From: Pirellulales bacterium
GTDB taxonomy: Bacteria; Planctomycetota; Planctomycetia; Pirellulales; JAEUIK01
Assembly: GCA_019694435.1 (NCBI GenBank)
Contig: JAIBBZ010000002.1
Location: forward strand, 310,001 to 374,000
DNA: 64,000 nt
Reading direction: 5' to 3'
Shown: in pieces, positions 1 to 64,000 of the stretch
How the letters are laid out: the number at the start of each line of letters is the position of its first letter
How positions within the stretch are numbered: position 1 is the first letter of the stretch
Program-made: the position numbers and the translations under genes
The notes under the pieces: model-generated
Told to the model about the DNA's origin: nothing
The model's database searches: none
Seen by the model: the letters and a program-made list of their open reading frames with translations, nothing else

Positions 1-1043
1 CGACCCCCGTAGACCTGCACGGCACGATCCGCGGCATCCCAGGCGGCGTTGGTGGCCACGAATTTGGCCTCGGTCACCAGGAAGTCGGCCTCGGCGACGA
101 GTTTGGCATCGCCCGGGGCCGCATCGCTTGCAGCCTTGGCCTGGGCGGCGCGCTCGATTACGGCGTCGCTCGTGGCCCGATGGATTTCGATCATTGCCAG
201 GTGTTCCTGGACCAATTGGTGCTTGGCGATTGGCTTGCCGTGCTGGTGCCGCTCTTTGCTGTAATTCAAGACCTCGGCCAGGCAGTCTTCGATCACTCCC
301 AGGCACCCGGCGGCCACACTCAAGCGGCCCGAGATCAGCGTGCCCATGGCGATGCGAAAACCGTTGCCTTCTTCGCCGAGCAGGTTCTCGGCGGGCACCG
401 GGTGATTGGTCATCTGAAACATACCCGTGTTGGCCGAGTACATACCCATTTTCGAGGTCAGGTCTTCGCGCTCGAACGTTTCGCCGGCCGTCTCGACGAT
501 AAAGGCGCTCATCCGCCGCGCGTCGCCCGCTTGATCCTCGGGATAGCCGAACACCACGACGACGTCGGCAATGCCGCCGTTGGAGATCAGATACTTCACG
601 CCGTTGAGCAGAAAGCGGTTGCCCTCACGGCGGTAGGTAGTGGTCATCTCCAGTGGATTTGAGCCGGCATCGGGCTCGGTCAAGCCGAACGCGGCGATGA
701 TCTCGCCGCGCGCGGCGCGGGGCAGATAACGCTGCCGCTGGGCTTCGTTGCCGTAGCGATAGATCGGGTATTGTCCGATCGACACGTGGCCCGAGAAAAA
801 GGTCCGCACGCCGGTACCCTCGCGGCCGATGCGTGCCAGGGCGCGGGCGTAGGTCACCGCATCGGCGCCACGGCCGCCGTATTCGCGTGGAAAGGGCATC
901 GACAGAATGTCGTATTTTTTGCCCAGTTCGATCGTCTGCTCGTTGAAACGGTGCTCGAGATAGCACAACTCCTCGTGCGGCCGCAGTTCGCGGCAATAGG
1001 CATCGACGTCGTTCAACAGTGCCTGCGAGGCGTCGGTTTTCAT
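1..1043 (-). CDS. Acyl-CoA dehydrogenase (3' end cut by window edge)
   Basis: FAD-dependent alpha,beta-dehydrogenation of an acyl-CoA, probably in beta-oxidation or branched-chain acyl-CoA breakdown. The reading frame opens at ATG 1043 and runs off the window after about 347 residues, so the family's C-terminal helical part, with the usual catalytic glutamate, is not visible. Seen directly: the first family signature LTEPDAGS at residues 121-128 and the second signature QVYGG at 343-347, at the very edge. Up to this point the length and spacing match a normal single-domain enzyme of about 380 residues. The gene lies 41 bp downstream of a histone-deacetylase-family gene on the same strand, so the two are probably co-transcribed. 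Substrate chain length cannot be read from the sequence. It starts MKTDA, as does the larger dehydrogenase at 12803, which may be coincidence. Confidence 0.9.
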   Translation of the reverse strand, partial: MKTDASQALLNDVDAYCRELRPHEELCYLEHRFNEQTIELGKKYDILSMPFPREYGGRGADAVTYARALARIGREGTGVRTFFSGHVSIGQYPIYRYGNEAQRQRYLPRAARGEIIAAFGLTEPDAGSNPLEMTTTYRREGNRFLLNGVKYLISNGGIADVVVVFGYPEDQAGDARRMSAFIVETAGETFEREDLTSKMGMYSANTGMFQMTNHPVPAENLLGEEGNGFRIAMGTLISGRLSVAAGCLGVIEDCLAEVLNYSKERHQHGKPIAKHQLVQEHLAMIEIHRATSDAVIERAAQAKAASDAAPGDAKLVAEADFLVTEAKFVATNAAWDAADRAVQVYGG

Positions 1044-1084
1044 GGCAGCGGTCCGCAAGCTCGGTGCGAAGGTAAGGCCAGTTT

Positions 1085-2038
1085 TCAAGCGGCAGGCGTG
1101 GCGGGATCGCGGTCCAGCAGGGTCGCCAGATGCGCCTCGACGCAGGCGGCCAGGATACCAGGGTTGTAGCCCCCTTCGAGCACACTGACCACCCGGCCCC
1201 CGCTGAAGGCCTCGGCCACGTCGAGCACGATTTCGGTCAGCTGGGCGAAATCCTCGACTTCGAGCCCGAGTGATCCCACGGGATCATCGCGGTGCGCATC
1301 GAACCCGGCGCTGATCAGAATCAGCTCGGGCGGGTGTCGCGACGCGAACTGTTCGAGCTCAGCGCGGACACGGTCGAGATACAGGCTTCGCGCGATGCCC
1401 ATCGGGCACGGCAGGTTGCGCGTGAGGCCCAGGCCTGGCCCGGAGCCGGTTTCCTCGGCGCGGCCGGTGCCCGGGTAAAATGGCCAACGATGCGCCGAGA
1501 AGAACGCGACCTGCGGATCGTGCCAAAAGGTGTCCTGCGTGCCGTTGCCGTGATGCACGTCCCAATCGACGATCATGACGCGCGACAGGCGCCCTTCGTC
1601 GAGCGCAGCCCGCGCGCCGATCGCCACATTGTTGTAGAGGCAGAAGCCCATCACTTCTCCGGCCAGGGCGTGATGTCCCGGCGGGCGCACCAGGCACAGC
1701 GCCTGACGTTGCGGGCCGGCCAACACACGGCGCACCGCCTCGCACACCGCGCCCGCGGCATACTCGGCCACCTCGGCCGAAGCCGGGCAGACGACCGTGT
1801 CGGCCTCGACGCGTCCGCCGCCGCGCAGGCAATAGTCGCGCAACCAAGGCAGGTAGCCGGGTTGATGCACGCGGGTCAATTCCACATCGGTGGCGGGCTG
1901 CCATTGTGGGATTTCGCAGCGGGCCGCGAGTCCTACTCGCTCCAGGTGCCGATGGACCTGGATCAGCCTCTGTGGCCGCTCCGGGTGGGCGCCGGTCTCA
2001 TGGTCGAGAAAGCGTTTCGAGGTGAACAACAGCGTCAC
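1085..2038 (-). CDS. Histone deacetylase family protein (AcuC/acetylpolyamine amidohydrolase-like)
   Basis: Predicted zinc-dependent amidohydrolase of the arginase/deacetylase fold, removing acetyl groups from lysine side chains or polyamines. The 317-residue length is typical. Conserved motifs are RPPGHH (118-123), DWDVHHGNGTQ (158-168, with D160 and H162 as likely zinc ligands), SAGFDAH (243-249) and the active-site tyrosine in EGGY (288-291), so the enzyme looks intact. The start is a GTG at 2038 with no convincing SD. An N-terminal HPERPQR motif (18-24) is also typical of the family. It lies upstream of an acyl-CoA dehydrogenase in a likely two-gene operon. A role in deacetylating metabolic enzymes, as for AcuC acting on acetyl-CoA synthetase, is inference only. 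Confidence 0.88.
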   Translation of the reverse strand: MTLLFTSKRFLDHETGAHPERPQRLIQVHRHLERVGLAARCEIPQWQPATDVELTRVHQPGYLPWLRDYCLRGGGRVEADTVVCPASAEVAEYAAGAVCEAVRRVLAGPQRQALCLVRPPGHHALAGEVMGFCLYNNVAIGARAALDEGRLSRVMIVDWDVHHGNGTQDTFWHDPQVAFFSAHRWPFYPGTGRAEETGSGPGLGLTRNLPCPMGIARSLYLDRVRAELEQFASRHPPELILISAGFDAHRDDPVGSLGLEVEDFAQLTEIVLDVAEAFSGGRVVSVLEGGYNPGILAACVEAHLATLLDRDPATPAA

Positions 2039-2408
2039 GAGCTTGCAGGGCCTCTCGGGTGCGCGATTCCGAAGTCTATAGAAGATAAAGGTTTGTGTCG
2101 GTCTGGTCGGCCGCCTGTCCGGCCCGGCCCGGGCTCAGCAAATCTTGACAGCCGGCGGCGGACGATGGTACCGTGCGCTGCCGCATGCCGACCTGAACAT
2201 CTTATCACGTTTGCACTTACATGTCTTAGATGGCACGTCTTGGTTGGCCTTGCCATGGTTGGGTTCGTGCGGGCTGGCGACGCACGCCACGAGCGAGCGC
2301 ACCCCGGTGCCCGACGGCATGAGTGGCCAGACCGCATTATGCTAGGTTAGTGCCCCGATGTTGGCTGCGTGTTTCCACATGCGCACGTGGGGAACCGGAA
2401 CAAACGAG
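2039..2408. other. Divergent intergenic region, no gene seen
   Basis: A 370-bp gap between the minus-strand deacetylase and the plus-strand secreted protein. No tRNA, riboswitch or conserved small ORF was recognised. It holds a consensus -35 (TTGACA at 2145) facing right. A TATAGA sequence (plus-strand tctata, 2075-2080) could be a -10 for the deacetylase but has no convincing -35. Short ORFs on both strands here lack typical protein character. Confidence 0.5.
2145..2174 (+). promoter_or_regulatory. Candidate sigma-70-type promoter
   Basis: TTGACA at 2145-2150 matches the -35 consensus perfectly. After 18 bp comes TACCGT, which matches the -10 consensus at three of six positions. It would serve the secreted-protein gene at 2409 with a leader of about 230 nt, which is long, so the assignment is tentative. 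Confidence 0.3.
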
Positions 2409-3221
2409 ATGGTGCGAATGGGCGCGTTTGATCAAGTGCGTCGAGCGGCCGGACCGCTGGTCCTGGCTCTGATGCTCTCCGGCATCGGAACCGTGTCGGT
2501 GGGCGCGGAAGAGGCCGCCGGATTCCGGCAGTTGAAGATCGAGGTCCCTGCCGGCGCCAACGCGACGGTCAGCGCGGCACAGCGCACCGGCGCGGTCGAC
2601 AATCCCGAGAATTTCGACAAGTTCTACCAAGCGCGGATCGCCGAATTCTCCAAGCTCGAGCGCCTGGCCGATGCCGGGAAGCTGCGCGAGATGCTGAAGC
2701 GCGATCTGCGCAACTACGGCAACAAGGGCAACACGCAGGCGCATGACGCGCTCAACAAATTGCTGCTCACGTCGCTGCAGCGGCTCGCGGGCGATCCGGC
2801 GTTCCACCCCGCGTCGCGCGTCAATTGGACGCTGATTCTCGGCGATTTGAATGCGCAGGAGCCGCCCTTGGCAGGCACCGGCGCGCCGACGCCCTTGGGC
2901 GACGCTGCCGGAGCACTCGTCAAATTGGTCAGCGATCCCAAGCAACACGACGCTGTTCGGGCCGCCGCTTTGGTGGGCTTGCTACGGCACGCACAAAGTC
3001 ACAAGGCCGCGCCCTTTTTGCAAGACGCGCAACGCCAAGCGGTCGTTGCCGCCATGCAGGCGCTGGCCGGAGCGGAGACACCGGCAGATCGGCCCGCGGA
3101 GGTCCATCAATGGCTGCAGCGGCAGTCCAAGATGATCCTGGCGGCGCTGGGGGTCGAAGTAGCGGCCCGCGCCACGCCGGCCGCTGCCGATCGCGCCGTC
3201 GCTGCGGAACCGCCGGGCTGA
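2409..3221 (+). CDS. Secreted alpha-helical protein of unknown function
   Basis: Not assigned to a named family. The frame is open from 2358, but ATG 2409 or ATG 2418 gives a normal signal peptide: a basic n-region, then the hydrophobic stretch PLVLALMLSGIGTVSV, and a likely cut after VGA before EEA. From 2409 the protein is 270 residues. After the signal it has a short beta-like segment (residues about 40-60), then mostly amphipathic helices with spaced alanine/leucine pairs (VRAAALVGLL, AVVAAMQALA), resembling degenerate HEAT or armadillo repeats. No catalytic motif or cysteine pattern was seen. The next gene starts about 80 bp downstream and is also a secreted helical-repeat protein, so the two probably form one transcription unit and may act together outside the cytoplasm. 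Confidence 0.6.
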   Translation: MVRMGAFDQVRRAAGPLVLALMLSGIGTVSVGAEEAAGFRQLKIEVPAGANATVSAAQRTGAVDNPENFDKFYQARIAEFSKLERLADAGKLREMLKRDLRNYGNKGNTQAHDALNKLLLTSLQRLAGDPAFHPASRVNWTLILGDLNAQEPPLAGTGAPTPLGDAAGALVKLVSDPKQHDAVRAAALVGLLRHAQSHKAAPFLQDAQRQAVVAAMQALAGAETPADRPAEVHQWLQRQSKMILAALGVEVAARATPAAADRAVAAEPPG

Positions 3222-3303
3222 CGCCAGCAACATCAGGGCTGCATGATTCGCGCTGATGACCCACGAATCGTGGGCCAAGACGCGCCTAAGGATGCTTACG
3301 ACC

Positions 3304-5631
3304 ATGGATCGGTCGCTCCGGCAACCTCGAGAATGGTTCGCGCTGTGCCTTGCGCTGGTGCTCGGCGGCGCCTCGGGCTGCGGCCTGGCACCCTGGGCGC
3401 GGCGCGACGACGCAAATCGACTGGCCACCGAGCACGCGACGGCATCCGACGGTGAACAAACCGTGGCCGGCCAGGCCAACGCGGCCTTGCCCGTGGCCAG
3501 CAATTCGCCGGATGCCAAGCCGCAGGACGACGATTTGCCGAGCGAGCTGAGCCGCGATGGCTGGACGCGACGCCCGGACCAGGATCATGCGCGCGGCGTG
3601 AATTTGCGCTGGCAGAACCTGGCGGTTGAAAAGCTCTTGGCCTCGCCGCCGCCGGTCGAGGTCCTGCTGGCGGCCCTGGCCAGTGACGACCGGCTCGTGC
3701 GGACCAATGCCGCGATCGCGCTGGCGCGCCTCGATCGGGCTGATGGCGCCGAAGTGCTCCAGGGCACGATCGGCGACCCAGGAGCATCGCTGCAACTGCG
3801 CTGCGCCGCGGCCGAGGCCCTGGCAACTGTACCGGCCACGGCCCACCCGCAACGCGCGCTGGCCGCGCTGCTGGTCGAGCAGGAAAACTCGCTGGCGCGC
3901 CGCGCGGCGAGTTATCACGGCGAGCTGCACGCCGAATTGCTCGCGGCGCAGGGACGGTTCGTCGCTCCGAGCGAGGAGCCGCGATTTCGCGAGGCGTTGC
4001 ACGCGGAGGCGCCGGAAGTGCGCGCCGCGGCGCTCGAGGTGTGGCAAACCGCAAATGCGCCGCCGCCGGCTGAGGTTGGCGAGCTGTGCAACGATCGCGA
4101 TCCCACCGTTCGCGCCGCGGCCGTGCGCGTCGTCGGCGCGCGCGACGTGGCGCATGCAGACACGCTCGTCGCGCAGGCGCTCTACGACGGCAACTTGCAC
4201 GTGCGGCTCGCCGCGGTCGAGGCACTGGGACATCTCGATGACGATCCTTCGAAGACCAAACTGAAATCGTATCTCGACGACGAAGGCGAATTGATGCGCG
4301 CGGCGGCGATCGAGGCGCTGGCACAGCGCGGCGAACGGGCCCTGGTCGTTGGCCAGGCCGACGATCGCGCGTGGCGCGTGCGGCAGACGGTCGCCCAAAG
4401 CCTGGCCCGGTGGCCCGACGACGACGGTCGGAGGGTGGCCGAAAAGCTGGCCGCGGATATCAGCCCCGAGGTGGTGGAGAGCCTGGTTGCGGCAGTGCAC
4501 GGCTGGCCGGACGAATTGGCGGCGCCAGTGTTGCTCGTGGCGTTGGAGGTGCACAGCGAACAGGCGCGCGCAGCCGCGGCCGGCGCACTTGCCGCTCGTT
4601 GGCCGGCGGCAAAGTCGTTTTCGCCCACCGCGCCCGAAGTCCTGCGCCAAGAGCAATTAGCTGCTTTGCGGCAACAGCTCGCCCAAGGGCGGGGCGATCT
4701 GCGGCAGTCAATGGCAGCCACGGAGGCCGCGGCAGGTGCGCTGACCGAACCCGTCGCCGCAGCCGACGTCGTTGTCGCCGAACGGGCTTGCCAAACTTTG
4801 TCCGCCGGCCCATTGTCCGCGGAGTCGCGAGCCGGGGCCCGCGAAGAGTTGTTGGCGCTCGACGACCGCTTGCCCGGCGCGATTGCCGCGGCCGCCGAGC
4901 GCGGCGTCGAAGTGCCGGAGGTCGTCTACGTCGAGATTCTTCCCGAGGTCGATCAATCGTTCGCGGCCTTGGCGGCATTGGGCAGCCGCGCGGTGCGCGA
5001 TCGGCGCGCTGCTGCCGAAGCTTTGCGCGGGCAGGTCACCCGTGGCGGCGCGCTGTCGCCCCTGGCACGCACACGTTTGGCTCGGCTCATGGCACACGAG
5101 ACCGACGTGCTGGTCTGGCGCGGGGTGCTGCTGGCGCTGGCCGGCGATGCCAGCACCGAGGCGCAATGGATGGCGCAACTCGCCCTGGGCCATGCGAGCG
5201 CCGAGATCCGGCGCCGCGCCTGCGAACATCTGGCCGAGTATCCCGCGGCCGGCCAGGAAGACCTGGTTGCCGATTTGCTGGCCGACAGCGACCCGGCCGT
5301 GGTCCGTGCCGCATTGGCGGCCATCGCAGCATCCGGGCGACTTCCCCGGCATCGCGAACCGCTCGATCGCCTGCTGCGTGGTTCCGATCACCTGTTGCAG
5401 GTCGACGTGGCGCGGGCCTTGATTGCCGCCGGCGACGCCGCGGGGCGCAGCGCACTGGTGCGCTTGGCCCAAGACGCCGACGAGGCCGTGCGGCGCGAGG
5501 CCGTGCTGGCGATGGGCACCGCGGCCGACGCGGAGTTTGCGGCCGTGCTGAACGAGCGGCTGAAAGACACGCCGGCGGTGCGCAAGGCGGCACAGGCGAG
5601 CCTGGCGCAGCTCAAAAAAGCGACTCCCTAA
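3304..5631 (+). CDS. HEAT-repeat protein, probable lipoprotein
   Basis: Large protein made of tandem HEAT / PBS-lyase-like repeats, a protein-protein interaction scaffold. The frame is open from 3256. I prefer ATG 3304 (775 residues) because AAGGA lies 11 nt upstream and the protein then begins with a short basic stretch, a hydrophobic core (FALCLALVLGG) and a lipobox-like ASGC, so it is probably exported and lipid-anchored. Repeat units are visible as recurring VRxAAAxAL and LxxALxDxxxxVRxAA patterns (for example DPTVRAAAVRVVG and SDPAVVRAALAAIA) in blocks between residues about 100 and 770. No enzymatic residues were seen. A low-complexity Ala/Asp/Pro linker follows the lipobox. A phycobilin lyase function is very unlikely. 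Binding partner unknown. Confidence 0.75.
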   Translation: MDRSLRQPREWFALCLALVLGGASGCGLAPWARRDDANRLATEHATASDGEQTVAGQANAALPVASNSPDAKPQDDDLPSELSRDGWTRRPDQDHARGVNLRWQNLAVEKLLASPPPVEVLLAALASDDRLVRTNAAIALARLDRADGAEVLQGTIGDPGASLQLRCAAAEALATVPATAHPQRALAALLVEQENSLARRAASYHGELHAELLAAQGRFVAPSEEPRFREALHAEAPEVRAAALEVWQTANAPPPAEVGELCNDRDPTVRAAAVRVVGARDVAHADTLVAQALYDGNLHVRLAAVEALGHLDDDPSKTKLKSYLDDEGELMRAAAIEALAQRGERALVVGQADDRAWRVRQTVAQSLARWPDDDGRRVAEKLAADISPEVVESLVAAVHGWPDELAAPVLLVALEVHSEQARAAAAGALAARWPAAKSFSPTAPEVLRQEQLAALRQQLAQGRGDLRQSMAATEAAAGALTEPVAAADVVVAERACQTLSAGPLSAESRAGAREELLALDDRLPGAIAAAAERGVEVPEVVYVEILPEVDQSFAALAALGSRAVRDRRAAAEALRGQVTRGGALSPLARTRLARLMAHETDVLVWRGVLLALAGDASTEAQWMAQLALGHASAEIRRRACEHLAEYPAAGQEDLVADLLADSDPAVVRAALAAIAASGRLPRHREPLDRLLRGSDHLLQVDVARALIAAGDAAGRSALVRLAQDADEAVRREAVLAMGTAADAEFAAVLNERLKDTPAVRKAAQASLAQLKKATP

Positions 5632-5828
5632 ACGCGTCGTGCGGCGACGGCTGGCGCTGCTAGCGATCGCCTTCCAGCGGGGGTCGCGTACCTGTTTCGT
5701 GCAGGTTGCGGCGATTGTGCCGATTGTATGGATTTTGCCGGTTACGCAACCGATAGATGCTGGAAGACCGCCCCCGGCTTGCGCGTGTGCCGCGCCGCGG
5801 ATGCGCGATCTGTGGGATCCCCCAATCA

Positions 5829-5847
5829 GGCGCACGGACCGTGCGCC
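5829..5847 (+). promoter_or_regulatory. Perfect dyad ahead of the PEP-CTERM gene
   Basis: GGCGCACGG-A-CCGTGCGCC is a perfect 9+1+9 bp inverted repeat that ends 4 nt before the SD sequence AGGAG (5852-5856) of the gene starting at 5863. It could be a dimeric repressor site, or in RNA an 8-bp stem with a GAC loop next to the ribosome-binding site. Confidence 0.45.
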
Positions 5848-5862
5848 GAACAGGAGTGACGA

Positions 5863-6384
5863 ATGAACTCGCTGCGTAGCACGCTGCTGGTGGCGCTTCT
5901 GCTCTTGGGCACGAGCCGGCTTCAGGCTCAGACCGAAATCATCAACTCGATCACGCTCAACCCGAGCCAGTCACAGGGCTACGTGTTCCCAAATCTGCTG
6001 CCGCCGCACCAGGACTACAAGGAGTTCGAGTTCCTCGGTACGGCGACCACTGTCCCCGGCGCGTTTGCGATTCTGCAGATCGACTTCGACTATTTGGACC
6101 CGCAGGGCACCAACATCGTCGTTCCGGCGCCGATCCCGCAGTTCATCGTGATTGGCGGCCAGGTGAATACGATCAACACGGGCATCTTCACGTTGCCCTT
6201 TTGCCCGGCCATCGTGAGCTTGCACCTGACCAACGTCGCCAACGCGGCCAGCGTGCCGCTGACCGTGCAGGGAACTTTCCGCCACGACTGTATCGCGGTG
6301 CCCGAGCCGAGCAGTTTCGCGCTAGCCATCGCGGGGGTGCTGGGCCTGGGCCTGTTCCGCAAGCGCTTCGGCCGGCGGTCGTAG
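5863..6384 (+). CDS. PEP-CTERM sorting domain protein
   Basis: Exported protein of 173 residues with the tripartite PEP-CTERM tail: the VPEP motif at about residue 146, the hydrophobic helix FALAIAGVLGLGLF and a basic end RKRFGRRS. In known systems this tail is cut by an exosortase and the protein ends up at the surface or in extracellular polymer. No exosortase lies in this window. An N-terminal signal peptide (LLVALLLLGTSRLQAQ) is present. The mature part of about 125 residues is rich in beta-strand patterns and has two cysteines (FCP and HDC). No enzymatic motif is visible. The start is set by AGGAG 6 nt before ATG 5863. It is transcribed towards the DUF1501 gene, with 37 bp between the stop codons. 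Confidence 0.85.
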   Translation: MNSLRSTLLVALLLLGTSRLQAQTEIINSITLNPSQSQGYVFPNLLPPHQDYKEFEFLGTATTVPGAFAILQIDFDYLDPQGTNIVVPAPIPQFIVIGGQVNTINTGIFTLPFCPAIVSLHLTNVANAASVPLTVQGTFRHDCIAVPEPSSFALAIAGVLGLGLFRKRFGRRS

Positions 6385-6421
6385 TGCTGCGAACTACCGG
6401 GGCGGATACCGGCAGTGACGG

Positions 6422-7861
6422 TCAGGCAGTGAGCTCCGGAATCGGCCGGCCATCGGTGACGATCGGTACAGGTCGCCCGGAGAAGTTGGGAATCGCGACG
6501 TTCGCGTAGTCGATGCCCAGGTGGCGGTAGATCGTCGCCAGGAAATCCTGCACGCCGACACGGCGCTCGACGACTTCTTCGCCGCGGCGGTCGGTGGCAC
6601 CGATCACCTGGCCCGTGGTCAGGCCGCCGCCGGCGAACAGCATGCTGTTGGCCGCCGGCCAGTGGTCGCGGCCCGGCTGAACGACTCCCTGGGCCGCGCT
6701 GGCCACGCCGGCGCCGCTGCTGGCGACGTATGAGATTCGGGGCGTACGGCCAAATTCGCCCGTCACGACGACCAGCACTCGCCGGTCGAGGCCGCGCTCG
6801 TACAGGTCTTCGATCAACGCGGTGACGGCCCGGTCGAACGCCGGCGCTCGAAAGGCCAACGCATCGAACACGTGATGGTTCACCGCGTGATCGTCCCAGT
6901 TCGCGACGCGGCCGCATAACGGCCCGTCGAACGTGGTGGTGATCAACTCGACGCCCGCTTCGACCAGCCGCCGAGCCATCAGGCACTGTTGCCCCCAGGC
7001 ATTGAGCCCGTAGCGCTCGCGCGTCCGTTGATCTTCGCGTTGGAGGTCGAAGGCCGCTTGGGCCGCAGGACTGGTGAGCAGGTTCAGGGCTTGCGCCTCG
7101 AACGCATCGAGTGCTTGCATCGAGCCGACCTGGTCGACCGTGCGACGCAGACGATCGAGCGCGCGGCGCAAGTCGGCGCGCTCACGCAACTGGGCCGCGG
7201 CCTCGGGCGCATCGAGCCCGATGTTGGGGACGCGAAAGTCGGGCGCGCTCGGATCGCCGGTCACGCGAAACGGTTCATACCGTGTGCCGAGATAAGCACT
7301 GCCGGCGATCACAAAGCCGTCGTAGCTCGAAATCCCGTTGACGCCGACAAAGTTGGGCAATTCGCGCCGCGGGTCGAAGCGGAGATAGTTCGCCACGGTC
7401 ATCAAGTCGGGGAATTCGGGCTTCGGCTTGTCGGCCGGGGCCGGGTCGCCGGTGAGCAACTGCAGAGAGCCGGCCGGGTGTCCGCCGCCGGTGTGGGCCA
7501 TCGAGCGGAGGATCGTGAACCGATCTGCGATTGCCGCATGTCGCGGCAGCAACTCGCCCAATCGCAGCCCCGGCACGCGCGTTTCGATCGTGCCAAAAGG
7601 CCCACGGAATTCGCTGGGGGCGTCGGGCTTGGGGTCGTAGGTCTCCAGGTGGCTCGCGCCGCCGCGCAGCCAGACGAGGATCACCGCGGTGCGCGGTTGC
7701 GGCATAGCGCCGGCCGCGGTTGCGGCCATGTCGGCCTGTGCACGGAGCCGCAAGAGTCCCGGCAGCGTCAACGCGCCGAATCCGCGCAAGCCGAGGCGCA
7801 GAAACTCGCGGCGCTTGAGCGCGTCTCCCCGAAGCGAGGCTCGGCCAGCAGCCGCGGCCAC
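6422..7861 (-). CDS. DUF1501 family protein with Tat-type signal
   Basis: Secreted member of the DUF1501 family (alkaline-phosphatase/sulfatase-like fold), very abundant in planctomycetes and of unproven function. 479 residues from GTG 7861, four bases after the stop of the upstream membrane gene. The N-terminus has a twin-arginine-like KRREFLRLGLRGFGALTLPG. Family landmarks are VWLRGGASHLETYDPKP, the HTGGGHPAGS segment, VTGEFGRTPR and GRDHWPAANSMLFAGGG, and the C-terminal VQDFLATIYRHLGID. In planctomycetes DUF1501 genes usually sit beside a DUF1549/DUF1553 gene. Here instead the upstream partners are DUF6580 and DUF4430 genes, which is unusual within this window because the second DUF1501 gene (57083) has the standard partner. 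It may process or bind a polysaccharide or ester, but no substrate can be named. Confidence 0.88.
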   Translation of the reverse strand: MAAAAGRASLRGDALKRREFLRLGLRGFGALTLPGLLRLRAQADMAATAAGAMPQPRTAVILVWLRGGASHLETYDPKPDAPSEFRGPFGTIETRVPGLRLGELLPRHAAIADRFTILRSMAHTGGGHPAGSLQLLTGDPAPADKPKPEFPDLMTVANYLRFDPRRELPNFVGVNGISSYDGFVIAGSAYLGTRYEPFRVTGDPSAPDFRVPNIGLDAPEAAAQLRERADLRRALDRLRRTVDQVGSMQALDAFEAQALNLLTSPAAQAAFDLQREDQRTRERYGLNAWGQQCLMARRLVEAGVELITTTFDGPLCGRVANWDDHAVNHHVFDALAFRAPAFDRAVTALIEDLYERGLDRRVLVVVTGEFGRTPRISYVASSGAGVASAAQGVVQPGRDHWPAANSMLFAGGGLTTGQVIGATDRRGEEVVERRVGVQDFLATIYRHLGIDYANVAIPNFSGRPVPIVTDGRPIPELTA

Positions 7862-7865
7862 GCGC

Positions 7866-8435
7866 TTAACCCTTGCGCACGCGCGCCAGCGCCGGGCGGC
7901 CGGGCAGCCACTGCGGCAACGTCCGGCTGCTCAGGGCCAACGCCGCGAAGAACGCAGCGGTCCAGGCCAGGTCGCCAGCCAAGGTGTATTTGAAGAACGG
8001 CAGTGCGGCGACGAAGCATTCGACCAGGCCGGCCAGGTCCTGCTCGTACCAGGGGCTGAACGCCCAAACGGCGAAGTTCGTCACGGCGAAGAAAGCCAGG
8101 CTCGAGGCGACCGTGCACCCCAGCAAACGGCCGATGCCCGGACGATTGCGAAGCATCCGCCCCATGGTGACCGGCAGCAACAGCGTGGCGTACACGCAGA
8201 GCATCACCTGCCATTCGTAGCCGCCGATCAGCAGGTCGCTGCCAGCCATCGCCGCCAGCGGCAGTGCAATCGCGACCGGAGTGCTGCGGAACAGGACACC
8301 CGCCAGCAGCGCCGCGCCGGCCATCGGGGCGAAGTTCGGAGGAGCGGGCAGCCAGCCCTCATGCGCACCCACGCGGGCCACGATGCACAACACGACGATG
8401 ATCGCAAACATTGCCGCTTGAGACGCCTTCCGCAT
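7866..8435 (-). CDS. DUF6580-like integral membrane protein, possible transport component
   Basis: 189-residue, strongly hydrophobic protein with about five or six membrane segments (starting at residues about 8, 38, 54, 76, 107 and 153). The pattern of an N-terminal helix, then PNFAPMAGAALLAG, then a DLLIGGYEWQ-like loop fits the DUF6580 family, described as putative transport proteins and reminiscent of ECF-transporter S-components. No ATPase or ECF T-component is encoded nearby. ATG 8435 is preceded by GGGAG about 10 nt upstream. It sits between a DUF4430 gene (63 bp upstream) and a DUF1501 gene (4 bp downstream), all on the minus strand, so they are probably co-transcribed. Substrate unknown; a corrinoid or another vitamin is a guess from the DUF4430 neighbour. 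Confidence 0.7.
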   Translation of the reverse strand: MRKASQAAMFAIIVVLCIVARVGAHEGWLPAPPNFAPMAGAALLAGVLFRSTPVAIALPLAAMAGSDLLIGGYEWQVMLCVYATLLLPVTMGRMLRNRPGIGRLLGCTVASSLAFFAVTNFAVWAFSPWYEQDLAGLVECFVAALPFFKYTLAGDLAWTAAFFAALALSSRTLPQWLPGRPALARVRKG

Positions 8436-8498
8436 CGAACCGTTCTCCCGAAGTTCCGCGTGCCAACAAAACGAACTGACGACGAGCGCGAGAGCGCT

Positions 8499-8921
8499 TT
8501 ATTTCTTCGGCGGCAACCCGCCGAACCGCCAGGCGATCCGATCTCCGGGCCGGACCTGGAGGATACCACAACTCCGATCGGCAGTCTTCTCGTTTACCGA
8601 AAACACCCAGTTTCGGCCGTCGGCTCCGCCACCTTGGTTTTTCAAATCGTCGATCTGACTGACGAAGGCGATTTCGCCCTGCCCGCGGCTGACGAATTGG
8701 ATGCCGTGCGACACCTTCTGAGCGGCCTGCAGCGCGTCGAGCACGGTCATGCCGTCGCGCCAGGCGAGCGCGGTGAAGTGCTTCTCGACGCCGTCGCCAT
8801 AGTCGATCACCAGCCGGATATGGTTCGCCCCGGCGGGAGAACCGTCGGTCGGCTCGGTAGCCGTGATTGCGACCCCCCCGCACGTGACCAATCCGACGAG
8901 CAGCGCAGCGAGGTTTTTCAT
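8499..8921 (-). CDS. DUF4430 (transcobalamin C-terminal-like) secreted protein
   Basis: 140-residue exported protein: signal peptide (MKNLAALLVGLVTCGGVAIT), a short linker, then one DUF4430 domain at residues about 35-135. Seen motifs are the family GMTVLDALQAA (57-67), an FVSQIDDLKNQGGG segment, GRNWVFSVNEK (102-112) and the closing RPGDRIAWRF (124-133). DUF4430 is a small beta-grasp-like domain related to the C-terminal domain of transcobalamin and intrinsic factor. In Firmicutes it occurs next to vitamin uptake genes. The SD GGAAAGGAG lies 8 nt upstream of ATG 8921. It leads the DUF4430-DUF6580-DUF1501 unit. Binding of a cobamide is inferred from the family name only and is not proven by any residue here. 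Confidence 0.75.
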   Translation of the reverse strand: MKNLAALLVGLVTCGGVAITATEPTDGSPAGANHIRLVIDYGDGVEKHFTALAWRDGMTVLDALQAAQKVSHGIQFVSRGQGEIAFVSQIDDLKNQGGGADGRNWVFSVNEKTADRSCGILQVRPGDRIAWRFGGLPPKK

Positions 8922-8944
8922 CGAAAAGACTCCTTTCCTGGCGA

Positions 8945-8967
8945 GGTTTTCCGGGTCGAAAACCCGG
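8945..8967 (-). promoter_or_regulatory. Two mutually exclusive hairpins in the DUF4430 leader
   Basis: Two perfect inverted repeats overlap: GGTTTTC/GAAAACC (8945-8951 with 8958-8964) and CCGGGT/ACCCGG (8951-8956 with 8962-8967). They cannot form together. They lie 24-46 nt upstream of the start codon, just before the SD, and would be in the transcribed leader if the -10 at 9007-9012 is used. The arrangement resembles an attenuator or small switch, but no known riboswitch consensus was recognised. Confidence 0.4.
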
Positions 8968-9006
8968 TGGCGGCGAAGCCCCCGATTATTGCTGGTTTCT
9001 ATGGTC

Positions 9007-9012
9007 AGTATA
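9007..9012 (-). promoter_or_regulatory. Candidate -10 element for the DUF4430 operon
   Basis: Read on the minus strand the sequence is TATACT, five of six matches to the -10 consensus. No good -35 lies 16-18 bp further up. Transcription from here would give a leader of roughly 80 nt. Confidence 0.25.
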
Positions 9013-9026
9013 GACAGAATTAGGCA

Positions 9027-9044
9027 GCCTCGGCCCTCCGAGGC
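9027..9044. promoter_or_regulatory. Seven-bp hairpin in the divergent region
   Basis: GCCTCGG-CCCT-CCGAGGC forms a perfect 7-bp stem with a tetraloop between the divergent DUF4430 and fadJ-type genes. No U-tract follows on either strand, so a protein-binding dyad is as likely as an RNA structure. Confidence 0.3.
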
Positions 9045-9212
9045 ATGGTAAAAACGATGGACTCCGAGGGGTTCGCAGGGCTATTCGGGAGGAGCCCGCG
9101 TCCCGCTGATGTTTCGCAGGGGCGGCCGGCCGCGAGAATTGCCTGGCCGATGACAGGCTCGGATTTTTTGGACCGCACTCCCACCACCCCCGCCGCGCAA
9201 AGGCAGCCTAGC

Positions 9213-11360
9213 ATGGCCGAAGCCCGTACCATCACCCTCACAATGCCCGAGCCCGATATCGCGGTGCTCACGTTCGACGCGCCGGGCAAAGGCGCCAACG
9301 TCTTTTCGCAGCACGTGCTGCTCGAGCTGCAAGAACACCTCGACGCCCTGGAGAAGAAACCCGGGCTGGCGGGATTGATCATCCGTTCGGGCAAGCCGGG
9401 CGCATTCATCGCCGGTGCCGATATTACGGAGTTCGCCGCGGCCGAAAACATCGATCGGCAGATGATCGTCGAGATGTGTACGCGCGGCCGGAAGCTGTTC
9501 CAGCGCCTCTCGCAGGTGCCGTTTGTCACCGTGGCCGCGATCGACGGCGTGTGCCTGGGCGGCGGCTGCGAAATGTCGTGCTGGTGCGATCGCCGGATCT
9601 TGACCACCGACAAGAAGGCCCAAATGGGCTTCCCGGAAATCAAGATCGGCATCATCCCGGGCTGGGGCGGTACGGCCCGTACGCCGCGCATGCTCGGGTT
9701 GGCCAACGCGATCGAGATGTGCTCGAGCGGTGAGCCGATCGACGCCAAGAAGGCCACGAGCTTTGGCCTGGCGAACGACGTGGTGCCGGGCGACCGGTTG
9801 CTGCAAGCCGCGATCAACATGGTCCGCGCCGAGCAGGCGACGGGGGATTACCTCCGCGATCGAAAGGCCTGGAGCCAGCCGGTGACGGGCCTCGACGACA
9901 CCGAGTTGATGTTCTTGAGCGCCACGGCGGGGGCCTTCATCCAGCAGCAGACTAAGGGGCAATATCCGGCACCGATCAAGGCGCTGGAAACAATTATCAA
10001 CTCGGCGCGGGTCGACATCGAAGGCGCGTGCAACAACGAAGCCAACGCGATGGCCGACCTGTTCGGCACGCCGATCAACCGCTCGCTGATCAACGTCTTC
10101 TTCTTGATGGATCGCAACAAGAAGGACACGGGCGTCGATCGCGCGGACGTCAAAGCCGGCGAGATCAAGACGGTGGGCGTCGTGGGCGCGGGCATCATGG
10201 GCGCCGGCATCGCGGCCGCGAGCATGCGGCGCGGGATGCCCGTCACGCTGACCGACGCCATCGCCCCGGCCCTGCAAAAGGGCGTGCAAACCGTGCTCAA
10301 CGAGGTGGCCTTCGACAAGTCGAAGCGCGGCCCGGACGGCGGCAAGGCGATCGAAAACGCCGCGCTGCTCAACGCCACGACGACGGACGCCGAATTTGCC
10401 GGCTGCAACCTGGTGATCGAGGCCGTCGTCGAGAACCCGGACGTCAAGAAGCAACTCTATGCCCGGCTCGAGCCGCAATTGGCCGCCACGGCGATCCTGG
10501 CGAGCAACACCTCGACGATTCCGATCACCCGGCTGGCCGAAGGGCTGAAACGGCCCGAACGCTTCTGCGGGATCCACTTTTTCAACCCGGTGCGGCAGAT
10601 GCCGCTGGTCGAGGTGATCCGCGGGGCCAAGACGAGCGACGAGACCGTCGCCACGGCCGTGGCCTATGCCAAGGCCATCGGCAAGTCGCCGATCGTCGTC
10701 AACGACGGGCCAGGCTTCCTGGTGAACCGCCTGTTGCTGCCCTACATGAACGAGGCCCTGGAACTGCTGCTCGACGGCGCTTCGATCGACCAGGTCGACA
10801 AGGCCGCCAAGAAGTTCGGCATGCCGATGGGACCGATTCAGTTGTACGACGTCGTCGGGCTCGATACGGCGCTGTACGCCGGCGCCGTGATGCAGCAGGC
10901 CTTCCCGACGCGGTGCGCCGCCTCGCCGCTGTTGCCCGCGATGGTCGAACGGAAGCGACTGGGCCAGAAGACCGGGATGGGGTTCTTCTCCTACGTCGGA
11001 CAAAAAGGCGGCAAGGGTGTGCCCGACCCGGCAGTGCAAGAATTGATCGGCCCGCTGGTGCGGAAGCAGGAAAAATTCACCGACGAGCAGATTCAGCACC
11101 GACTGTTCTTGCCGATGGTGCTCGAGGCCACGCGGATTCTCGAAGAGAAGATTGTCCGCGATCCGCGCGACGTGGACCTGGGCCTGATCTTCGGCACCGG
11201 TTTCCCGCCGTATAAGGGCGGGCTGCTGTTCTGGGCCGACTCGATCGGCCTCGGCAAGATCGTCGAATGGCTCAAGCCGCTCGAGGCCCTCGGCGAACGG
11301 GCACAGCCGACGCCGATGCTGGCCGACCTGGCCCGCGCCGGGCGCAAGTTTTACAGCTAA
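9213..11360 (+). CDS. fadJ: Bifunctional enoyl-CoA hydratase / 3-hydroxyacyl-CoA dehydrogenase (FadJ/FadB type)
   Basis: Catalyses hydration of trans-2-enoyl-CoA and NAD-dependent oxidation of the 3-hydroxyacyl-CoA in beta-oxidation. The frame is open from 9045, but ATG 9213 (MAEARTITLTMPEPDIAVLTF) gives the usual 715-residue length and a normal hydratase start. The N-terminal hydratase domain keeps both catalytic glutamates, in GGGCEMS (about 117) and FPEIKIGIIPGWGG. The dehydrogenase domain has the NAD motif VGVVGAGIMGAGIA (about 322), the catalytic histidine in HFFNPVRQMPLVEV (about 455) and NDGPGFLVNRLL. Both domains look active. A thiolase gene follows 72 bp downstream, so together they form the alpha and beta parts of a trifunctional complex. 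The symbol is by domain architecture; fadB and fadJ cannot be separated reliably here. Confidence 0.93.
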   Translation: MAEARTITLTMPEPDIAVLTFDAPGKGANVFSQHVLLELQEHLDALEKKPGLAGLIIRSGKPGAFIAGADITEFAAAENIDRQMIVEMCTRGRKLFQRLSQVPFVTVAAIDGVCLGGGCEMSCWCDRRILTTDKKAQMGFPEIKIGIIPGWGGTARTPRMLGLANAIEMCSSGEPIDAKKATSFGLANDVVPGDRLLQAAINMVRAEQATGDYLRDRKAWSQPVTGLDDTELMFLSATAGAFIQQQTKGQYPAPIKALETIINSARVDIEGACNNEANAMADLFGTPINRSLINVFFLMDRNKKDTGVDRADVKAGEIKTVGVVGAGIMGAGIAAASMRRGMPVTLTDAIAPALQKGVQTVLNEVAFDKSKRGPDGGKAIENAALLNATTTDAEFAGCNLVIEAVVENPDVKKQLYARLEPQLAATAILASNTSTIPITRLAEGLKRPERFCGIHFFNPVRQMPLVEVIRGAKTSDETVATAVAYAKAIGKSPIVVNDGPGFLVNRLLLPYMNEALELLLDGASIDQVDKAAKKFGMPMGPIQLYDVVGLDTALYAGAVMQQAFPTRCAASPLLPAMVERKRLGQKTGMGFFSYVGQKGGKGVPDPAVQELIGPLVRKQEKFTDEQIQHRLFLPMVLEATRILEEKIVRDPRDVDLGLIFGTGFPPYKGGLLFWADSIGLGKIVEWLKPLEALGERAQPTPMLADLARAGRKFYS

Positions 11361-11432
11361 GGGCCCGGCAACCACTGCCCGGCATTTTCCCTCGCCTCGA
11401 ACACAACGACCTCCGTCAAAGGAGTATTTGGC

Positions 11433-12593
11433 ATGAAGACCCCCGTGATTGTCGGTTGCGTACGCACGGCCGTGGGCCGCGCGCATAAGGACAAGGGCGC
11501 GTTCCGCGACGTGCGTTCCGACGATCTGGCCGTGGCCTGCATCAAGGCGCTCGTCGAACGGACGGGCATCGATCCGCAGGAGGTCGAAGACGTCGTCCTG
11601 GGCAACACCCAGCAGACGGGCGAGCAAGGCATGAACGCGGCCCGGGCCATCGGCTTGATGGCCGGCTTGCCGATCGAATCGGCAGGAACGACGGTCAATC
11701 GCCTGTGCGGCTCGAGCCTGCAGGCACTCAATCAGGCCGCGCACTCGATCATGTCCGGTTTCGAAGACTGCCAGATCGTGGGCGGTTTCGAGCACATGAA
11801 TCACATCCCGATGGATCAAGGCGCCGACCCGAACCCAAAGCTGTTCCACCGCACGTCGCTGGCGGCCTTGAACATGGGCTTCACGGCCGAGTTCCTGGCG
11901 ATGACCGGTGGCATCACGCGGAAGGAGCAAGACGAGTTCGCGCTGCGTTCGCACCAGAAGGCGTCGGAGGCGCATCGCAAGGGCGAGTTCGAGCGCGAGA
12001 TCGCGCCAGTCTACGGCCGCGACGAGGATGGCAACCGCACGCTGATTCGCCGTGATCAGTGCGTCCGGGACGACTGCAGCTACGACGGCCTGTCGGCGCT
12101 CAAGCCGGCCTTCATGCCGGGCATGGGAACCGTCACGGCCGGCAACAGCTCGCCGCTCAACGACGGCGCGGCGGCCATTCTGGTGATGAGCGAGGAGAAG
12201 GCCAAGTCGCTGGGGCTCAAGCCGCTGGTGCGCGTCCGGGCGACGGCCGTGGCGGGTGTCGATCCGGCGGTGATGGGCTCGGGGCCGGTTCCGGCTACGC
12301 ACAAGGCGCTCAAGCGGGCCGGCTTGAAGCTGTCGGACATCGACGTGATCGAGCTGAACGAGGCGTTCGCCGCACAGGCGCTCTCCTGCATTCGGGCACT
12401 GGGGATGGATGAGGAGCGCGTCAACCTGCGCGGTGGCGCGGTGGCGATTGGACACCCCCTGGGCGCCAGCGGTGCACGGATCACGACGACACTGGTTCAC
12501 AACATGATCGACCGCGGCGCTCGGCTCGGTCTGGCCACGATGTGCATCGGCATCGGCCAGGGCATCGCCACGATTTTCGAACGCTGCGATTGA
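11433..12593 (+). CDS. fadA: Thiolase family acetyl-CoA C-acyltransferase
   Basis: Last step of beta-oxidation: thiolytic cleavage of 3-ketoacyl-CoA to acetyl-CoA and a shortened acyl-CoA. 386 residues, the normal length. The nucleophilic cysteine is C92 in NRLCGSSLQA. The C-terminal triad part is present as GGAVAIGHPLGASGAR (histidine about 340) and MCIGIGQG (cysteine about 371). NDGAAAI and NEAFAAQAL, also typical, are present. AAAGGAG 8 nt before ATG 11433 is a strong SD. It follows the FadJ-type gene and precedes an acyl-CoA dehydrogenase by 209 bp. Biosynthetic acetoacetyl-CoA thiolase activity cannot be excluded, but the context favours degradation. Confidence 0.93.
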   Translation: MKTPVIVGCVRTAVGRAHKDKGAFRDVRSDDLAVACIKALVERTGIDPQEVEDVVLGNTQQTGEQGMNAARAIGLMAGLPIESAGTTVNRLCGSSLQALNQAAHSIMSGFEDCQIVGGFEHMNHIPMDQGADPNPKLFHRTSLAALNMGFTAEFLAMTGGITRKEQDEFALRSHQKASEAHRKGEFEREIAPVYGRDEDGNRTLIRRDQCVRDDCSYDGLSALKPAFMPGMGTVTAGNSSPLNDGAAAILVMSEEKAKSLGLKPLVRVRATAVAGVDPAVMGSGPVPATHKALKRAGLKLSDIDVIELNEAFAAQALSCIRALGMDEERVNLRGGAVAIGHPLGASGARITTTLVHNMIDRGARLGLATMCIGIGQGIATIFERCD

Positions 12594-12738
12594 AAGGAAC
12601 TTGGCCTCGCGACGGAAAGGTCGCAGCTAGTTGCTGGCCGCGCAGGGCAGGACTACGATTGATCAGCGAAACAGGATGGATTAGCGAGACGGGCGGATTG
12701 CGCTCACTCAGGTGGGGTTTTTGCGGAAGCGTTTGCCG

Positions 12739-12767
12739 AAGCGGTTGTTGCCGCTTGCACCTATATT
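12739..12767 (+). promoter_or_regulatory. Hairpin and candidate -10 ahead of the acyl-CoA dehydrogenase
   Basis: AAGCGG-TTGTTG-CCGCTT (12739-12756) is a perfect 6-bp inverted repeat. It is followed by TATATT (12762-12767), a five-of-six match to a -10, about 36 bp before ATG 12803. The dyad occupies the -35 position, where no consensus is seen, which would suit an activated or repressed promoter. Confidence 0.3.
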
Positions 12768-12802
12768 CGAACCAACCCGTTCTTGAACAAAGGTCGTGAC
12801 GC

Positions 12803-14752
12803 ATGAAGACCGACGCTATGGAGCTGGCCGAAAAATCCCAAGGTCAAAACGGAGTTGGCGCCCACCATGACGACACCAAAGAATCGTTCGCCGAAACGGC
12901 GCTGAAGCTCGGCGGTAAGAGTGCCGACGAGGCTCGGCGTACGGGCGCCATCGACAAGGCCGACGACCAGGTCGAGCACCTGTTCAAATTCCGCACGACG
13001 GCCAGCCCGATCCACCGCGCCGTCTGGGACCGCGAAGTGCCAGTCGATCTGTTCGTCAGCAAGCCGCCGCAAGTCCCCGATCGCGTGACCAAAGTGATGA
13101 ACGACTCGTTAGACGTCGTCCGTCGCCATCGCGAAGCGAAGTCGCTCTACAACGCCGAAGGCAAGATCACCGAGCGCGTGCTCGGCGACCTGGGCCAGGT
13201 CGGCTACTGGGGTCTGCTGGTCGGTCCCGAGTACGGCGGGGCCGGGGCGCCGTTTGTCAGCTTTGCCTCGTTCCTGACCAAGATGTCGATGCTCGAAGGC
13301 ACCGTGGCCGGCCTGGCCAGCGTGCACGGGTGCATCGGCGCCGTCGATCCGATTCGCACCTTCGGCTCGCCCGAGCAGAAGCAGAAGTATCTGCCGAAGC
13401 TGGCCAGCGGCGAACGGCTCAGCGCGTTTGCGCTGACGGAGCCGTGTGCCGGTTCGGACCTGACGAATCTGCGTACCACCGCCAAGCTGGAAGGCGATCG
13501 CTACGTGGTGAACGGCGAGAAGCTGTTCATCACCAACGTCACGCCCGGCCGCACGATCGGCCTGGTGTGCTTGATCGAGGGCAAGCCGGCGGTGCTGATC
13601 GCCGACCTGCCGGATGCCGAGAACGACAGCTTCCAACTGAAAAAGTACGGCCTGTACGCCATCCGTGGCGCCTACAACCGCGGCATCATCTTCAAGGACT
13701 TCCACGTTCCGGCCGAGAACCTGCTGAAGGTCAATCGCGGCGACGGGCTGACGATCGCCTATCACGGCCTGAACCTGGGCCGCGTGGCGTTGTGCGCCAA
13801 TGCGTCGGGCCAGATGCGGTTGATGATGGCCAGCATGCTCCCCTGGGCCAAGTTCCGCGTGACCTACAGCCAGCCGATCTCGACGCGCGAGCTGGTGCAG
13901 CGCCGCTTGGGCCAGACGGCCGGCCTGGTCGTCGGCAGCGACGCCTTGGTCGAGTGGTGCGGCGGTTTGTTGGACGAAGGCTACCGCGGTGAAATGGAGT
14001 GCATCATCGCCAAGATCTTCGGCAGCGAATCGCAGAAGACCGCGGCGATCGAGTACTTCATGAAGACGCACGGCGGCCGCTCGTTCCTGCACGGCCACGT
14101 CTTCGGCGACAACGTGCACGAGTTCCTGGCTCCGTGCATCTACGAGGGCGAAGGCGAAATGCTCGGCATGGCCTTCTTCAAGTCGCTCGTCAAGGAGCAC
14201 GGCGTCAAGTTCTTCGAGCCGATCGGCAAGGCCCTGCAAAAGCACGGCATCAAGAAGCCCAACCCGTTCAACCCGTCGCATGCCTTGGCCTTGGCGGGCC
14301 CGGGCAGCTCGTGGATGAAGTGGGTGGCCGGCCAGAAGCTGCGCAGCGCGCAGTACACGCTGCCGGCCATGCCCGAGAAGCTGAAGGCGCATGCCGAGTT
14401 TGCCTCCAACTTCCTGCAGCGGTCGCCTTACGAAATCAGCGTCGGTGCGATGTTCAAGCACCAGTTGGCGCTGGCCGACCGGCAGTGCCGGATGTCGGAG
14501 CTGTCGCAGCGCGTCCAGGACGCGACCGTGATCCTCTGCACCGCGCTGTATGCCAGCCGTCAGAGCGACGAGATCGTTCGCGACGCGGCCGACGTGCTCT
14601 GCCAGGACCTGACTCGTCGTCTCACCGGCGAACGTCCGTCGGATCAATACTTCCGCGCGGTCACCAAGCTTGGCGAGAAGATTGTCGACGGCGGCTTCAA
14701 GTCGATCGCCGGCGTGCAGACCGACGAAATCCTGATGGCCTACAACAAGTAA
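12803..14752 (+). CDS. Acyl-CoA dehydrogenase, long VLCAD/ACAD9-like form
   Basis: 649-residue flavoprotein, about 250 residues longer than ordinary acyl-CoA dehydrogenases. It resembles VLCAD/ACAD9 in having an N-terminal leader of about 90 residues and an extra helical C-terminal domain of about 170 residues (from about 480). Core signatures are LTEPCAGSDL, NGEKLFITN, GGRSFLHGH and the catalytic loop CIYEGEGEML, which keeps the glutamate after tyrosine. The arginine usual a few residues after that loop (as in YEGTxxIxR) is replaced: EMLGMAFFK. VLCAD-type enzymes are often membrane-associated dimers. Its position between fadJA and etfBA fits an ETF-linked oxidase of long-chain acyl-CoAs. The first 40 residues are polar and carry no export signal. 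Confidence 0.88.
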   Translation: MKTDAMELAEKSQGQNGVGAHHDDTKESFAETALKLGGKSADEARRTGAIDKADDQVEHLFKFRTTASPIHRAVWDREVPVDLFVSKPPQVPDRVTKVMNDSLDVVRRHREAKSLYNAEGKITERVLGDLGQVGYWGLLVGPEYGGAGAPFVSFASFLTKMSMLEGTVAGLASVHGCIGAVDPIRTFGSPEQKQKYLPKLASGERLSAFALTEPCAGSDLTNLRTTAKLEGDRYVVNGEKLFITNVTPGRTIGLVCLIEGKPAVLIADLPDAENDSFQLKKYGLYAIRGAYNRGIIFKDFHVPAENLLKVNRGDGLTIAYHGLNLGRVALCANASGQMRLMMASMLPWAKFRVTYSQPISTRELVQRRLGQTAGLVVGSDALVEWCGGLLDEGYRGEMECIIAKIFGSESQKTAAIEYFMKTHGGRSFLHGHVFGDNVHEFLAPCIYEGEGEMLGMAFFKSLVKEHGVKFFEPIGKALQKHGIKKPNPFNPSHALALAGPGSSWMKWVAGQKLRSAQYTLPAMPEKLKAHAEFASNFLQRSPYEISVGAMFKHQLALADRQCRMSELSQRVQDATVILCTALYASRQSDEIVRDAADVLCQDLTRRLTGERPSDQYFRAVTKLGEKIVDGGFKSIAGVQTDEILMAYNK

Positions 14753-14806
14753 CGTGCTCGCCCGCTCGCTTGTCGAGCGTAGGTGCGCACGGGTCACGAT
14801 CCGACC

Positions 14807-14839
14807 GCGACGCCCGGGCCCAACCGACCCGGGCGTCGC
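14807..14839 (+). terminator. Strong 12-bp hairpin after the acyl-CoA dehydrogenase
   Basis: GCGACGCCCGGG (14807-14818) and CCCGGGCGTCGC (14828-14839) are perfectly complementary around a 9-nt loop, 55 bp after the stop. Only TATTGA follows, so the U-tract is poor. It may act as a terminator or as a 3' stabilising structure that separates the dehydrogenase from etfBA. Confidence 0.6.
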
Positions 14840-14899
14840 TATTGACCCGCGTCAGATACCGCTGCGCCAGCCCCAACATCAACCTGCCGGGCCGAATTG

Positions 14900-15646
14900 A
14901 TGAAAATCATTGCCACGATCAAGCGCACGCCACAGCGCGATACGCGGATGAAAATTGCCCAAGGCGGGGCGCTCGTCACGGATCAATTGCAGTTCGAGAT
15001 CAACCCCTTCGACGAGCTGGCCGTCGAAGAGGCGCTCGTGATTCGCGACCGCGTGGGCGGCGAAGTGATTGCCCTGGGCGTGGGTCCCGAGGCCCTGCAA
15101 GAACAACTGGTCGCGGCGCTGGCCATGGGGGCCGATCGTTCGTTGCGCGTCGATTGCGCGCAGCCGCTCGATCCGCTGCAGACGGCCACGGCGCTCGCCG
15201 CTGCAATTCGGCGCGAGTCGCCCGACCTGGTGCTGATGGGCAAACTGGCGATCGACGCCGAGAACGGGCAGGTTCCGCTGATGCTGGCCGAGTTGCTGGA
15301 TTGGCCGCACGCGTCGTTTGCCTCGAAGGTCGAACTTGATGCGGCCGGGAAATCGGCCCGGGTCACTTGCGAGATCGACGGCGGGCTCGAAACGGTCGAG
15401 GTCGACTTGCCGGCCGTGATCACGACCGACCTGCGACTGAATCAGCCCCGGTACGCCTCGCTGCCGGGCATCCTGAAGGCCAAGAAAAAACCCCAGGCCG
15501 TGGTGCCGTGGTCCGAAATCGGCGCGGTGCCCGCCGACGGCTACCGGGTCACCGGCTACCGCACGTTGCCGGCGCGCCAAAAGGGCGAACTGGTCGAAAG
15601 TCCCGAGGCCTTGGCCGAGGTGCTCATGGCCAAGGGGCTGATCTGA
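14900..15646 (+). CDS. etfB: Electron transfer flavoprotein subunit beta
   Basis: Small subunit of the heterodimeric ETF that accepts electrons from acyl-CoA dehydrogenases and passes them to the quinone pool through ETF-quinone oxidoreductase (not seen here). 248 residues from ATG 14900 (a TTG lies just before it). Characteristic segments are the N-terminal MKIIATIKRTP, INPFDELAVEEAL, LMGKLAIDAENGQVPLMLAE (adenine-nucleotide pocket) and the hallmark LPAVITTDLRLNQPRYASLP. Length and sequence fit the non-bifurcating, respiratory type. etfA follows after 64 bp. No clear SD was found. Confidence 0.93.
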   Translation: MKIIATIKRTPQRDTRMKIAQGGALVTDQLQFEINPFDELAVEEALVIRDRVGGEVIALGVGPEALQEQLVAALAMGADRSLRVDCAQPLDPLQTATALAAAIRRESPDLVLMGKLAIDAENGQVPLMLAELLDWPHASFASKVELDAAGKSARVTCEIDGGLETVEVDLPAVITTDLRLNQPRYASLPGILKAKKKPQAVVPWSEIGAVPADGYRVTGYRTLPARQKGELVESPEALAEVLMAKGLI

Positions 15647-15710
15647 CCTCGCAAAACCGTAGTCTCACCACGCGCGCGAACAGCGCAACTTCAACTCAGG
15701 GCTCATCGCC

Positions 15711-16694
15711 ATGTCCGACGTCTTGGCCATCGTCTTTGTTTCCGGGGGGCGTCTGACGCGCAGCGACGAGGCCGCGATCGGCTTTGGTCACGCCGCGGCC
15801 AAAGCTGCCGGCGAGGCTTGCGACGTGCTCTTGCTCGGCACGGGCGCCAAGGCGCTGGCCCCACGGGTCGCCGAGCACGACGTCCGCAAAGTCTGGGTGG
15901 CGGAACATGCCGACTTGGATTCGGGCACCGGCGAGGCGCGGGCCCGGGCGATTGTGGCAGTGGCCGAGCAGCGCTATCGGCTGGTCTGCGCGGCTTCGGC
16001 CACGGCGACGCGCGATTGCTTGCCGCGCGTGGCCGCGCGGCTGGGTGCTCCGATGGCCTCGGACGTGCTCGAGATTCGCGGCGCCGATGCCGGTGCCCTG
16101 CGTTTCACCAAGCCGTCGTTTTCGGGCAACCTGCTGGCTGAGGTCGAGCTGACGGCCCCGGTCGCCGTGGCGACTTGTCGTGCGTCGGCGTTCGAGGCGT
16201 GCGGCGAAGGCGGCGCCCCGGCCGAAATTGCCGACGCCCCGCTGCCCGAGCGCTTGGCCCATCCGCGCAAGCGTTTTGCCGGAGTGCACAAGACGGAACT
16301 GACGCGCCCGGAGCTGACCGAGGCCGATATCGTCGTCTCGGGTGGCCGTGGTACGAAAGGCGCCGAGGGCTTCAAGCTGCTCGAAGAGCTGGCCGACCTG
16401 CTGGGTGCCGCGGTGGGTGCGAGCCGGGCCGTGGTCGACGCCGGATGGATGCCCAACGATTTTCAGGTCGGCCAAACGGGCAAGGTGATCGCCCCGAAGC
16501 TCTACCTCTGCGCGGGCCTGAGCGGGGCCATCCAGCACCTCGCCGGCATGCGTAACTCGAAAACCATCGTGGCCATCAATAAGGACGCCGGCGCGCCCAT
16601 CTTTGAGGTGGCCGATTACGGCCTCGTCGCCGACCTGTTCGATGCGGTTCCCCGGCTCACCGCCGCGATCCGCGCGGCCCGTCAGCCCGCCTAG
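15711..16694 (+). CDS. etfA: Electron transfer flavoprotein subunit alpha
   Basis: Large, FAD-binding subunit of ETF, 327 residues. The N-terminal half is the ETF domain ([20 protein letters not shown]). The C-terminal FAD domain is clear: [72 protein letters not shown] and DYGLVADLF. The arginine in SGGRGTK and the QVGQTGK loop contact the cofactor in homologues. It is paired with etfB in a probable operon and ends the beta-oxidation block. Two near-identical 19-bp repeats and a GC-rich hairpin follow the stop. Confidence 0.94.
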
Positions 16695-16699
16695 CCGGT

Positions 16700-16739
16700 G
16701 AACATCTGGGCCGCGGGCGAACATCCGGGCCGCGCCCGG
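16700..16739 (+). terminator. Tandem 19-bp repeats ending in a GC hairpin after etfA
   Basis: Two adjacent 19-bp copies (16700-16718, 16719-16737) match at 16 of 19 positions. The second copy folds into CCGGGC-CGC-GCCCGG (16725-16739). No U-run follows. It starts 6 bp after the etfA stop and is a plausible end-of-operon structure. Confidence 0.4.
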
Positions 16740-16973
16740 TGTCGTGAGGGGGCTACCGTCGCCAGCATTGCCCTGGCTGATGTCGTCCGACCGCACTATC
16801 GGGGCGATTGATCGTCGCTCGCTGGTGCTCGCGGCCAGGAGCAGGCCAGCACTGCCGGTCGGCGACTCTAGCGCAACCCTAGATCGGCATTGAGTTTACT
16901 GCCTGCGTAAACTGGGTGGTTCGGCACGCTCTGGGCGGTTGTTTCGGCAGCCAAAACACGCGGTCACTCCTGC

Positions 16974-17002
16974 TTGACGAAGCGTCAAAGGACTTTTACC
17001 CT
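16974..17002 (+). promoter_or_regulatory. Promoter-like pair overlapping a T-N11-A LysR-type box
   Basis: TTGACG (16974-16979), 17 bp, then TACCCT (16997-17002) resembles a sigma-70 promoter. The -35 is also the left arm of the perfect dyad TTGACG-AAG-CGTCAA (16974-16988), whose core TGACGAAGCGTCA fits the T-N11-A symmetry of LysR-family sites. It lies about 100 bp before the LysR start. Confidence 0.45.
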
Positions 17003-17027
17003 ATGTTGTTCATTTCAGATGTTGCGA

Positions 17028-17061
17028 CGACGCGATATTTGAAATCGTAATTATCGCGTCG
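17028..17061 (+). promoter_or_regulatory. Perfect 10-bp inverted repeat upstream of the LysR gene
   Basis: CGACGCGATA (17028-17037) and TATCGCGTCG (17052-17061) are exact reverse complements around a 14-bp AT-rich spacer, 42 bp before the GTG start. It could be an operator for the LysR protein itself or for another dimeric regulator, or an RNA hairpin in the leader. Confidence 0.5.
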
Positions 17062-17103
17062 ACTCCTTTTTGTGCCGGTTTCGTCCCTGGTTTGGGCTGC
17101 GCC

Positions 17104-18216
17104 GTGAAGTTCTCGAATCTCAAGATCTTCTGCGACATCGTGCGCCTGGAGAGCTTTTCCAAGGCTGCCAGCGAGAACGGCATTTCGCAGTCGGGCGCCA
17201 GCCAGGTCGTGCTCCAATTGGAGGAGCATCTGGGCGTGCGGCTGATCGACCGCTCGAAGCGGCCGTTCGTGCTGACGCTCGAGGGTGAGGTGTTCTACGA
17301 CGGCTGCCGCAGCCTGGTCGACCGCTATGCGGCACTCGAAGATCGCGTGCGCACGCTGCACGACGAAGTCGCTGGAAGGCTGCGCGTGGCGTCGATCTAC
17401 TCGGTCGGCCTGCACCACATGAACCGGCACCTGTTCGAGTTCATGAGCCGCTATCCGCGGGCCAATGTACGGCTCGAATACCTGCACCCGCACCGCGTCT
17501 ACGAGAGCGTCGAGAACGACAAGACCGACCTGGGGCTGGTGAGCTATCCCAAGTCGTCGCGGACGATTCAGGCATTGCCTTGGCGCGAAGAGCCGATGGT
17601 GCTGGTCTGTGCCCCGGGGCATGCCCTGGCGAGCAAGGCGCGCATCGACCTGGCCGATCTGGCCGGGCAACGCATGGTCGGCTTCGAGACGGGGCTGACG
17701 ATTCGCCGCGAGATCGACCGGCTGCTGCACGTCCGCGGGGTCGAAGTCGAGATGGCGATGGAATTCGACAATATCGAAACGATCAAGCGCGCCGTCGAGA
17801 TCGATGCCGGCGTGGCCTTGTTGCCTGCGCCGACGGTGGTTCGCGAGATCGAGACCGGCACGCTACGGGGCATCGCGCTGGCCACCGACGAGCTGGTCCG
17901 GCCGCTGGGCATCATCTATCGCCGCGGCCGCGAGCTGAGCAGCACGGCCCAACGATTCATCGAGCTGCTGCAACAGGAAGAAGGGGCTGTCGGACAGGCG
18001 GATAAGGTGCCGGTCGCTACGGGCTATCCCGGCGCGAACGGCGAGGATCACGGTCCCGGGTGTGCACCTGCGCCGGAACTCGCGGTCGAGGCCGCGGCCG
18101 GCTACGGCACCACGGGGGCCCGTGCTAACGGCACAGCCGGTCACGGTCCGGCCGACAACGGCCAGTCGCCCAACGGTCACGCCAAAAAGAAACGTCCGCA
18201 GATGTCGCGGAACTGA
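17104..18216 (+). CDS. LysR-family transcriptional regulator with long C-terminal tail
   Basis: DNA-binding regulator, 370 residues from GTG 17104 (in-frame TTG at 17092 is an alternative). The winged helix-turn-helix covers residues 1-60 ([38 protein letters not shown]). The effector domain spans about 90-295 with typical DLGLVSYP and [13 protein letters not shown] segments. The last 75 residues are a glycine/alanine/proline-rich tail with no counterpart in ordinary LysR proteins of about 300 residues. gltB starts 20 bp downstream on the same strand, so the regulator is probably co-transcribed with gltBD, unlike Bacillus GltC, which is divergent. It may respond to a nitrogen metabolite. Candidate binding dyads lie upstream of it. 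Confidence 0.88.
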
Positions 18217-18236
18217 ATCCCGACCAGGTAATTGCC

Positions 18237-21200
18237 ATGCCAGAGAGAAAGCGACCGCTCCGTCCCCGCGCGCAAGGTTTGTACGACCCGGCGAATGAAC
18301 GCGACGCCTGTGGCGTCGGTTTCGTGGTCGACATTCATGGCCGCAAGAGCCACGACATTGTCCGCCAGGGGCTCGAGATTCTCGAGAACCTCACCCACCG
18401 CGGCGCATGCGGCTGCGATCCGCTCACGGGCGACGGTGCGGGGATTCTCACGCAGATCCCGCACGAGTTTTTCGCCGCCCGCTGTCGCGAGCTGCGACTC
18501 GACCTGCCGGGGCCGGGCGAGTACGGCGCCGGGTTGGTGTTCCTGCCGCCCGAGGCGGACGAACGCGCCGTTTGCGAACGGCTGCTCGAGCAGTGCATTG
18601 CTGAAGAAGGTCAGCGCTTGATCGGTTGGCGCGATGTGCCGGTCGACAATCGGGACATCGGCCGGACGGCGCGCGAGGTCGAGCCGTTCATCCGCCAGGT
18701 GTTCGTGGGCCGTGGCCCCGAGACCGCGCCTGACATGTTCGAGTGGAAGCTGTACGTGATCCGCAAGCGGGCCGAGATCGCGGTCCGCGCCAGCGAGCTC
18801 GAGGAGAAAGAGTTCTTCTATCTGCCGAGCCTGTCGTCGCGGGTGATGATCTACAAGGGCCTGCTGTTGGCCTACCAGGTCGACCGCTTCTACAAGGACT
18901 TGAGCGAGCCCGATTTTGCGTCGGCCCTGGCGCTGGTTCACCAGCGTTACAGCACCAATACGTTCCCCACCTGGGACCTGGCGCACCCGTTCCGGTTCTT
19001 GGCGCACAACGGCGAGATCAACACGCTGCGCGGCAACGTCAATTGGATGTATGCCCGCCAGAGCATGCTCGACAGCGAAAAGTACGGCGCCGACCTGAAG
19101 AAGATCTTCCCGATCTGCACGCCCAGCGCCAGCGACTCGGCGATTCTCGACAACGTGCTCGAATTGCTCGTGATGACCGGCCGGCCGTTGGCCGAGGCGG
19201 TGTCGATGCTCATTCCCGAGCCGTGGGCGGGCCACGAGAGCATGTCGGACGCGAAGAAGGCCTACTACGAATACCAGGCCTGCTTGATGGAGCCCTGGGA
19301 CGGCCCGGCCTCGATCGCCTTTACCGACGGCACCTGCATCGGTGCAATCCTGGATCGCAATGGTTTGCGCCCGAGCCGGTACTGGGTCACCAAGGGCGGC
19401 CGCGTGGTCATGGCGTCCGAGGCCGGTGTGCTCGATATTCCGCCCAGCGAGGTGGAATCCAAGGGCCGTCTGCGTCCGGGCCGCATGTTCCTGATCGACA
19501 CGGCCCAGGGCCGGATCATCGCCGACAGCGAGCTCAAGCAGCAGTTGGCCGCCCGCAAGCCCTATCGCGAGTGGCTCCAGGCGCACCAGTGGACGCTCGA
19601 CCGTTTGCCCGAGCCCGCCGAACTCAACGGCCAGCCGGCCAACGGCCAATCCGGTCCCGAACTGCTCGCCTTGCAGCGGACGTTCGGCTACACGTACGAG
19701 GACTTGCGGATCGTCATGCATCCGATGGCGGTCGACGGCGCCGAGGCCATCGGCTCGATGGGCAACGACGCGCCGCTGGCGGTGCTCTCCGACCGGCCGC
19801 AGCTGCTCTACAACTATTTCAAGCAGCTCTTTGCCCAGGTGACCAATCCGCCGCTCGATGCGATTCGCGAGGAGCTGGTCACCTCGCTGGTGACGACGAT
19901 CGGCTCGGAAGGCAATCTGCTCGACGAACAGCCGGAGCAGTGCGGCCTGTTGCGGCTCGAGACGCCGATCTTGGCCGACCGTGACCTGGCCAAGATTCGC
20001 GCGCTCGACTCGGGCCGTTTGCGCGCACGCACGTTTTCGACGCTCTTTCCGCGCAGCGCAGGGGCCGAGGGGATGCGCGCCCGGATCGCGGCGCTGCAGG
20101 CCGAGTGCTCGGCGGCGCTGGCCGCAGGCGCGACGCTGTTGGTGCTCTCGGATCGTGGCGTCAGCGCCGACCAAGTGCCGATTCCCGTGTTGCTGGCGGT
20201 GTCGGCCGTGCATCATCACCTGATTCGCGAGGGTACGCGGACGCGCTGCGGCCTGATCGTCGAAACCGGCGAGGCCCGCGAGGTCCAGCACTTTGCCCTG
20301 CTCACCGCCTATGGGGCCGGTGCCGTGAACCCGTACCTGGCCCTGGCTACGTTGCGCGACATGCGCGAACAAGGCCTGGTGCCCGAGGAGTACACCGTCG
20401 CCAAGCTGGAAAAGAACTACATCAAGGCCTGCAACAAGGGCCTGCTGAAGGTCATGTCGAAGATGGGCATCTCGACCCAGCAAAGCTACCGTGGGGCGCA
20501 GATCTTCGAAGCGATCGGCCTCAACCGCGGCTTCATCGACGAGTACTTCGCCTGGACCGCCAGCCGCATCTCGGGCATTGGGCTGGAAGAAGTGGCCGAG
20601 GAGTCGCTGCGCCGTCACGAGCACGCATATCCGCGGACCGCGGTGCCGCAGGTGTTGGGGTTGGACGTGGGCGGACAATATCAATGGCGCCGCAAGGGCG
20701 AGGCGCACGTCATGAACCCCGACGTCGTGGCCCGGCTGCAACACGCCACGCAACTCAACAGCCGCGAGGAGTTCCGCAAGTATTGCGAAGGCATCGACCA
20801 GCAGCAGCGCAAGCTGCTCACGCTACGGGGGCTGTTGCAGTTCAAGTCGGCCGACAAGCCGTTGCCGCTCGACCAGGTTGAGCCGGCCAGCGAGATCGTC
20901 AAGCGGTTCGCCACCGGGGCGATGTCGTATGGCTCGATCTCCAAGGAAGCCCACGAGACGCTGGCCATCGCCATGAATCGGCTCGGCGGCAAGAGCAACA
21001 CCGGCGAAGGCGGCGAAGACCCGGTGCGGTATCTCCCCGACGACAACGGCGATTTCCGCTCCAGCGCGATCAAGCAGGTGGCCAGCGGACGCTTCGGCGT
21101 GACCAGTGAATACCTGGTCAACGCCAAGGAACTGCAGATCAAGATGGCCCAGGGTGCCAAGCCCGGCGAAGGCGGTCAGTTGCCCGGCCACAAGGTCGAT

Positions 21201-22817
21201 CGCGAGATTGCCCGTATCCGGCACAGCACGCCGGGCGTGGGCCTGATTTCACCGCCGCCCCACCACGATATTTACTCGATCGAGGATCTCGCCCAACTGA
21301 TCCACGACTTGAAAAACGCCAACCGCGATGCACGGATCAGCGTGAAGCTCGTGGCCGAGGTGGGCGTGGGCACCGTCGCGGCCGGCGTGGCCAAGGGCAA
21401 GGCCGACGTCGTGCTGATCTCGGGCCACGACGGCGGCACCGGTGCCAGCCCGCAGACCTCGATCAAGCACGCCGGCATCCCCTGGGAGCTGGGCCTCGCC
21501 GAGACGCACCAGGTGCTGGTGCTCAACGACCTGCGGAGCCGGATCGTCGTGCAGACCGACGGCATGATTCGCACGCCGCGCGACGTGGTGATCGCCACGC
21601 TGCTCGGCGCCGAAGAATACGGCATCGCCACGGCCGCCCTGGTCGTGATGGGCTGCATCATGATGCGCAAGTGCCACTTGAACACCTGTCCCGTAGGGAT
21701 CGCCACGCAGGACCCGGCCTTGCGCAAGCTGTTCCGCGGCAAGCCGGAATGGGTCGTGAATTACTTCCTGCTGGTGGCCGAGGGCGTGCGCGAGATCATG
21801 GCCGAACTCGGCTTCCGCACGATCAACGAGATGGTCGGCCGCGTCGACCGGCTCGATACCCGCGAGGCGATCGATCATTGGAAGGCCCGGGGCCTCGATT
21901 TTTCGACGATGCTGCACAAGCCGGACGTGCCGGCGCGCGTGATGACTTACTGCTGCCAGTCGCAGGATCACGGCATCGAGGATTCTCTCGATATGAAGGT
22001 GCTGCTCGACTTGTGCCGGCCGGCGCTGGAACACGGCACGCCGGTCAAGGTCGACATGGCCATCCGCAATACGCAGCGGACCCTCGGCACGATCCTGTCG
22101 AGCGAGGTCACGCGGCATTTCGGCGCCAACGGCCTGCCGCCCGACACGATTCAGCTCAACTTCCACGGCACCGGCGGCCAGAGTTTGCTGGCGTTCGGCG
22201 CTCCCGGCATTACGGTCCGCGTCGAAGGCGACGTGAATGATTACTGCGGCAAGGGGCTCTCGGGCGGCAAGATCATCGTGCGCCCGCCGCGCGAATCGAC
22301 CTTCGTGCCGGAGGAGAACATCATCGCCGGTAACGTGGTCTTGTATGGGGCCACGGCGGGTGAGGTCTATTTGCGGGGTATCGCCGGCGAGCGGTTCTGC
22401 GTGCGTAATAGCGGCGCGTCGGCCGTGGTCGAAGGGGTCGGCGATCATGGCTGCGAATACATGACCGGCGGCTACGCGGTGATCCTCGGGCCGACGGGGC
22501 GCAACTTTGCCGCCGGGATGAGCGGGGGCATCGCCTACGTGCTCGACGAATTCGGCACGTTCCCGCCGCAGGTGAATCGCGAAATGGTCGAACTGGAAGA
22601 GTTGAGCGAACCGGAAGATCTCGAGCGCGTGCACCGGCTCGTGCGGCGGCACGTCGAATTCACGGAGAGTACCCGTGGGCAATACGTGCTCGACAACTGG
22701 GAGCGACTGGTGAAGAAGTTCGTCAAGGTGATGCCGATCGACTACAAGCGCGCCCTGGCCATCATGGCGCGCGAGCGCGAGTTGGGCACCGAGCTGGCGG
22801 AGGTGGGCCATGGGTGA
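18237..22817 (+). CDS. gltB: Glutamate synthase large subunit
   Basis: Alpha subunit of glutamate synthase (GOGAT): it releases ammonia from glutamine and channels it to 2-oxoglutarate to give glutamate. 1526 residues, full length. The glutaminase nucleophile is C25 in DACGVGF, after a 24-residue propeptide that is normally removed. Central and synthase (FMN) domains follow, with [29 protein letters not shown] and [10 protein letters not shown]. The 3Fe-4S cluster motif [12 protein letters not shown] is at about 1141-1152, and the C-terminal GXGXG beta-helix domain is present. The stop overlaps the gltD start by 8 nt, so the subunits are translationally coupled. The LysR gene ends 20 bp upstream. 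Confidence 0.97.
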
Positions 22818-24303
22818 CGTTCGCGGGTTCATGAAGTTCGAGCGCAAGACGTACAAGGACGAGCCGGTCTCGAACCGTTTGCAGCACTACAAGGAATTCC
22901 TGCAAGTGCTGCCGGCCGAAGAGATCGCGCTACAAGGCGCCCGGTGCATGGACTGCGGGGTGCCCTTCTGCCACACGGGCTGCCCGCTGGGCAACATCAT
23001 TCCAGACTGGAATGACCTGGTGTTTCGCGGTCGCTGGCGCGAGGCGCTCGCCACGCTCCATGCGACGAACAACTTTCCCGAGTTCACGGGCCGCATTTGC
23101 CCGGCTCCCTGCGAGTCGGCCTGCGTGCTGGGGATCAATGCCGACCCGGTGACGATCAAGCAGATCGAAATGTCGATCGCCGATCGCGGCTTCGATGAGG
23201 GCTGGATCGTACCGGAGCCGCCGCTGACGCGGACCGGCAAGCGCGTCGCGGTGATTGGCAGCGGGCCGGCCGGTCTGGCGGCGGCGCAACAACTGAACCG
23301 TGCCGGCCACCAGGTCACGGTCTTCGAACGCGACGACCGTCCCGGCGGATTGCTGATGTACGGCATTCCCGACTTCAAGCTGGAAAAATGGCGCGTGGCG
23401 CGGCGCGTGCGTCAGCTCGAGGACGAGGGGGTCGAATTTCGCTGCAACGCAAACGTCGGCGTGAACGTATCGAGCGCCGAATTGAAAAGCGAATTCGACG
23501 CCATTCTGCTGACCATCGGCTCCACTCAGCCGCGCGATCTGAAGGTGCCTGGACGGGAACTCAAGGGCGTGCATTTCGCCATGGAGTTCCTGCCCCAGCA
23601 AAACAAACGCAACCAGGGCGACACGATCGCCGACGACGTGGCCATTCTCGCCACGGGCAAGGATGTGCTCGTGATCGGCGGCGGCGACACCGGCAGCGAT
23701 TGCACAGGCACCTCGAACCGTCAGCACGCGAAGAGTGTCACGCAGTTCGAGCTGCTCGACAAGCCGCCGGACCTGGGCAAGTATCCGCGTGCCCATGAAC
23801 GGCCGCAGGCCACGCCTTGGCCGTATTGGCCGATGATGCTGCGCACCAGCAGCTCGCACGAAGAGGGTTGCGACCGTCACTGGAGCATCTTGACCAAGGA
23901 GTTCCTGGGCGACGAATCGGGCCAGGTGAAGGGGCTGAAGACGGTGAGCGTCGAGTGGGTGCCCGACGCCAATGGGCGCCCGTCGTTGCGCGAAGTGCCC
24001 GGCACCGAAAAGGTGTGGAACTCTCAGTTGGTGCTGCTGGCGATGGGCTTCTTGGGGCCGGAGCGGCAGGGCCCAGTCGCCGAGTTGGGCTTGGAGGTCG
24101 ATGCGCGGGGCAATATTGCCTGCGACGGCGACTATCAGACCAGCGTGCCCGGCGTCTTCGCGGCGGGCGATTCGCGGCGCGGCCAGTCGCTGGTCGTGTG
24201 GGCGATTCACGAAGGACGCGAGGCTGCCCGCTCGGTCGACAAGTTTTTGATGGGTGTGACGCATCTGCCGAGCATCCACGCGGGCGATTTTGCCGCTCGG
24301 TAG
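22810..24303 (+). CDS. gltD: Glutamate synthase small subunit
   Basis: Beta subunit of GOGAT, a FAD protein that takes electrons from NAD(P)H and feeds them through 4Fe-4S clusters to the large subunit. 497 residues. Two N-terminal cysteine groups bind the clusters: C46, C49, C54, C58 and C97, C101, C105. FAD-binding [14 protein letters not shown] is near 143. The NAD(P)H-site fingerprint [19 protein letters not shown] is present, as is the closing [18 protein letters not shown]. It overlaps gltB by 8 nt. dapL follows after 110 bp and may share the transcript. Confidence 0.96.
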
Positions 24304-24413
24304 CTTGTCGGCTCGCGACCGGATGTCTATGGTCACTCAGACTCCCGGCACGGCGTCGGGGGCGCGAGGCGGCGGGTGACCGAATGGCCGGGGGCCGGTG
24401 AAGCAGCGAGAAC

Positions 24414-25649
24414 ATGGACGATCCTTATTTTCAGACCTTGTTTGCCGACCGCATCGGCGGGGCGGGCTACGGCAAGGGCACCGAGATCTACAAGTTCGAG
24501 AAGATCAAGCGCGCCAAGCGCAAGGCCCTGGCCGAGCACCCTGAGCGGGCGTTGATCGATTTCGGCATCGGCGAAAACGACGTACCCGCCGCCGACAAGG
24601 TCCGCGCGTCCCTGGCCCACGAAGTACACCGCACCGAGAACCGCGGCTATGCCGACAACGGCATCGCCGAGTTCAAGGAGGCCGCGGCGCGGTTCATGAA
24701 GCGGCGCTTCGGCGTCGACATCGACCCGGTTACCGAGGTCAATCACGCCATCGGCTCGAAGCCCGCCTTGGCCATGTTGCCCGCGGCGTTTATCAATCCG
24801 GGCGACGTGACGTTGATGACCGTGCCGGGCTACCCCGTCGCCGGCACGCACACGCGCTACTACGGCGGCGAGGTCCATCGGCTGCCGCTGTTGGCTCAGA
24901 ACGATTTCTTTCCCGATCTCGACGCGATTCCGCCGGACGTCGCGCTGCGAGCCAAGCTGCTGGTGATCAACTACCCCAATAGCCCGACGGGGAAGCTGGC
25001 GACGCGAGCGTTTTACGAGCGCGTGATCGACTTCGCGCAGCGCAACCAGGTGGTCGTCGTGCAGGACGCGGCCCATGCGATGCTGAGTTACGACGGTGAG
25101 CCGACCAGCTTTCTGCAGGTTCCCGGCGCCAAGGAAGTCGGCGTCGAAGTGCACAGCCTGTCGAAGGGCTGGAACATGATCGGCTGGCGCATCGGCTTTG
25201 TCTGCGGTCACGAGCGAATTGTCCGTGCGTTCGCCGATATCAAGGACAACAGCGACTCGGGCCAGTTCATGGCCATCCAGCGGGCCGCCTGCGTGGCGCT
25301 CGACGACGACGACATCCCGCGCCAGACCAAGGTGAAGTATGCCCGCCGGCTGCAGAAGCTCGTCGAGACCTTGCAGCGCTGCGGCTTCGATTGCCGGATG
25401 CCGGGCGGGACCTACTTTCTGTACACGCTGGCGCCGCGCGGCATCGCCGGCGGGCCGAGGTTCGAGACGGCCGAGGCGGCTAGCCAGTACCTGATCACCG
25501 AACATTCGATCTGCACGGTGCCCTGGGACGACGCCGGCGCGTTCCTGCGGTTCTCGGTCACCTATGAAGCTGCGGACGAGGCGGCCGAAGATCGGTTGAT
25601 GCAGTTGACCGAACAACGTTTGCGGCAGATTCGCCCAGAATTCTCCTGA
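24414..25649 (+). CDS. dapL: LL-diaminopimelate aminotransferase
   Basis: PLP enzyme converting tetrahydrodipicolinate and glutamate to LL-2,6-diaminopimelate and 2-oxoglutarate, the one-step route to diaminopimelate and lysine found in plants, Chlamydiae and Planctomycetes. 411 residues, the usual length. The Schiff-base lysine is K251 in HSLSKGWNMIGWRIGF. Also seen are the N-terminal IYKFEKIKRAKR, IDFGIGENDVP, the NRGYADNGIAEFKEA loop and NYPNSPTGKLAT. Placement right after gltBD is sensible because glutamate is the amino donor. Another class I/II aminotransferase specificity is possible, but DapL-type landmarks dominate. Confidence 0.85.
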   Translation: MDDPYFQTLFADRIGGAGYGKGTEIYKFEKIKRAKRKALAEHPERALIDFGIGENDVPAADKVRASLAHEVHRTENRGYADNGIAEFKEAAARFMKRRFGVDIDPVTEVNHAIGSKPALAMLPAAFINPGDVTLMTVPGYPVAGTHTRYYGGEVHRLPLLAQNDFFPDLDAIPPDVALRAKLLVINYPNSPTGKLATRAFYERVIDFAQRNQVVVVQDAAHAMLSYDGEPTSFLQVPGAKEVGVEVHSLSKGWNMIGWRIGFVCGHERIVRAFADIKDNSDSGQFMAIQRAACVALDDDDIPRQTKVKYARRLQKLVETLQRCGFDCRMPGGTYFLYTLAPRGIAGGPRFETAEAASQYLITEHSICTVPWDDAGAFLRFSVTYEAADEAAEDRLMQLTEQRLRQIRPEFS

Positions 25650-25663
25650 AGCCAGGCCGCGCC

Positions 25664-27505
25664 ATGGGCTATCGCTCGCTACGGGCGTGCGTCGACGACC
25701 TGGCCGCCACGGGCCGCCTGGTGCGGATCGACGACGAGATCGATCCCCGGCTCGAAGCCGCCGAGATTCAGCGCCGCGTCTACCAGGCCGGCGGTCCTGC
25801 GATCTTGTTCAACCGGCTGCGCGGTTGCCGTTTTCCGGCGGTCAGCAATCTGTTCGGCACCCGCGAGCGCACGCACTTTATCTTTCGCGATACGCTCGGC
25901 CGGGTCCGCAAGCTGGTCCAGTTGAAGATCGATCCCGCCCAAGCGGCCAAAGCGCCCTGGCGGCACGCCGGCGCCCTCCGCGCCGCATGGCACATGCTGC
26001 CGCGCAGCACGCGTCGCGGGCCGGTACTCGAGTGCGAGACGACGCTCGCCGAGTTGCCGCCGATCGTCGCCTGGCCGCGTGATGGCGGGCCGTTCATCAC
26101 GCTGCCGCAGGTGTACACCGAGGATCCTGACCAGCCGGGCTGGCAACGTTCGAACCTGGGCATGTATCGCATTCAGCTGGCCGGCAACCGTTACGAGGCG
26201 AACCGCGAAGTCGGACTGCATTATCAGATTCACCGCGGCATCGGCGTGCATCATGCCGCGGCCGTGCGGCGCGGCGAGCGCCTGCCGGTGAGCGTGTTCG
26301 TCGGCGGTCCGCCGGCCATGACCGTGGCCGCCGTGATGCCGCTGCCCGAGGGCCTTTCCGAACTGTCGTTCGCCGGCGCGCTGGCCGGGCGGTCGATTCG
26401 CCTGGTGCGCAGCCCGGGCGAAGCGGCGATCGCGGCGGATGCCGACTTTTGCCTGACCGGCTACATCGATCCCCAGCGGACCCTGCCCGAGGGTCCGTTC
26501 GGCGATCACCTGGGTTATTACAGCCTGGTGCACGAGTTCCCGGTGATGCGCGTGCACAGAGTCTATCACCGCCGCGACGCGGTTTGGCCCTTCACCGTCG
26601 TTGGCCGCCCGCCGCAGGAAGACACGAGTTTTGGCGAGTTGATCCACGAGATCACCGGGCCGGTGATTCCCACGGTCATCGCCGGCGTACGGGCCGTCAA
26701 CGCAGTCGACGCGGCCGGCGTCCACCCGCTGCTGTTGGCGATCGGCAGCGAGCGCTATGTGCCGTATCACCGTCCGCCGCGGCCGCAGGAACTGCTCACG
26801 CAGGCCAACGCGATCCTGGGCCAGGGCCAGATGTCGCTGGCCAAGTACCTGTTGATCGTCGCCGGCGACGACGACCCGCGGCTCGACATCCACGATCTGC
26901 CCGCGTTCTTCTCGCACTTGCTGCGGCGGATCGATTGGCGCCGCGACGTACATTTTCAGACCCGCACGACGATCGACACGCTCGATTATTCGGGCAGCGG
27001 TTTCAACGAAGGCTCGAAGGTCGTGTGGGCCGCCGCGGGTCCGGTGGTGCGCGAGCTGCCTGGTTCGATCGTGGGCGACTTGCGTCTGCCCGAAGGATTT
27101 GCGCGTCCGCGCGTGTGCCTGCCCGGTGTCTTGGCCGTCGAGGCGCCGCGGTTTGCGGTCGCCGCCCCCGGCAGCGACGCTGCGGCGGCCAGGTTTACGG
27201 CGCATGTTCGCGACGACGATGCGATTCAGCAGTTTCCGCTGGTGGTGCTGGTCGACGACAGCGAGTTTACGGCGCGGACCGTCAGCAACTTTCTCTGGGT
27301 CACCTTCACGCGCAGCAATCCGGCCGCGGACATCGCCGGCTGCGGCGAATTCGTCGAACAGAAACACTGGGGTTGTCGCGGCCCGTTGGTGATCGATGCG
27401 CGCATCAAACCGCATCATGCGCCGCCCCTGGTCGAAGATCCGGCCGTGACGGCGCGCGTCGATCAATTGGCGGCCCGGGGTGGGCCTTTGCACGGGATTC
27501 TCTAA
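25664..27505 (+). CDS. UbiD family (prenylated-FMN) decarboxylase
   Basis: Predicted non-oxidative decarboxylase or carboxylase of the UbiD superfamily, which uses prenylated FMN made by a UbiX-type enzyme. 613 residues, somewhat longer than E. coli UbiD. Family features are NLFGTRERTHFIF, the YRIQLAGNRYEANREVGLHYQIHR region around the metal and cofactor site, GGPPAMTVAAVMPLPEGLSE, LVRSPGEAAIAADADF and the acidic active-site segment PEGPFGDHLGYYSL. No ubiX gene is in this window. The gene starts 14 bp after dapL, so the two are probably co-transcribed. Substrate is unknown: menaquinone or ubiquinone precursors, or an aromatic or acrylic acid, are all possible in the family. Confidence 0.85.
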   Translation: MGYRSLRACVDDLAATGRLVRIDDEIDPRLEAAEIQRRVYQAGGPAILFNRLRGCRFPAVSNLFGTRERTHFIFRDTLGRVRKLVQLKIDPAQAAKAPWRHAGALRAAWHMLPRSTRRGPVLECETTLAELPPIVAWPRDGGPFITLPQVYTEDPDQPGWQRSNLGMYRIQLAGNRYEANREVGLHYQIHRGIGVHHAAAVRRGERLPVSVFVGGPPAMTVAAVMPLPEGLSELSFAGALAGRSIRLVRSPGEAAIAADADFCLTGYIDPQRTLPEGPFGDHLGYYSLVHEFPVMRVHRVYHRRDAVWPFTVVGRPPQEDTSFGELIHEITGPVIPTVIAGVRAVNAVDAAGVHPLLLAIGSERYVPYHRPPRPQELLTQANAILGQGQMSLAKYLLIVAGDDDPRLDIHDLPAFFSHLLRRIDWRRDVHFQTRTTIDTLDYSGSGFNEGSKVVWAAAGPVVRELPGSIVGDLRLPEGFARPRVCLPGVLAVEAPRFAVAAPGSDAAAARFTAHVRDDDAIQQFPLVVLVDDSEFTARTVSNFLWVTFTRSNPAADIAGCGEFVEQKHWGCRGPLVIDARIKPHHAPPLVEDPAVTARVDQLAARGGPLHGIL

Positions 27506-27509
27506 GCGC

Positions 27510-28661
27510 ATGACGCCCCCTACCCCGCCGCTCGATCCGGACGTCCAAGGGGCGCTGCAGCGCGCGCGGCGCGTATTGATCGTCGAAATCGTCGTTGCCA
27601 TCGGTGCCATCGCCCTGCTGCTGACGTTGCACGCCGCGCGGTTGTATCGCCAGGAGGTGCTCTGGCCGTGGAACACCGTGACCGGCAGCATCGTGACGAC
27701 CGTGTGGTTGTTCTGCCTGGGCGCGTCGATCGGTAGCTTTTTGAACGTGGTCGTTCACCGCTGGCCCGCGGGCAAGAGCATCGTGCATCCGCCGTCGCAT
27801 TGCCCGGTATGCGGCAATCGAATTCGCGGGCGCGACAACGTGCCGGTTCTGGGTTGGCTGTGGTTGGGCGGCCGGTGCCGCGATTGCGGCTGCGCGATCG
27901 CGGCGCGGTATCCCACGATCGAGCTCTGGACGGGCTGCATGTTCGTCGTCGTGGCGCAGGCAAACTTGGGCTACCTGGCACCGTGGACCGACGCGATCTG
28001 GTTCGACTCGCTGTTGCGCGGGCCTTTGCCGCGGTTCTTGAGCCTCGAACGAGAGGCGTATTGGGCGCTGTTCGTCGTCGGGGCGACGGCCTGGTGCGCG
28101 CTGTTGGCCGCCGGGCTGATGCGTCGCGACGGTCGACAGGTGGATGCCCGCGTCTGGCTGGCCGGCGGCCTGGGCATTGGCATAGGTTACGCCTGGCTGC
28201 AAAAGGTGCTGGTGCACACGAAGGCGGCGGCCGAGTTTTTCGATCCTACGCTGATGCTGATCCTGGCGCTGTGCGCGCTCGCGGCGATCTTTGCGCGATT
28301 GCGCTGGCAGGGCGAGCCGTTGGTGAGTGTGTGGCTCGTGGCGACCGTCGCCCTGGGGTGGCCCGGCGGTGCGCTGATCGTGGCGGCCGGCGCGGCGAGC
28401 TACTGCCTGGCGACGGGGCTCATGGCGCCGCGCGGTCGAAGCGCGCGGCCCTGGCTCGAGCACGTCGTCTTTTGGTACGGCGCCTATCTCCTCGTGAAGC
28501 TGCCGCCCGCCTGGTTCGCGCAATCCCAACGCGACGTGTGGACGGCGCTGCTGGTGTTGACCTGCCTGATCGCCGCGGCCGCGTGCCTGATGCTCGCCGG
28601 CTGGCTGCGTCCCGCGGCACCGGCTGCTTTGGGGGAGACGGCCATCGCCGAGGGTGGTTAA
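27510..28661 (+). CDS. Prepilin-peptidase-like membrane protein lacking a visible GxGD motif
   Basis: 383-residue polytopic protein. The N-terminal part is a clear bacterial A24 N-terminal domain: GSFLNVVVHRWPAGKS (75-90), then two zinc-type cysteine pairs C98/C101 and C123/C126, and the ARYPTIELWTG motif (132-142) that in PilD leads into the protease core. The remaining 240 residues are hydrophobic helices. The GxGD motif of active prepilin peptidases is not found. RDGRQVD (206-212) is the only acidic stretch near where the first catalytic aspartate would fall. It may therefore be a degenerate peptidase or keep only the N-terminal function. ATG 27510 lies 5 bp after the UbiD stop. Confidence 0.7.
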   Translation: MTPPTPPLDPDVQGALQRARRVLIVEIVVAIGAIALLLTLHAARLYRQEVLWPWNTVTGSIVTTVWLFCLGASIGSFLNVVVHRWPAGKSIVHPPSHCPVCGNRIRGRDNVPVLGWLWLGGRCRDCGCAIAARYPTIELWTGCMFVVVAQANLGYLAPWTDAIWFDSLLRGPLPRFLSLEREAYWALFVVGATAWCALLAAGLMRRDGRQVDARVWLAGGLGIGIGYAWLQKVLVHTKAAAEFFDPTLMLILALCALAAIFARLRWQGEPLVSVWLVATVALGWPGGALIVAAGAASYCLATGLMAPRGRSARPWLEHVVFWYGAYLLVKLPPAWFAQSQRDVWTALLVLTCLIAAAACLMLAGWLRPAAPAALGETAIAEGG

Positions 28662-28723
28662 ACTTGAACGGCCGCCCGCGGGGGTCGCGAGAGCGGTGCG
28701 CCACGCATCCGCGTTGAAACGAC

Positions 28724-30118
28724 ATGCCCCGACTTACCTTTCACGGCGCCGCCGAGACGGTCACCGGATCGAAGTATCTGCTCGAGGCCGGCCGCTCGTC
28801 CGTGCTGTTCGATTGCGGCATGTTTCAGGGACTCAAGCAGCTCCGGCTGCTGAACTGGAACCATTGGCCTTTCCCGCCCGATGCGCTCGACTCGGTCGTG
28901 CTCACGCATGCCCACGTCGATCACGTCGGCATGCTGCCCCGGCTGGTGCGGCAGGGTTTCCGGGGGCCGATCTATTGCACGCCGGCCACCAGCGAGCTGG
29001 CCGAGCTGATCCTGTTCGACACGGCCAAGCTGCAAGAAGACGACGCGGAGTATGCCAACCGCAAGGGCTATTCGAAACACAAACCGGCGTTGCCTTTGTT
29101 CACGGGCAACGACGTGCAGAAGACGCTCAAGCTGATGCAGCCGGTCGAGCGCAACGGCTGGTTCAAGGTGGCCGAAGAAATCTGGTGCCGCTATCACGAC
29201 ATCGGCCACCTGCTGGGGTCGTGCTCGATCGAGGTGGAGATTCGCAACGGCACCCGGCCGCTCCGGCTGATGTTTTCCGGCGACGTGGGGCGATACAACG
29301 CGCCGCTCTATCACGATCCCGCGCCCCCGGCGCCGTGCGACTACCTGGTTTGCGAAAGCACCTACGGTGACCGCGATCATCCGCCCGACGATCTGCTCGA
29401 TTCGCTCACGCAGGTGGTGGTCGACGCGATTCGCCGCGGCGGCGTGATGCTGGTCGCGGCGTTTGCCGTGGGGCGCGCCCAGCAGCTCGTCTATCTGCTG
29501 AACGTGCTTGCCGAGCGAAATCGCATTCCCGTGCTGCCGATCTTCATCGACAGCCCGATGGCGGTCGACGCCACGGAGATCTACACGCGCTATCGCCGGG
29601 AGCACGACCTGAGCGAGCTGGAGCTCGAGCCCACGCACTGCGCGCTCCGCGGCCGCAACATCCACTTTGCCCGTACGGCCGCCGAGTCGAAGGAGATCAA
29701 CAGTGTGCCGGGGCCGGCCGTGATCATCTCTTCGTCGGGAATGATGTCGGGTGGGCGCATCCTGCATCACTTGCGGCAGCGATTGCCCGAGCCGCGCAAC
29801 ACGATCGTGCTCGGCGGATTCCAGGCGGAGGGTACGCGCGGCCGGGCGCTCAAAGAGGGCGCCAAGTATCTGCGGATGCACGGCATGGACGTGCCGGTAC
29901 GGGCACAGGTCGCCGAAATCTCGGGGCTTTCCGGTCACGCGGGCCGCAGCGAGCTGCTGCGCTGGCTGAGCGCGATCCCGGCGCCGCGGCGCACGTTCCT
30001 GACCCACGGCGAAAAACAGGCCTCGCTGAATCTGGCCGAAGAGTTGCGCCGCAGCCGGGGCTGGAACGTCACCGTGCCGCGAATGGGCGAAAGCGTCGAG
30101 CTGGAGGCCTCGCCATGA
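28724..30118 (+). CDS. MBL-fold beta-CASP RNA-processing nuclease family protein
   Basis: Predicted zinc-dependent RNA exo/endonuclease of the metallo-beta-lactamase/beta-CASP family (YSH1-like). 464 residues. Metal ligands are visible as THAHVDHVG (motif 2), GHLLGSCS with its histidine (motif 3) and FSGDVGR (motif 4). The beta-CASP insertion follows with GVMLVAAFAVGRAQQL and SPMAVDATEIY. The signature SSSGMMSGGRILHHL and the C-terminal LSGHAGRSELLRWL and FLTHGE motifs complete the active site. All expected residues are present. It overlaps the LOG gene by 4 nt (ATGA), so the two are translationally coupled. Confidence 0.9.
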   Translation: MPRLTFHGAAETVTGSKYLLEAGRSSVLFDCGMFQGLKQLRLLNWNHWPFPPDALDSVVLTHAHVDHVGMLPRLVRQGFRGPIYCTPATSELAELILFDTAKLQEDDAEYANRKGYSKHKPALPLFTGNDVQKTLKLMQPVERNGWFKVAEEIWCRYHDIGHLLGSCSIEVEIRNGTRPLRLMFSGDVGRYNAPLYHDPAPPAPCDYLVCESTYGDRDHPPDDLLDSLTQVVVDAIRRGGVMLVAAFAVGRAQQLVYLLNVLAERNRIPVLPIFIDSPMAVDATEIYTRYRREHDLSELELEPTHCALRGRNIHFARTAAESKEINSVPGPAVIISSSGMMSGGRILHHLRQRLPEPRNTIVLGGFQAEGTRGRALKEGAKYLRMHGMDVPVRAQVAEISGLSGHAGRSELLRWLSAIPAPRRTFLTHGEKQASLNLAEELRRSRGWNVTVPRMGESVELEASP

Positions 30119-30996
30119 GTGCCGCGGAAGAGGCCAACCTGCGAGCGATTCTCGCGTCGGGCAGCTACCAACTGGCCGAGCGCGACGTGAATTTTCTCGC
30201 GCGGTCCGAGCTGCGGCCCGTGCGGATGCAGCTCGAGCTGCTCAAGCCTGAGATGACCTTCGGCGAACAGGGCATCCGCTCGACGATCGTGGTGTTCGGC
30301 AGCACGCAAATCGTCGAGCGCCCGGCGGCCGAGCGTCGCCTCGCCGCGGCCCGGGCGGCAAGCCATGCCCAACCGCACGATCAGTCGCTGAGCCGCGAAG
30401 TCAGGCGGAGCGAACAGCTTCTCGAGCGTTCGCGCTACTACGACGCGGCCCGGGAATTTTCCCGGCTGGTTTCGACGGTCTGCCAGACCAACGGCGATTG
30501 CGATTTTGTCGTCGTCACCGGGGGCGGGCCAGGCATCATGGAAGCCGCGAACCGGGGCGCATTCGACGTCGGCGCCAAGTCGGTCGGCCTGAACATCACG
30601 TTGCCGGCCGAACAATTGCCGAACCCCTACATCACACCCCAGCTTTGCTTTCAGTTTCACTACTTCGCGCTGCGCAAGCTGCACTTTCTGCTGCGGGCAC
30701 GAGCGCTGGTCGTGTTCCCAGGGGGCTTCGGCACGATCGACGAGCTGTTCGACGCCCTGACGCTGCGGCAAACGCGGCGGATGCAGCGAATTCCGATCAT
30801 CCTGTTTGGCCGCGAATACTGGTCGCGGGTCATCGATTTTCAGTTCCTGGCCGACGCCGGCGCGGTCGCCGACGAACATCTGGAGCTGATTACCTACGCC
30901 GAATCTCCGCAAGAGGCCTGGGACGCGATCGTCCGTTTTCACGGCCCCTCGCTCGGCCAGGAACACGACACGCATGCCGCGCGCAAACCCGAGTAA
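30115..30996 (+). CDS. LOG family (lysine-decarboxylase-like) nucleotide phosphoribohydrolase
   Basis: Member of the LOG/TIGR00730 Rossmann family. Characterised members cleave ribose-5-phosphate from cytokinin nucleotides or from AMP-like nucleotides. 293 residues, longer than plant LOG (about 210) because of about 100 extra N-terminal residues that include a helical linker with many arginines. The signature PGGFGTIDELFDALTLRQ and the upstream GGGPGIMEAANRGAF are intact, giving the arginine/glutamate active site of LOG enzymes. Many such proteins are wrongly called lysine decarboxylases. It overlaps the beta-CASP nuclease by 4 nt and the SDR gene by 23 nt, suggesting a nucleotide or RNA-salvage link. 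Confidence 0.85.
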   Translation: MSAAEEANLRAILASGSYQLAERDVNFLARSELRPVRMQLELLKPEMTFGEQGIRSTIVVFGSTQIVERPAAERRLAAARAASHAQPHDQSLSREVRRSEQLLERSRYYDAAREFSRLVSTVCQTNGDCDFVVVTGGGPGIMEAANRGAFDVGAKSVGLNITLPAEQLPNPYITPQLCFQFHYFALRKLHFLLRARALVVFPGGFGTIDELFDALTLRQTRRMQRIPIILFGREYWSRVIDFQFLADAGAVADEHLELITYAESPQEAWDAIVRFHGPSLGQEHDTHAARKPE

Positions 30997-31753
30997 CCCG
31001 GAGCGGGCCGCGGCGCCGGTGGCGCTGGTCACCGGCTCGGGCAAGCGCCGCGTGGGGAACTGCGTGGTCCGCGACCTGGCGGCGCGCGGTTACCGCGTCG
31101 TCGTCCATGCCAACACTTCGCTGCCCGATGCACAGGCTACGGCCGCCGACATCGTGGCCGGCGGCGGGATCGCCATCGCGTTGGCAGCCGAATTGAGCGA
31201 CGAACGGCAGGTTGAGCGCCTCGTCACCCAGACGCTCGGCGCGTTCGGCCGGATCGACGTGCTGGTAAACACGGCCGCGGTGTGGGTACCGCGCCGGCTC
31301 GAAGACACCACGGCCGAGGACGTCCGCCGGCAGTTCGAGGTCAACACGCTCGGTACGTTCCTCTGCTGCCAGCGCGCGGGATTGGCCATGGTGGCGCAGC
31401 CGACCGGAGGCGTGATCGTCAACGTGGGTGACTGGGCCGTCGTGCGGCCGTATCTGGACTACGCCGCTTATTTCGCGTCGAAAGGCGCGATCGAAACGCT
31501 GACCCGGACGTTTGCCGTCGAGTTGGGGACGCGCAATCCCCGCGTGCGCGTCAACGCCGTCCTGCCCGGACCGGTGATGCTGCCCGACGATATGCCGGAG
31601 GCCGAACGCGCCGCAGTCATTGCCGCCACGGTCGTGAAGCGCGAGGGCCGCCCGGAGCACGTCGCCTCGGCCGTGTTCCAGTTGATCGAGAACGATTTTC
31701 TGACCGGCGTGGCGCTGCCCGTCGATGGCGGCCGCAGCATTTTTGCGCCGTAA
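30974..31753 (+). CDS. SDR family oxidoreductase (pteridine-reductase-like)
   Basis: NAD(P)-dependent short-chain dehydrogenase, 259 residues. The cofactor motif is VTGSGKRRVGNCVV rather than the common TGxxxGIG. This TGxxKRxG form is seen in FolM/PTR1-type pteridine reductases. The NTAAVW segment, the catalytic Y-x3-K in AYFASKGAIETL, RVNAVLPGPV and the C-terminal LTGVALPVDGGRS complete the family. The start codon lies inside the LOG gene (23-nt overlap), a strong sign of one operon. Substrate is not determinable; a pteridine or a 3-oxoacyl compound is plausible. Confidence 0.85.
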   Translation: MPRANPSNPERAAAPVALVTGSGKRRVGNCVVRDLAARGYRVVVHANTSLPDAQATAADIVAGGGIAIALAAELSDERQVERLVTQTLGAFGRIDVLVNTAAVWVPRRLEDTTAEDVRRQFEVNTLGTFLCCQRAGLAMVAQPTGGVIVNVGDWAVVRPYLDYAAYFASKGAIETLTRTFAVELGTRNPRVRVNAVLPGPVMLPDDMPEAERAAVIAATVVKREGRPEHVASAVFQLIENDFLTGVALPVDGGRSIFAP

Positions 31754-31937
31754 AACGCCGCCAGGGTGCCGGCTGGAGGGCCGCCCCCCTTGCGCTGGCT
31801 ACCACGGCGCCGGGCTTGACTTGCCTTGCGGCAACAGGCCGGGATAGGCTTTATCGGTCGCGCTGGTGTTTCGCGGCGGTCCGTTTTGCGCTGGCGCTCG
31901 GCTTGAAATCCCTTCCACACGAAAGTCGGCAACGCAC

Positions 31938-33158
31938 ATGTTGAGGTTGAGCCCGATCGACGAAGCGAAGCGGCCGATGGTCGCAATGATCTTGTTGTTG
32001 CTGGCCCCGGCCGCGTGGACCGTGACGGCCATGGCCCAGGAGGAGCCAGCCGCGCAGCAGGAACCGGCCGCGCCGGCCGAACCCGCCGTCGATCCTCTGG
32101 CTGTTCCTGAGAACGCGTCGGTTGAAGAATTGCTGGCGTTCTTGCAGCGGTTGGAAGGTGAGGAGCCGCAAGGCACGACGCGTGCTGAAAAGATCAAGCA
32201 CTTCACCAAGATCTTGCAGGCGATGGTGGCCACGAGCGACAAGATCCTCGAGCTGACCATGGAACGCGAGCCGCGATCCACGGCGGCGCGGACCAAGCTG
32301 GCGGCGCTCAAGTTGCTCAAGCGCATCTATCCGACCGACAAGTCGAACAACTTGCTCGAATTCGCCCGGTCGCTGGCCAACGACCCGGATCCCGAGCTGG
32401 CCGCCGAAGCGGAGATGGTACTGATCGCCGACAAGGCGATGTCGATTGCCGACGGCGACGATGCGGCAGCGCGCAGCGGCCTGGCCGACATCGCCGCGTA
32501 TATCCAGAAGTCCAAGGAGATCGACGAACGCCACGTCGGCCTGGCGCGCAAGACGGCCGAGATTCTCGAAGACGCCGGCAAGCTCGAACTGGCCGCCGAG
32601 GCCTACGAGATGTTTGCCAAGATTCTCGCCGCGAGCGACAACCCCGAGGTCCGCAGCTATTCACAGAAGCTCGCCGGCGCGGCCCGCAAGGCCACGCTGA
32701 TCGGCAAGCCGCTGGAACTGACCGGCACGAAATTCGATGGCGGCGAGTTCGATTGGGCGTCGTACAAAGGCAAGGTCGTGCTCATCGACTTCTGGGCGAC
32801 GTGGTGCGGACCATGTCGGGCCGAGCTGCCCAACGTGCTGGAGCAGTACGCCAAGTATCACGACAAAGGGTTCGAGGTCGTGGGGATCAGCCTCGACGAG
32901 GAACGCGGCGAACTCGAGGCCTTTTTGAAGGAAAACGAACTCCCCTGGGTGACGTTGTTCAGCGACGACCCGATGGCCACCGGTTGGGATCATCCGCTGG
33001 CCACGTATTACGGCATCTTCGGTATCCCGGCGACGATGCTCGTCGATCAGAAGGGCAACGTCGTGTCGCTTTCGGCCCGCGGGCCCGAGCTGGCAGAACA
33101 GCTTGAGAAGCTCTTGGGACCCGTCGAAGACACCGACACCGCAGGCGGCAATGACTAG
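31938..33158 (+). CDS. TlpA-like thioredoxin protein with N-terminal helical domain (first of a pair)
   Basis: Exported thiol-disulfide protein, 406 residues from ATG 31938. Signal peptide (MILLLLAPAAWTVTAMA) at residues about 15-33, then an Ala/Pro/Glu-rich linker, a helical TPR-like domain (about 60-255) and a C-terminal TlpA/ResA thioredoxin domain (about 265-400). The active site WATWCGPCRAELPN has the redox pair WCGPC, and the cis-proline loop is GIPATML. Such proteins usually reduce disulfides in the periplasm, for example during cytochrome c maturation. It shares architecture and the DWASYKGKVVL segment with the next gene, whose start overlaps this stop by 8 nt, pointing to a tandem duplication. 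Confidence 0.85.
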   Translation: MLRLSPIDEAKRPMVAMILLLLAPAAWTVTAMAQEEPAAQQEPAAPAEPAVDPLAVPENASVEELLAFLQRLEGEEPQGTTRAEKIKHFTKILQAMVATSDKILELTMEREPRSTAARTKLAALKLLKRIYPTDKSNNLLEFARSLANDPDPELAAEAEMVLIADKAMSIADGDDAAARSGLADIAAYIQKSKEIDERHVGLARKTAEILEDAGKLELAAEAYEMFAKILAASDNPEVRSYSQKLAGAARKATLIGKPLELTGTKFDGGEFDWASYKGKVVLIDFWATWCGPCRAELPNVLEQYAKYHDKGFEVVGISLDEERGELEAFLKENELPWVTLFSDDPMATGWDHPLATYYGIFGIPATMLVDQKGNVVSLSARGPELAEQLEKLLGPVEDTDTAGGND

Positions 33159-34362
33159 CCCATTGCGACGTCGCCGATATGAAACGTCCGCAGTCTGGCC
33201 GCGGCAAACTCCGCTCAGGCTGCGCCTGATCGCGGCGATCGCCGTCCCGTTTGCGCTGTTGTTGGCGCTGCCGCTGGTGGCCGAGGATCCACCGGCGAAG
33301 AATCCCTACCTGGCGCCTGCCGAGTTGTCGGGCCTGCGCCTGGTCGATTTCCTGGAGCGCATGCACACGCGCCCGGCATCGATCCGGCGTCGTCCTGGCT
33401 ATACCGCGGCCGTCGACAACGCGGTCGAGCGCTTGCTCGCCGAACAACCCGGCGACAAGTTGCGCGCGCGGGCCCGAGCGATTCAACTCGAGGCCTGGCA
33501 TTTTTCCGCCAGTGGAGGCGACACGCAGGCCGACGCCCGCTTGTTGGAACTGGCCACGGCATTGCAGACCGATCCTGCACCGGACGTTGCCCGATTGGCC
33601 AAGCGGTTGGTGCTGGAAGGTCGGGCCTTGGCGCTGACGGCCGAACAAGTGGCCGGGGCCGAGGCCTTGTTGGCTGAAATTCGCCAGGCGCTGACCGCTG
33701 CCGCCGCGGCGGGCGAACCGCTCGACGAGCGATTTTTGCGGCTCGCCTCGGCGATCAGTCACGTGGTGAACTTGATTCCCGACGACGCGCTTGCCGGCAA
33801 GCTGCTGCAGGAGTTCGGCGAGACGTTTGCCGCGAGCAAGGAAAAAATCGTGGCCCGCACGGGGCGCAACATGAAATTTGCGGCCGGACAACCGCGGCCT
33901 GGCAGCGCCCCGGCCGCCGATTTGAAGGACCAGGTGCTGGAAATCGCCGGCAAGACGGTCGACGGGCTCGATTTCGATTGGGCTTCGTATCGCGGCCACG
34001 TCGTGCTCGTGGATTTTTGGGCGACCTGGTGTGGGCCCTGCGTGGCCGAGCTGCCCAAGGTGCAGGCGCTTTACGAGCAGTACCACGCGCAGGGCTTTGA
34101 CGTGGTGGGGATCAGCCTGGATCGCGACCGGGAAGACCTCGAGGCGTTCCTGGCCGAGCGTCGGCTGGCCTGGGTCACGCTGTTCGAAGACGGCGTCGAA
34201 CGGCATCCCCTGGCGGAAAAATATGGAGTTCGCGCAATTCCCACGGCCATTCTCGTCGATCGCGACGGCAAGGTGATCAGCCAACAGGCCCGGGGTGACG
34301 AACTCGCGCGGCTGCTGGGCGAGATTTTTGGGTCAGGCGGCCCCCCGCCCACCGCGCCCTGA
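33151..34362 (+). CDS. TlpA-like thioredoxin protein with N-terminal helical domain (second of a pair)
   Basis: Paralogue of the preceding gene, 403 residues from ATG 33151, which overlaps the upstream stop by 8 nt. A long basic n-region is followed by the hydrophobic signal AIAVPFALLLALPLVA. After it come a helical domain (about 50-240) and the thioredoxin domain with WATWCGPCVAELPK and a cis-proline loop AIPTAILVD. The DWASYRGHVVLVDFWATWC stretch is nearly the same as in its neighbour, whereas the helical domains are clearly diverged, so the copies may recognise different partners. Predicted periplasmic disulfide reductase. No cytochrome maturation genes are adjacent. Confidence 0.83.
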   Translation: MTSPLRRRRYETSAVWPRQTPLRLRLIAAIAVPFALLLALPLVAEDPPAKNPYLAPAELSGLRLVDFLERMHTRPASIRRRPGYTAAVDNAVERLLAEQPGDKLRARARAIQLEAWHFSASGGDTQADARLLELATALQTDPAPDVARLAKRLVLEGRALALTAEQVAGAEALLAEIRQALTAAAAAGEPLDERFLRLASAISHVVNLIPDDALAGKLLQEFGETFAASKEKIVARTGRNMKFAAGQPRPGSAPAADLKDQVLEIAGKTVDGLDFDWASYRGHVVLVDFWATWCGPCVAELPKVQALYEQYHAQGFDVVGISLDRDREDLEAFLAERRLAWVTLFEDGVERHPLAEKYGVRAIPTAILVDRDGKVISQQARGDELARLLGEIFGSGGPPPTAP

Positions 34363-34575
34363 CCCCCCTGGCTACGGGTCGCCAAAATGTCCGGCTCATG
34401 GACTCCTAGGGTGGCAGGCGTCATATTCTTCTAACGCTGGCCTAGCCGACCCCAGGGGAAGCAGGGGTCATGGCCGGCCACTTCTTCGCTGAGATTGGGC
34501 TGACACGGAGGCGTCGCCGCGCGACTGAGGCCCTTGGTGTTGGCTGGGGAGGTCGGCAGAGGAAGCTGGTGACCG

Positions 34576-35706
34576 ATGGCTCGCAGGGGAAAATGGTTGA
34601 GCGGGGTTTCGCCCCAGATGCCCGCCAGCGAGGCGGCGCGCCTGGGGCTCGAATCGCGCCTGCACCTGGTCTGGCGCTATCTGCCCCTGGCGGCGCAGCG
34701 GGCCGACGAAGATCTCGAGTATGTGCATCAATTGCGCGTCGCCTCGCGGCGCGCCGTAGCAGCGCTGGAATGTTTTGCCGAGTTTGCGCCGCCGCGTGGC
34801 CTGCAGAAGCTGGCCCGGGACGTCAAGAGAATCCGCAAGGCGGCCGGCGCCGCGCGAGATGCCGATGTGTTGCTGGATCACTTGCGCGAACGGTCGCGCC
34901 AGGTGGGCGACAACTCGTGGAAGCCGGTCATCGAAATCGTCCTCCAGCGGCGCCACAAGGCCCAGCGCCCGATCGAAAAGGTGTACCAGCGGCTGGCCGA
35001 GAGACGCTTCGGCCGGAAGATCGAACGGTTCTTGCATAAGGTGCATTTTCGGCCGTCGGCCGATGCCGCCAGGACCACGGCCGGCAATGGGTCAGCAGGG
35101 GTAGCGAAAGCGCGGAACGGCGAAGCATCGAACGGCAAGCACGGCGTTCACGTCGAGCCCACGCGGGAACCGTCCTTCGGGCAATTTGCCCTGACGAGCT
35201 TGAGCCGCGCGGTCGAGGTGTTTTTTGCCGCCGGGCAGGCCGACCTGCATGACATCGCCGCGCTACACGAGTTCCGGATTCGCGGCAAAGCGCTGCGGTA
35301 TTCGATCGAACTGTTCGCGGGGGCTTTTCCGCCGGTGCTCCGCGAACAGTTGTACCCGTTCGTCGAGGAGATGCAGGAGCGCTTGGGCGATGTCAACGAC
35401 CATGCGGCCGCGATCACCACGTTTACGGATCTCAAGACCGATGCCGCGGCGCGCGCCGGCGAACTGATCGACCGGCTGCTCATCGAGCGTCGTGCTGCGC
35501 TGACCGAGGCCCACACGCGGTTTCTCGAATGGTGGGCGGCCGATCGTGCCGCCGAGTTGCGGGCACGGTTCGACGACTTGCTGGCGGGCTCCGGCGGTGA
35601 ACGCACAGCCGCCGCCCTGTCCGTGCCGACCGCCGCGCCGGCGCAGGGCGTCCAGCCAGCACCGGAAGCCGCGCTCGAATCGGTCGTCCCGCCCCGGCGT
35701 AGCTAG
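34576..35706 (+). CDS. CHAD domain protein
   Basis: All-helical CHAD protein, 376 residues. The domain has conserved histidines and basic residues that bind polyphosphate in studied members. Seen: the first-half signature EYVHQLRVASRRAVAALE (about 50-67), KRIRKAAGAARDADVLLDHL, and the second-half repeat ALHEFRIRGKALRYSIELF with ERLGDVNDHAAAI. A polar linker rich in Gly/Asn (about 170-195) separates the halves, and the C-terminus is a low-complexity Ala/Pro tail. No signal peptide. Its stop shares the bases CTAG with the stop of the convergent PilZ-like gene. No polyphosphate kinase or CYTH gene is adjacent. Confidence 0.85.
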   Translation: MARRGKWLSGVSPQMPASEAARLGLESRLHLVWRYLPLAAQRADEDLEYVHQLRVASRRAVAALECFAEFAPPRGLQKLARDVKRIRKAAGAARDADVLLDHLRERSRQVGDNSWKPVIEIVLQRRHKAQRPIEKVYQRLAERRFGRKIERFLHKVHFRPSADAARTTAGNGSAGVAKARNGEASNGKHGVHVEPTREPSFGQFALTSLSRAVEVFFAAGQADLHDIAALHEFRIRGKALRYSIELFAGAFPPVLREQLYPFVEEMQERLGDVNDHAAAITTFTDLKTDAAARAGELIDRLLIERRAALTEAHTRFLEWWAADRAAELRARFDDLLAGSGGERTAAALSVPTAAPAQGVQPAPEAALESVVPPRRS

Positions 35707-36155
35707 GTTGCCAGTTCGGTGTTGGGGGCCAGCGGCGACGGCAAGCAGCTCAAGAAGCGGCCACCGCTCTCATACCAGCCGTGCCGGGTAAAGCGGCACC
35801 AGCCGAGGTCGAGCAGAAAGCCGAGCCATTGGCCGCTGGGCGTTTGCAGCGAGGCAATCACGCGGCGATAGGCGATCGGGTACGGGTGGAAGAAGCCCAA
35901 TCCCGATTCGGACAGGTGTTTGCCCGACACCACAAGCGGTTCGTCGACCGGGGTACGGCCGTCGGGACCAACCGGGTGAAGCGTGATCAATTGCGGGTAG
36001 GGATAGCGCTGATCGCGCCTGCGCTCGACGGCCGCGGTCTGCGGATACAGGCCCGTCAACAGCCGCAGGGCTTGCGCCCGGACCGATTCACTGGGGCCCG
36101 GCGGCGCCAGCGAAGAGGGGCTATTGGCAAAAGCATCCAGCGCGACAGTGGACAT
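35703..36155 (-). CDS. PilZ-like domain protein
   Basis: Small cytoplasmic protein of 150 residues from ATG 36155, with GGAG 11 nt upstream. The frame is open further upstream, but that part lacks protein character. The core RRRDQRYPYPQLITLHPVG is a PilZ-type RxxxR start and is followed by the beta-strand pattern VSGKHLSESGLGFFHPYPI, close to the DxSxxG element of PilZ domains but with ESG in place of the expected residues. Planctomycetes carry many such short PilZ-like proteins. Binding of cyclic di-GMP is possible (RRR and S-x-x-G) but not certain. The terminal bases overlap the CHAD gene stop. Confidence 0.6.
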   Translation of the reverse strand: MSTVALDAFANSPSSLAPPGPSESVRAQALRLLTGLYPQTAAVERRRDQRYPYPQLITLHPVGPDGRTPVDEPLVVSGKHLSESGLGFFHPYPIAYRRVIASLQTPSGQWLGFLLDLGWCRFTRHGWYESGGRFLSCLPSPLAPNTELAT

Positions 36156-36403
36156 GCGAACTTCTCCAGCGAAACCGCAATCCCAGACACCGCCCGGCGC
36201 CGAGCGGTTCGGCAATCCGCGACGGAATCGTGCCGGCACGAAAGGGCAATCAAGTGAGGGAAATGGGCTCCCCCCGCAGGGTAGCCGTGCTTCTAACCGA
36301 ACGGTCGAGCCATCAGACCGATGGCAGTTGACGGACAAGCGGCCCCGCAAAGAGGACCAATGAATCCCTAGCTTAGAAAAGGGCCAGGGTCAAACCAGCC
36401 GGT

Positions 36404-36418
36404 GCCCGAGCGCCGGGC
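36404..36418 (-). terminator. Short hairpin downstream of the transglutaminase-like gene
   Basis: GCCCG-AGCGC-CGGGC forms a 5-bp GC stem 25-39 bp after the stop of the minus-strand gene ending at 36443. On that strand a short CCCTTTTC run follows only about 25 nt later, so it is weak as a terminator. Confidence 0.25.
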
Positions 36419-36442
36419 TTGCGGCCGGTGCGGAAATTGCCG

Positions 36443-38422
36443 CTATTGCCGGGCGGCAGCGGCCGGCCAGCTACGGGCCTGGATCAGAAAGTCGGGCACC
36501 TGGCCCAGCGTTGGATCGGCCGCGACGGCCTGCTGGAGCCGCACTGCCGTGCCCACGTCGGCGGCGCGAATCGCCTCGTTGGCGGCGTCGCGGAATCCGA
36601 GGAACGCGGTCGCGAGCAGCTCGGACCAGTACGGCGACGATCGCAACGACTCGATTTGCGCCCAATCGTGCAGCAGTTGGGCAGCCGCCTCATGCTTGCC
36701 GCCGGCAAACGCTTCGCGCAGGTGCTGCTGCAACGAGTCGGCGATCATGTCCCAGGCGCTGGTCCGCGACACGAGCCACGAATCTTCGCTGGCCCGTTTG
36801 GCGACGCGTTCGATCGCGGCGACGTCGCGGGACAAGGCGAGCTGCTTGATCCAGGCCTGGTAGACCAGCCGTACCTGGGCTCCCAAGGCGGCATCGAACG
36901 AGGCGGGCGCGGTCTGCCAGGTCGCTCGGGCGAGCGCGGCAGGAAAATCGCCGGACTCGAGCGCCAGGTTCGACCAGCGGATCAGCAGCTCGCGCCGGCC
37001 GGTGACGAATCGCGGCTCGCCGGGGCGGCGCGTCAGCCCCTGTTGCCACGCCGCCAGGGCTTGTTCGTAGTGGCCTTGTCCTTCGTAGGCCGTGGCAGCG
37101 GTCGAGATGGCTTCGGCCTCAGCCGAGGCCAACTCGCTGCGCGCCCCCAAGCGGTGTTTGGCGGCCGCAAGCGTCGCGAGGGAATCGTCGAGTTGCGCGG
37201 ACGAAGCGAGCTTCAAGGCATGGCCGCGATAGACGTTCAGGCAGATGTCGTGCCAGATCGCATCGCTCAGGTCGACTGACTCGGCCAGTCGCACGGCCTC
37301 GGCCGAACGGTCTGCCGCGGCGAGCTCCTCGAACCAGCGTTGATAAATCGCCAGGCGATTCGATTGAAACAGCTTGTGCTGGGGCGCCAGTTGCGCACCT
37401 TGGTCCAAGAGCCGCACGGCCGCGGCATATTCACCCGTGCCACTGCGCGACAGCGACCAGTTGTTGATCGCCGCCAGCAGGTTGCCCCAGGCCGAGACGC
37501 TGGAGGCGTCGACGCGTAGCGCTTTGACGTTGGCGGCCAGAGCGGCGGCGAATTGTTCGTGCTCGAGACACTCGACGCCGCGGTTGTAGTAGATGATCCC
37601 GACCAGCGACGCCAAGGGGACGATTCGGCGACCGCCGCGGCGGGCAGGATGCGCCGCGCCCAACGTCCGCGCGAGCAGCTCCTGTTGCCGGGCCGGGTCG
37701 TCCAGCACGGCGAACCAGCGCGGACATGTGGTCTCGACGTCGACCGCTCGCGTTCCGGCAGAGACGATGCAGTAGGCATGTCCGGGCAACTCGACGCCCC
37801 GGACGTCCAAACCGCATTCCTGGCAAAGACAGCCGTAGAGCAAGGCTGAGCTGACGCAGTTAAACCGGCCGTACTCGATCAACTCGGCAAGATCGGTGCA
37901 ATCGACCTGGTAACCCCCGTGAAGAATCTCGCGGTGCATCAGGTCGAACAAGGCGCCGGCCTGCTCGAGCGGGGGCAACCGGCGATCGACCTGCGCGCGG
38001 CATTCGTCGATCCAGGCAGAAAAAACCTCGCGGTAACGCCCCAGGCGGGCCGCATCGAAGACCTGGCTGGCCATCAAGGCCGCATCCCATAGCGGGACAC
38101 GCTCGAGTTGCCCGTCGGCCAGGTCGGTAAACAGGGCCTCTTCCTCGGTCCGTGGCTCAAGGTCGAAACCATGGGCAGAGGCCCAGTCGCGGGCCAATCG
38201 TCCGGCGTCGGCCGGCAAGGGGGGCGTCGAAACGGCCTCGGCATCCGCGGCGGCAGGCGGAGAGGCCGTACGCGTTGCCGCGGCGACCGAACGCGAGGGA
38301 GTTTGCGGCTTTTCCGTCCGGGGCCAGATGCGCAGGCGAAATCCCTTGGCCGTCGCCGAGCCAGGGACGCACGTTGCCGCGAGGACAACCAGGAACCAAA
38401 CCAGGGCGCGCAACGCGAGCAC
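36443..38422 (-). CDS. Secreted transglutaminase-like protein with helical repeats
   Basis: 659 residues from GTG 38422, with GAGGA about 10 nt upstream. The N-terminal signal peptide ALVWFLVVLAATCVPGSATA is followed by a Pro/Ala/Ser linker. Residues about 140-235 form a transglutaminase/SirB1-like domain: nucleophile cysteine in GRFNCVSSALLYG, histidine in LPGHAYCIV and aspartate in AVDVETT, so a complete Cys-His-Asp triad is visible. The rest is TPR-like helical repeats (for example NRGVECLEHEQFAAALAANVKAL). Such enzymes cleave or crosslink peptides outside the cytoplasm, or serve as inactive binding folds. It lies downstream of ribBA but with a 312-bp gap, so it probably has its own promoter. 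Confidence 0.75.
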   Translation of the reverse strand: MLALRALVWFLVVLAATCVPGSATAKGFRLRIWPRTEKPQTPSRSVAAATRTASPPAAADAEAVSTPPLPADAGRLARDWASAHGFDLEPRTEEEALFTDLADGQLERVPLWDAALMASQVFDAARLGRYREVFSAWIDECRAQVDRRLPPLEQAGALFDLMHREILHGGYQVDCTDLAELIEYGRFNCVSSALLYGCLCQECGLDVRGVELPGHAYCIVSAGTRAVDVETTCPRWFAVLDDPARQQELLARTLGAAHPARRGGRRIVPLASLVGIIYYNRGVECLEHEQFAAALAANVKALRVDASSVSAWGNLLAAINNWSLSRSGTGEYAAAVRLLDQGAQLAPQHKLFQSNRLAIYQRWFEELAAADRSAEAVRLAESVDLSDAIWHDICLNVYRGHALKLASSAQLDDSLATLAAAKHRLGARSELASAEAEAISTAATAYEGQGHYEQALAAWQQGLTRRPGEPRFVTGRRELLIRWSNLALESGDFPAALARATWQTAPASFDAALGAQVRLVYQAWIKQLALSRDVAAIERVAKRASEDSWLVSRTSAWDMIADSLQQHLREAFAGGKHEAAAQLLHDWAQIESLRSSPYWSELLATAFLGFRDAANEAIRAADVGTAVRLQQAVAADPTLGQVPDFLIQARSWPAAAARQ

Positions 38423-38734
38423 GAAGCAGTTCCTCGTTGGTCACGCCGAGCGAACGGATCGCTCGCGAGCCGCGATCGATTGGGGGGAGCCGGCGGAGAT
38501 GCTGAATGACCGCCGGGGTGGGAGGGCCGCCCTGGAGTGCCCTCCGGACCGAGGCGTGCCCGGGGAAATATAAGTCGCAGTTGGCCGCTGCGCGGACAAA
38601 TCGCGGCAAAATTCTTGGCGCGCACCCGCTCTTGCGGCGGTGACTTCGGCGCGAACCGAATGGACGCTAAAACGCGCACCTTCGGTAGCGACAATTCCGA
38701 CCCACTCGTGCGGGGAGCGCCCGGCCGCGTACGA
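38423..38734. other. Intergenic region between ribBA and the transglutaminase-like gene
   Basis: A 312-bp gap between two minus-strand genes. No RNA gene or riboswitch was recognised. The only promoter-like element is a TATATT on the minus strand (plus-strand aatata, 38567-38572) about 145 nt before the GTG start, without a well-spaced -35. Confidence 0.4.
38567..38572 (-). promoter_or_regulatory. Candidate -10 for the transglutaminase-like gene
   Basis: Minus-strand TATATT matches the -10 consensus at five of six positions in an otherwise GC-rich stretch. The nearest TTG-type hexamer is 21 bp further up, which is too far, so support is weak. Confidence 0.2.
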
Positions 38735-39949
38735 TTAGCCCTCTTCGGGCAGGTGGTGTCCCAGCTTCTCGCGCTTCGTGGCCAGGTAGCGGGCGTTGTA
38801 CTCGTTGGTCGGAGGCGCGATCGGCACCTGATCGACCACTTGCAGGTCGAAGCCGCCGTAGATGAAGGCGTCGGTCTTTTTCGGATTGTTCGTCAACAGG
38901 CGAATCTTCGACAGGCCCAGGTCTTTGAGAATCTGGATGCCGACGCCGTAATCTCGCATGTCGGCGCGATAGCCCAGCGCGTGGTTGGCCTCGACGGTGT
39001 CGAGCCCCTGGTCTTGCAGGTGATAGGCCTTGATCTTGTCGATCAGGCCGATTCCCCGGCCTTCCTGCGGCAAATAGACGAGCACGCCCACGCCCTCGCT
39101 GCGGATCATCTCGAGGGCCAGATGCAGTTGATCGCCGCAGTCGCAGCGCAACGAACCGAGCAGGTCGCCCGTGAAGCAGGAAGAATGCAGCCGCACCAGC
39201 GGCGCGACGACCGAACTCAAGTCGCCGATCGACAGCACGACCGGCTGCTGCGACTCGAACTTCACGCCGTAGCCGATGATGCGGCCCACGCCGTAGCGCG
39301 TTGGCAGATCGGCTTCGGCCAGGCGATAGACGAGCTTTTCGCGTTGGCGGCGATAGCGGATCAACTCTTCGATCGTGATGATCTGCAGGTGATGCGTGCG
39401 GGCCAGCTCGCACAGCGTCTCGCGATTGGCGCGCATCCCGGTATCGTCGAGGATTTCGCAGAGCACGCCTGCCGGCGCCAGCCCCGCGAGCCGGGCCAGA
39501 TCGACGGCCGCCTCGGTGTGTCCGGCGCGGCGCAAGACGCCGCCCTCCTTGGCCACGAGCGGGAACAGGTGTCCCGGCCGGACAAAATCGCTCGGCTTGC
39601 TGGCCGGGTCGACGATGGCGCGAATCGTCGTGGCTCGCTCTTGCGCGGTGATGCCGGTCTTCGCCGTGCGGTGATCGACGGGCACGGTAAAGGCCGTTTG
39701 CAGCGGCGCCGTGTTCTGCTCGACCATCATCGGCAGCTTGAGCCGCTCGGCCAGCTCGGGGAGGATTGGCATGCAGAGCTGGCCGCGCCCCTGGCTGATC
39801 ATGAAGTTCACCAGCTCGGGCGTGACCTTGTCGGCCGCACAGATGAAGTCACCCTCGTTTTCGCGATCCTCGGCGTCGACGACGATGATCGCCTCGCCGC
39901 GGCCGATCGCGTCGACGGCTTGTTCGATGGTCGAATAGTCGAGCGACAT
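38735..39949 (-). CDS. ribBA: Bifunctional DHBP synthase / GTP cyclohydrolase II
   Basis: Provides both precursors of riboflavin: 3,4-dihydroxy-2-butanone 4-phosphate from ribulose 5-phosphate, and a pyrimidine intermediate from GTP. 404 residues from ATG 39949 (MSLDYSTIEQAVDAIGRG); the 49 upstream in-frame codons are not protein-like. The DHBP synthase half has DAEDRENEGDFICAAD, SQGRGQLCMPI and RRAGHTEAAVDL. The cyclohydrolase half has the three zinc cysteines in SCFTGDLLGSLRCDCGD, YLPQEGRGIGL and the RLLTNNPKK motif. Both active sites look complete. No other rib genes are adjacent, and no FMN riboswitch was recognised in the 182 bp upstream. Confidence 0.95.
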   Translation of the reverse strand: MSLDYSTIEQAVDAIGRGEAIIVVDAEDRENEGDFICAADKVTPELVNFMISQGRGQLCMPILPELAERLKLPMMVEQNTAPLQTAFTVPVDHRTAKTGITAQERATTIRAIVDPASKPSDFVRPGHLFPLVAKEGGVLRRAGHTEAAVDLARLAGLAPAGVLCEILDDTGMRANRETLCELARTHHLQIITIEELIRYRRQREKLVYRLAEADLPTRYGVGRIIGYGVKFESQQPVVLSIGDLSSVVAPLVRLHSSCFTGDLLGSLRCDCGDQLHLALEMIRSEGVGVLVYLPQEGRGIGLIDKIKAYHLQDQGLDTVEANHALGYRADMRDYGVGIQILKDLGLSKIRLLTNNPKKTDAFIYGGFDLQVVDQVPIAPPTNEYNARYLATKREKLGHHLPEEG

Positions 39950-40131
39950 ACGTGGCTTGGCTCCCTGCATCCTCCCCGGCGGCCGTCCGGCGAACGATAT
40001 GCCGATTCCGCCGTGGGCAAGCGTGGCGGCCGTCCGGAAAGGATCGATTCGCGATATTATAGACCCTGGCGGCACGGCCCGACATTGGCGGGCCACCCGC
40101 GGAAAAACCGGTCGTCGAGGCGCGGCATCGC

Positions 40132-40977
40132 ATGTCCTTGGATCGCGAAGAGTACATCGAGCAGCAGTACTTCTTTCGCGCCTTGGGCGAACGGATGCGC
40201 CAGCAGGTTTCGACCCAGGAACTGCTGGTGTCGATCAAGGACGAGATTCTGTCCACCACGCGGCTGCCGCTGGCGCTCGACTTCCTGGCTGCCGAGCTGA
40301 AGCTGCACGGCGTGATGGCCGCCGCCATGGCGCGGCTGGGGCATTACTTCACGGCTTTCCAGACCTACCTCGTGGCCGAGGCCGAGAATGAACGGGGCCG
40401 CTTCGATTTCGGCACCGCCCTGGAGATTCTGCACCAGGAAGCTGGATATCGGGCGGCCGGAGCGACGCCGCAGGGCATCTTCCTGTACGAGTTCGAGGTC
40501 CTCAGCCGCAATCGGCTGCGCTATGACCACGGTCTGGACGCGATCGCCGCGGACCCGATTTTCGACGACGATTGGCGCGTTTGGATCCAAACGGTCCGGC
40601 GGCAGGTGGGCATCATCGACTTTGCCGACCTGCTCTACGTTCGGAGCACGTACTACCGCCGGCAGCGAGCCCAACGGGGCGTCGAGACCGCGGAGCCCGA
40701 GGCACCCACGCTGTTTGCGGAAAAGGAAGGGAAGATCGCCTGGGCCAACCGCCGCAAGGACCCCATGTTCCTGTTTGCCGCCCTGCAGCGGCAGTTGGGC
40801 TATCCCGAGGTGCCTCGGCCACGGCCGGTCGAATCGGAGCAGTCGCTGCTGCCGCAGCTAGCTCGGCGCCTGGAGCGAGTCGAGCACCGGCTCAAGCTGC
40901 TCGAGGACGAGGGCAAGGGCGGGATCGATCTGACCAAGTTTTTCGGGCCCGGTTTGGAGCCTCCGGCGGGGTCCTGA
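40132..40977 (+). CDS. Uncharacterised cytoplasmic protein
   Basis: Not recognised. 281 residues, no signal peptide or membrane helix. Residues 1-170 are a compact alpha-rich region with many conserved-looking aromatics (YIEQQYFFRALGERM, HYFTAFQTYLVAEAENERGRFDF). A charged linker follows (175-205), then a segment ending WANRRKDPMFLFAALQRQLGYPEVPRP, and a C-terminal amphipathic helix or short coiled coil (LLPQLARRLERVEHRLKLLE, about 240-265). It is divergent from ribBA, and korA follows 234 bp downstream. Good coding statistics and the ordered sequence argue for a real gene. No function is proposed. Confidence 0.65.
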   Translation: MSLDREEYIEQQYFFRALGERMRQQVSTQELLVSIKDEILSTTRLPLALDFLAAELKLHGVMAAAMARLGHYFTAFQTYLVAEAENERGRFDFGTALEILHQEAGYRAAGATPQGIFLYEFEVLSRNRLRYDHGLDAIAADPIFDDDWRVWIQTVRRQVGIIDFADLLYVRSTYYRRQRAQRGVETAEPEAPTLFAEKEGKIAWANRRKDPMFLFAALQRQLGYPEVPRPRPVESEQSLLPQLARRLERVEHRLKLLEDEGKGGIDLTKFFGPGLEPPAGS

Positions 40978-41080
40978 GGGGTGGCCGGCCCAGCCCCGGG
41001 GCGGCCGTGTGGGCAACGAAATTGACCAGGATTGCCGGTTAGGAAAAAACGGAACCCTCGCTGCCAGCCGACCGATATAG

Positions 41081-41108
41081 TTGCTAAGATCGATTTAATC
41101 GGTATATG
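41081..41108 (+). promoter_or_regulatory. Candidate promoter of korAB
   Basis: TTGCTA (41081-41086), 16 bp, then TATATG (41103-41108), each matching its consensus at four of six bases, in an AT-rich island. An inverted repeat ACCGAT (41071-41076) / ATCGGT (41098-41103) brackets the -35 region and could be an operator. The leader would be about 95 nt. Confidence 0.35.
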
Positions 41109-41211
41109 AGCCCGCCTTCTAGGTCTCCATCGGGCCATCCTTTCGGTGGTCTCGCCCACCTGACCAGACGCATCCAATCTGCTTCCCGCGAACGAGGTTG
41201 CACACGCACTC

Positions 41212-43065
41212 ATGGCTACCACTACAGGGCCGTCCAAGTCAGTGGTGGAACTGTCTTCCGCCACGGTCCGCTTCTGCGGCGACTCGGGGGATGGCATGCA
41301 GTTGGCCGGGTCACAAATGACCCTTACGTCGGCACTGGTGGGCAACGACGTGGCCACGTTTCCCGACTTTCCGGCTGAAATCCGCGCGCCGCGCGGTAAG
41401 AAGTTCGGAGTCAGCGGGTTTCAGATTCACTTTGCTAGCAAAGATATCTACACCCCGGGCGATCAAGTCGACGCGCTGGTGGCGATGAACCCGGCGGCGC
41501 TGGTGACGAACCTGACTGACCTGGTGCCCGGCGGCGTGCTGATCGTCAACGCCGACGAGTTCAACAAGAACAATCTTCGACTCGCGGAGTGCGCGACTAA
41601 CCCGCTCGAAGACAACAGCCTGGCCAACTACCAGTTGTTCTCGGTCGACATGACGCGGTTAACCCGCGCCGCGGTCGAAGACCTGGGGCTCGGCGTCAAG
41701 GAAAGCGATCGCTGCCGGAACTTTTTCGCCATGGGGCTGGTGTTCTGGCTCTACGACCGGCCGCTCGAGCCGACGCTGCGCTACATCGACGACAAGTTCG
41801 GCAAAAAGCCGGCGATCGCCGAGGCCAACCGCCGGGCCCTGACGGCGGGCTACAACTATGGCGAGACGACCGACGCGTTCGTCAGCCAATATCGCGTGGA
41901 GAAGGCCAAGCTGCCGGCCGGCAAGTACAAGAACATCACCGGCAACCAGGCCACGGCCTATGGCCTGCTGGCCGCCGCGAATCGCAGCGGCTGCGAGCTG
42001 TTCTTCGCCGGCTACCCGATCACGCCGGCCAGTGACATCTTGCACGAGCTGTCGCGGCACAAGAATTTCGGCGTCCGCACGTTCCAGGCCGAGGACGAGA
42101 TCGCCGCGGTCACCTCGCTGATCGGCGCCGCGTATGGCGGCGCGATGGCCGTCACCGCTTCGAGCGGCCCGGGCATCGCGCTCAAGGCCGAAGGCGCCGC
42201 GTTGGCGGTGATGACCGAGCTGCCGCTGATCATCATCAACGTGCAGCGCGGTGGCCCCAGCACCGGCCTGCCGACGAAGACCGAGCAGGCCGACCTGCTG
42301 CAGGCCATGTTCGGACGCAACGGCGAATGCCCGCTGGCGATCCTGGCGCCGCGCAGCCCCGCGGATTGCTTCGAGATCGTGCAAGAGGCTTGGGAGATTG
42401 CCGTCAACTTCATGACGCCCGTGATGGTGCTGTCCGACGGCTACCTGGCGAACGGCTCGGAACCCTGGCGGATCCCGGACGTGTCGACCCTGTCGAAGAT
42501 CGCAGTCGAACACCCGCCGGGCCCGCAAAACGGTTCGCTGTTCTATCCCTACCTGCGCAACGAGAAGCTCGCCCGGCCGTGGGCGATTCCCGGAACACCG
42601 GGCTTGATGCACCGCATCGGCGGCATCGAAAAGCAGGACAAGACCGGCAGCATCAGCTACGACCCGAAGAATCACCAGCACATGGTTGATACCCGCGCCA
42701 ACAAAATCGCCGGCATCGCGCAGCATCTGCCGCTGCAGACGGTCGACGGGCCCGAGCGAGGCCGGCTGCTGGTGCTCAGCTGGGGCGGTACATATGGCGC
42801 TTGCCAAACGGCCGTCCGCGACGCGCTGGAACGCGGCCTGTCGGTGGCCCATTGCCACCTGCGCTACCTGAATCCGCTGCCGCGCAACCTCGGCGAGATT
42901 CTCCGCAGCTACGATCGGGTGCTCGTGCCCGAGCTGAACCGCGGCCAGTTGCGGCTGCTGGTGCGGAGCGAGTTCCTCGTCGATTGCCAGGGGCTCAACA
43001 AAGTCCAGGGCAAGCCGTTTACCGTCAAGGAACTGAGTCGCCAGATCGACCAAATGCTCGGCTAA
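41212..43065 (+). CDS. korA: 2-oxoacid:acceptor oxidoreductase subunit alpha (gamma-alpha fusion)
   Basis: Part of a CoA-dependent 2-oxoacid:ferredoxin oxidoreductase, probably acting on 2-oxoglutarate. 617 residues. The N-terminal gamma domain (about 15-190) shows RFCGDSGDGMQLAG, KFGVSGFQIHF and VAMNPAAL. The alpha (pyrimidine) domain starts near 240 with ATAYGLLAAANRSG, FFAGYPITPASDILHEL (about 268), the glutamate-bearing EDEIAAVTSLIGAAYGG and RGGPSTGLPTKTEQADL. The C-terminal LSWGGTYGACQTAVRDALE domain is also present. This gamma-alpha fusion paired with a separate beta subunit matches the KorAB type of Mycobacterium. korB follows after 123 bp. Confidence 0.92.
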   Translation: MATTTGPSKSVVELSSATVRFCGDSGDGMQLAGSQMTLTSALVGNDVATFPDFPAEIRAPRGKKFGVSGFQIHFASKDIYTPGDQVDALVAMNPAALVTNLTDLVPGGVLIVNADEFNKNNLRLAECATNPLEDNSLANYQLFSVDMTRLTRAAVEDLGLGVKESDRCRNFFAMGLVFWLYDRPLEPTLRYIDDKFGKKPAIAEANRRALTAGYNYGETTDAFVSQYRVEKAKLPAGKYKNITGNQATAYGLLAAANRSGCELFFAGYPITPASDILHELSRHKNFGVRTFQAEDEIAAVTSLIGAAYGGAMAVTASSGPGIALKAEGAALAVMTELPLIIINVQRGGPSTGLPTKTEQADLLQAMFGRNGECPLAILAPRSPADCFEIVQEAWEIAVNFMTPVMVLSDGYLANGSEPWRIPDVSTLSKIAVEHPPGPQNGSLFYPYLRNEKLARPWAIPGTPGLMHRIGGIEKQDKTGSISYDPKNHQHMVDTRANKIAGIAQHLPLQTVDGPERGRLLVLSWGGTYGACQTAVRDALERGLSVAHCHLRYLNPLPRNLGEILRSYDRVLVPELNRGQLRLLVRSEFLVDCQGLNKVQGKPFTVKELSRQIDQMLG

Positions 43066-43085
43066 GGCCGTACGGCCCGCGGGCC
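43066..43085. promoter_or_regulatory. Two overlapping 12-bp palindromes between korA and korB
   Basis: GGCCGTACGGCC (43066-43077) and GGCCCGCGGGCC (43074-43085) are perfect palindromes that share four bases and begin at the base after the korA stop. They could fold as small alternative hairpins or be chance GC symmetry. Confidence 0.25.
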
Positions 43086-43188
43086 CTGCGCGTCGCATAC
43101 CAAACAGACTAACAGGCCACGCGAATTAGCGGGCCACACGAACGACCACTCATGCCAGCCGCCTGCGAAAGGTGCCACGGTTCATTCG

Positions 43189-44211
43189 ATGAGCGTTGAC
43201 ACGACCCTGCCGGTTTTGACCCCCGATGATTTTGCCAGCGATCAAGATGTGCGCTGGTGCCCGGGCTGTGGCGATTACTCGATTCTGAAACAGATGAAGG
43301 TGGCGCTGGCCGCAATCGGCGTGCCGCGCGAACAGACGGTGTTCGTCTCGGGGATCGGTTGTTCGAGCCGTTTCCCGTACTACATGAATACCTACGGCAT
43401 CCACTCGATTCACGGCCGGGCCCCGGCCGTGGCGACGGGCCTGAAGGTTTCGCGTCCTGAACTTAGCGTCTGGGTCATCACCGGCGACGGCGACGCGTTG
43501 AGCATCGGCGGCAATCACCTGATGCACGCCATCCGCCGCAACCTGGACATCAACATCATCCTGTTCAACAACCGCATTTATGGCCTGACCAAGGGGCAAT
43601 ACTCGCCAACTTCGGTCTTGGGCCAGGTGACCAAGAGCACCCCGATGGGTGTGGTCGACAACCCGCTCTCGCCGCTGTCGGTCGCCATCGGTTGTGAAGC
43701 GACCTTTGTGGCCCGCAGCGTCGACGTCTATGCCAAGCACCTGGTCGATACGTTGCAGCGTGCGGCGGCCCACAAGGGCACGTCGTTCGTCGAGGTCTAT
43801 CAGAACTGCAGCGTATTCAACGACGGCGCCTGGGACTACGCCACGGACAAGTCCAGCAAGAGCGATACCGTGCTCGAATTGACGCACGGCAAGCCGCTGA
43901 TCTTCGGCGCCAATAAGGACAAGGGTATTCGCCTCAACGGCACCCTGCCCGAGGTGGTCACGCTGGGCCAGGGCGTGCGCGAGGACGATCTGCTGTTTCA
44001 CGACGCGCATACCCCGGAGCCGACGTTGGCCTATCTGCTCAGCCGGATGCGCCAGCCCGACTTCCCCGAGCCGATCGGCGTGTTCCGCGACGTGCAGGCC
44101 CCCTGCTACGAAGACGGCATTGCCCGTCAGATCGACGACGCCCGCCAGGCCCGCGGTCCTGGCGACCTGCAGCGGCTGTTTGCCTCGGGCGAGACCTGGA
44201 CAGTCGAATAA
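43189..44211 (+). CDS. korB: 2-oxoacid:acceptor oxidoreductase subunit beta
   Basis: Thiamine-diphosphate-binding beta subunit of the KorAB complex, 340 residues. N-terminal CPGCGDY has the C24/C27 pair that helps hold the 4Fe-4S cluster. GIGCSSRFPYY and the ThDP motif GDGDALSIGGNHLMHAIRRN (about 100) end in ILFNNRIYGLTKGQYSPTS, whose GLTKGQYSPTS form is typical of 2-oxoglutarate-specific enzymes. No ferredoxin-like delta domain is fused, as expected for KorB. With KorA it would oxidise 2-oxoglutarate to succinyl-CoA and reduce ferredoxin. It converges on the SDR gene with 93 bp between the stops. Confidence 0.93.
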   Translation: MSVDTTLPVLTPDDFASDQDVRWCPGCGDYSILKQMKVALAAIGVPREQTVFVSGIGCSSRFPYYMNTYGIHSIHGRAPAVATGLKVSRPELSVWVITGDGDALSIGGNHLMHAIRRNLDINIILFNNRIYGLTKGQYSPTSVLGQVTKSTPMGVVDNPLSPLSVAIGCEATFVARSVDVYAKHLVDTLQRAAAHKGTSFVEVYQNCSVFNDGAWDYATDKSSKSDTVLELTHGKPLIFGANKDKGIRLNGTLPEVVTLGQGVREDDLLFHDAHTPEPTLAYLLSRMRQPDFPEPIGVFRDVQAPCYEDGIARQIDDARQARGPGDLQRLFASGETWTVE

Positions 44212-44304
44212 GCCGCTCGGCCAGCAGTGCCTTCAGGCAGTGCTTCTCGGCTGTACTTCCAGGCGGTGCACTGTCGCCAGGCCAGGCTTCCCGGCCGGCA
44301 GCGT

Positions 44305-45039
44305 TTAGCTGTAATCCTGATTCGTCGGCTTGATGACCAGCTCTGCCACGTGGGCCCGGGGTGGCAGGCAGGCCACCATCAGGACCGCTTCGGCAATGTC
44401 CTCGGGCTGCAGCATCAGCGAGCGTCGCTCGGCGCTGACCGGCGTCGGCCGGTGTTCAAGAATCGGCGTGTCGACTTCGCCGGGATAGACGTTCGTGACG
44501 CGCAGGCCCTGCGCGCCGAACTCGAGTGACACGCTGGTGCCCAGCGCGGTCATGGCAAACTTTGAGGCGTTGTAGCCCACCCCGCCCAAGAGGCCAGCGC
44601 GTTTGCCGGCCACGCTCGAGATGTTCACGATCAGGCCGTTCTTTCGCTCGACCATGTGCGGAACGACGGCGCGGATGCAGTTGAACGCCCCGGTGGCGTT
44701 GATGGCCAGCATCCGGTCCCAATCGGCCGGATCGAGCTGCGTCAGCATCCGCTTGGCGACGTTGATCCCGGCATTGTTCACAAGGATGTCGACGCGCCCC
44801 AGGGTCTTGATCGCCCAATGAAACAATGCGTCGACGCTGATGCGGTCGGCGACGTCACATTCGTGCATTTCCAACGGCACTTCGCCCTGGTGTTGCTTGA
44901 CGACTTCGCGCAACTTATCGATGCGGCGGCCGGCGATCACCACGCGGCACCCTTCGCGCGCCAGGGCCAGCGCAATCCCCTGCCCGATCCCCGTGCCACC
45001 TCCGGTGATGACTGCCGTCTGACCTGCCAAACGCTGCAT
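44305..45039 (-). CDS. SDR family NAD(P)-dependent oxidoreductase
   Basis: Classical short-chain dehydrogenase, 244 residues from ATG 45039 (MQRLAGQTAVITGGG). The frame extends 82 codons upstream, but that part is not protein-like. Cofactor motif TGGGTGIGQGIA, the structural NNAGIN, the serine in NISSVAGKRAG and the catalytic YNASKFAM are all present. VYPGEVDTPIL follows. A basic residue at the end of the second strand (AGRRIDK) suggests NADP. It resembles YdfG/serine-type 3-hydroxyacid dehydrogenases, but no substrate can be assigned. It is monocistronic, facing korB, and divergent from the RDD-SpoIIM cluster. Confidence 0.9.
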   Translation of the reverse strand: MQRLAGQTAVITGGGTGIGQGIALALAREGCRVVIAGRRIDKLREVVKQHQGEVPLEMHECDVADRISVDALFHWAIKTLGRVDILVNNAGINVAKRMLTQLDPADWDRMLAINATGAFNCIRAVVPHMVERKNGLIVNISSVAGKRAGLLGGVGYNASKFAMTALGTSVSLEFGAQGLRVTNVYPGEVDTPILEHRPTPVSAERRSLMLQPEDIAEAVLMVACLPPRAHVAELVIKPTNQDYS

Positions 45040-45230
45040 GGCTGAGCCTGTTTCCCGCGGGGAATGAGTCGTTGATTCGTAATCGTCTTGCCGAGACGGT
45101 GTTGTATCGTGTGGCGGGGGGTGGGGAAAGCGCCTGCCGCGAGAACGGCCCTTGCTGTGCTGCTCGGCGGCGCCGGTCCGGCACGATTCAGCGTTGCAGG
45201 CCGCACAAAGGCTCCGGATAATCCACGGCC

Positions 45231-46004
45231 ATGGCCGAATTGATCGACACGAATATCGAGATTGTGACGCCCGAGAATATCGCAATCTCCTACCGCCTGG
45301 CGGGCCCGTTTCAGCGATTGCCGGCCTACCTGATCGACTTGGCGCTGCGCTTAACAGCGCTCTTCGTGGTGGGGGTGATCGTCGCTACTGTCTTCACCTG
45401 GATTGGGCTGGGGGCCGTGGGCGGGGGGCTCTGGTTGTTGTTCCTGTTCGCGCTCGAGTGGTTCTACGGCGGTTTTTTCGAGACGATCTGGAACGGGCAG
45501 ACGCCCGGGAAATGGCTGTTGCGCCTGCGCGTGCTGTCCGTCGACGGCCGGCCGATTTCGGCCTGGCAGGCCGTGTTGCGGAATCTGCTGCGCGCGGCCG
45601 ACGCCATGCCGAGCCTGTCGCAGTACGTGCTGACCTACTTGTTGGGACTCGCGACCACGGCCGCGAACGATCGCTTTCAACGGTTGGGCGACCTGGCCTG
45701 TGGCACGATGGTGGTCGTCGAAGAACCTCGCCGGCGTCATGGCGTCGTCGTGGTCGCCGAACCCGAGGTCGTGCGTCTGGCCGCCGACTTGCCGCCGAAC
45801 ATCACGCTCGAGCCGGGCGTCGCGCGTGCCCTGGCGAGTTACGTGGCGCGGCGCACGGTGTTCACCCCGGAGCGGCGGATCGAGATTTCGCGCCACCTGG
45901 CCGAACCTTTGCGGCAACGGCTCGGCCTGGGGCCCAGCAGCCCCGACGTCCTGCTGTGTGCCTTGTACCGGCGCTTGTTCCTGGCCGATGAGGCGGCGCC
46001 ATGA
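45231..46004 (+). CDS. RDD family membrane protein
   Basis: First gene of the membrane MoxR cluster. 257 residues. The RDD domain covers about 15-165: the conserved arginine/aspartate helix FQRLPAYLIDLALRLTALFVV, a second hydrophobic segment (about 45-75), then NGQTPGKWLLRLRVLSVDGRPIS with the invariant GQTPGKxxxxLxV motif and LRAADAMPSL. The last 90 residues are soluble and contain ARALASYVARRTVFTPERR, a stretch often found in RDD proteins near MoxR clusters. Function of RDD proteins is largely unproven; transport or a membrane scaffold has been suggested. Its stop overlaps the SpoIIM gene by 4 nt. Confidence 0.88.
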   Translation: MAELIDTNIEIVTPENIAISYRLAGPFQRLPAYLIDLALRLTALFVVGVIVATVFTWIGLGAVGGGLWLLFLFALEWFYGGFFETIWNGQTPGKWLLRLRVLSVDGRPISAWQAVLRNLLRAADAMPSLSQYVLTYLLGLATTAANDRFQRLGDLACGTMVVVEEPRRRHGVVVVAEPEVVRLAADLPPNITLEPGVARALASYVARRTVFTPERRIEISRHLAEPLRQRLGLGPSSPDVLLCALYRRLFLADEAAP

Positions 46005-46975
46005 AGGTTGCGTTGATCCTGGAAAAACGCCGCCAGAACTGGCACGAGCTCCAGGGCTATTGCGACCAGCTCGAAAGCCAGGGGCGACGCTCGCTCGGTG
46101 CGCGTGCCGTGTTGCGGTTTGCCTCGCTCTATCGCTCGGTCTGCGGCGACCTGGCGCTAGCCGAGTCCTACCAGTTGCCGGCGTCGACCATCGCCTATTT
46201 GCATCAACTCGTGGGGCGGGCGCACAACCATCTGTACCGCAGCCCGACCTTTCGTGTCAGCGAAGTGCTGCGCGAGCTGTTGTGGCAAACTCCGCAGCGG
46301 CTGTTTCACGACAATTATTTGCGGCTGGCGTTTGCGCTGTTCTGGGGATTCTTCTTCGCCACGATGTACCTCGGTTACGCGGCGCCCGACTTTGCCGAGG
46401 GGCTGGTCGGCCGCGAGGCGCTGACCCAACTCGAAGAGATGTACGAAGCACCGGTGACGGGCCGCAATTTCGCCACGGGCAACTCGATGGCCGGATTCTA
46501 TGTCTGGCATAACGCCGGCATCGGCCTGCAGTGCTTCGCCGGAGGGTTGCTGTTCGGCATCGGTGGCCTGTTCACCACGATCACCAATGCCGTACAGTTG
46601 GGCACCATGTTCGGCCACATGGCGACGACGCCGCAGCGGCTGAACTTCTTTCAATTCGTCACGGCCCATGGGCCCTTCGAGTTGACGGCCATCGTGCTCT
46701 CGTCGGCGGCGGGCATGCGCCTGGGCTTTGCGCTGATCGACACGCAGGGCTGCTCGCGGCGCGACGCCCTGTTGACGGCGGGCCGTCAGTCGTTGCCGAT
46801 CGCCGTGGCGGCCATCAGTTTGTTCGCCCTGGCGGCGGTGATCGAAGGGTTCATCTCGCCTTCCGCCGTCCCCTATTGGGCCAAAGCCTGCGTGGCGGCC
46901 GCGTCGTCGGCCGTGTTGATGTTCTATTTCGTGGTCCTCGGGTGGCCCCGGGGAGGTTCCGTTGCAACTGGATGA
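46001..46975 (+). CDS. Stage II sporulation protein M-like membrane protein
   Basis: SpoIIM/DUF95 family integral membrane protein, 324 residues. The first 105 residues are cytoplasmic and helical (LEKRRQNWHELQGYCDQLES), as is typical when SpoIIM partners MoxR/RDD. Then come five or so membrane helices between about 110 and 320, with the family motif NAGIGLQCFAGGLLFGIGGL and FVTAHGPFELTAIVLSSAAGMRLG. The organism type does not sporulate, and in non-sporulating bacteria this family accompanies MoxR-DUF58 clusters. It overlaps both neighbours (4 nt upstream, 14 nt downstream), so it is part of a coupled operon. Confidence 0.86.
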   Translation: MKVALILEKRRQNWHELQGYCDQLESQGRRSLGARAVLRFASLYRSVCGDLALAESYQLPASTIAYLHQLVGRAHNHLYRSPTFRVSEVLRELLWQTPQRLFHDNYLRLAFALFWGFFFATMYLGYAAPDFAEGLVGREALTQLEEMYEAPVTGRNFATGNSMAGFYVWHNAGIGLQCFAGGLLFGIGGLFTTITNAVQLGTMFGHMATTPQRLNFFQFVTAHGPFELTAIVLSSAAGMRLGFALIDTQGCSRRDALLTAGRQSLPIAVAAISLFALAAVIEGFISPSAVPYWAKACVAAASSAVLMFYFVVLGWPRGGSVATG

Positions 46976-47789
46976 AACGCGGATCGAGATTCGCGAGCGC
47001 AACTATGCCGACATCCTCGATCTGGCGCTGCAGGTCATTCGGCGGCACCCGTTAGCGTGGGTGTGCTGGTCGTCGGCCGGCGCGCTGCCGTTCATCCTGC
47101 TGAACACCTGGATCTTCGGCCTGTTCGACATCACCGAGCTGTACGACGAGCAAGATTACGGGCAGTTGATTTCCTACGGAATGTGGGTCGGCCTGCTGAT
47201 GACCATTCAAATGCCCGTGGCCGCCATGCCGTTGACGGTGTTCTTGGGTCAGGCCTTGTTCGTCGAGCGACCGAGTCCTTGGCTCGTGTTGCGCCGGTCG
47301 TTGGCGTCGTTGCCGCAGATCTTGCTGTTGCAGGTGCTCGTCCGGGCGGTCCTGTGCACGTTTTGCCTGCTGGCGTTCTTGCCGTTCGCGATGTGGCCCT
47401 ACTTGAGCGAGGTGATTTTGCTCGAGCGCAACCCGCTGTTTGCCAGGCGCCGCGGCATCATGACGACGGTGAAGCGGACCGCAAACTTGCACCAGCGCCA
47501 GTTTGGCGAGCTGTTCGGCCGTTGGCTGGCGACGCTGGTCCTCGCGCCGCTGCTGATCCTGGCCCTGTATGGCGGAGTTCGATTGCTCTGGAGCCTGCTC
47601 ACCGGACAGTTGTCCACCAACATGTACACCGACATCGGTATCTTGCAGATCGCCGCGTGGATCGTCGTCAGTTACTTCAACGTGGTCTGGTTCCTGGCGT
47701 ATCTCGACCTGCGGATTCGCACCGAGGGCTGGGAAATCGAATTGTTGCTACGGGCCGAAGGCCAACGTCTGGTGAGGCAACTGGCATGA
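46962..47789 (+). CDS. Polytopic membrane protein of the MoxR cluster
   Basis: 275 residues, not assigned to a named family. The start is TTG 46962, supported by GGGAGG five bases upstream and by the 14-nt overlap with the SpoIIM-like gene; no ATG fits better. A 30-residue soluble start is followed by four to six membrane segments (about 32-50, 70-95, 112-140, 180-205, 220-245). Charged residues around NPLFARRRGIMTTVKRTANLHQRQFGELFGRW form a cytoplasmic loop. The overall pattern resembles small DUF-type membrane proteins that appear between SpoIIM and DUF4129 genes. No catalytic motif is seen. Its stop overlaps the DUF4129 gene by 4 nt. Confidence 0.75.
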   Translation: MQLDETRIEIRERNYADILDLALQVIRRHPLAWVCWSSAGALPFILLNTWIFGLFDITELYDEQDYGQLISYGMWVGLLMTIQMPVAAMPLTVFLGQALFVERPSPWLVLRRSLASLPQILLLQVLVRAVLCTFCLLAFLPFAMWPYLSEVILLERNPLFARRRGIMTTVKRTANLHQRQFGELFGRWLATLVLAPLLILALYGGVRLLWSLLTGQLSTNMYTDIGILQIAAWIVVSYFNVVWFLAYLDLRIRTEGWEIELLLRAEGQRLVRQLA

Positions 47790-48592
47790 ACCACGGAGTG
47801 TCGGCCCTCAACACGAGCGCGTGCTGCTGGGCTCGGGCCGGGCTGGTCCTGCTGGCCGTATTGGCCGCGCCACATACGGTCGCTGCGCAGGAAGACGAAC
47901 GGCACGAGCCGCCTTCGGTCGAGGCGAACGACCAGCGCGCCGTAGAGGATGCCCGCGAAGGTCTGGCCGAGTGGTGGGTTTTTCCGTGGTACGACTCGGC
48001 GCAAGACGATCTGGCGCCCGTTAAGGTGCGCAAATCGCGCGAATCGTGGAGCTGGAAGGGTCCGAGCTGGGCATTCGACGCGTCGCTGCTCGAACAGTTC
48101 TTGCAGGCGCTGCCCTGGATCGCGCTGTTCCTGGCCATCGGGGCGATCGTCTACCTTGGCTGGCGATTGTTCTGGCGCCAAGAGGCGGCCGGGGTGCACG
48201 TGGCGAATCGCGCCGCGAATGAGCATCAGGCCGACCACGCGCGCCTCGAGGCCTTGCCGTTCCCGGTTGATCACACGACCGGCGACCTGCTGGCCGAGGC
48301 GCGGCGGCAGTATGAGGCGGGCAACTATGCCCGGGCAATCATCTACTTGTTCAGCCATCAACTGGTCGAATGCGACCGGCGGCAGTTGATTCGTCTGGCA
48401 AGGGGCAAGACCAATCGGCAATACCTGCGCGAGTTGGGCCGGCGCGATGCGCTGCGGACGCTCGTGGAACACACGATGATCACGTTCGAGGCGGTGTTTT
48501 TTGGCGATCATCCCCTCGACCGGACCGGGTTCGAGCGCTGCTGGCGACAGCTGGATCAGTTCCAGGCCCTCGTCGAAGGGGGCACGGCATGA
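47786..48592 (+). CDS. DUF4129 domain protein
   Basis: 268 residues from ATG 47786, overlapping the upstream stop by ATGA. Signal peptide or first membrane segment (GLVLLAVLAAPHTVAAQ), an extracytoplasmic region of about 80 residues, a single transmembrane helix (WIALFLAIGAIVYLGWRLFW, about 110-130), then the cytoplasmic DUF4129 domain (about 160-265) with EARRQYEAGNYARAIIYLFSHQLVECDRRQLIRLARGKTNRQYLREL in separate pieces typical of the family. DUF4129 in some archaeal and bacterial proteins is fused to transglutaminase domains and always goes with MoxR/DUF58. Likely a membrane adaptor. It overlaps the DUF4350 gene by 4 nt. Confidence 0.8.
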   Translation: MNHGVSALNTSACCWARAGLVLLAVLAAPHTVAAQEDERHEPPSVEANDQRAVEDAREGLAEWWVFPWYDSAQDDLAPVKVRKSRESWSWKGPSWAFDASLLEQFLQALPWIALFLAIGAIVYLGWRLFWRQEAAGVHVANRAANEHQADHARLEALPFPVDHTTGDLLAEARRQYEAGNYARAIIYLFSHQLVECDRRQLIRLARGKTNRQYLRELGRRDALRTLVEHTMITFEAVFFGDHPLDRTGFERCWRQLDQFQALVEGGTA

Positions 48593-49764
48593 GTGCCCGA
48601 ACTTCCGGCTTGCGCTTCGGTGCGACCGCGGCGCTGCTCGTGTTTCTGGCCGGTTGCAGCAAGTCGGAGTTGCCATCCGAGTATGGCCGCACCTCGGGGC
48701 CGGTCGCCGGGAATAGCGTCAACGGCACCGCCGTGCTGGCCGGGATGATCGAGGCCCGCGGACACCGCGTCGGGACGGCGCGGAACCTGACGCCCAAGCT
48801 GTTCAGCCGGGCTGACGTGCTGATCTGGTTTATGCCGTACCGCGGCACGCCGAGCCGCGAGGTCCGTACCTGGCTGGAGGAATGGTTGCAAGTCGAACCC
48901 AACCGAGTGCTGGTCGTCGTGGGGCGTGATTACGATGCGGCGCCTGAATACTGGCGCAGGATGGCGGCCAAGGCGCCGCCCGATCTGGCCGCCGAATACA
49001 AGCGGCGCGAGGCACTGGCGCAGCAGGAAATGCTCACACCAACGCCTTGGACGATGCCTCCACCGGCAGCCTCGAACGATGCTGGGAGCTGGTTCACGCT
49101 CGATCACCGGCTCCCGCCGCGCCGCGTGCAGACGCTGTCCGGTGCGCCGGAATGGATTACGCAGATCGACCCGCTCCGGACCGACGTCGAGCTGGATGCG
49201 CGGATGATCCCTGCGCGCGGTTGCGAGCGTTGGCTCGAGAGTGACGGCGAGTTGATCGTCGGCCGCAAGCCGATCGGCAGCTCGGAGGTGGTGTTGATCG
49301 TCAACGGGTCGTTCTTGTTGAACTTGCCGCTGGTCAACCACGAGCATCGCAAACTGGCGGGTAGGTTGATCGACGCCATGGAGCGCGGCGGCACGCCGCG
49401 TCGCGTGGTCTTTATCGAGCCGTGGATCGGCGATCCGGGGGTATTCGACAAAGAGCCGCAGGCGACGATGCCCGGCGCGTTTACGTTGCTGTCGGGTTGG
49501 CCCTTGGCAGGGATCGTCGTGCATCTGGCCGTTGCCGGGCTGCTGCTGTGCTTTTGGCGCTGGCCAATCTTCGGTCCGGTGGCGGCGACCCCGTCGGCGG
49601 GCGCCGGCGATTTTGGCGGTCACGTCCTGGCGCTGGGCGACATGCTGCGGCGCACGCGCGACGCCGAATTTGCCGCCGCAAGGCTCAAGGCCTATGAGCA
49701 GTTGGCGCATGCCGAGAAACAACGTCGCGGCGAGCGTGGGCAGGTACGGCAGCGCCGCGTGTGA
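48589..49764 (+). CDS. DUF4350-like membrane lipoprotein
   Basis: 391 residues from ATG 48589. A good lipobox, VFLAGC, at about residue 22 suggests lipid anchoring. The DUF4350-like part (about 35-120) has NSVNGTAVLAGMIEARGHRV, then RADVLIWFMPYRGTP and a hydrophobic VLVVVGRDYD strand. This is a GATase-like or Rossmann-type fold often found in MoxR clusters. A single membrane helix lies near 305-325 (GWPLAGIVVHLAVAGLLLCFW), followed by a short basic cytoplasmic end that includes GGHVLALGDMLRRTRDAEFA, a typical terminal motif. It is the fifth gene of the coupled set. Ligand unknown. Confidence 0.72.
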   Translation: MSARTSGLRFGATAALLVFLAGCSKSELPSEYGRTSGPVAGNSVNGTAVLAGMIEARGHRVGTARNLTPKLFSRADVLIWFMPYRGTPSREVRTWLEEWLQVEPNRVLVVVGRDYDAAPEYWRRMAAKAPPDLAAEYKRREALAQQEMLTPTPWTMPPPAASNDAGSWFTLDHRLPPRRVQTLSGAPEWITQIDPLRTDVELDARMIPARGCERWLESDGELIVGRKPIGSSEVVLIVNGSFLLNLPLVNHEHRKLAGRLIDAMERGGTPRRVVFIEPWIGDPGVFDKEPQATMPGAFTLLSGWPLAGIVVHLAVAGLLLCFWRWPIFGPVAATPSAGAGDFGGHVLALGDMLRRTRDAEFAAARLKAYEQLAHAEKQRRGERGQVRQRRV

Positions 49765-49887
49765 GCGGCACCGGCCTGCACCTGGGTGCGGCCAGGCGGC
49801 TAGGAACTCCCCTGCCCTTGGGGTATGGTGATGCGGTTTCCGGCCCCGGGCACGACGGGGAATTTCGAGTTTTTTCAGGGCAGTTGG

Positions 49888-50964
<1,077 letters not shown>

Positions 50965-51019
50965 AGACGCGGCCCCCCCGGCGCTAACCTGCGGTCTTTC
51001 CCGGCGCGAGAAACCATTC

Positions 51020-52450
51020 GTGGAAGGCGATCCGGCGGCAACCTCGCCCCTGTTCTTGGCGGCTGTCGTGGCGGCGACGCTGGGTTTGCTTGCGCTCGCG
51101 GCCAACTGGCTGCGCGCATTTCCGTACCGCGGCCTGGTCTGGCTGTCGCTGGTGCCGGGATTACTCTCGATCACCCTGTTGTTCACCGGCGCGTTGTGGC
51201 GGCCCGTGCTGGTACTCGACGCCTTGATCTTGGTGGTCGCGCTTGTCGATCTGGTGCGATTGCCGCGCCGCGAGACGTTTGCCGTCGAACGCCAGGTCAG
51301 CCGCATCGCATCGCTGCAAAAACAGCACCCCGTGACGTTAATCGTCAGCAATCTGGGCGCACGCGAGTATGTCGTCGCGGTCCGCGACGATGTGCCCTCG
51401 ACGTTCGAGCCTGGCGAGCGCGAGTTCCGTTTGCAGCTCGCGGGCCGCAGCCGGGTCGTGCTCGACTATCAATGTCGTTGCACGCGCCGTGGGGCGTTTA
51501 CGATGCAACGGGTGCACCTGCGCGTGCGCAGTCCATGGGCGCTGTGGCAGCGCTATTTCGACTACCCGTTGGCGAGCGTGGTGCACGTCTACCCCGACCT
51601 GAAACAACTCAAGCAATATGCCCTCCTGGCCCGGGCCAATCGCTTGAACCTGGTGGGGGTGCGGCGTAGCCGGCGGCTGGGTCAGGACAACGAGTTCGAG
51701 CGGCTGCGCGATTACACACCCGACGACAATTACAAGTTCATCGACTGGCGCAGCACGGCCCGCCGCGGCAAGCTGACGGTCAAGGACTTTCAGGCCAATC
51801 AAAGCCAGCGGTTGATCTTCCTGGTCGACACGGGCCGAATGATGACGAACGCAGCGGCGGGCTTGAGCCTGTTGGACCACGCGCTCAACTCGATGCTGAT
51901 GCTCAGCTACGTGGCGCTGGCCCACGGCGACTCGGTCGGCTTGTTGACCTTTTCCGACGAGATTCACGCCTATGTCCCGCCGCACGGCGGGCAGAATCAG
52001 ATGAACCGCCTGCTGCACGCGTCGTTCGATCGCTTTCCGCGGCTGGTCGAATCGCGCTATGACAAGGCGTTCTTGTACCTGGCCGCGCATTGTCACCGGC
52101 GGGCCCTAGTCGTGTTGATCACCAACCTGATCGACGAGGTCAACCGCTTGCAGGTCGAACAATATCTGGCCTCGCTGGTGGGCAAGCATTTGCCGCTAGG
52201 CGTGCTGTTGCGCGACCGGCGGATCTTTCAGATCGCCGAGGCCGGCTCGCCGCTGGCCGCCGCGCCGGCCGGCCAGGGGGCCTACGATCTCTACGACGCG
52301 GCCGCCGCCAGCGACATCCTCCTGTGGCGCCAACAAATGCTGGCCGACTTGCACGCCAAGGGAGTGCTCTGCCTCGACGTTTTTCCCGAGGAACTGACGG
52401 CGCCCTTGGTGAATCGCTACCTGTCGATCAAGGCCCGGCACCTGCTGTAG
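51020..52450 (+). CDS. DUF58 (VWA-like) membrane protein
   Basis: 476 residues if the GTG at 51020 is used; an ATG at 50927 would overlap moxR by 38 nt and add a poor N-terminus. Two membrane segments at about 10-60 are followed by a beta-rich extracytoplasmic or linker part, then DUF58 with GVRRSRRLGQDNEFERLRDYTPDD and IDWRSTARRGKLTVK (about 210-255), both strong family signatures. The VWA-like domain follows. Its metal-site motif reads VDTGRMM instead of DxSxS, so metal binding may be altered. DUF58 proteins are the usual partner of MoxR ATPases. It is the last gene of the cluster. Confidence 0.85.
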   Translation: MEGDPAATSPLFLAAVVAATLGLLALAANWLRAFPYRGLVWLSLVPGLLSITLLFTGALWRPVLVLDALILVVALVDLVRLPRRETFAVERQVSRIASLQKQHPVTLIVSNLGAREYVVAVRDDVPSTFEPGEREFRLQLAGRSRVVLDYQCRCTRRGAFTMQRVHLRVRSPWALWQRYFDYPLASVVHVYPDLKQLKQYALLARANRLNLVGVRRSRRLGQDNEFERLRDYTPDDNYKFIDWRSTARRGKLTVKDFQANQSQRLIFLVDTGRMMTNAAAGLSLLDHALNSMLMLSYVALAHGDSVGLLTFSDEIHAYVPPHGGQNQMNRLLHASFDRFPRLVESRYDKAFLYLAAHCHRRALVVLITNLIDEVNRLQVEQYLASLVGKHLPLGVLLRDRRIFQIAEAGSPLAAAPAGQGAYDLYDAAAASDILLWRQQMLADLHAKGVLCLDVFPEELTAPLVNRYLSIKARHLL

Positions 52451-52555
52451 CGCACGGCGCGTCGGCCAAGGCGACTTGACCGGCGGGCTACGATTCCTTT
52501 GGAGGTTGCACGTTTCTGCCCCCCTCGATTCCGTTGCGCCGGAGGCGCCGGCCCT

Positions 52556-55500
52556 GTGGCAATTGCACATCTCGTGCCCCCTGTCGAACCGCTCGCGGCG
52601 CGCGACCTGGCCGCCATCGAGCGCAGCACGCAGGACATCGGCCGCGAGCTGTTTGCCCGGCTCGAAACGGGCACTCCGCACATTTTCGCGCGGCGCTGGT
52701 GGGACGACCGCATTCTCGCCTGGGCGATGCGCGATGAGTCGGTCAAGGTGCAGATGTTCCGGTTCATCGACGTGCTGCCGATGCTTCGCGACTCGGCCGA
52801 CGTCGTGCGTCACCTGCACGAGTATTTCGACGATGTGCAAAGCGGACTGCCTTCGGCCGCGCGTCTGGGGCTGGCCGCCGCGGCCCCACACTCGGTGCTG
52901 GGCCGCGCCCTGGCGCTGGCCGCGCGACGGCATGCTCAGGCCAGCGCGCGGCGATTCATCGCCGGCACGACCAGCGAAGAGGTCCTCGCCGCGGCGATGC
53001 GCGAACGCAAGCTGCGCCGGGCCTTCACGCTCGACGTGCTGGGCGAAGCCGTTACCAGCGATCGCGAAGCCGAGAGGTATTTGAACGCCTATCTCGAATT
53101 GATCGAGTCGCTGGCGCCGCGCGTCAACGTCTGGCCCGAGGTGCCGCAGATCGATCGAGCCCAATTCGCCGAACTGCCGCGGGTGAATGTGTCGATCAAG
53201 CTCTCGGCACTCGACAGCCATTTCGACGCGCTCGACCCGGCCGGCGCGCTGCGCCGAGTAGCCCCGAGGCTCCGCCTGCTGCTGCGCGCGGCCCGCGAGA
53301 ACCGGGCACATCTGCACGTCGACATGGAGTCGTACGAGGTCAAGGACCTCACGCTGCACGTCTTTCGTGAGGTCTTGGCGGAGAGCGAATTCCGCGATTT
53401 CGCCGACGTGGGCATCGTGATCCAGTGCTACCTGCGCGACGCCGAACGCGACCTGACCGAACTGGCCCAATGGACCCGGCGGCGCGGCACGCCCGTCTGG
53501 GTGCGATTGGTCAAAGGGGCCTACTGGGACTACGAAACCGTGCGCGCCCGCAGCCTCGGCTGGCCGGTACCCGTCTTCACGCAGAAATGGCAGTCGGATG
53601 CGTGCTACGAACGGGCCACGCGGTTCGTCCTGAGCGAGGCGGCCTGGCTCCGTCCCGCGCTGGGCAGCCACAACCTGCGTTCGCTGGCTCACGGTATCGC
53701 CACGGCGCGCCATCTGGGCATTCCCGCGAGCGCGTACGAAATCCAGATGCTGTACGGCATGGCCGACCAGGAAAAAGACGCCCTAGTGCGGCAGGGACAT
53801 CGCGTCAGGGTTTACATGCCGTACGGGGAATTGATTCCCGGCATGGCGTATCTCGTGCGGCGGCTGCTGGAAAACACCTCGAACGATTCCTTTCTCAGGG
53901 CCGGCTTTACCGAGCACGTGGCCCCGGAGCGACTGCTGATGAATCCCAACGAGCTGGGTGCCCAGAGTGTGCCGCCGATCGAACCGGAGCCGATCGTACA
54001 GGTTGGCCCAGGCACGGGCGGTGTGTTTCACAACGAGCCGCCGACCGATTTCACCTCGGCCGCGGCGCGAGCCGCCTTTGCGTCGGCGCTCGAAGAGGTG
54101 CGGTCAACACTGGGACGGCACGAGCCGCTGGTGATCGGCGGACGGGCCGTCGAAACGGCGACGCGCATCGAGTCGCGCGATCCGTCGGCCACGGCGCGCG
54201 TTGTCGGCACGACGGCGTCTGCCGGGCGTGCCGAGGTCGACACCGCCGTGGCGGTGGCGCGGTCGGCGCTGCCCGGCTGGCACGCGTTGGGCGCACACCG
54301 CCGTGGTGACCTGTTGCGCGGCGTGGCGGCGCAGATGCGGCACCGACGTTTCGAGTTGGCGGCCTGGGAGGTGTACGAATGCGGCAAGCCGTGGCGCGAG
54401 GCCGATGCCGACGTCGCCGAGGCGATCGACTTCCTGGAGTTTTACGCCCGTGGTGCCGAAGCGCTCGAACAACCGCACGGCGTCGACGCACCCGGCGAGG
54501 AGAACCGGTTCACGTATTTGCCGCGCGGGGTGGCGGCCGTGATCGCTCCGTGGAATTTTCCGTTGGCGATCTTGACCGGCATGACAGCGGCGGCTCTGGC
54601 GACCGGCAACACCGTCGTGATGAAGCCGGCCGAGCAGTCGCCGATCATCGCGGCCCGGCTCAAGGACCTGTGCATCGCGGCCGGCTTGCCGCCGGGGGTC
54701 GTGAACTATCTACCGGGCGATGGTGCCACGGCCGGGGCGGCACTCGTCGAGCATCCCGACGTGGCGCTGATCGCATTCACCGGCTCGCGCGAGGTGGGGT
54801 TGGCCATTCATCGCCGGGCCGCGGAGATGTCCGCGGCGGCCGACAGCCGCGGCGTCAAACGTGTGATCGCTGAGATGGGAGGGAAAAACGCCATCCTGGT
54901 CGACGCCGACGCCGATCTGGACGAGGCCGTTTTGGGAATTGTGCGCAGCGCATTCGGCTACAGCGGCCAGAAGTGCTCGGCCTGTTCGCGGGCCGTGGTG
55001 CACGAGGCCGTCTACGACGCCTTGCTCGAGCGACTGGTCGAAGCCGCGCGGAGCCTGGTGATCGCGCCGGCCGAAGATCCCGGCTGCCAACTGGGACCGT
55101 TGATCGACGCCGAGGCCCTCGAGCGCGTGCAGCAATCCATCGCGCTGGGGCGTCGCGAGGGCCGCGAAGTGTTGTCGGTCGACGTGGGCCCACTCGCCCA
55201 GCAGGGGCATTTCGTGGGTCCGCACATCTTCGCCGACCTCGATCCCGGCAGCCGCCTGGCGCAAGAGGAGATTTTCGGACCGGTGCTGGCCGTGCTACGG
55301 GCCCGCGATTTCGCTCATGGTGTGGAGATCGTCAACGCCACGCGCTATGCGCTCACGGCCGGGGTGTACTCGCGCAGCCCGGCGCACCTGGAACAAGCAC
55401 GGCGCGAGTTGCTGGCCGGCAATGTCTACCTCAACCGGCCCATCACCGGGGCCCTGGTCCATCGGCAGCCGTTTGGCGGCTTTCGCCTGTCGGGCATCGG

Positions 55501-55639
55501 CAGCCAAGCGGGCGGCAGCGACTACCTGCTGCAGTTCGTGGTGCCGCGCACCGTGACTGAGAACACCCTGCGGCGGGGCTTTGCCCCGCTGTCGACAGGG
55601 AGCGAGGCTCAACGCAGCTCGGCCGACGCGCGGAACTGA
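52556..55639 (+). CDS. putA: Proline dehydrogenase / L-glutamate-5-semialdehyde dehydrogenase
   Basis: Bifunctional enzyme oxidising proline to P5C (FAD) and on to glutamate (NAD). 1027 residues from GTG 52556. The frame is open from TTG 52499, and GGAGG at 52501 has no in-frame start at the right distance, so the start is uncertain. It lacks the DNA-binding ribbon-helix-helix of E. coli PutA and is thus not a self-repressor. The proline dehydrogenase barrel (about 60-460) has VDMESYEVKDLTL, RLVKGAYWDYE and MPYGELIPGMAYLVRRL. The aldehyde dehydrogenase part (about 530-1000) has APWNFPLAILTGM, EMGGKNAILVD, the catalytic cysteine in GYSGQKCSACSR and GPVLAVLRA. It converges on the regulator gene with a 31-nt overlap. 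Confidence 0.94.
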   Translation: MAIAHLVPPVEPLAARDLAAIERSTQDIGRELFARLETGTPHIFARRWWDDRILAWAMRDESVKVQMFRFIDVLPMLRDSADVVRHLHEYFDDVQSGLPSAARLGLAAAAPHSVLGRALALAARRHAQASARRFIAGTTSEEVLAAAMRERKLRRAFTLDVLGEAVTSDREAERYLNAYLELIESLAPRVNVWPEVPQIDRAQFAELPRVNVSIKLSALDSHFDALDPAGALRRVAPRLRLLLRAARENRAHLHVDMESYEVKDLTLHVFREVLAESEFRDFADVGIVIQCYLRDAERDLTELAQWTRRRGTPVWVRLVKGAYWDYETVRARSLGWPVPVFTQKWQSDACYERATRFVLSEAAWLRPALGSHNLRSLAHGIATARHLGIPASAYEIQMLYGMADQEKDALVRQGHRVRVYMPYGELIPGMAYLVRRLLENTSNDSFLRAGFTEHVAPERLLMNPNELGAQSVPPIEPEPIVQVGPGTGGVFHNEPPTDFTSAAARAAFASALEEVRSTLGRHEPLVIGGRAVETATRIESRDPSATARVVGTTASAGRAEVDTAVAVARSALPGWHALGAHRRGDLLRGVAAQMRHRRFELAAWEVYECGKPWREADADVAEAIDFLEFYARGAEALEQPHGVDAPGEENRFTYLPRGVAAVIAPWNFPLAILTGMTAAALATGNTVVMKPAEQSPIIAARLKDLCIAAGLPPGVVNYLPGDGATAGAALVEHPDVALIAFTGSREVGLAIHRRAAEMSAAADSRGVKRVIAEMGGKNAILVDADADLDEAVLGIVRSAFGYSGQKCSACSRAVVHEAVYDALLERLVEAARSLVIAPAEDPGCQLGPLIDAEALERVQQSIALGRREGREVLSVDVGPLAQQGHFVGPHIFADLDPGSRLAQEEIFGPVLAVLRARDFAHGVEIVNATRYALTAGVYSRSPAHLEQARRELLAGNVYLNRPITGALVHRQPFGGFRLSGIGSQAGGSDYLLQFVVPRTVTENTLRRGFAPLSTGSEAQRSSADARN

Positions 55640-57048
55640 TTGCCGTCGAGACCGAGGTTCTTCATCAGCCGGTAGAGCGTGCCGCGGGGAATCTGGGCTT
55701 CGAGCGCCGCCGACTTCACGTCGCCGTGATGCTTGCGCAACAGTGCGGTCAGATACTCGTGCTCGAACTGGGCGACGTGAGCATCACGTTGGGCAAAAAA
55801 ACCGCCCGCCGCTGGGGCCACGGCCACGCTGTCGCCGGCCTTGGTACGGGCCGCGCCGCCGGAGCGGCGGCCGGCCTGCTCGACCAGGCCGTCAGGCAGG
55901 TCTTCCAGGCCAATCATCGACTTGTGAGATAACGCCAGCGCGCGGCGGATCACATTTTGCAGCTCGCGGACGTTGCCCGGCCAGGGGTATTGCGAGAGCA
56001 CCTGGTAGGCTTCGGGCGTGATGCCGACTTGCGAGCGCTGCATCTCGCGGCTGTAGCGATTGGCGAAGAACTCGGCCAGCAAACCCACGTCGTCGCCGCG
56101 CTGTCGTAGCGGCGGCAGGTCGATCCGCACGACGTTGATGCGGTAGTAGAGGTCCTGGCGGAATTCGCCCGTGGCGACCATCGCCTCGAGGTCGCGGCCC
56201 GTCGCCGCGACGATGCGCACGTCGACGTCGATCTGCTCGCGCCCACCGACGCGGCGGATCTGTTTTTCTTGCAGCGTGCGCAGCAGCTTGGCCTGCATCA
56301 GCAGCGGCAGCTCGCCCAGCTCGTCGAGAAAGAAGGTACCGCCGTCGGCAAATTCGAGCAGCCCGATGCGCCGCGCCTCGGCTCCGGTGAAGGTGCCGCG
56401 TTCGTGGCCGAAAAACTCGCTCTCGAGCAACGACTCGGGTATCGCCCCGCAATCGACCGGCACGAACGAAGCGGCGGCGCGGCGGCTGCGCCGATGGATC
56501 GAACGGGCCACGAGCTCTTTGCCGGTGCCCGTCTCGCCGATCACCAGCACAGGCACATCCGAATCGGCCACCTGTTCGATGGTGCGATACACGGCCTGCA
56601 TGGCTGGGCTGGTACCGATTAGTTCGTCGAAGCTGTAGGGTCGCTCGACTTGCCGGCGGAGCAGCTCGTGCTCTTGTTCGCGGCGGCGCTCTGCCAGCAA
56701 CCGCCGCGCGGCGGCAACTAATTCGTCGGGCTGCCAGGGCTGGGCCAGGTAGTCGCTCGCCCCGGCGCGCAGGCTCCGCGTGGCCGTCTCGACGCTCGAC
56801 GTGCTGGCCACCAGGATCACCGGTAGCGCGGGATCGGCAGCCCGGCCTTCGCGCAGCAGCTCGAAACCCTGTGCTGGCGGCTCGATCCGTGCGATCAGCA
56901 GATCGAACGGCTCTTCGCGCAGCCGGCGGATCGCGTTCTCGTCGCGCGATTCGAACACCGCTTCGGCGCCGCCAAGCGAATTCAAGGCGGCTTGATACGC
57001 CTCGCGCGCGGCGGGCTCATCGACGATCAACAGTCGCGGTTTGCTCAT
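55609..57048 (-). CDS. Sigma-54-dependent activator with degenerate receiver domain
   Basis: NtrC-type enhancer-binding protein, 479 residues. The receiver domain (1-120) keeps the acidic pair D10-E11, but the phosphorylation site is Arg54 (DLLIARIEPP) and the conserved lysine is Gln103 (YLAQPW), so normal phosphotransfer should be impossible. The AAA+ domain (about 140-375) is complete: Walker A GETGTGKE (171-178), the sigma-54 loop as GTFTGA (218-223), Walker B GGTFFLDELGELP and the arginine-rich RINVVRIDLPPLRQR. A Fis-type helix-turn-helix ends it (AQIPRGTLYRLMKNLGL). It is the third gene of a minus-strand unit after cytochrome/DUF1553 and DUF1501 genes (34 bp). Control may come by protein contact or expression level. 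Confidence 0.9.
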   Translation of the reverse strand: MSKPRLLIVDEPAAREAYQAALNSLGGAEAVFESRDENAIRRLREEPFDLLIARIEPPAQGFELLREGRAADPALPVILVASTSSVETATRSLRAGASDYLAQPWQPDELVAAARRLLAERRREQEHELLRRQVERPYSFDELIGTSPAMQAVYRTIEQVADSDVPVLVIGETGTGKELVARSIHRRSRRAAASFVPVDCGAIPESLLESEFFGHERGTFTGAEARRIGLLEFADGGTFFLDELGELPLLMQAKLLRTLQEKQIRRVGGREQIDVDVRIVAATGRDLEAMVATGEFRQDLYYRINVVRIDLPPLRQRGDDVGLLAEFFANRYSREMQRSQVGITPEAYQVLSQYPWPGNVRELQNVIRRALALSHKSMIGLEDLPDGLVEQAGRRSGGAARTKAGDSVAVAPAAGGFFAQRDAHVAQFEHEYLTALLRKHHGDVKSAALEAQIPRGTLYRLMKNLGLDGNQFRASAELR

Positions 57049-57082
57049 GGCGGAGAGTCGTCGGTGAGCGGCGCGCGCCGGC

Positions 57083-58507
57083 TCAGGCCAAAAGTTCGGA
57101 AATCACTTGTCCATGCACGTCGGTCAGCCGGCGATCGATACCGTTGTGTCGCCAGGTGAGCCGGCGGTGGTCGATCCCCAACAGGTGCAGCACGGTCGCG
57201 TGCAGATCGTAACAGTAAGTTGGCTGCTCGACGGCGCGGAAACCCCACTCGTCGCTCGCACCATAGGTCACCCCGCCGCGAATGCCGCCTCCCGCCAAAA
57301 AGGAGGTAAACGCGTCGGGGTTGTGATCCCGGCCCTTGCCGCCCTGGCTGCACGGCATGCGGCCGAATTCGGTCGTCCAGATCACGATCGTATCTGTCAA
57401 CAGGCCCCGGTCCTTCAAGTCGGCAATCAACGCCGCGGCCGGGCCGTCCATACTCAGGCCCATCACGCCATGATCACGGGCCAGGTCTTCGTGGCTGTCC
57501 CAGTTGCGGCGCGGGAAGCCGTTGTCGGCGCCGCTGAAGAGCTGCACGAACCGCACGCCCCGTTCGAGCAGCCGGCGGGCCACCAGGCAGTTGCGGCCGA
57601 AATCCTCGGTCTCCGGGCGATGCAAACCGTACCGCTCGAGCGTGGCCGCCGTCTCCTGGCTGAAGTCGAGCACCTCGGGTGCGCTCAATTGCAGCCGCGC
57701 GGCAAGTTCATAGCTGGCAATCCTCGCCGCCAGCCGCGAATCATCCTGGCGATCGGCCAGATGACTGCGATTGAGTTGATCGAGCAAGGCTCGCCCTTCG
57801 GTCTCGGCCGACGAGGTCAGGTAATCGACCGGCGGCGGATAGAGATCGAAGATCGGGTTGGCCGTGCCGGGGCGGACCATCGTGCCCTGGTACTGCGCAG
57901 GCAGAAATCCGGCGCTCCAGTTCGCCGGGCCATTGGGAGCGAACCCCCGGCGATCGGGCAGCACCACGAACGACGGCAGGTTGTCGTTCATGTTGCCCAG
58001 GGCATAGCTGATCCAGCTTCCCATACTCGGAAAGCCGGGCAGTACGAAACCGGTGTTCTGCATGAACGTGGCCGGCCCGTGTACGTTCGACTTGCTTTGC
58101 ATCGAATGGATAAAGGCCAGGTCGTCAACCACCTCGGCGAGCCGGGGCACCAGGTCGCTCATCCACTTGCCGCACTCGCCATATTGGCGCCAGCCCCAGG
58201 GGCTTTTCATGACGCTGCCGGGCGAGCTTTGGAACAGCTCGACCTTGCCGCCGGGTTCGAAGGCCTGGCCATCGCGGCGGATCAACTCGGGCTTGTAGTC
58301 GAACAAATCGACCTGGCTGGCCGCACCCGACATGAACATCTGCACGATGCGCCGCGCCCGGGCCGGATGGTGCAGGCCGTCGGCGGCGCGGACCTCGTCG
58401 CGTGCGAGGATTTCGGCCAGGGCCAGAGCGCCGAAGCCACCGCCGGCGCGGCGCAAGAATTCACGGCGCCCCAGCGGCTCGGCGGTATTGGTGGCTCGGG
58501 TGGTCAT
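57083..58507 (-). CDS. DUF1501 family protein with Tat-type signal
   Basis: Second DUF1501 gene, 474 residues. The N-terminus GRREFLRRAGGGFGALALAEIL carries the twin-arginine pattern. Family landmarks are VQMFMSGAASQVDLFDYKP, GNMNDNLPSFVVLPD, GRNCLVARRLLERGVRFVQLF, VIWTTEFGRMPCSQG, KGRDHNPDAFTSFLAGGG and the closing VLHLLGIDHRRLTWRHNG. This is the commoner planctomycete form that pairs with a DUF1549/DUF1553 cytochrome, here the gene ending 18 bp upstream. The pair is probably exported and acts together, perhaps on polysaccharide or other polymer, but no activity is proven. It is only distantly related to the DUF1501 protein at 6422. Confidence 0.92.
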   Translation of the reverse strand: MTTRATNTAEPLGRREFLRRAGGGFGALALAEILARDEVRAADGLHHPARARRIVQMFMSGAASQVDLFDYKPELIRRDGQAFEPGGKVELFQSSPGSVMKSPWGWRQYGECGKWMSDLVPRLAEVVDDLAFIHSMQSKSNVHGPATFMQNTGFVLPGFPSMGSWISYALGNMNDNLPSFVVLPDRRGFAPNGPANWSAGFLPAQYQGTMVRPGTANPIFDLYPPPVDYLTSSAETEGRALLDQLNRSHLADRQDDSRLAARIASYELAARLQLSAPEVLDFSQETAATLERYGLHRPETEDFGRNCLVARRLLERGVRFVQLFSGADNGFPRRNWDSHEDLARDHGVMGLSMDGPAAALIADLKDRGLLTDTIVIWTTEFGRMPCSQGGKGRDHNPDAFTSFLAGGGIRGGVTYGASDEWGFRAVEQPTYCYDLHATVLHLLGIDHRRLTWRHNGIDRRLTDVHGQVISELLA

Positions 58508-58525
58508 GGCACGATCGTCCCGCGG

Positions 58526-61500
58526 TCAATCGACAAAGACGAACTCGTTGGCATTCAACAGCAATCGGCACATGGCCGCCAGGCCGTGCTGGCGGGCATA
58601 GTCTTCCAGCAGGCGGGCCTCGTCGTCGCGTGGTGCGCGGCCAAAGCTGCGGCGTACGGCGGTGCGCACCTGCGTCGCAAGGTCGGGCGATTCGGCCGCG
58701 AGCAGTGCGCCGAAATGTTCGGACTCGCCCAGGACGAACGGATCGTTCAACAGGGCCAGGGCCTGCAGAGCGGTGATTGTCGTGTTGCGCTTGGGGGTCA
58801 GGGCCGACGGATCGGCGCAATCGAGCACCTCGAAGAACGGGTTCGGCACGCTGCGAACAATGAAGCGATAGACGCTGCGGCGATTGACCTTTGGCGCCTC
58901 GGGCGAGGCGTAGTCGTAGACCGGCGAATGATCGTCCTTGAAGCGGAACAGGTCATAGCCGGGGCCACCTGCCGCGAGCTCCAATCGACCGCTCGTGGCG
59001 AGCATGCTGTCGCGCAATTCCTCGGCATCGAGCCGCCGGCGGTTGGCGCGGCTGAGCCAGCGGTTGTCGGCGTCGTGGGCCAGCTTCGCCTCGTCGACGG
59101 TCGACGCCTGGCGATAGACGGCGCTGGTGACGATCAGCCGGTGCAATTCCTTGAGCGACTGGCCGTGGTCGCGGAATTCGGCCGCCAGCCAGTCGAGCAG
59201 TTCGGGATGCGTCGGTTTCGAGCCATTGCGGCCGAAGTCGTTGGGCGTATCGACGAGGCCGCGGCCGAAATGGTATTGCCACACGCGATTCGCGATCGAA
59301 CGCCAGGTGAGCGGGTTGCGCGGATCGGCAATCCACCGGGCGAGGGACAGTCGGCGCTGACCCTCGGCAGCCTCGCCGGGCAGTTCGAACGTGGCCGGCA
59401 ACGCTGCGATCGCGGCCAGCGCCCCGGGACCGACCGCCTCGCCCGGTTGCTCGACGTTGCCGCGGACCAACAGGAAAATGGGCCGGGGCTCGCGCGAACG
59501 AACTGCATAGACCTGCTCGGACGCGAGCGCGGCCTCGATCTCCTGGTCGATCCGGGCACACTCGGCTTCGATCTCGGCGATTGCGCCGCGCAAGGCCGTG
59601 ATGCCGGAGCCCGTTTCGAGCGCGACAATCTCTGCGCCGAGTTCGGCACGCTGTTGGGCCCGGTCGGCCAGGTTCGCCAGCCTAGCGCGCAGCTCGTCGG
59701 TCAGCTCGGGCAGGCGACGGCGGCTGCCCTGGCCATCGACCAAGGCATGCGTATGCCAGCGCCCGGCGTCAATCGTGTCGAGCGCCGTGACGGCGGCCTC
59801 AGCGGCGACGTTCCGCCCCGACGATTCGACCTGGAGCTCGGCCAGGGCAAAACAATAGTCGCCCGAGCGGGGCCAGAGCCGCGTGGCCGTGATGCGCACA
59901 TACCGCGCCACGGCGCCCGCCGCGGCGAAGTGCACCGGTTGAGTTCCCGGATTGACGTAGTCCTCCGTCGTCTCGTCGGCGATCGTCTGTCCATCGGCCA
60001 GGTCCGGCTGGCTGCCGATCGTCACCCGAAATCGCACCGGAAAGCCGAATCCCGGCGTGTCGGCGAAATCCGTCGGCCGCGCCGGCACCAATCGCACCAG
60101 ATCGATCGGCATCGCCGCGCCCAGGTCGATCTGAACCCACTTCGTTGCGTCGCTCTGCGCCTCGATCGCGCTGTGATAGCCGTTCGTCGTGCTGGGGAGC
60201 AGTCGCTCGTCGTCCCAAGGGTTGTCGGCCGTGGTCTGCTGGCCGTGCAGCTCGTCCAGCCGACGGCGCGCAGCACGGAGGTCGTCGGTTGTCAGCCGCT
60301 CGATTTGTGCGGCGTGCTTTTGCTTTTGCTCGACCAGGCCATTTCGCGTCGTGCGCAACCGCGCGGCGGCCGCTTGCGCCTCGGGACCAGGGCAGGCGAC
60401 GTCGGCCCGGCCGACGCCCGCGAACACGGCCTGCAGACGGTAGTAGTCGCGTTGCGTGATCGGATCGAACGGGTGATCGTGGCACCGGGCACAATGGGCC
60501 GTGACGCTGCAAAAGGTGCCCATCGTCGCGGCCACCATATCGTCGCGGTCGAGGGTCAGCGTCTTGGCCTTTTCGACCGTGTTCTCCCCAAGCTCGACCT
60601 GGCCGACGAAATCCCACGGTCCGGCGGAGATGAAACCCGTCGCCACGCGGGCTTGTGGATTGTCGGGCGCAAGCACGTCGCCCGCGAGTTGCTGGGTGAT
60701 GAAATCGCCGTACGGCAAGTCGCGGTTCAAGGCGGCGATGACCCAATCGCGGTAACGCCAGGCGTGGTTGCGGCGCTTGTCCTTGTCGTAGCCATGCGTG
60801 TCGCCATAGTGCACCACGTCGAGCCAGTGCTGGGCCCAGCGTTCGCCGTAGCGCGGCGATTGCAGCAGGCGATCGACGACGCGCTCGTAGGCATCAGGCT
60901 GCCGGTCGGCGACGAAGGCGTCGATTTCGGCGGGCGACGGCGGCAGGCCGTGCAGATCGAATGTGAGGCGCCGCAACAGGGCTTCGCGGCCGGCCTCGGG
61001 CGCGGGCTCGAGGTGTTCGGCCGCGAGCCGCGCGGCGACGAACGCATCGATCGGCGTGCGGCACCACGCGTTGGCGGCCGGTACATCGGGCTGCTTGAGT
61101 TCGACCAACGACCACCACGACAGGTTCGCCGAGCGGTCGGTTAAGGTCTGTTCGGCCGGCCAGACGGCCCCGGCATCGATCCACTGCCGCAGCCCCGCGA
61201 CCTGGTCTTCCGTGAGTCGTGGGCCATCCTGGGGCATCGCCGGCTCGTCGCCGGCGACCATGTCGACCAGCAGGCTTTCCGCGGCGCGGCCGGCAACCAA
61301 TGCGGGGCCCGAATCGCCGCCGGCGAAGGCACGCTCGCGGGTTTCGAGCGACAGTCCCCCCCGGGCCGTCTCGCCATGATGGCAACTCAGGCAGCGTGTC
61401 TCGAGCAGGGGGGCAATCTGCGCGGCGAAAAACTCCGGCGCATCAGCCGCAGGGTCTGCCCAGGCCCTGCCGGGGAATGCCCCGCATGCCAGCACGGCGC

Positions 61501-61555
61501 AGGCGGTTGCTAATCGAAGAGTCATCCTGAGCGAACTGACTCGCCGCCGGCCCAT
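58526..61555 (-). CDS. Secreted cytochrome c / DUF1549 / DUF1553 protein with discoidin-like insert
   Basis: 1009 residues from ATG 61555 (the 57 codons further up are not protein-like). The signal peptide LRLATACAVLACGAFPGRAWA precedes a planctomycete cytochrome c domain (PSCyt1) with the haem site CLSCH and a likely axial methionine in DEPAMPQDGPRL. DUF1549 (PSCyt2) follows with WCRTPIDAFVAARLA and GERWAQHWLDVVHYGDTHGY. An F5/8 type C (discoidin)-like carbohydrate-binding insert (about 445-560) shows TKWVQIDLGAAMPIDLVRL. A coiled-coil-like stretch and DUF1553 end it (NPLTWRSIANRVWQYHFGRGLVDTPNDFG). It heads a three-gene unit with DUF1501 and the sigma-54 activator. Its function is probably extracellular, polymer-related electron transfer or binding. 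Confidence 0.9.
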   Translation of the reverse strand: MGRRRVSSLRMTLRLATACAVLACGAFPGRAWADPAADAPEFFAAQIAPLLETRCLSCHHGETARGGLSLETRERAFAGGDSGPALVAGRAAESLLVDMVAGDEPAMPQDGPRLTEDQVAGLRQWIDAGAVWPAEQTLTDRSANLSWWSLVELKQPDVPAANAWCRTPIDAFVAARLAAEHLEPAPEAGREALLRRLTFDLHGLPPSPAEIDAFVADRQPDAYERVVDRLLQSPRYGERWAQHWLDVVHYGDTHGYDKDKRRNHAWRYRDWVIAALNRDLPYGDFITQQLAGDVLAPDNPQARVATGFISAGPWDFVGQVELGENTVEKAKTLTLDRDDMVAATMGTFCSVTAHCARCHDHPFDPITQRDYYRLQAVFAGVGRADVACPGPEAQAAAARLRTTRNGLVEQKQKHAAQIERLTTDDLRAARRRLDELHGQQTTADNPWDDERLLPSTTNGYHSAIEAQSDATKWVQIDLGAAMPIDLVRLVPARPTDFADTPGFGFPVRFRVTIGSQPDLADGQTIADETTEDYVNPGTQPVHFAAAGAVARYVRITATRLWPRSGDYCFALAELQVESSGRNVAAEAAVTALDTIDAGRWHTHALVDGQGSRRRLPELTDELRARLANLADRAQQRAELGAEIVALETGSGITALRGAIAEIEAECARIDQEIEAALASEQVYAVRSREPRPIFLLVRGNVEQPGEAVGPGALAAIAALPATFELPGEAAEGQRRLSLARWIADPRNPLTWRSIANRVWQYHFGRGLVDTPNDFGRNGSKPTHPELLDWLAAEFRDHGQSLKELHRLIVTSAVYRQASTVDEAKLAHDADNRWLSRANRRRLDAEELRDSMLATSGRLELAAGGPGYDLFRFKDDHSPVYDYASPEAPKVNRRSVYRFIVRSVPNPFFEVLDCADPSALTPKRNTTITALQALALLNDPFVLGESEHFGALLAAESPDLATQVRTAVRRSFGRAPRDDEARLLEDYARQHGLAAMCRLLLNANEFVFVD

Positions 61556-61581
61556 GCGCGCGTCCTCAATGCGTGTGTGCC

Positions 61582-61610
61582 AGTGTAGTTGCGCCGCGGC
61601 CGGCCAACAA
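61582..61610 (-). promoter_or_regulatory. Candidate promoter of the cytochrome/DUF1501/activator operon
   Basis: On the minus strand TTGTTG, 17 bp, then TACACT (plus-strand 61605-61610 and 61582-61587). The -10 matches at four of six positions. Transcription would begin about 20 nt before ATG 61555, which supports that start. No -24/-12 sigma-54 element was seen here. Confidence 0.35.
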
Positions 61611-61735
61611 CGAACCACCCCAGGGGTGGCCCTGCCCCCGGCGCCGATCAACCAACTGTCCGGTGCAGGATTCTGGGGCCTCGGTTCCCGAGTCTGCAAG
61701 GCGTTTTGTCGCCGGGCCGTGCCCACGAACCCGCG

Positions 61736-61764
61736 TTGTGCCCTAGAGTTGTAATGCGGATAAT
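61736..61764 (+). promoter_or_regulatory. Candidate promoter of the 2-oxoacid decarboxylase
   Basis: TTGTGC (61736-61741), 17 bp, then GATAAT (61759-61764), a five-of-six -10 match. Transcription would start at about 61771, within the left arm of the leader hairpin, leaving a leader of roughly 55 nt. Confidence 0.35.
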
Positions 61765-61766
61765 TC

Positions 61767-61819
61767 GGCCGCCTGATGAGGCGCTTTTCAGCCTCAAGAT
61801 GCGCAGGCGGCCAGGAGGG
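61767..61819 (+). promoter_or_regulatory. Nested hairpin directly before the SD of the decarboxylase gene
   Basis: Outer arms GGCCGCCTG (61767-61775) and CAGGCGGCC (61804-61812) pair perfectly over 9 bp. Inside, TGAGGC (61777-61782) and GCCTCA (61791-61796) form a second 6-bp stem. The SD AGGAGGG (61813-61819) starts at the very next base, and ATG 61826 follows 6 nt later. The layout suggests control of ribosome access. No thiamine riboswitch consensus was recognised. Confidence 0.5.
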
Positions 61820-61825
61820 CTTCGC

Positions 61826-63544
61826 ATGTCGCAGACCGGCAATCCGTTCACTTCCTTCGACCCCGGGCCGCTCGTGGCCGGGATGGTGAGCCCGATGAAC
61901 CGTGAGAGCGTGGCGGGCTTGTCGATCGGCGATTACCTGATTCGCCGGTTGCAGGACTACGGCATTCGCGACGTGTTCGGCATCCCGGGCGACTACGTCT
62001 TGTCGTTCTACTCGATGCTGTCAAACAGCCCGATCCGCGTGATCGGCTGCTGCAAGGAAGACCATGCCGGGTTCGCCGCCGACGCGTATGCCCGCATCAA
62101 CGGCATGGGCGCCGTCTGCGTGACCTATTGCGTGGGCGGGCTGAGCATCTGCAACTCGATCGCGGGGGCGTATGCCGAGAAATCGCCCGTCGTGGTCATC
62201 ACCGGCTCGCCGGGCCTGAACGAGCGGCATAACAACCCGCTCTTGCATCACAAGGTGCGCGATTTCCGCACGCAGTATGAGGTGTTCGAAAAGCTCTGCG
62301 TCGCAGGCACCGAGCTGCACGACCCGCCGACGGCCTTCCGCGAGATCGATCGCGTCCTCGACACGGTTTATCGCGTCAAGCGACCGGGCTACATCGAGAT
62401 CCCTCGCGATATGGTCAAGGTGGTGCCCGACGCGCCGCACGCCTATGTGACGGCCGAGCCGCAGAGCGATCCCGAGGCGTTGGCCGAGGCCGTGTCCGAG
62501 GCGGCCGCGGCGATCGAGTCTGCGCGGCGCCCGGTGATCATCGCCGGCGTCGAGATTCACCGCTTTGGTCTGCAAGACGCCGTGCTGGCGCTGGGCGAGG
62601 GCTCGCAAATCGCCATGGCCTCGACCTTGCTGGGCAAGAGCGTGCTGCCCGAGACGCATCCGTTGTTCATCGGGCTCTACGAAGGCGCGATGGGGCGCGA
62701 GGAGGTCACGCGGTTTGTCGAGGAGAGCGATTGCGTCGTGCTGCTCGGCACGTTCATGACCGACATCAACCTCGGGATCTACACGGCCAATCTCGACCCG
62801 CGCAAGTGCATCTACGCGACGAGCGAGCAGTTGCGGATTCGGCATCACCACTACCACGGCGTGGTGCTGGGCGATTTCATCCGCGGCCTGGCCGAGCGCA
62901 AGCCCACGGCCGCGCGGCGCGAGCTGCCCCGGCGCTGTGAGCTGCGCGTCGCGCCCGAGGCCAATCGACCCGAGGCTCCGATCACGATCGAACGCATGAT
63001 CGCCCGGCTGAACGACACGATCGACGATCACACGATCGTGATTGCCGACGTCGGCGACGCGCTGTTCGGAGCGACCGAGCTGACGATCCGGCAGCGGACC
63101 GAGTTCTTGAGCCCCGCGTATTACACCTCGATGGGCTTCGCCGTGCCTGCGGCGCTGGGAGCCTGCGTGGCCCGGCGCGATCTGCGTCCGGTGGTCCTGG
63201 TCGGGGACGGGGCGTTTCAGATGACCGGTATGGAACTCTCGACGATCGTCCGGCTCGGGTTCGCGCCGATCGTGATGGTGCTCGATAACAAAGGTTACGG
63301 CACCGAGCGGTTCTTGCACCCGGGCGACTTCAACGACATTCACCCCTGGCACTATGCCCGCTTGCCTGAGGTGTTAGGCGGCGGCACCGGCTACGAGGTG
63401 CGGACCGTGGCCGAATTCGACCGTGCGCTGGCCAAGGCGTGGCAAGATCGCAGTGCGATGAGCTTGATCCAAGTGCACATCGGCCTCGAAGACCGCAGCC
63501 AGACGCTCGACCGGCTGGCCGAACGGCTCAGCAAGCGCGTGTGA
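61826..63544 (+). CDS. Thiamine-diphosphate 2-oxoacid decarboxylase (pyruvate/indolepyruvate decarboxylase family)
   Basis: Non-oxidative decarboxylation of a 2-oxoacid to an aldehyde. 572 residues from ATG 61826, chosen because AGGAGGG lies 6 nt upstream; the longer open frame is not protein-like. The ThDP-activating glutamate is in [16 protein letters not shown] (about 79). The paired histidines typical of pyruvate and indolepyruvate decarboxylases are in LLHHKVRDF (about 141-142). The cofactor motif runs from [19 protein letters not shown] (about 461) to [11 protein letters not shown], with the late glutamate present. All catalytic positions are kept. Whether it prefers pyruvate, phenylpyruvate or indolepyruvate cannot be told. 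It is divergent from the cytochrome operon. Confidence 0.85.
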
Positions 63545-63568
63545 CGCGGCCGGCCTGCCAGTGCGACG

Positions 63569-64000
63569 TCAGGTTTTCAACTTCAGCCCGAAGCCGGGTT
63601 GGTTCGAGACCTGCTGTTGGCCGTCACGGATCAGATTCTCGCCAAAATCGACGGCTTCGTGGCTGCAGGTGACCCCTTCGATCGTCGGGGCGTTGCCGAG
63701 CGCGGCCAGCAAGTGGGCCGTGTAGATGGTCTTGAGGCCCGATCCCCAGGCGTGCGGCGAAGCCTGGGTTTTTGTCCGTTCCAGACGAGGCATCAACTGC
63801 CGCCAGCGCGTGAAGCCGAAACCGAGGATATCGCACAATCGCACTTGAAGAATGCCGTCGGCCTCGAGCGTCTCCAGCAGAGGATAGTCGTTGTTCTGCT
63901 CGCCGTCGGCCAGAAGCGTTCGCTCGAAGCCGAAGCGGCGAGTCCAGTCGTGGATTTCGCGCCACCGCTGTTCGTTTTCGACAAACGGCTCTTCGATCCA
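63569..64000 (-). CDS. Enolase-superfamily enzyme, C-terminal part (5' end outside window)
   Basis: The frame enters from the right edge and ends at 63569, giving the last 143 residues of a mandelate racemase/muconate lactonising-type enzyme. Seen are WIEEPFVENE (metal-ligand glutamates at the end of a barrel strand), LADGEQNN (next metal-ligand strand), LQVRLCDILGFGFTRW and SPHAWGSGLKT, in which the histidine is the usual general acid/base. It therefore looks like a working member of the superfamily, which abstracts a proton next to a carboxylate, often from sugar acids. Substrate unknown. It faces the decarboxylase gene, with 24 bp between the stops. Confidence 0.75.
   Translation of the reverse strand, partial: WIEEPFVENEQRWREIHDWTRRFGFERTLLADGEQNNDYPLLETLEADGILQVRLCDILGFGFTRWRQLMPRLERTKTQASPHAWGSGLKTIYTAHLLAALGNAPTIEGVTCSHEAVDFGENLIRDGQQQVSNQPGFGLKLKT

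Follow-up and report, generated by a model that had tools for sequence, protein, structure and literature searches.

In the 64-kb window, i.e. the whole stretch of DNA that was analysed, a nested inverted repeat lies directly beside the Shine-Dalgarno sequence of a gene for a thiamine-diphosphate enzyme. The features of this locus, all on the forward (+) strand, are as follows.

61736-61741, + strand: -35 element TTGTGC of the proposed promoter, 17 nt ahead of the -10 element; its TTG is enriched in orthologs
61759-61764, + strand: -10 element GATAAT of the proposed promoter, the top hexamer by the ortholog matrix and enriched in orthologs
61770-61772, + strand: predicted transcription start, at about 61771, from the usual spacing after a -10 box
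61767-61775, + strand: left arm of the outer stem, GGCCGCCTG, read in the sequence
61777-61782, + strand: left arm of the inner stem, TGAGGC, from the sequence and RNAfold
61791-61796, + strand: right arm of the inner stem, GCCTCA, from the sequence and RNAfold
61804-61812, + strand: right arm of the outer stem, CAGGCGGCC, read in the sequence
61813-61819, + strand: Shine-Dalgarno sequence AGGAGGG, read in the sequence
61826-63544, + strand: decarboxylase gene; the 572-aa product is a thiamine-diphosphate 2-oxoacid decarboxylase resembling phenylpyruvate/indolepyruvate decarboxylases by its domains, profile and solved relative

The gene begins with an ATG at 61826, and the original prediction that it encodes a thiamine-diphosphate enzyme was borne out. 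The 572-aa protein, from a Pirellulales-like planctomycete, contains three TPP-enzyme domains, and its best solved relative is the phenylpyruvate decarboxylase 2nxw (E 7.2e-99). It scored 423.9 bits (E 1e-126) against TIGR03394 (indolepyruvate/phenylpyruvate decarboxylase), below the curated cut-off of 554.5, and is a relative of this family but, by the cut-off rule, not a member. A decarboxylase match was detected in 76 of the 77 genomes searched (own genome included); in 58 of the 76 other genomes the match was close (61-74% identity), and in the remainder it was remote or absent. The named relatives are planctomycetes by label, many of them Pirellulales (e.g. Blastopirellula marina and Adhaeretor mobilis); a few sources were labelled just "bacterium", and one was labelled Candidatus Kuenenia. 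Upstream of the decarboxylase lies a divergent gene encoding a PSCyt1/PSCyt2/PSD1 protein.

The arms and coordinates of the nested hairpin were confirmed in the sequence, as was its position next to AGGAGGG. The outer stem is a perfect 9 bp, with the 6-bp inner stem nested within it, and the Shine-Dalgarno sequence lies outside the stem, adjoining its right arm directly. Computation recovered both stems: RNAfold predicted them in the segment 61757-61850 (-38.1 kcal/mol, z -1.69), for which 10 of 200 shuffled sequences were equally or more stable.

For the promoter, GATAAT was the best hexamer in the leader (10.7 bits with a matrix built without the window), followed by TGTAAT (5.8 bits) and TAGAGT (3.7 bits). 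A simple consensus promoter scan listed no promoter at the leader, because TTGTGC matches the -35 consensus in just three of six positions. This is the respect in which the candidate differs from a sigma-70-type promoter (-35 TTGACA, 16-18 nt, -10 TATAAT); the initial TTG, the 17-nt spacer and a -10 hexamer close to TATAAT are shared with that type, here and in many ortholog leaders. From the -10 box ending at 61764, and assuming the usual spacing, we infer a transcription start near 61771. The best promoter candidate therefore agrees with the original prediction of a start inside the left arm.

Comparison with the orthologs gave a computed footprint of the same kind. In total, 116 distinct leaders (own included) were gathered from 138 loci located with tblastn, and the relatives compared all lie outside the organism's own genus. 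The most enriched words in these leaders were -10 boxes, namely GTACAAT (13 of 113 leaders, 0.23 expected), TAGAAT (also 13 of 113, 1.28 expected) and GATAAT (11 leaders, 1.93 expected). A -10-like box 40-110 nt before the start was present in 37 of 116 ortholog leaders and in 6 of 288 control leaders (Fisher p 1e-16, a value that is too small because the leaders are related and the two groups were not paired by genome); it was found in 12 of 155 leaders of a smaller control set, and in 1 of the 158 own-genome leaders of the larger one. Some starts are probably wrong, including those of orthologs such as L039 and L042, and the control starts are simple script calls without annotation. Among the ortholog leaders with a box, 11 of 39 carried TTG at a spacer of 17-18 nt (binomial p 2e-6, likewise too small a value for the reasons just given). 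The -10 columns of the matrix follow from the expression that picked the boxes, and the TTG excess is independent of it. In two genomes of the same family (L008 and L010), the window's promoter block aligned with CGCATTG...GATAATTC. Judging from these comparisons, the relatives probably share an ordinary sigma-70-like promoter, which is TTGTGC-17-GATAAT in the window and would start the message inside the hairpin. A useful by-product of the comparison is a promoter footprint upstream of this gene's orthologs in Pirellulales-like planctomycetes, namely TTG, 17-18 nt and then (G/C/T)ATAAT or TA(C/G)AAT; full-text literature searches returned no paper evidently on planctomycete promoters or on the decarboxylase in planctomycetes.

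The hairpin itself had no such counterpart. A short-word BLAST of the window leader against the other 115 leaders detected no resemblance beyond three matches of 10 bases (E 2.7); no common stem emerged when the window leader was aligned with ten relatives, and no similar leader was present in the six other genomes of the same family. A structure model of the hairpin, which scores its own sequence at 94.7 bits and, with two copies of the window sequence as its only input, mainly tests close likeness, detected no coding-strand match within 250 nt upstream of an assigned start in the 137 other ortholog loci (99 + 38). The matches nearest to this description were on the opposite strand at -53 to -19 in L029 and its duplicate L073 (14.9 bits), on the opposite strand at -183 to -117 in L017 (9.6 bits), and on the coding strand in L054, about 240 nt ahead of the matched part of a gene without an assigned start (9.9 bits, E 3.7). 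Elsewhere in these loci, the highest scores were 20.6 bits, for a match within the gene itself in L138, and 19.7 bits, for one at 57339-57369 of the window. In 39 other genomes the model gave weak, scattered matches with a top score of 23.6 bits; among the matches listed, none lay closer than 46 kb to the close decarboxylase gene of its genome, where one was present, and in three genomes a listed match was on the decarboxylase contig at a greater distance than this. The original prediction was to be abandoned if neither stem proved conserved, and by alignment and structure model neither was conserved in the available relatives, none of them of the same genus. As far as comparison with relatives outside the genus goes, the hairpin lacks a counterpart in the ortholog leaders and is not a conserved cis-regulatory RNA in the sense of stems kept with covariation.

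A TPP riboswitch (RF00059) was suggested by the position of the leader before a thiamine-diphosphate enzyme gene, and thiamine riboswitch models had been proposed as a check. This candidate was rejected: RF00059 had no hit reaching its gathering score anywhere in the window, no hit up to E 10 within 61500-61900 and no hit at E 0.001 in the organism's own genome, compared with 10 of 14 control genomes in which the riboswitch was present. No Rfam family of any kind matched the leader at the gathering score.

Inverted repeats of this type were not in excess over chance. At loop lengths of 3-40 nt, the window has 19 perfect 9-bp inverted repeats, whereas 30 dinucleotide-shuffled versions averaged 24.0 (sd 4.9). 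Just one of the 19, the present hairpin, encloses a nested 6-bp stem; the shuffled versions averaged 0.8 (sd 0.8) such cases. Nested hairpins such as this one are expected by chance in 64 kb of GC-rich DNA. If only the 300-nt intergenic region is considered, shuffling seldom produces a nested pair (0.17% of 3000 shuffles); the 64-kb figure, which ignores the position of the hairpin beside the ribosome site, is the fairer one because the whole window had been scanned when the hairpin was picked out. Ortholog leaders were also not enriched in such repeats, as perfect 9-bp repeats preceded the start in 5 of 116 orthologs and in 8 of 288 other intergenic leaders (p 0.53). An apparent excess over a smaller first control set (5 of 116 orthologs, compared with 0 of 155 leaders drawn from the collected loci and from the window) was gone with the larger set. 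In one control leader, L172 (z -8.56), a long inverted repeat without mismatches, made up of GTCAGGTACTCCGTACCTGAC and its complement, lies ahead of the script-called start.

Taken together, the data make it likely that the locus consists of an ordinary sigma-70-like promoter and a leader with a chance inverted repeat. The leader would be an ordinary 5' untranslated region, transcribed from TTGTGC-17-GATAAT with +1 near 61771, and would carry a good Shine-Dalgarno sequence followed by the ATG at 61826. With a start at the predicted site, the transcript would retain about five bases of the left arm, so that the outer stem would be mostly unformed, and the 6-bp inner hairpin alone would lie near the 5' end, where it might at most steady the message modestly. 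Because the repeat is unconserved and shows no excess over controls, and because neither an Rfam match in the leader nor a TPP riboswitch in the genome was found, we infer that the hairpin has no function and that it is most likely a lineage-specific, chance feature of GC-rich DNA. The hairpin is a real sequence without sign of selection, and as a lead it is mostly closed.

In the E. coli ompA leader, a stem-loop at the 5' terminus shields the message from decay that depends on the 5' end. A putative stem-loop of the same type would, by analogy, consist of the stem that lies close to the predicted 5' end, with the ribosome site after it as in ompA; it would not require sequence conservation, because pairing counts and sequence does not, so that each lineage could have a hairpin of its own. 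In agreement with this, the 48 nt past the -10 box in the window have a strong fold (z -4.63), and strong folds formed by unrelated hairpins were detected at the same place in some orthologs (foremost L050, L002, L099, L028 and L022; z -5.66 for L050, -3.09 for L099, -3.09 for L028 and -2.94 for L022, with L022 and L028 being near-identical leaders). Among the 37 leaders with a -10 box, nine had z < -1.65 after the box and five had z < -2.5, which is more than a normal distribution would give (controls with a box, n=6); the other 28 had z >= -1.65. The mean difference depended on the controls: z after the box averaged -0.85 (n=37) against 0.05 (n=12) with the 155-leader set (p 0.049), and -0.87 (n=37) against -0.24 (n=6) with the 288-leader set (p 0.57). 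The 68 nt next to the Shine-Dalgarno sequence were no more structured in orthologs (mean z -0.31, n=115) than in the 288 control leaders (-0.19; p 0.24), and here, unlike in ompA, the predicted start lies within the left arm and would cut the hairpin. We regard a stabilising stem-loop as unlikely, though less so than the other alternatives.

In L050 (G011), the ortholog with the strongest fold, TACAAT is directly followed by a long hairpin with about 14-15 pairs, some 25-65 nt ahead of the start. In L038, L108 and L021, short palindromes span the -10 box or come immediately after it, with a different sequence in each.

A bolder version of this idea would be that decarboxylase messages begin with a fast-evolving hairpin at +1, whose position is kept and whose sequence is not, and that shifts of the start by one or two bases set the extent of the hairpin and hence the stability or translatability of the message. 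We consider this very improbable.

The original prediction also held that choice of the start site could switch the structure on or off. In such a model, starts up to about 61769 would give the full hairpin and later ones would not, altering access to the ribosome site. The modelled folds do differ over this range. With a start at 61770 six outer pairs were kept in the predicted fold, the energies being nearly equal (-27.9 vs -27.8 kcal/mol), and with starts at 61771 or later the outer stem was gone from the minimum-energy fold. Between starts at 61769 and 61771 the Shine-Dalgarno bases became more accessible, their mean unpaired probability rising from 0.30 to 0.66, but the value for the AUG fell simultaneously from 0.85 to 0.39, and these opposite changes argue against a clean on/off switch. 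The Shine-Dalgarno sequence is also outside the stem, only the weaker -10 candidates (TGTAAT and TAGAGT) would give starts that include the whole stem, and the stems are unconserved. A start-controlled switch was consequently not upheld, and we regard it as scarcely credible.

Equally improbable is a DNA operator, with a repressor binding the inner palindrome TGAGGC-N8-GCCTCA or the outer repeat: the palindrome would lie just past the start (at roughly +7 to +26, counted from the predicted +1), but both repeats are present in a single genomic copy, so that no regulon of exact sites is visible, and the palindrome was not found before the orthologous gene. With no second exact copy of either repeat in the genome, the readings as a repeated element or regulon operator were rejected.

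Two further observations concern the DNA upstream of the decarboxylase. In nine ortholog loci (L045, L047, L048, L102, L110, L119, L121, L124 and L130) this DNA resembles, by eye, a similar end of one coding sequence, possibly that of a small membrane protein; the window has the divergent PSCyt1/PSD1 gene instead. An open frame of 1345 codons (57107-61144, + strand) runs antisense to the PSCyt1/PSD1 and DUF1501 genes, and is probably a by-product of GC-rich coding sequence.
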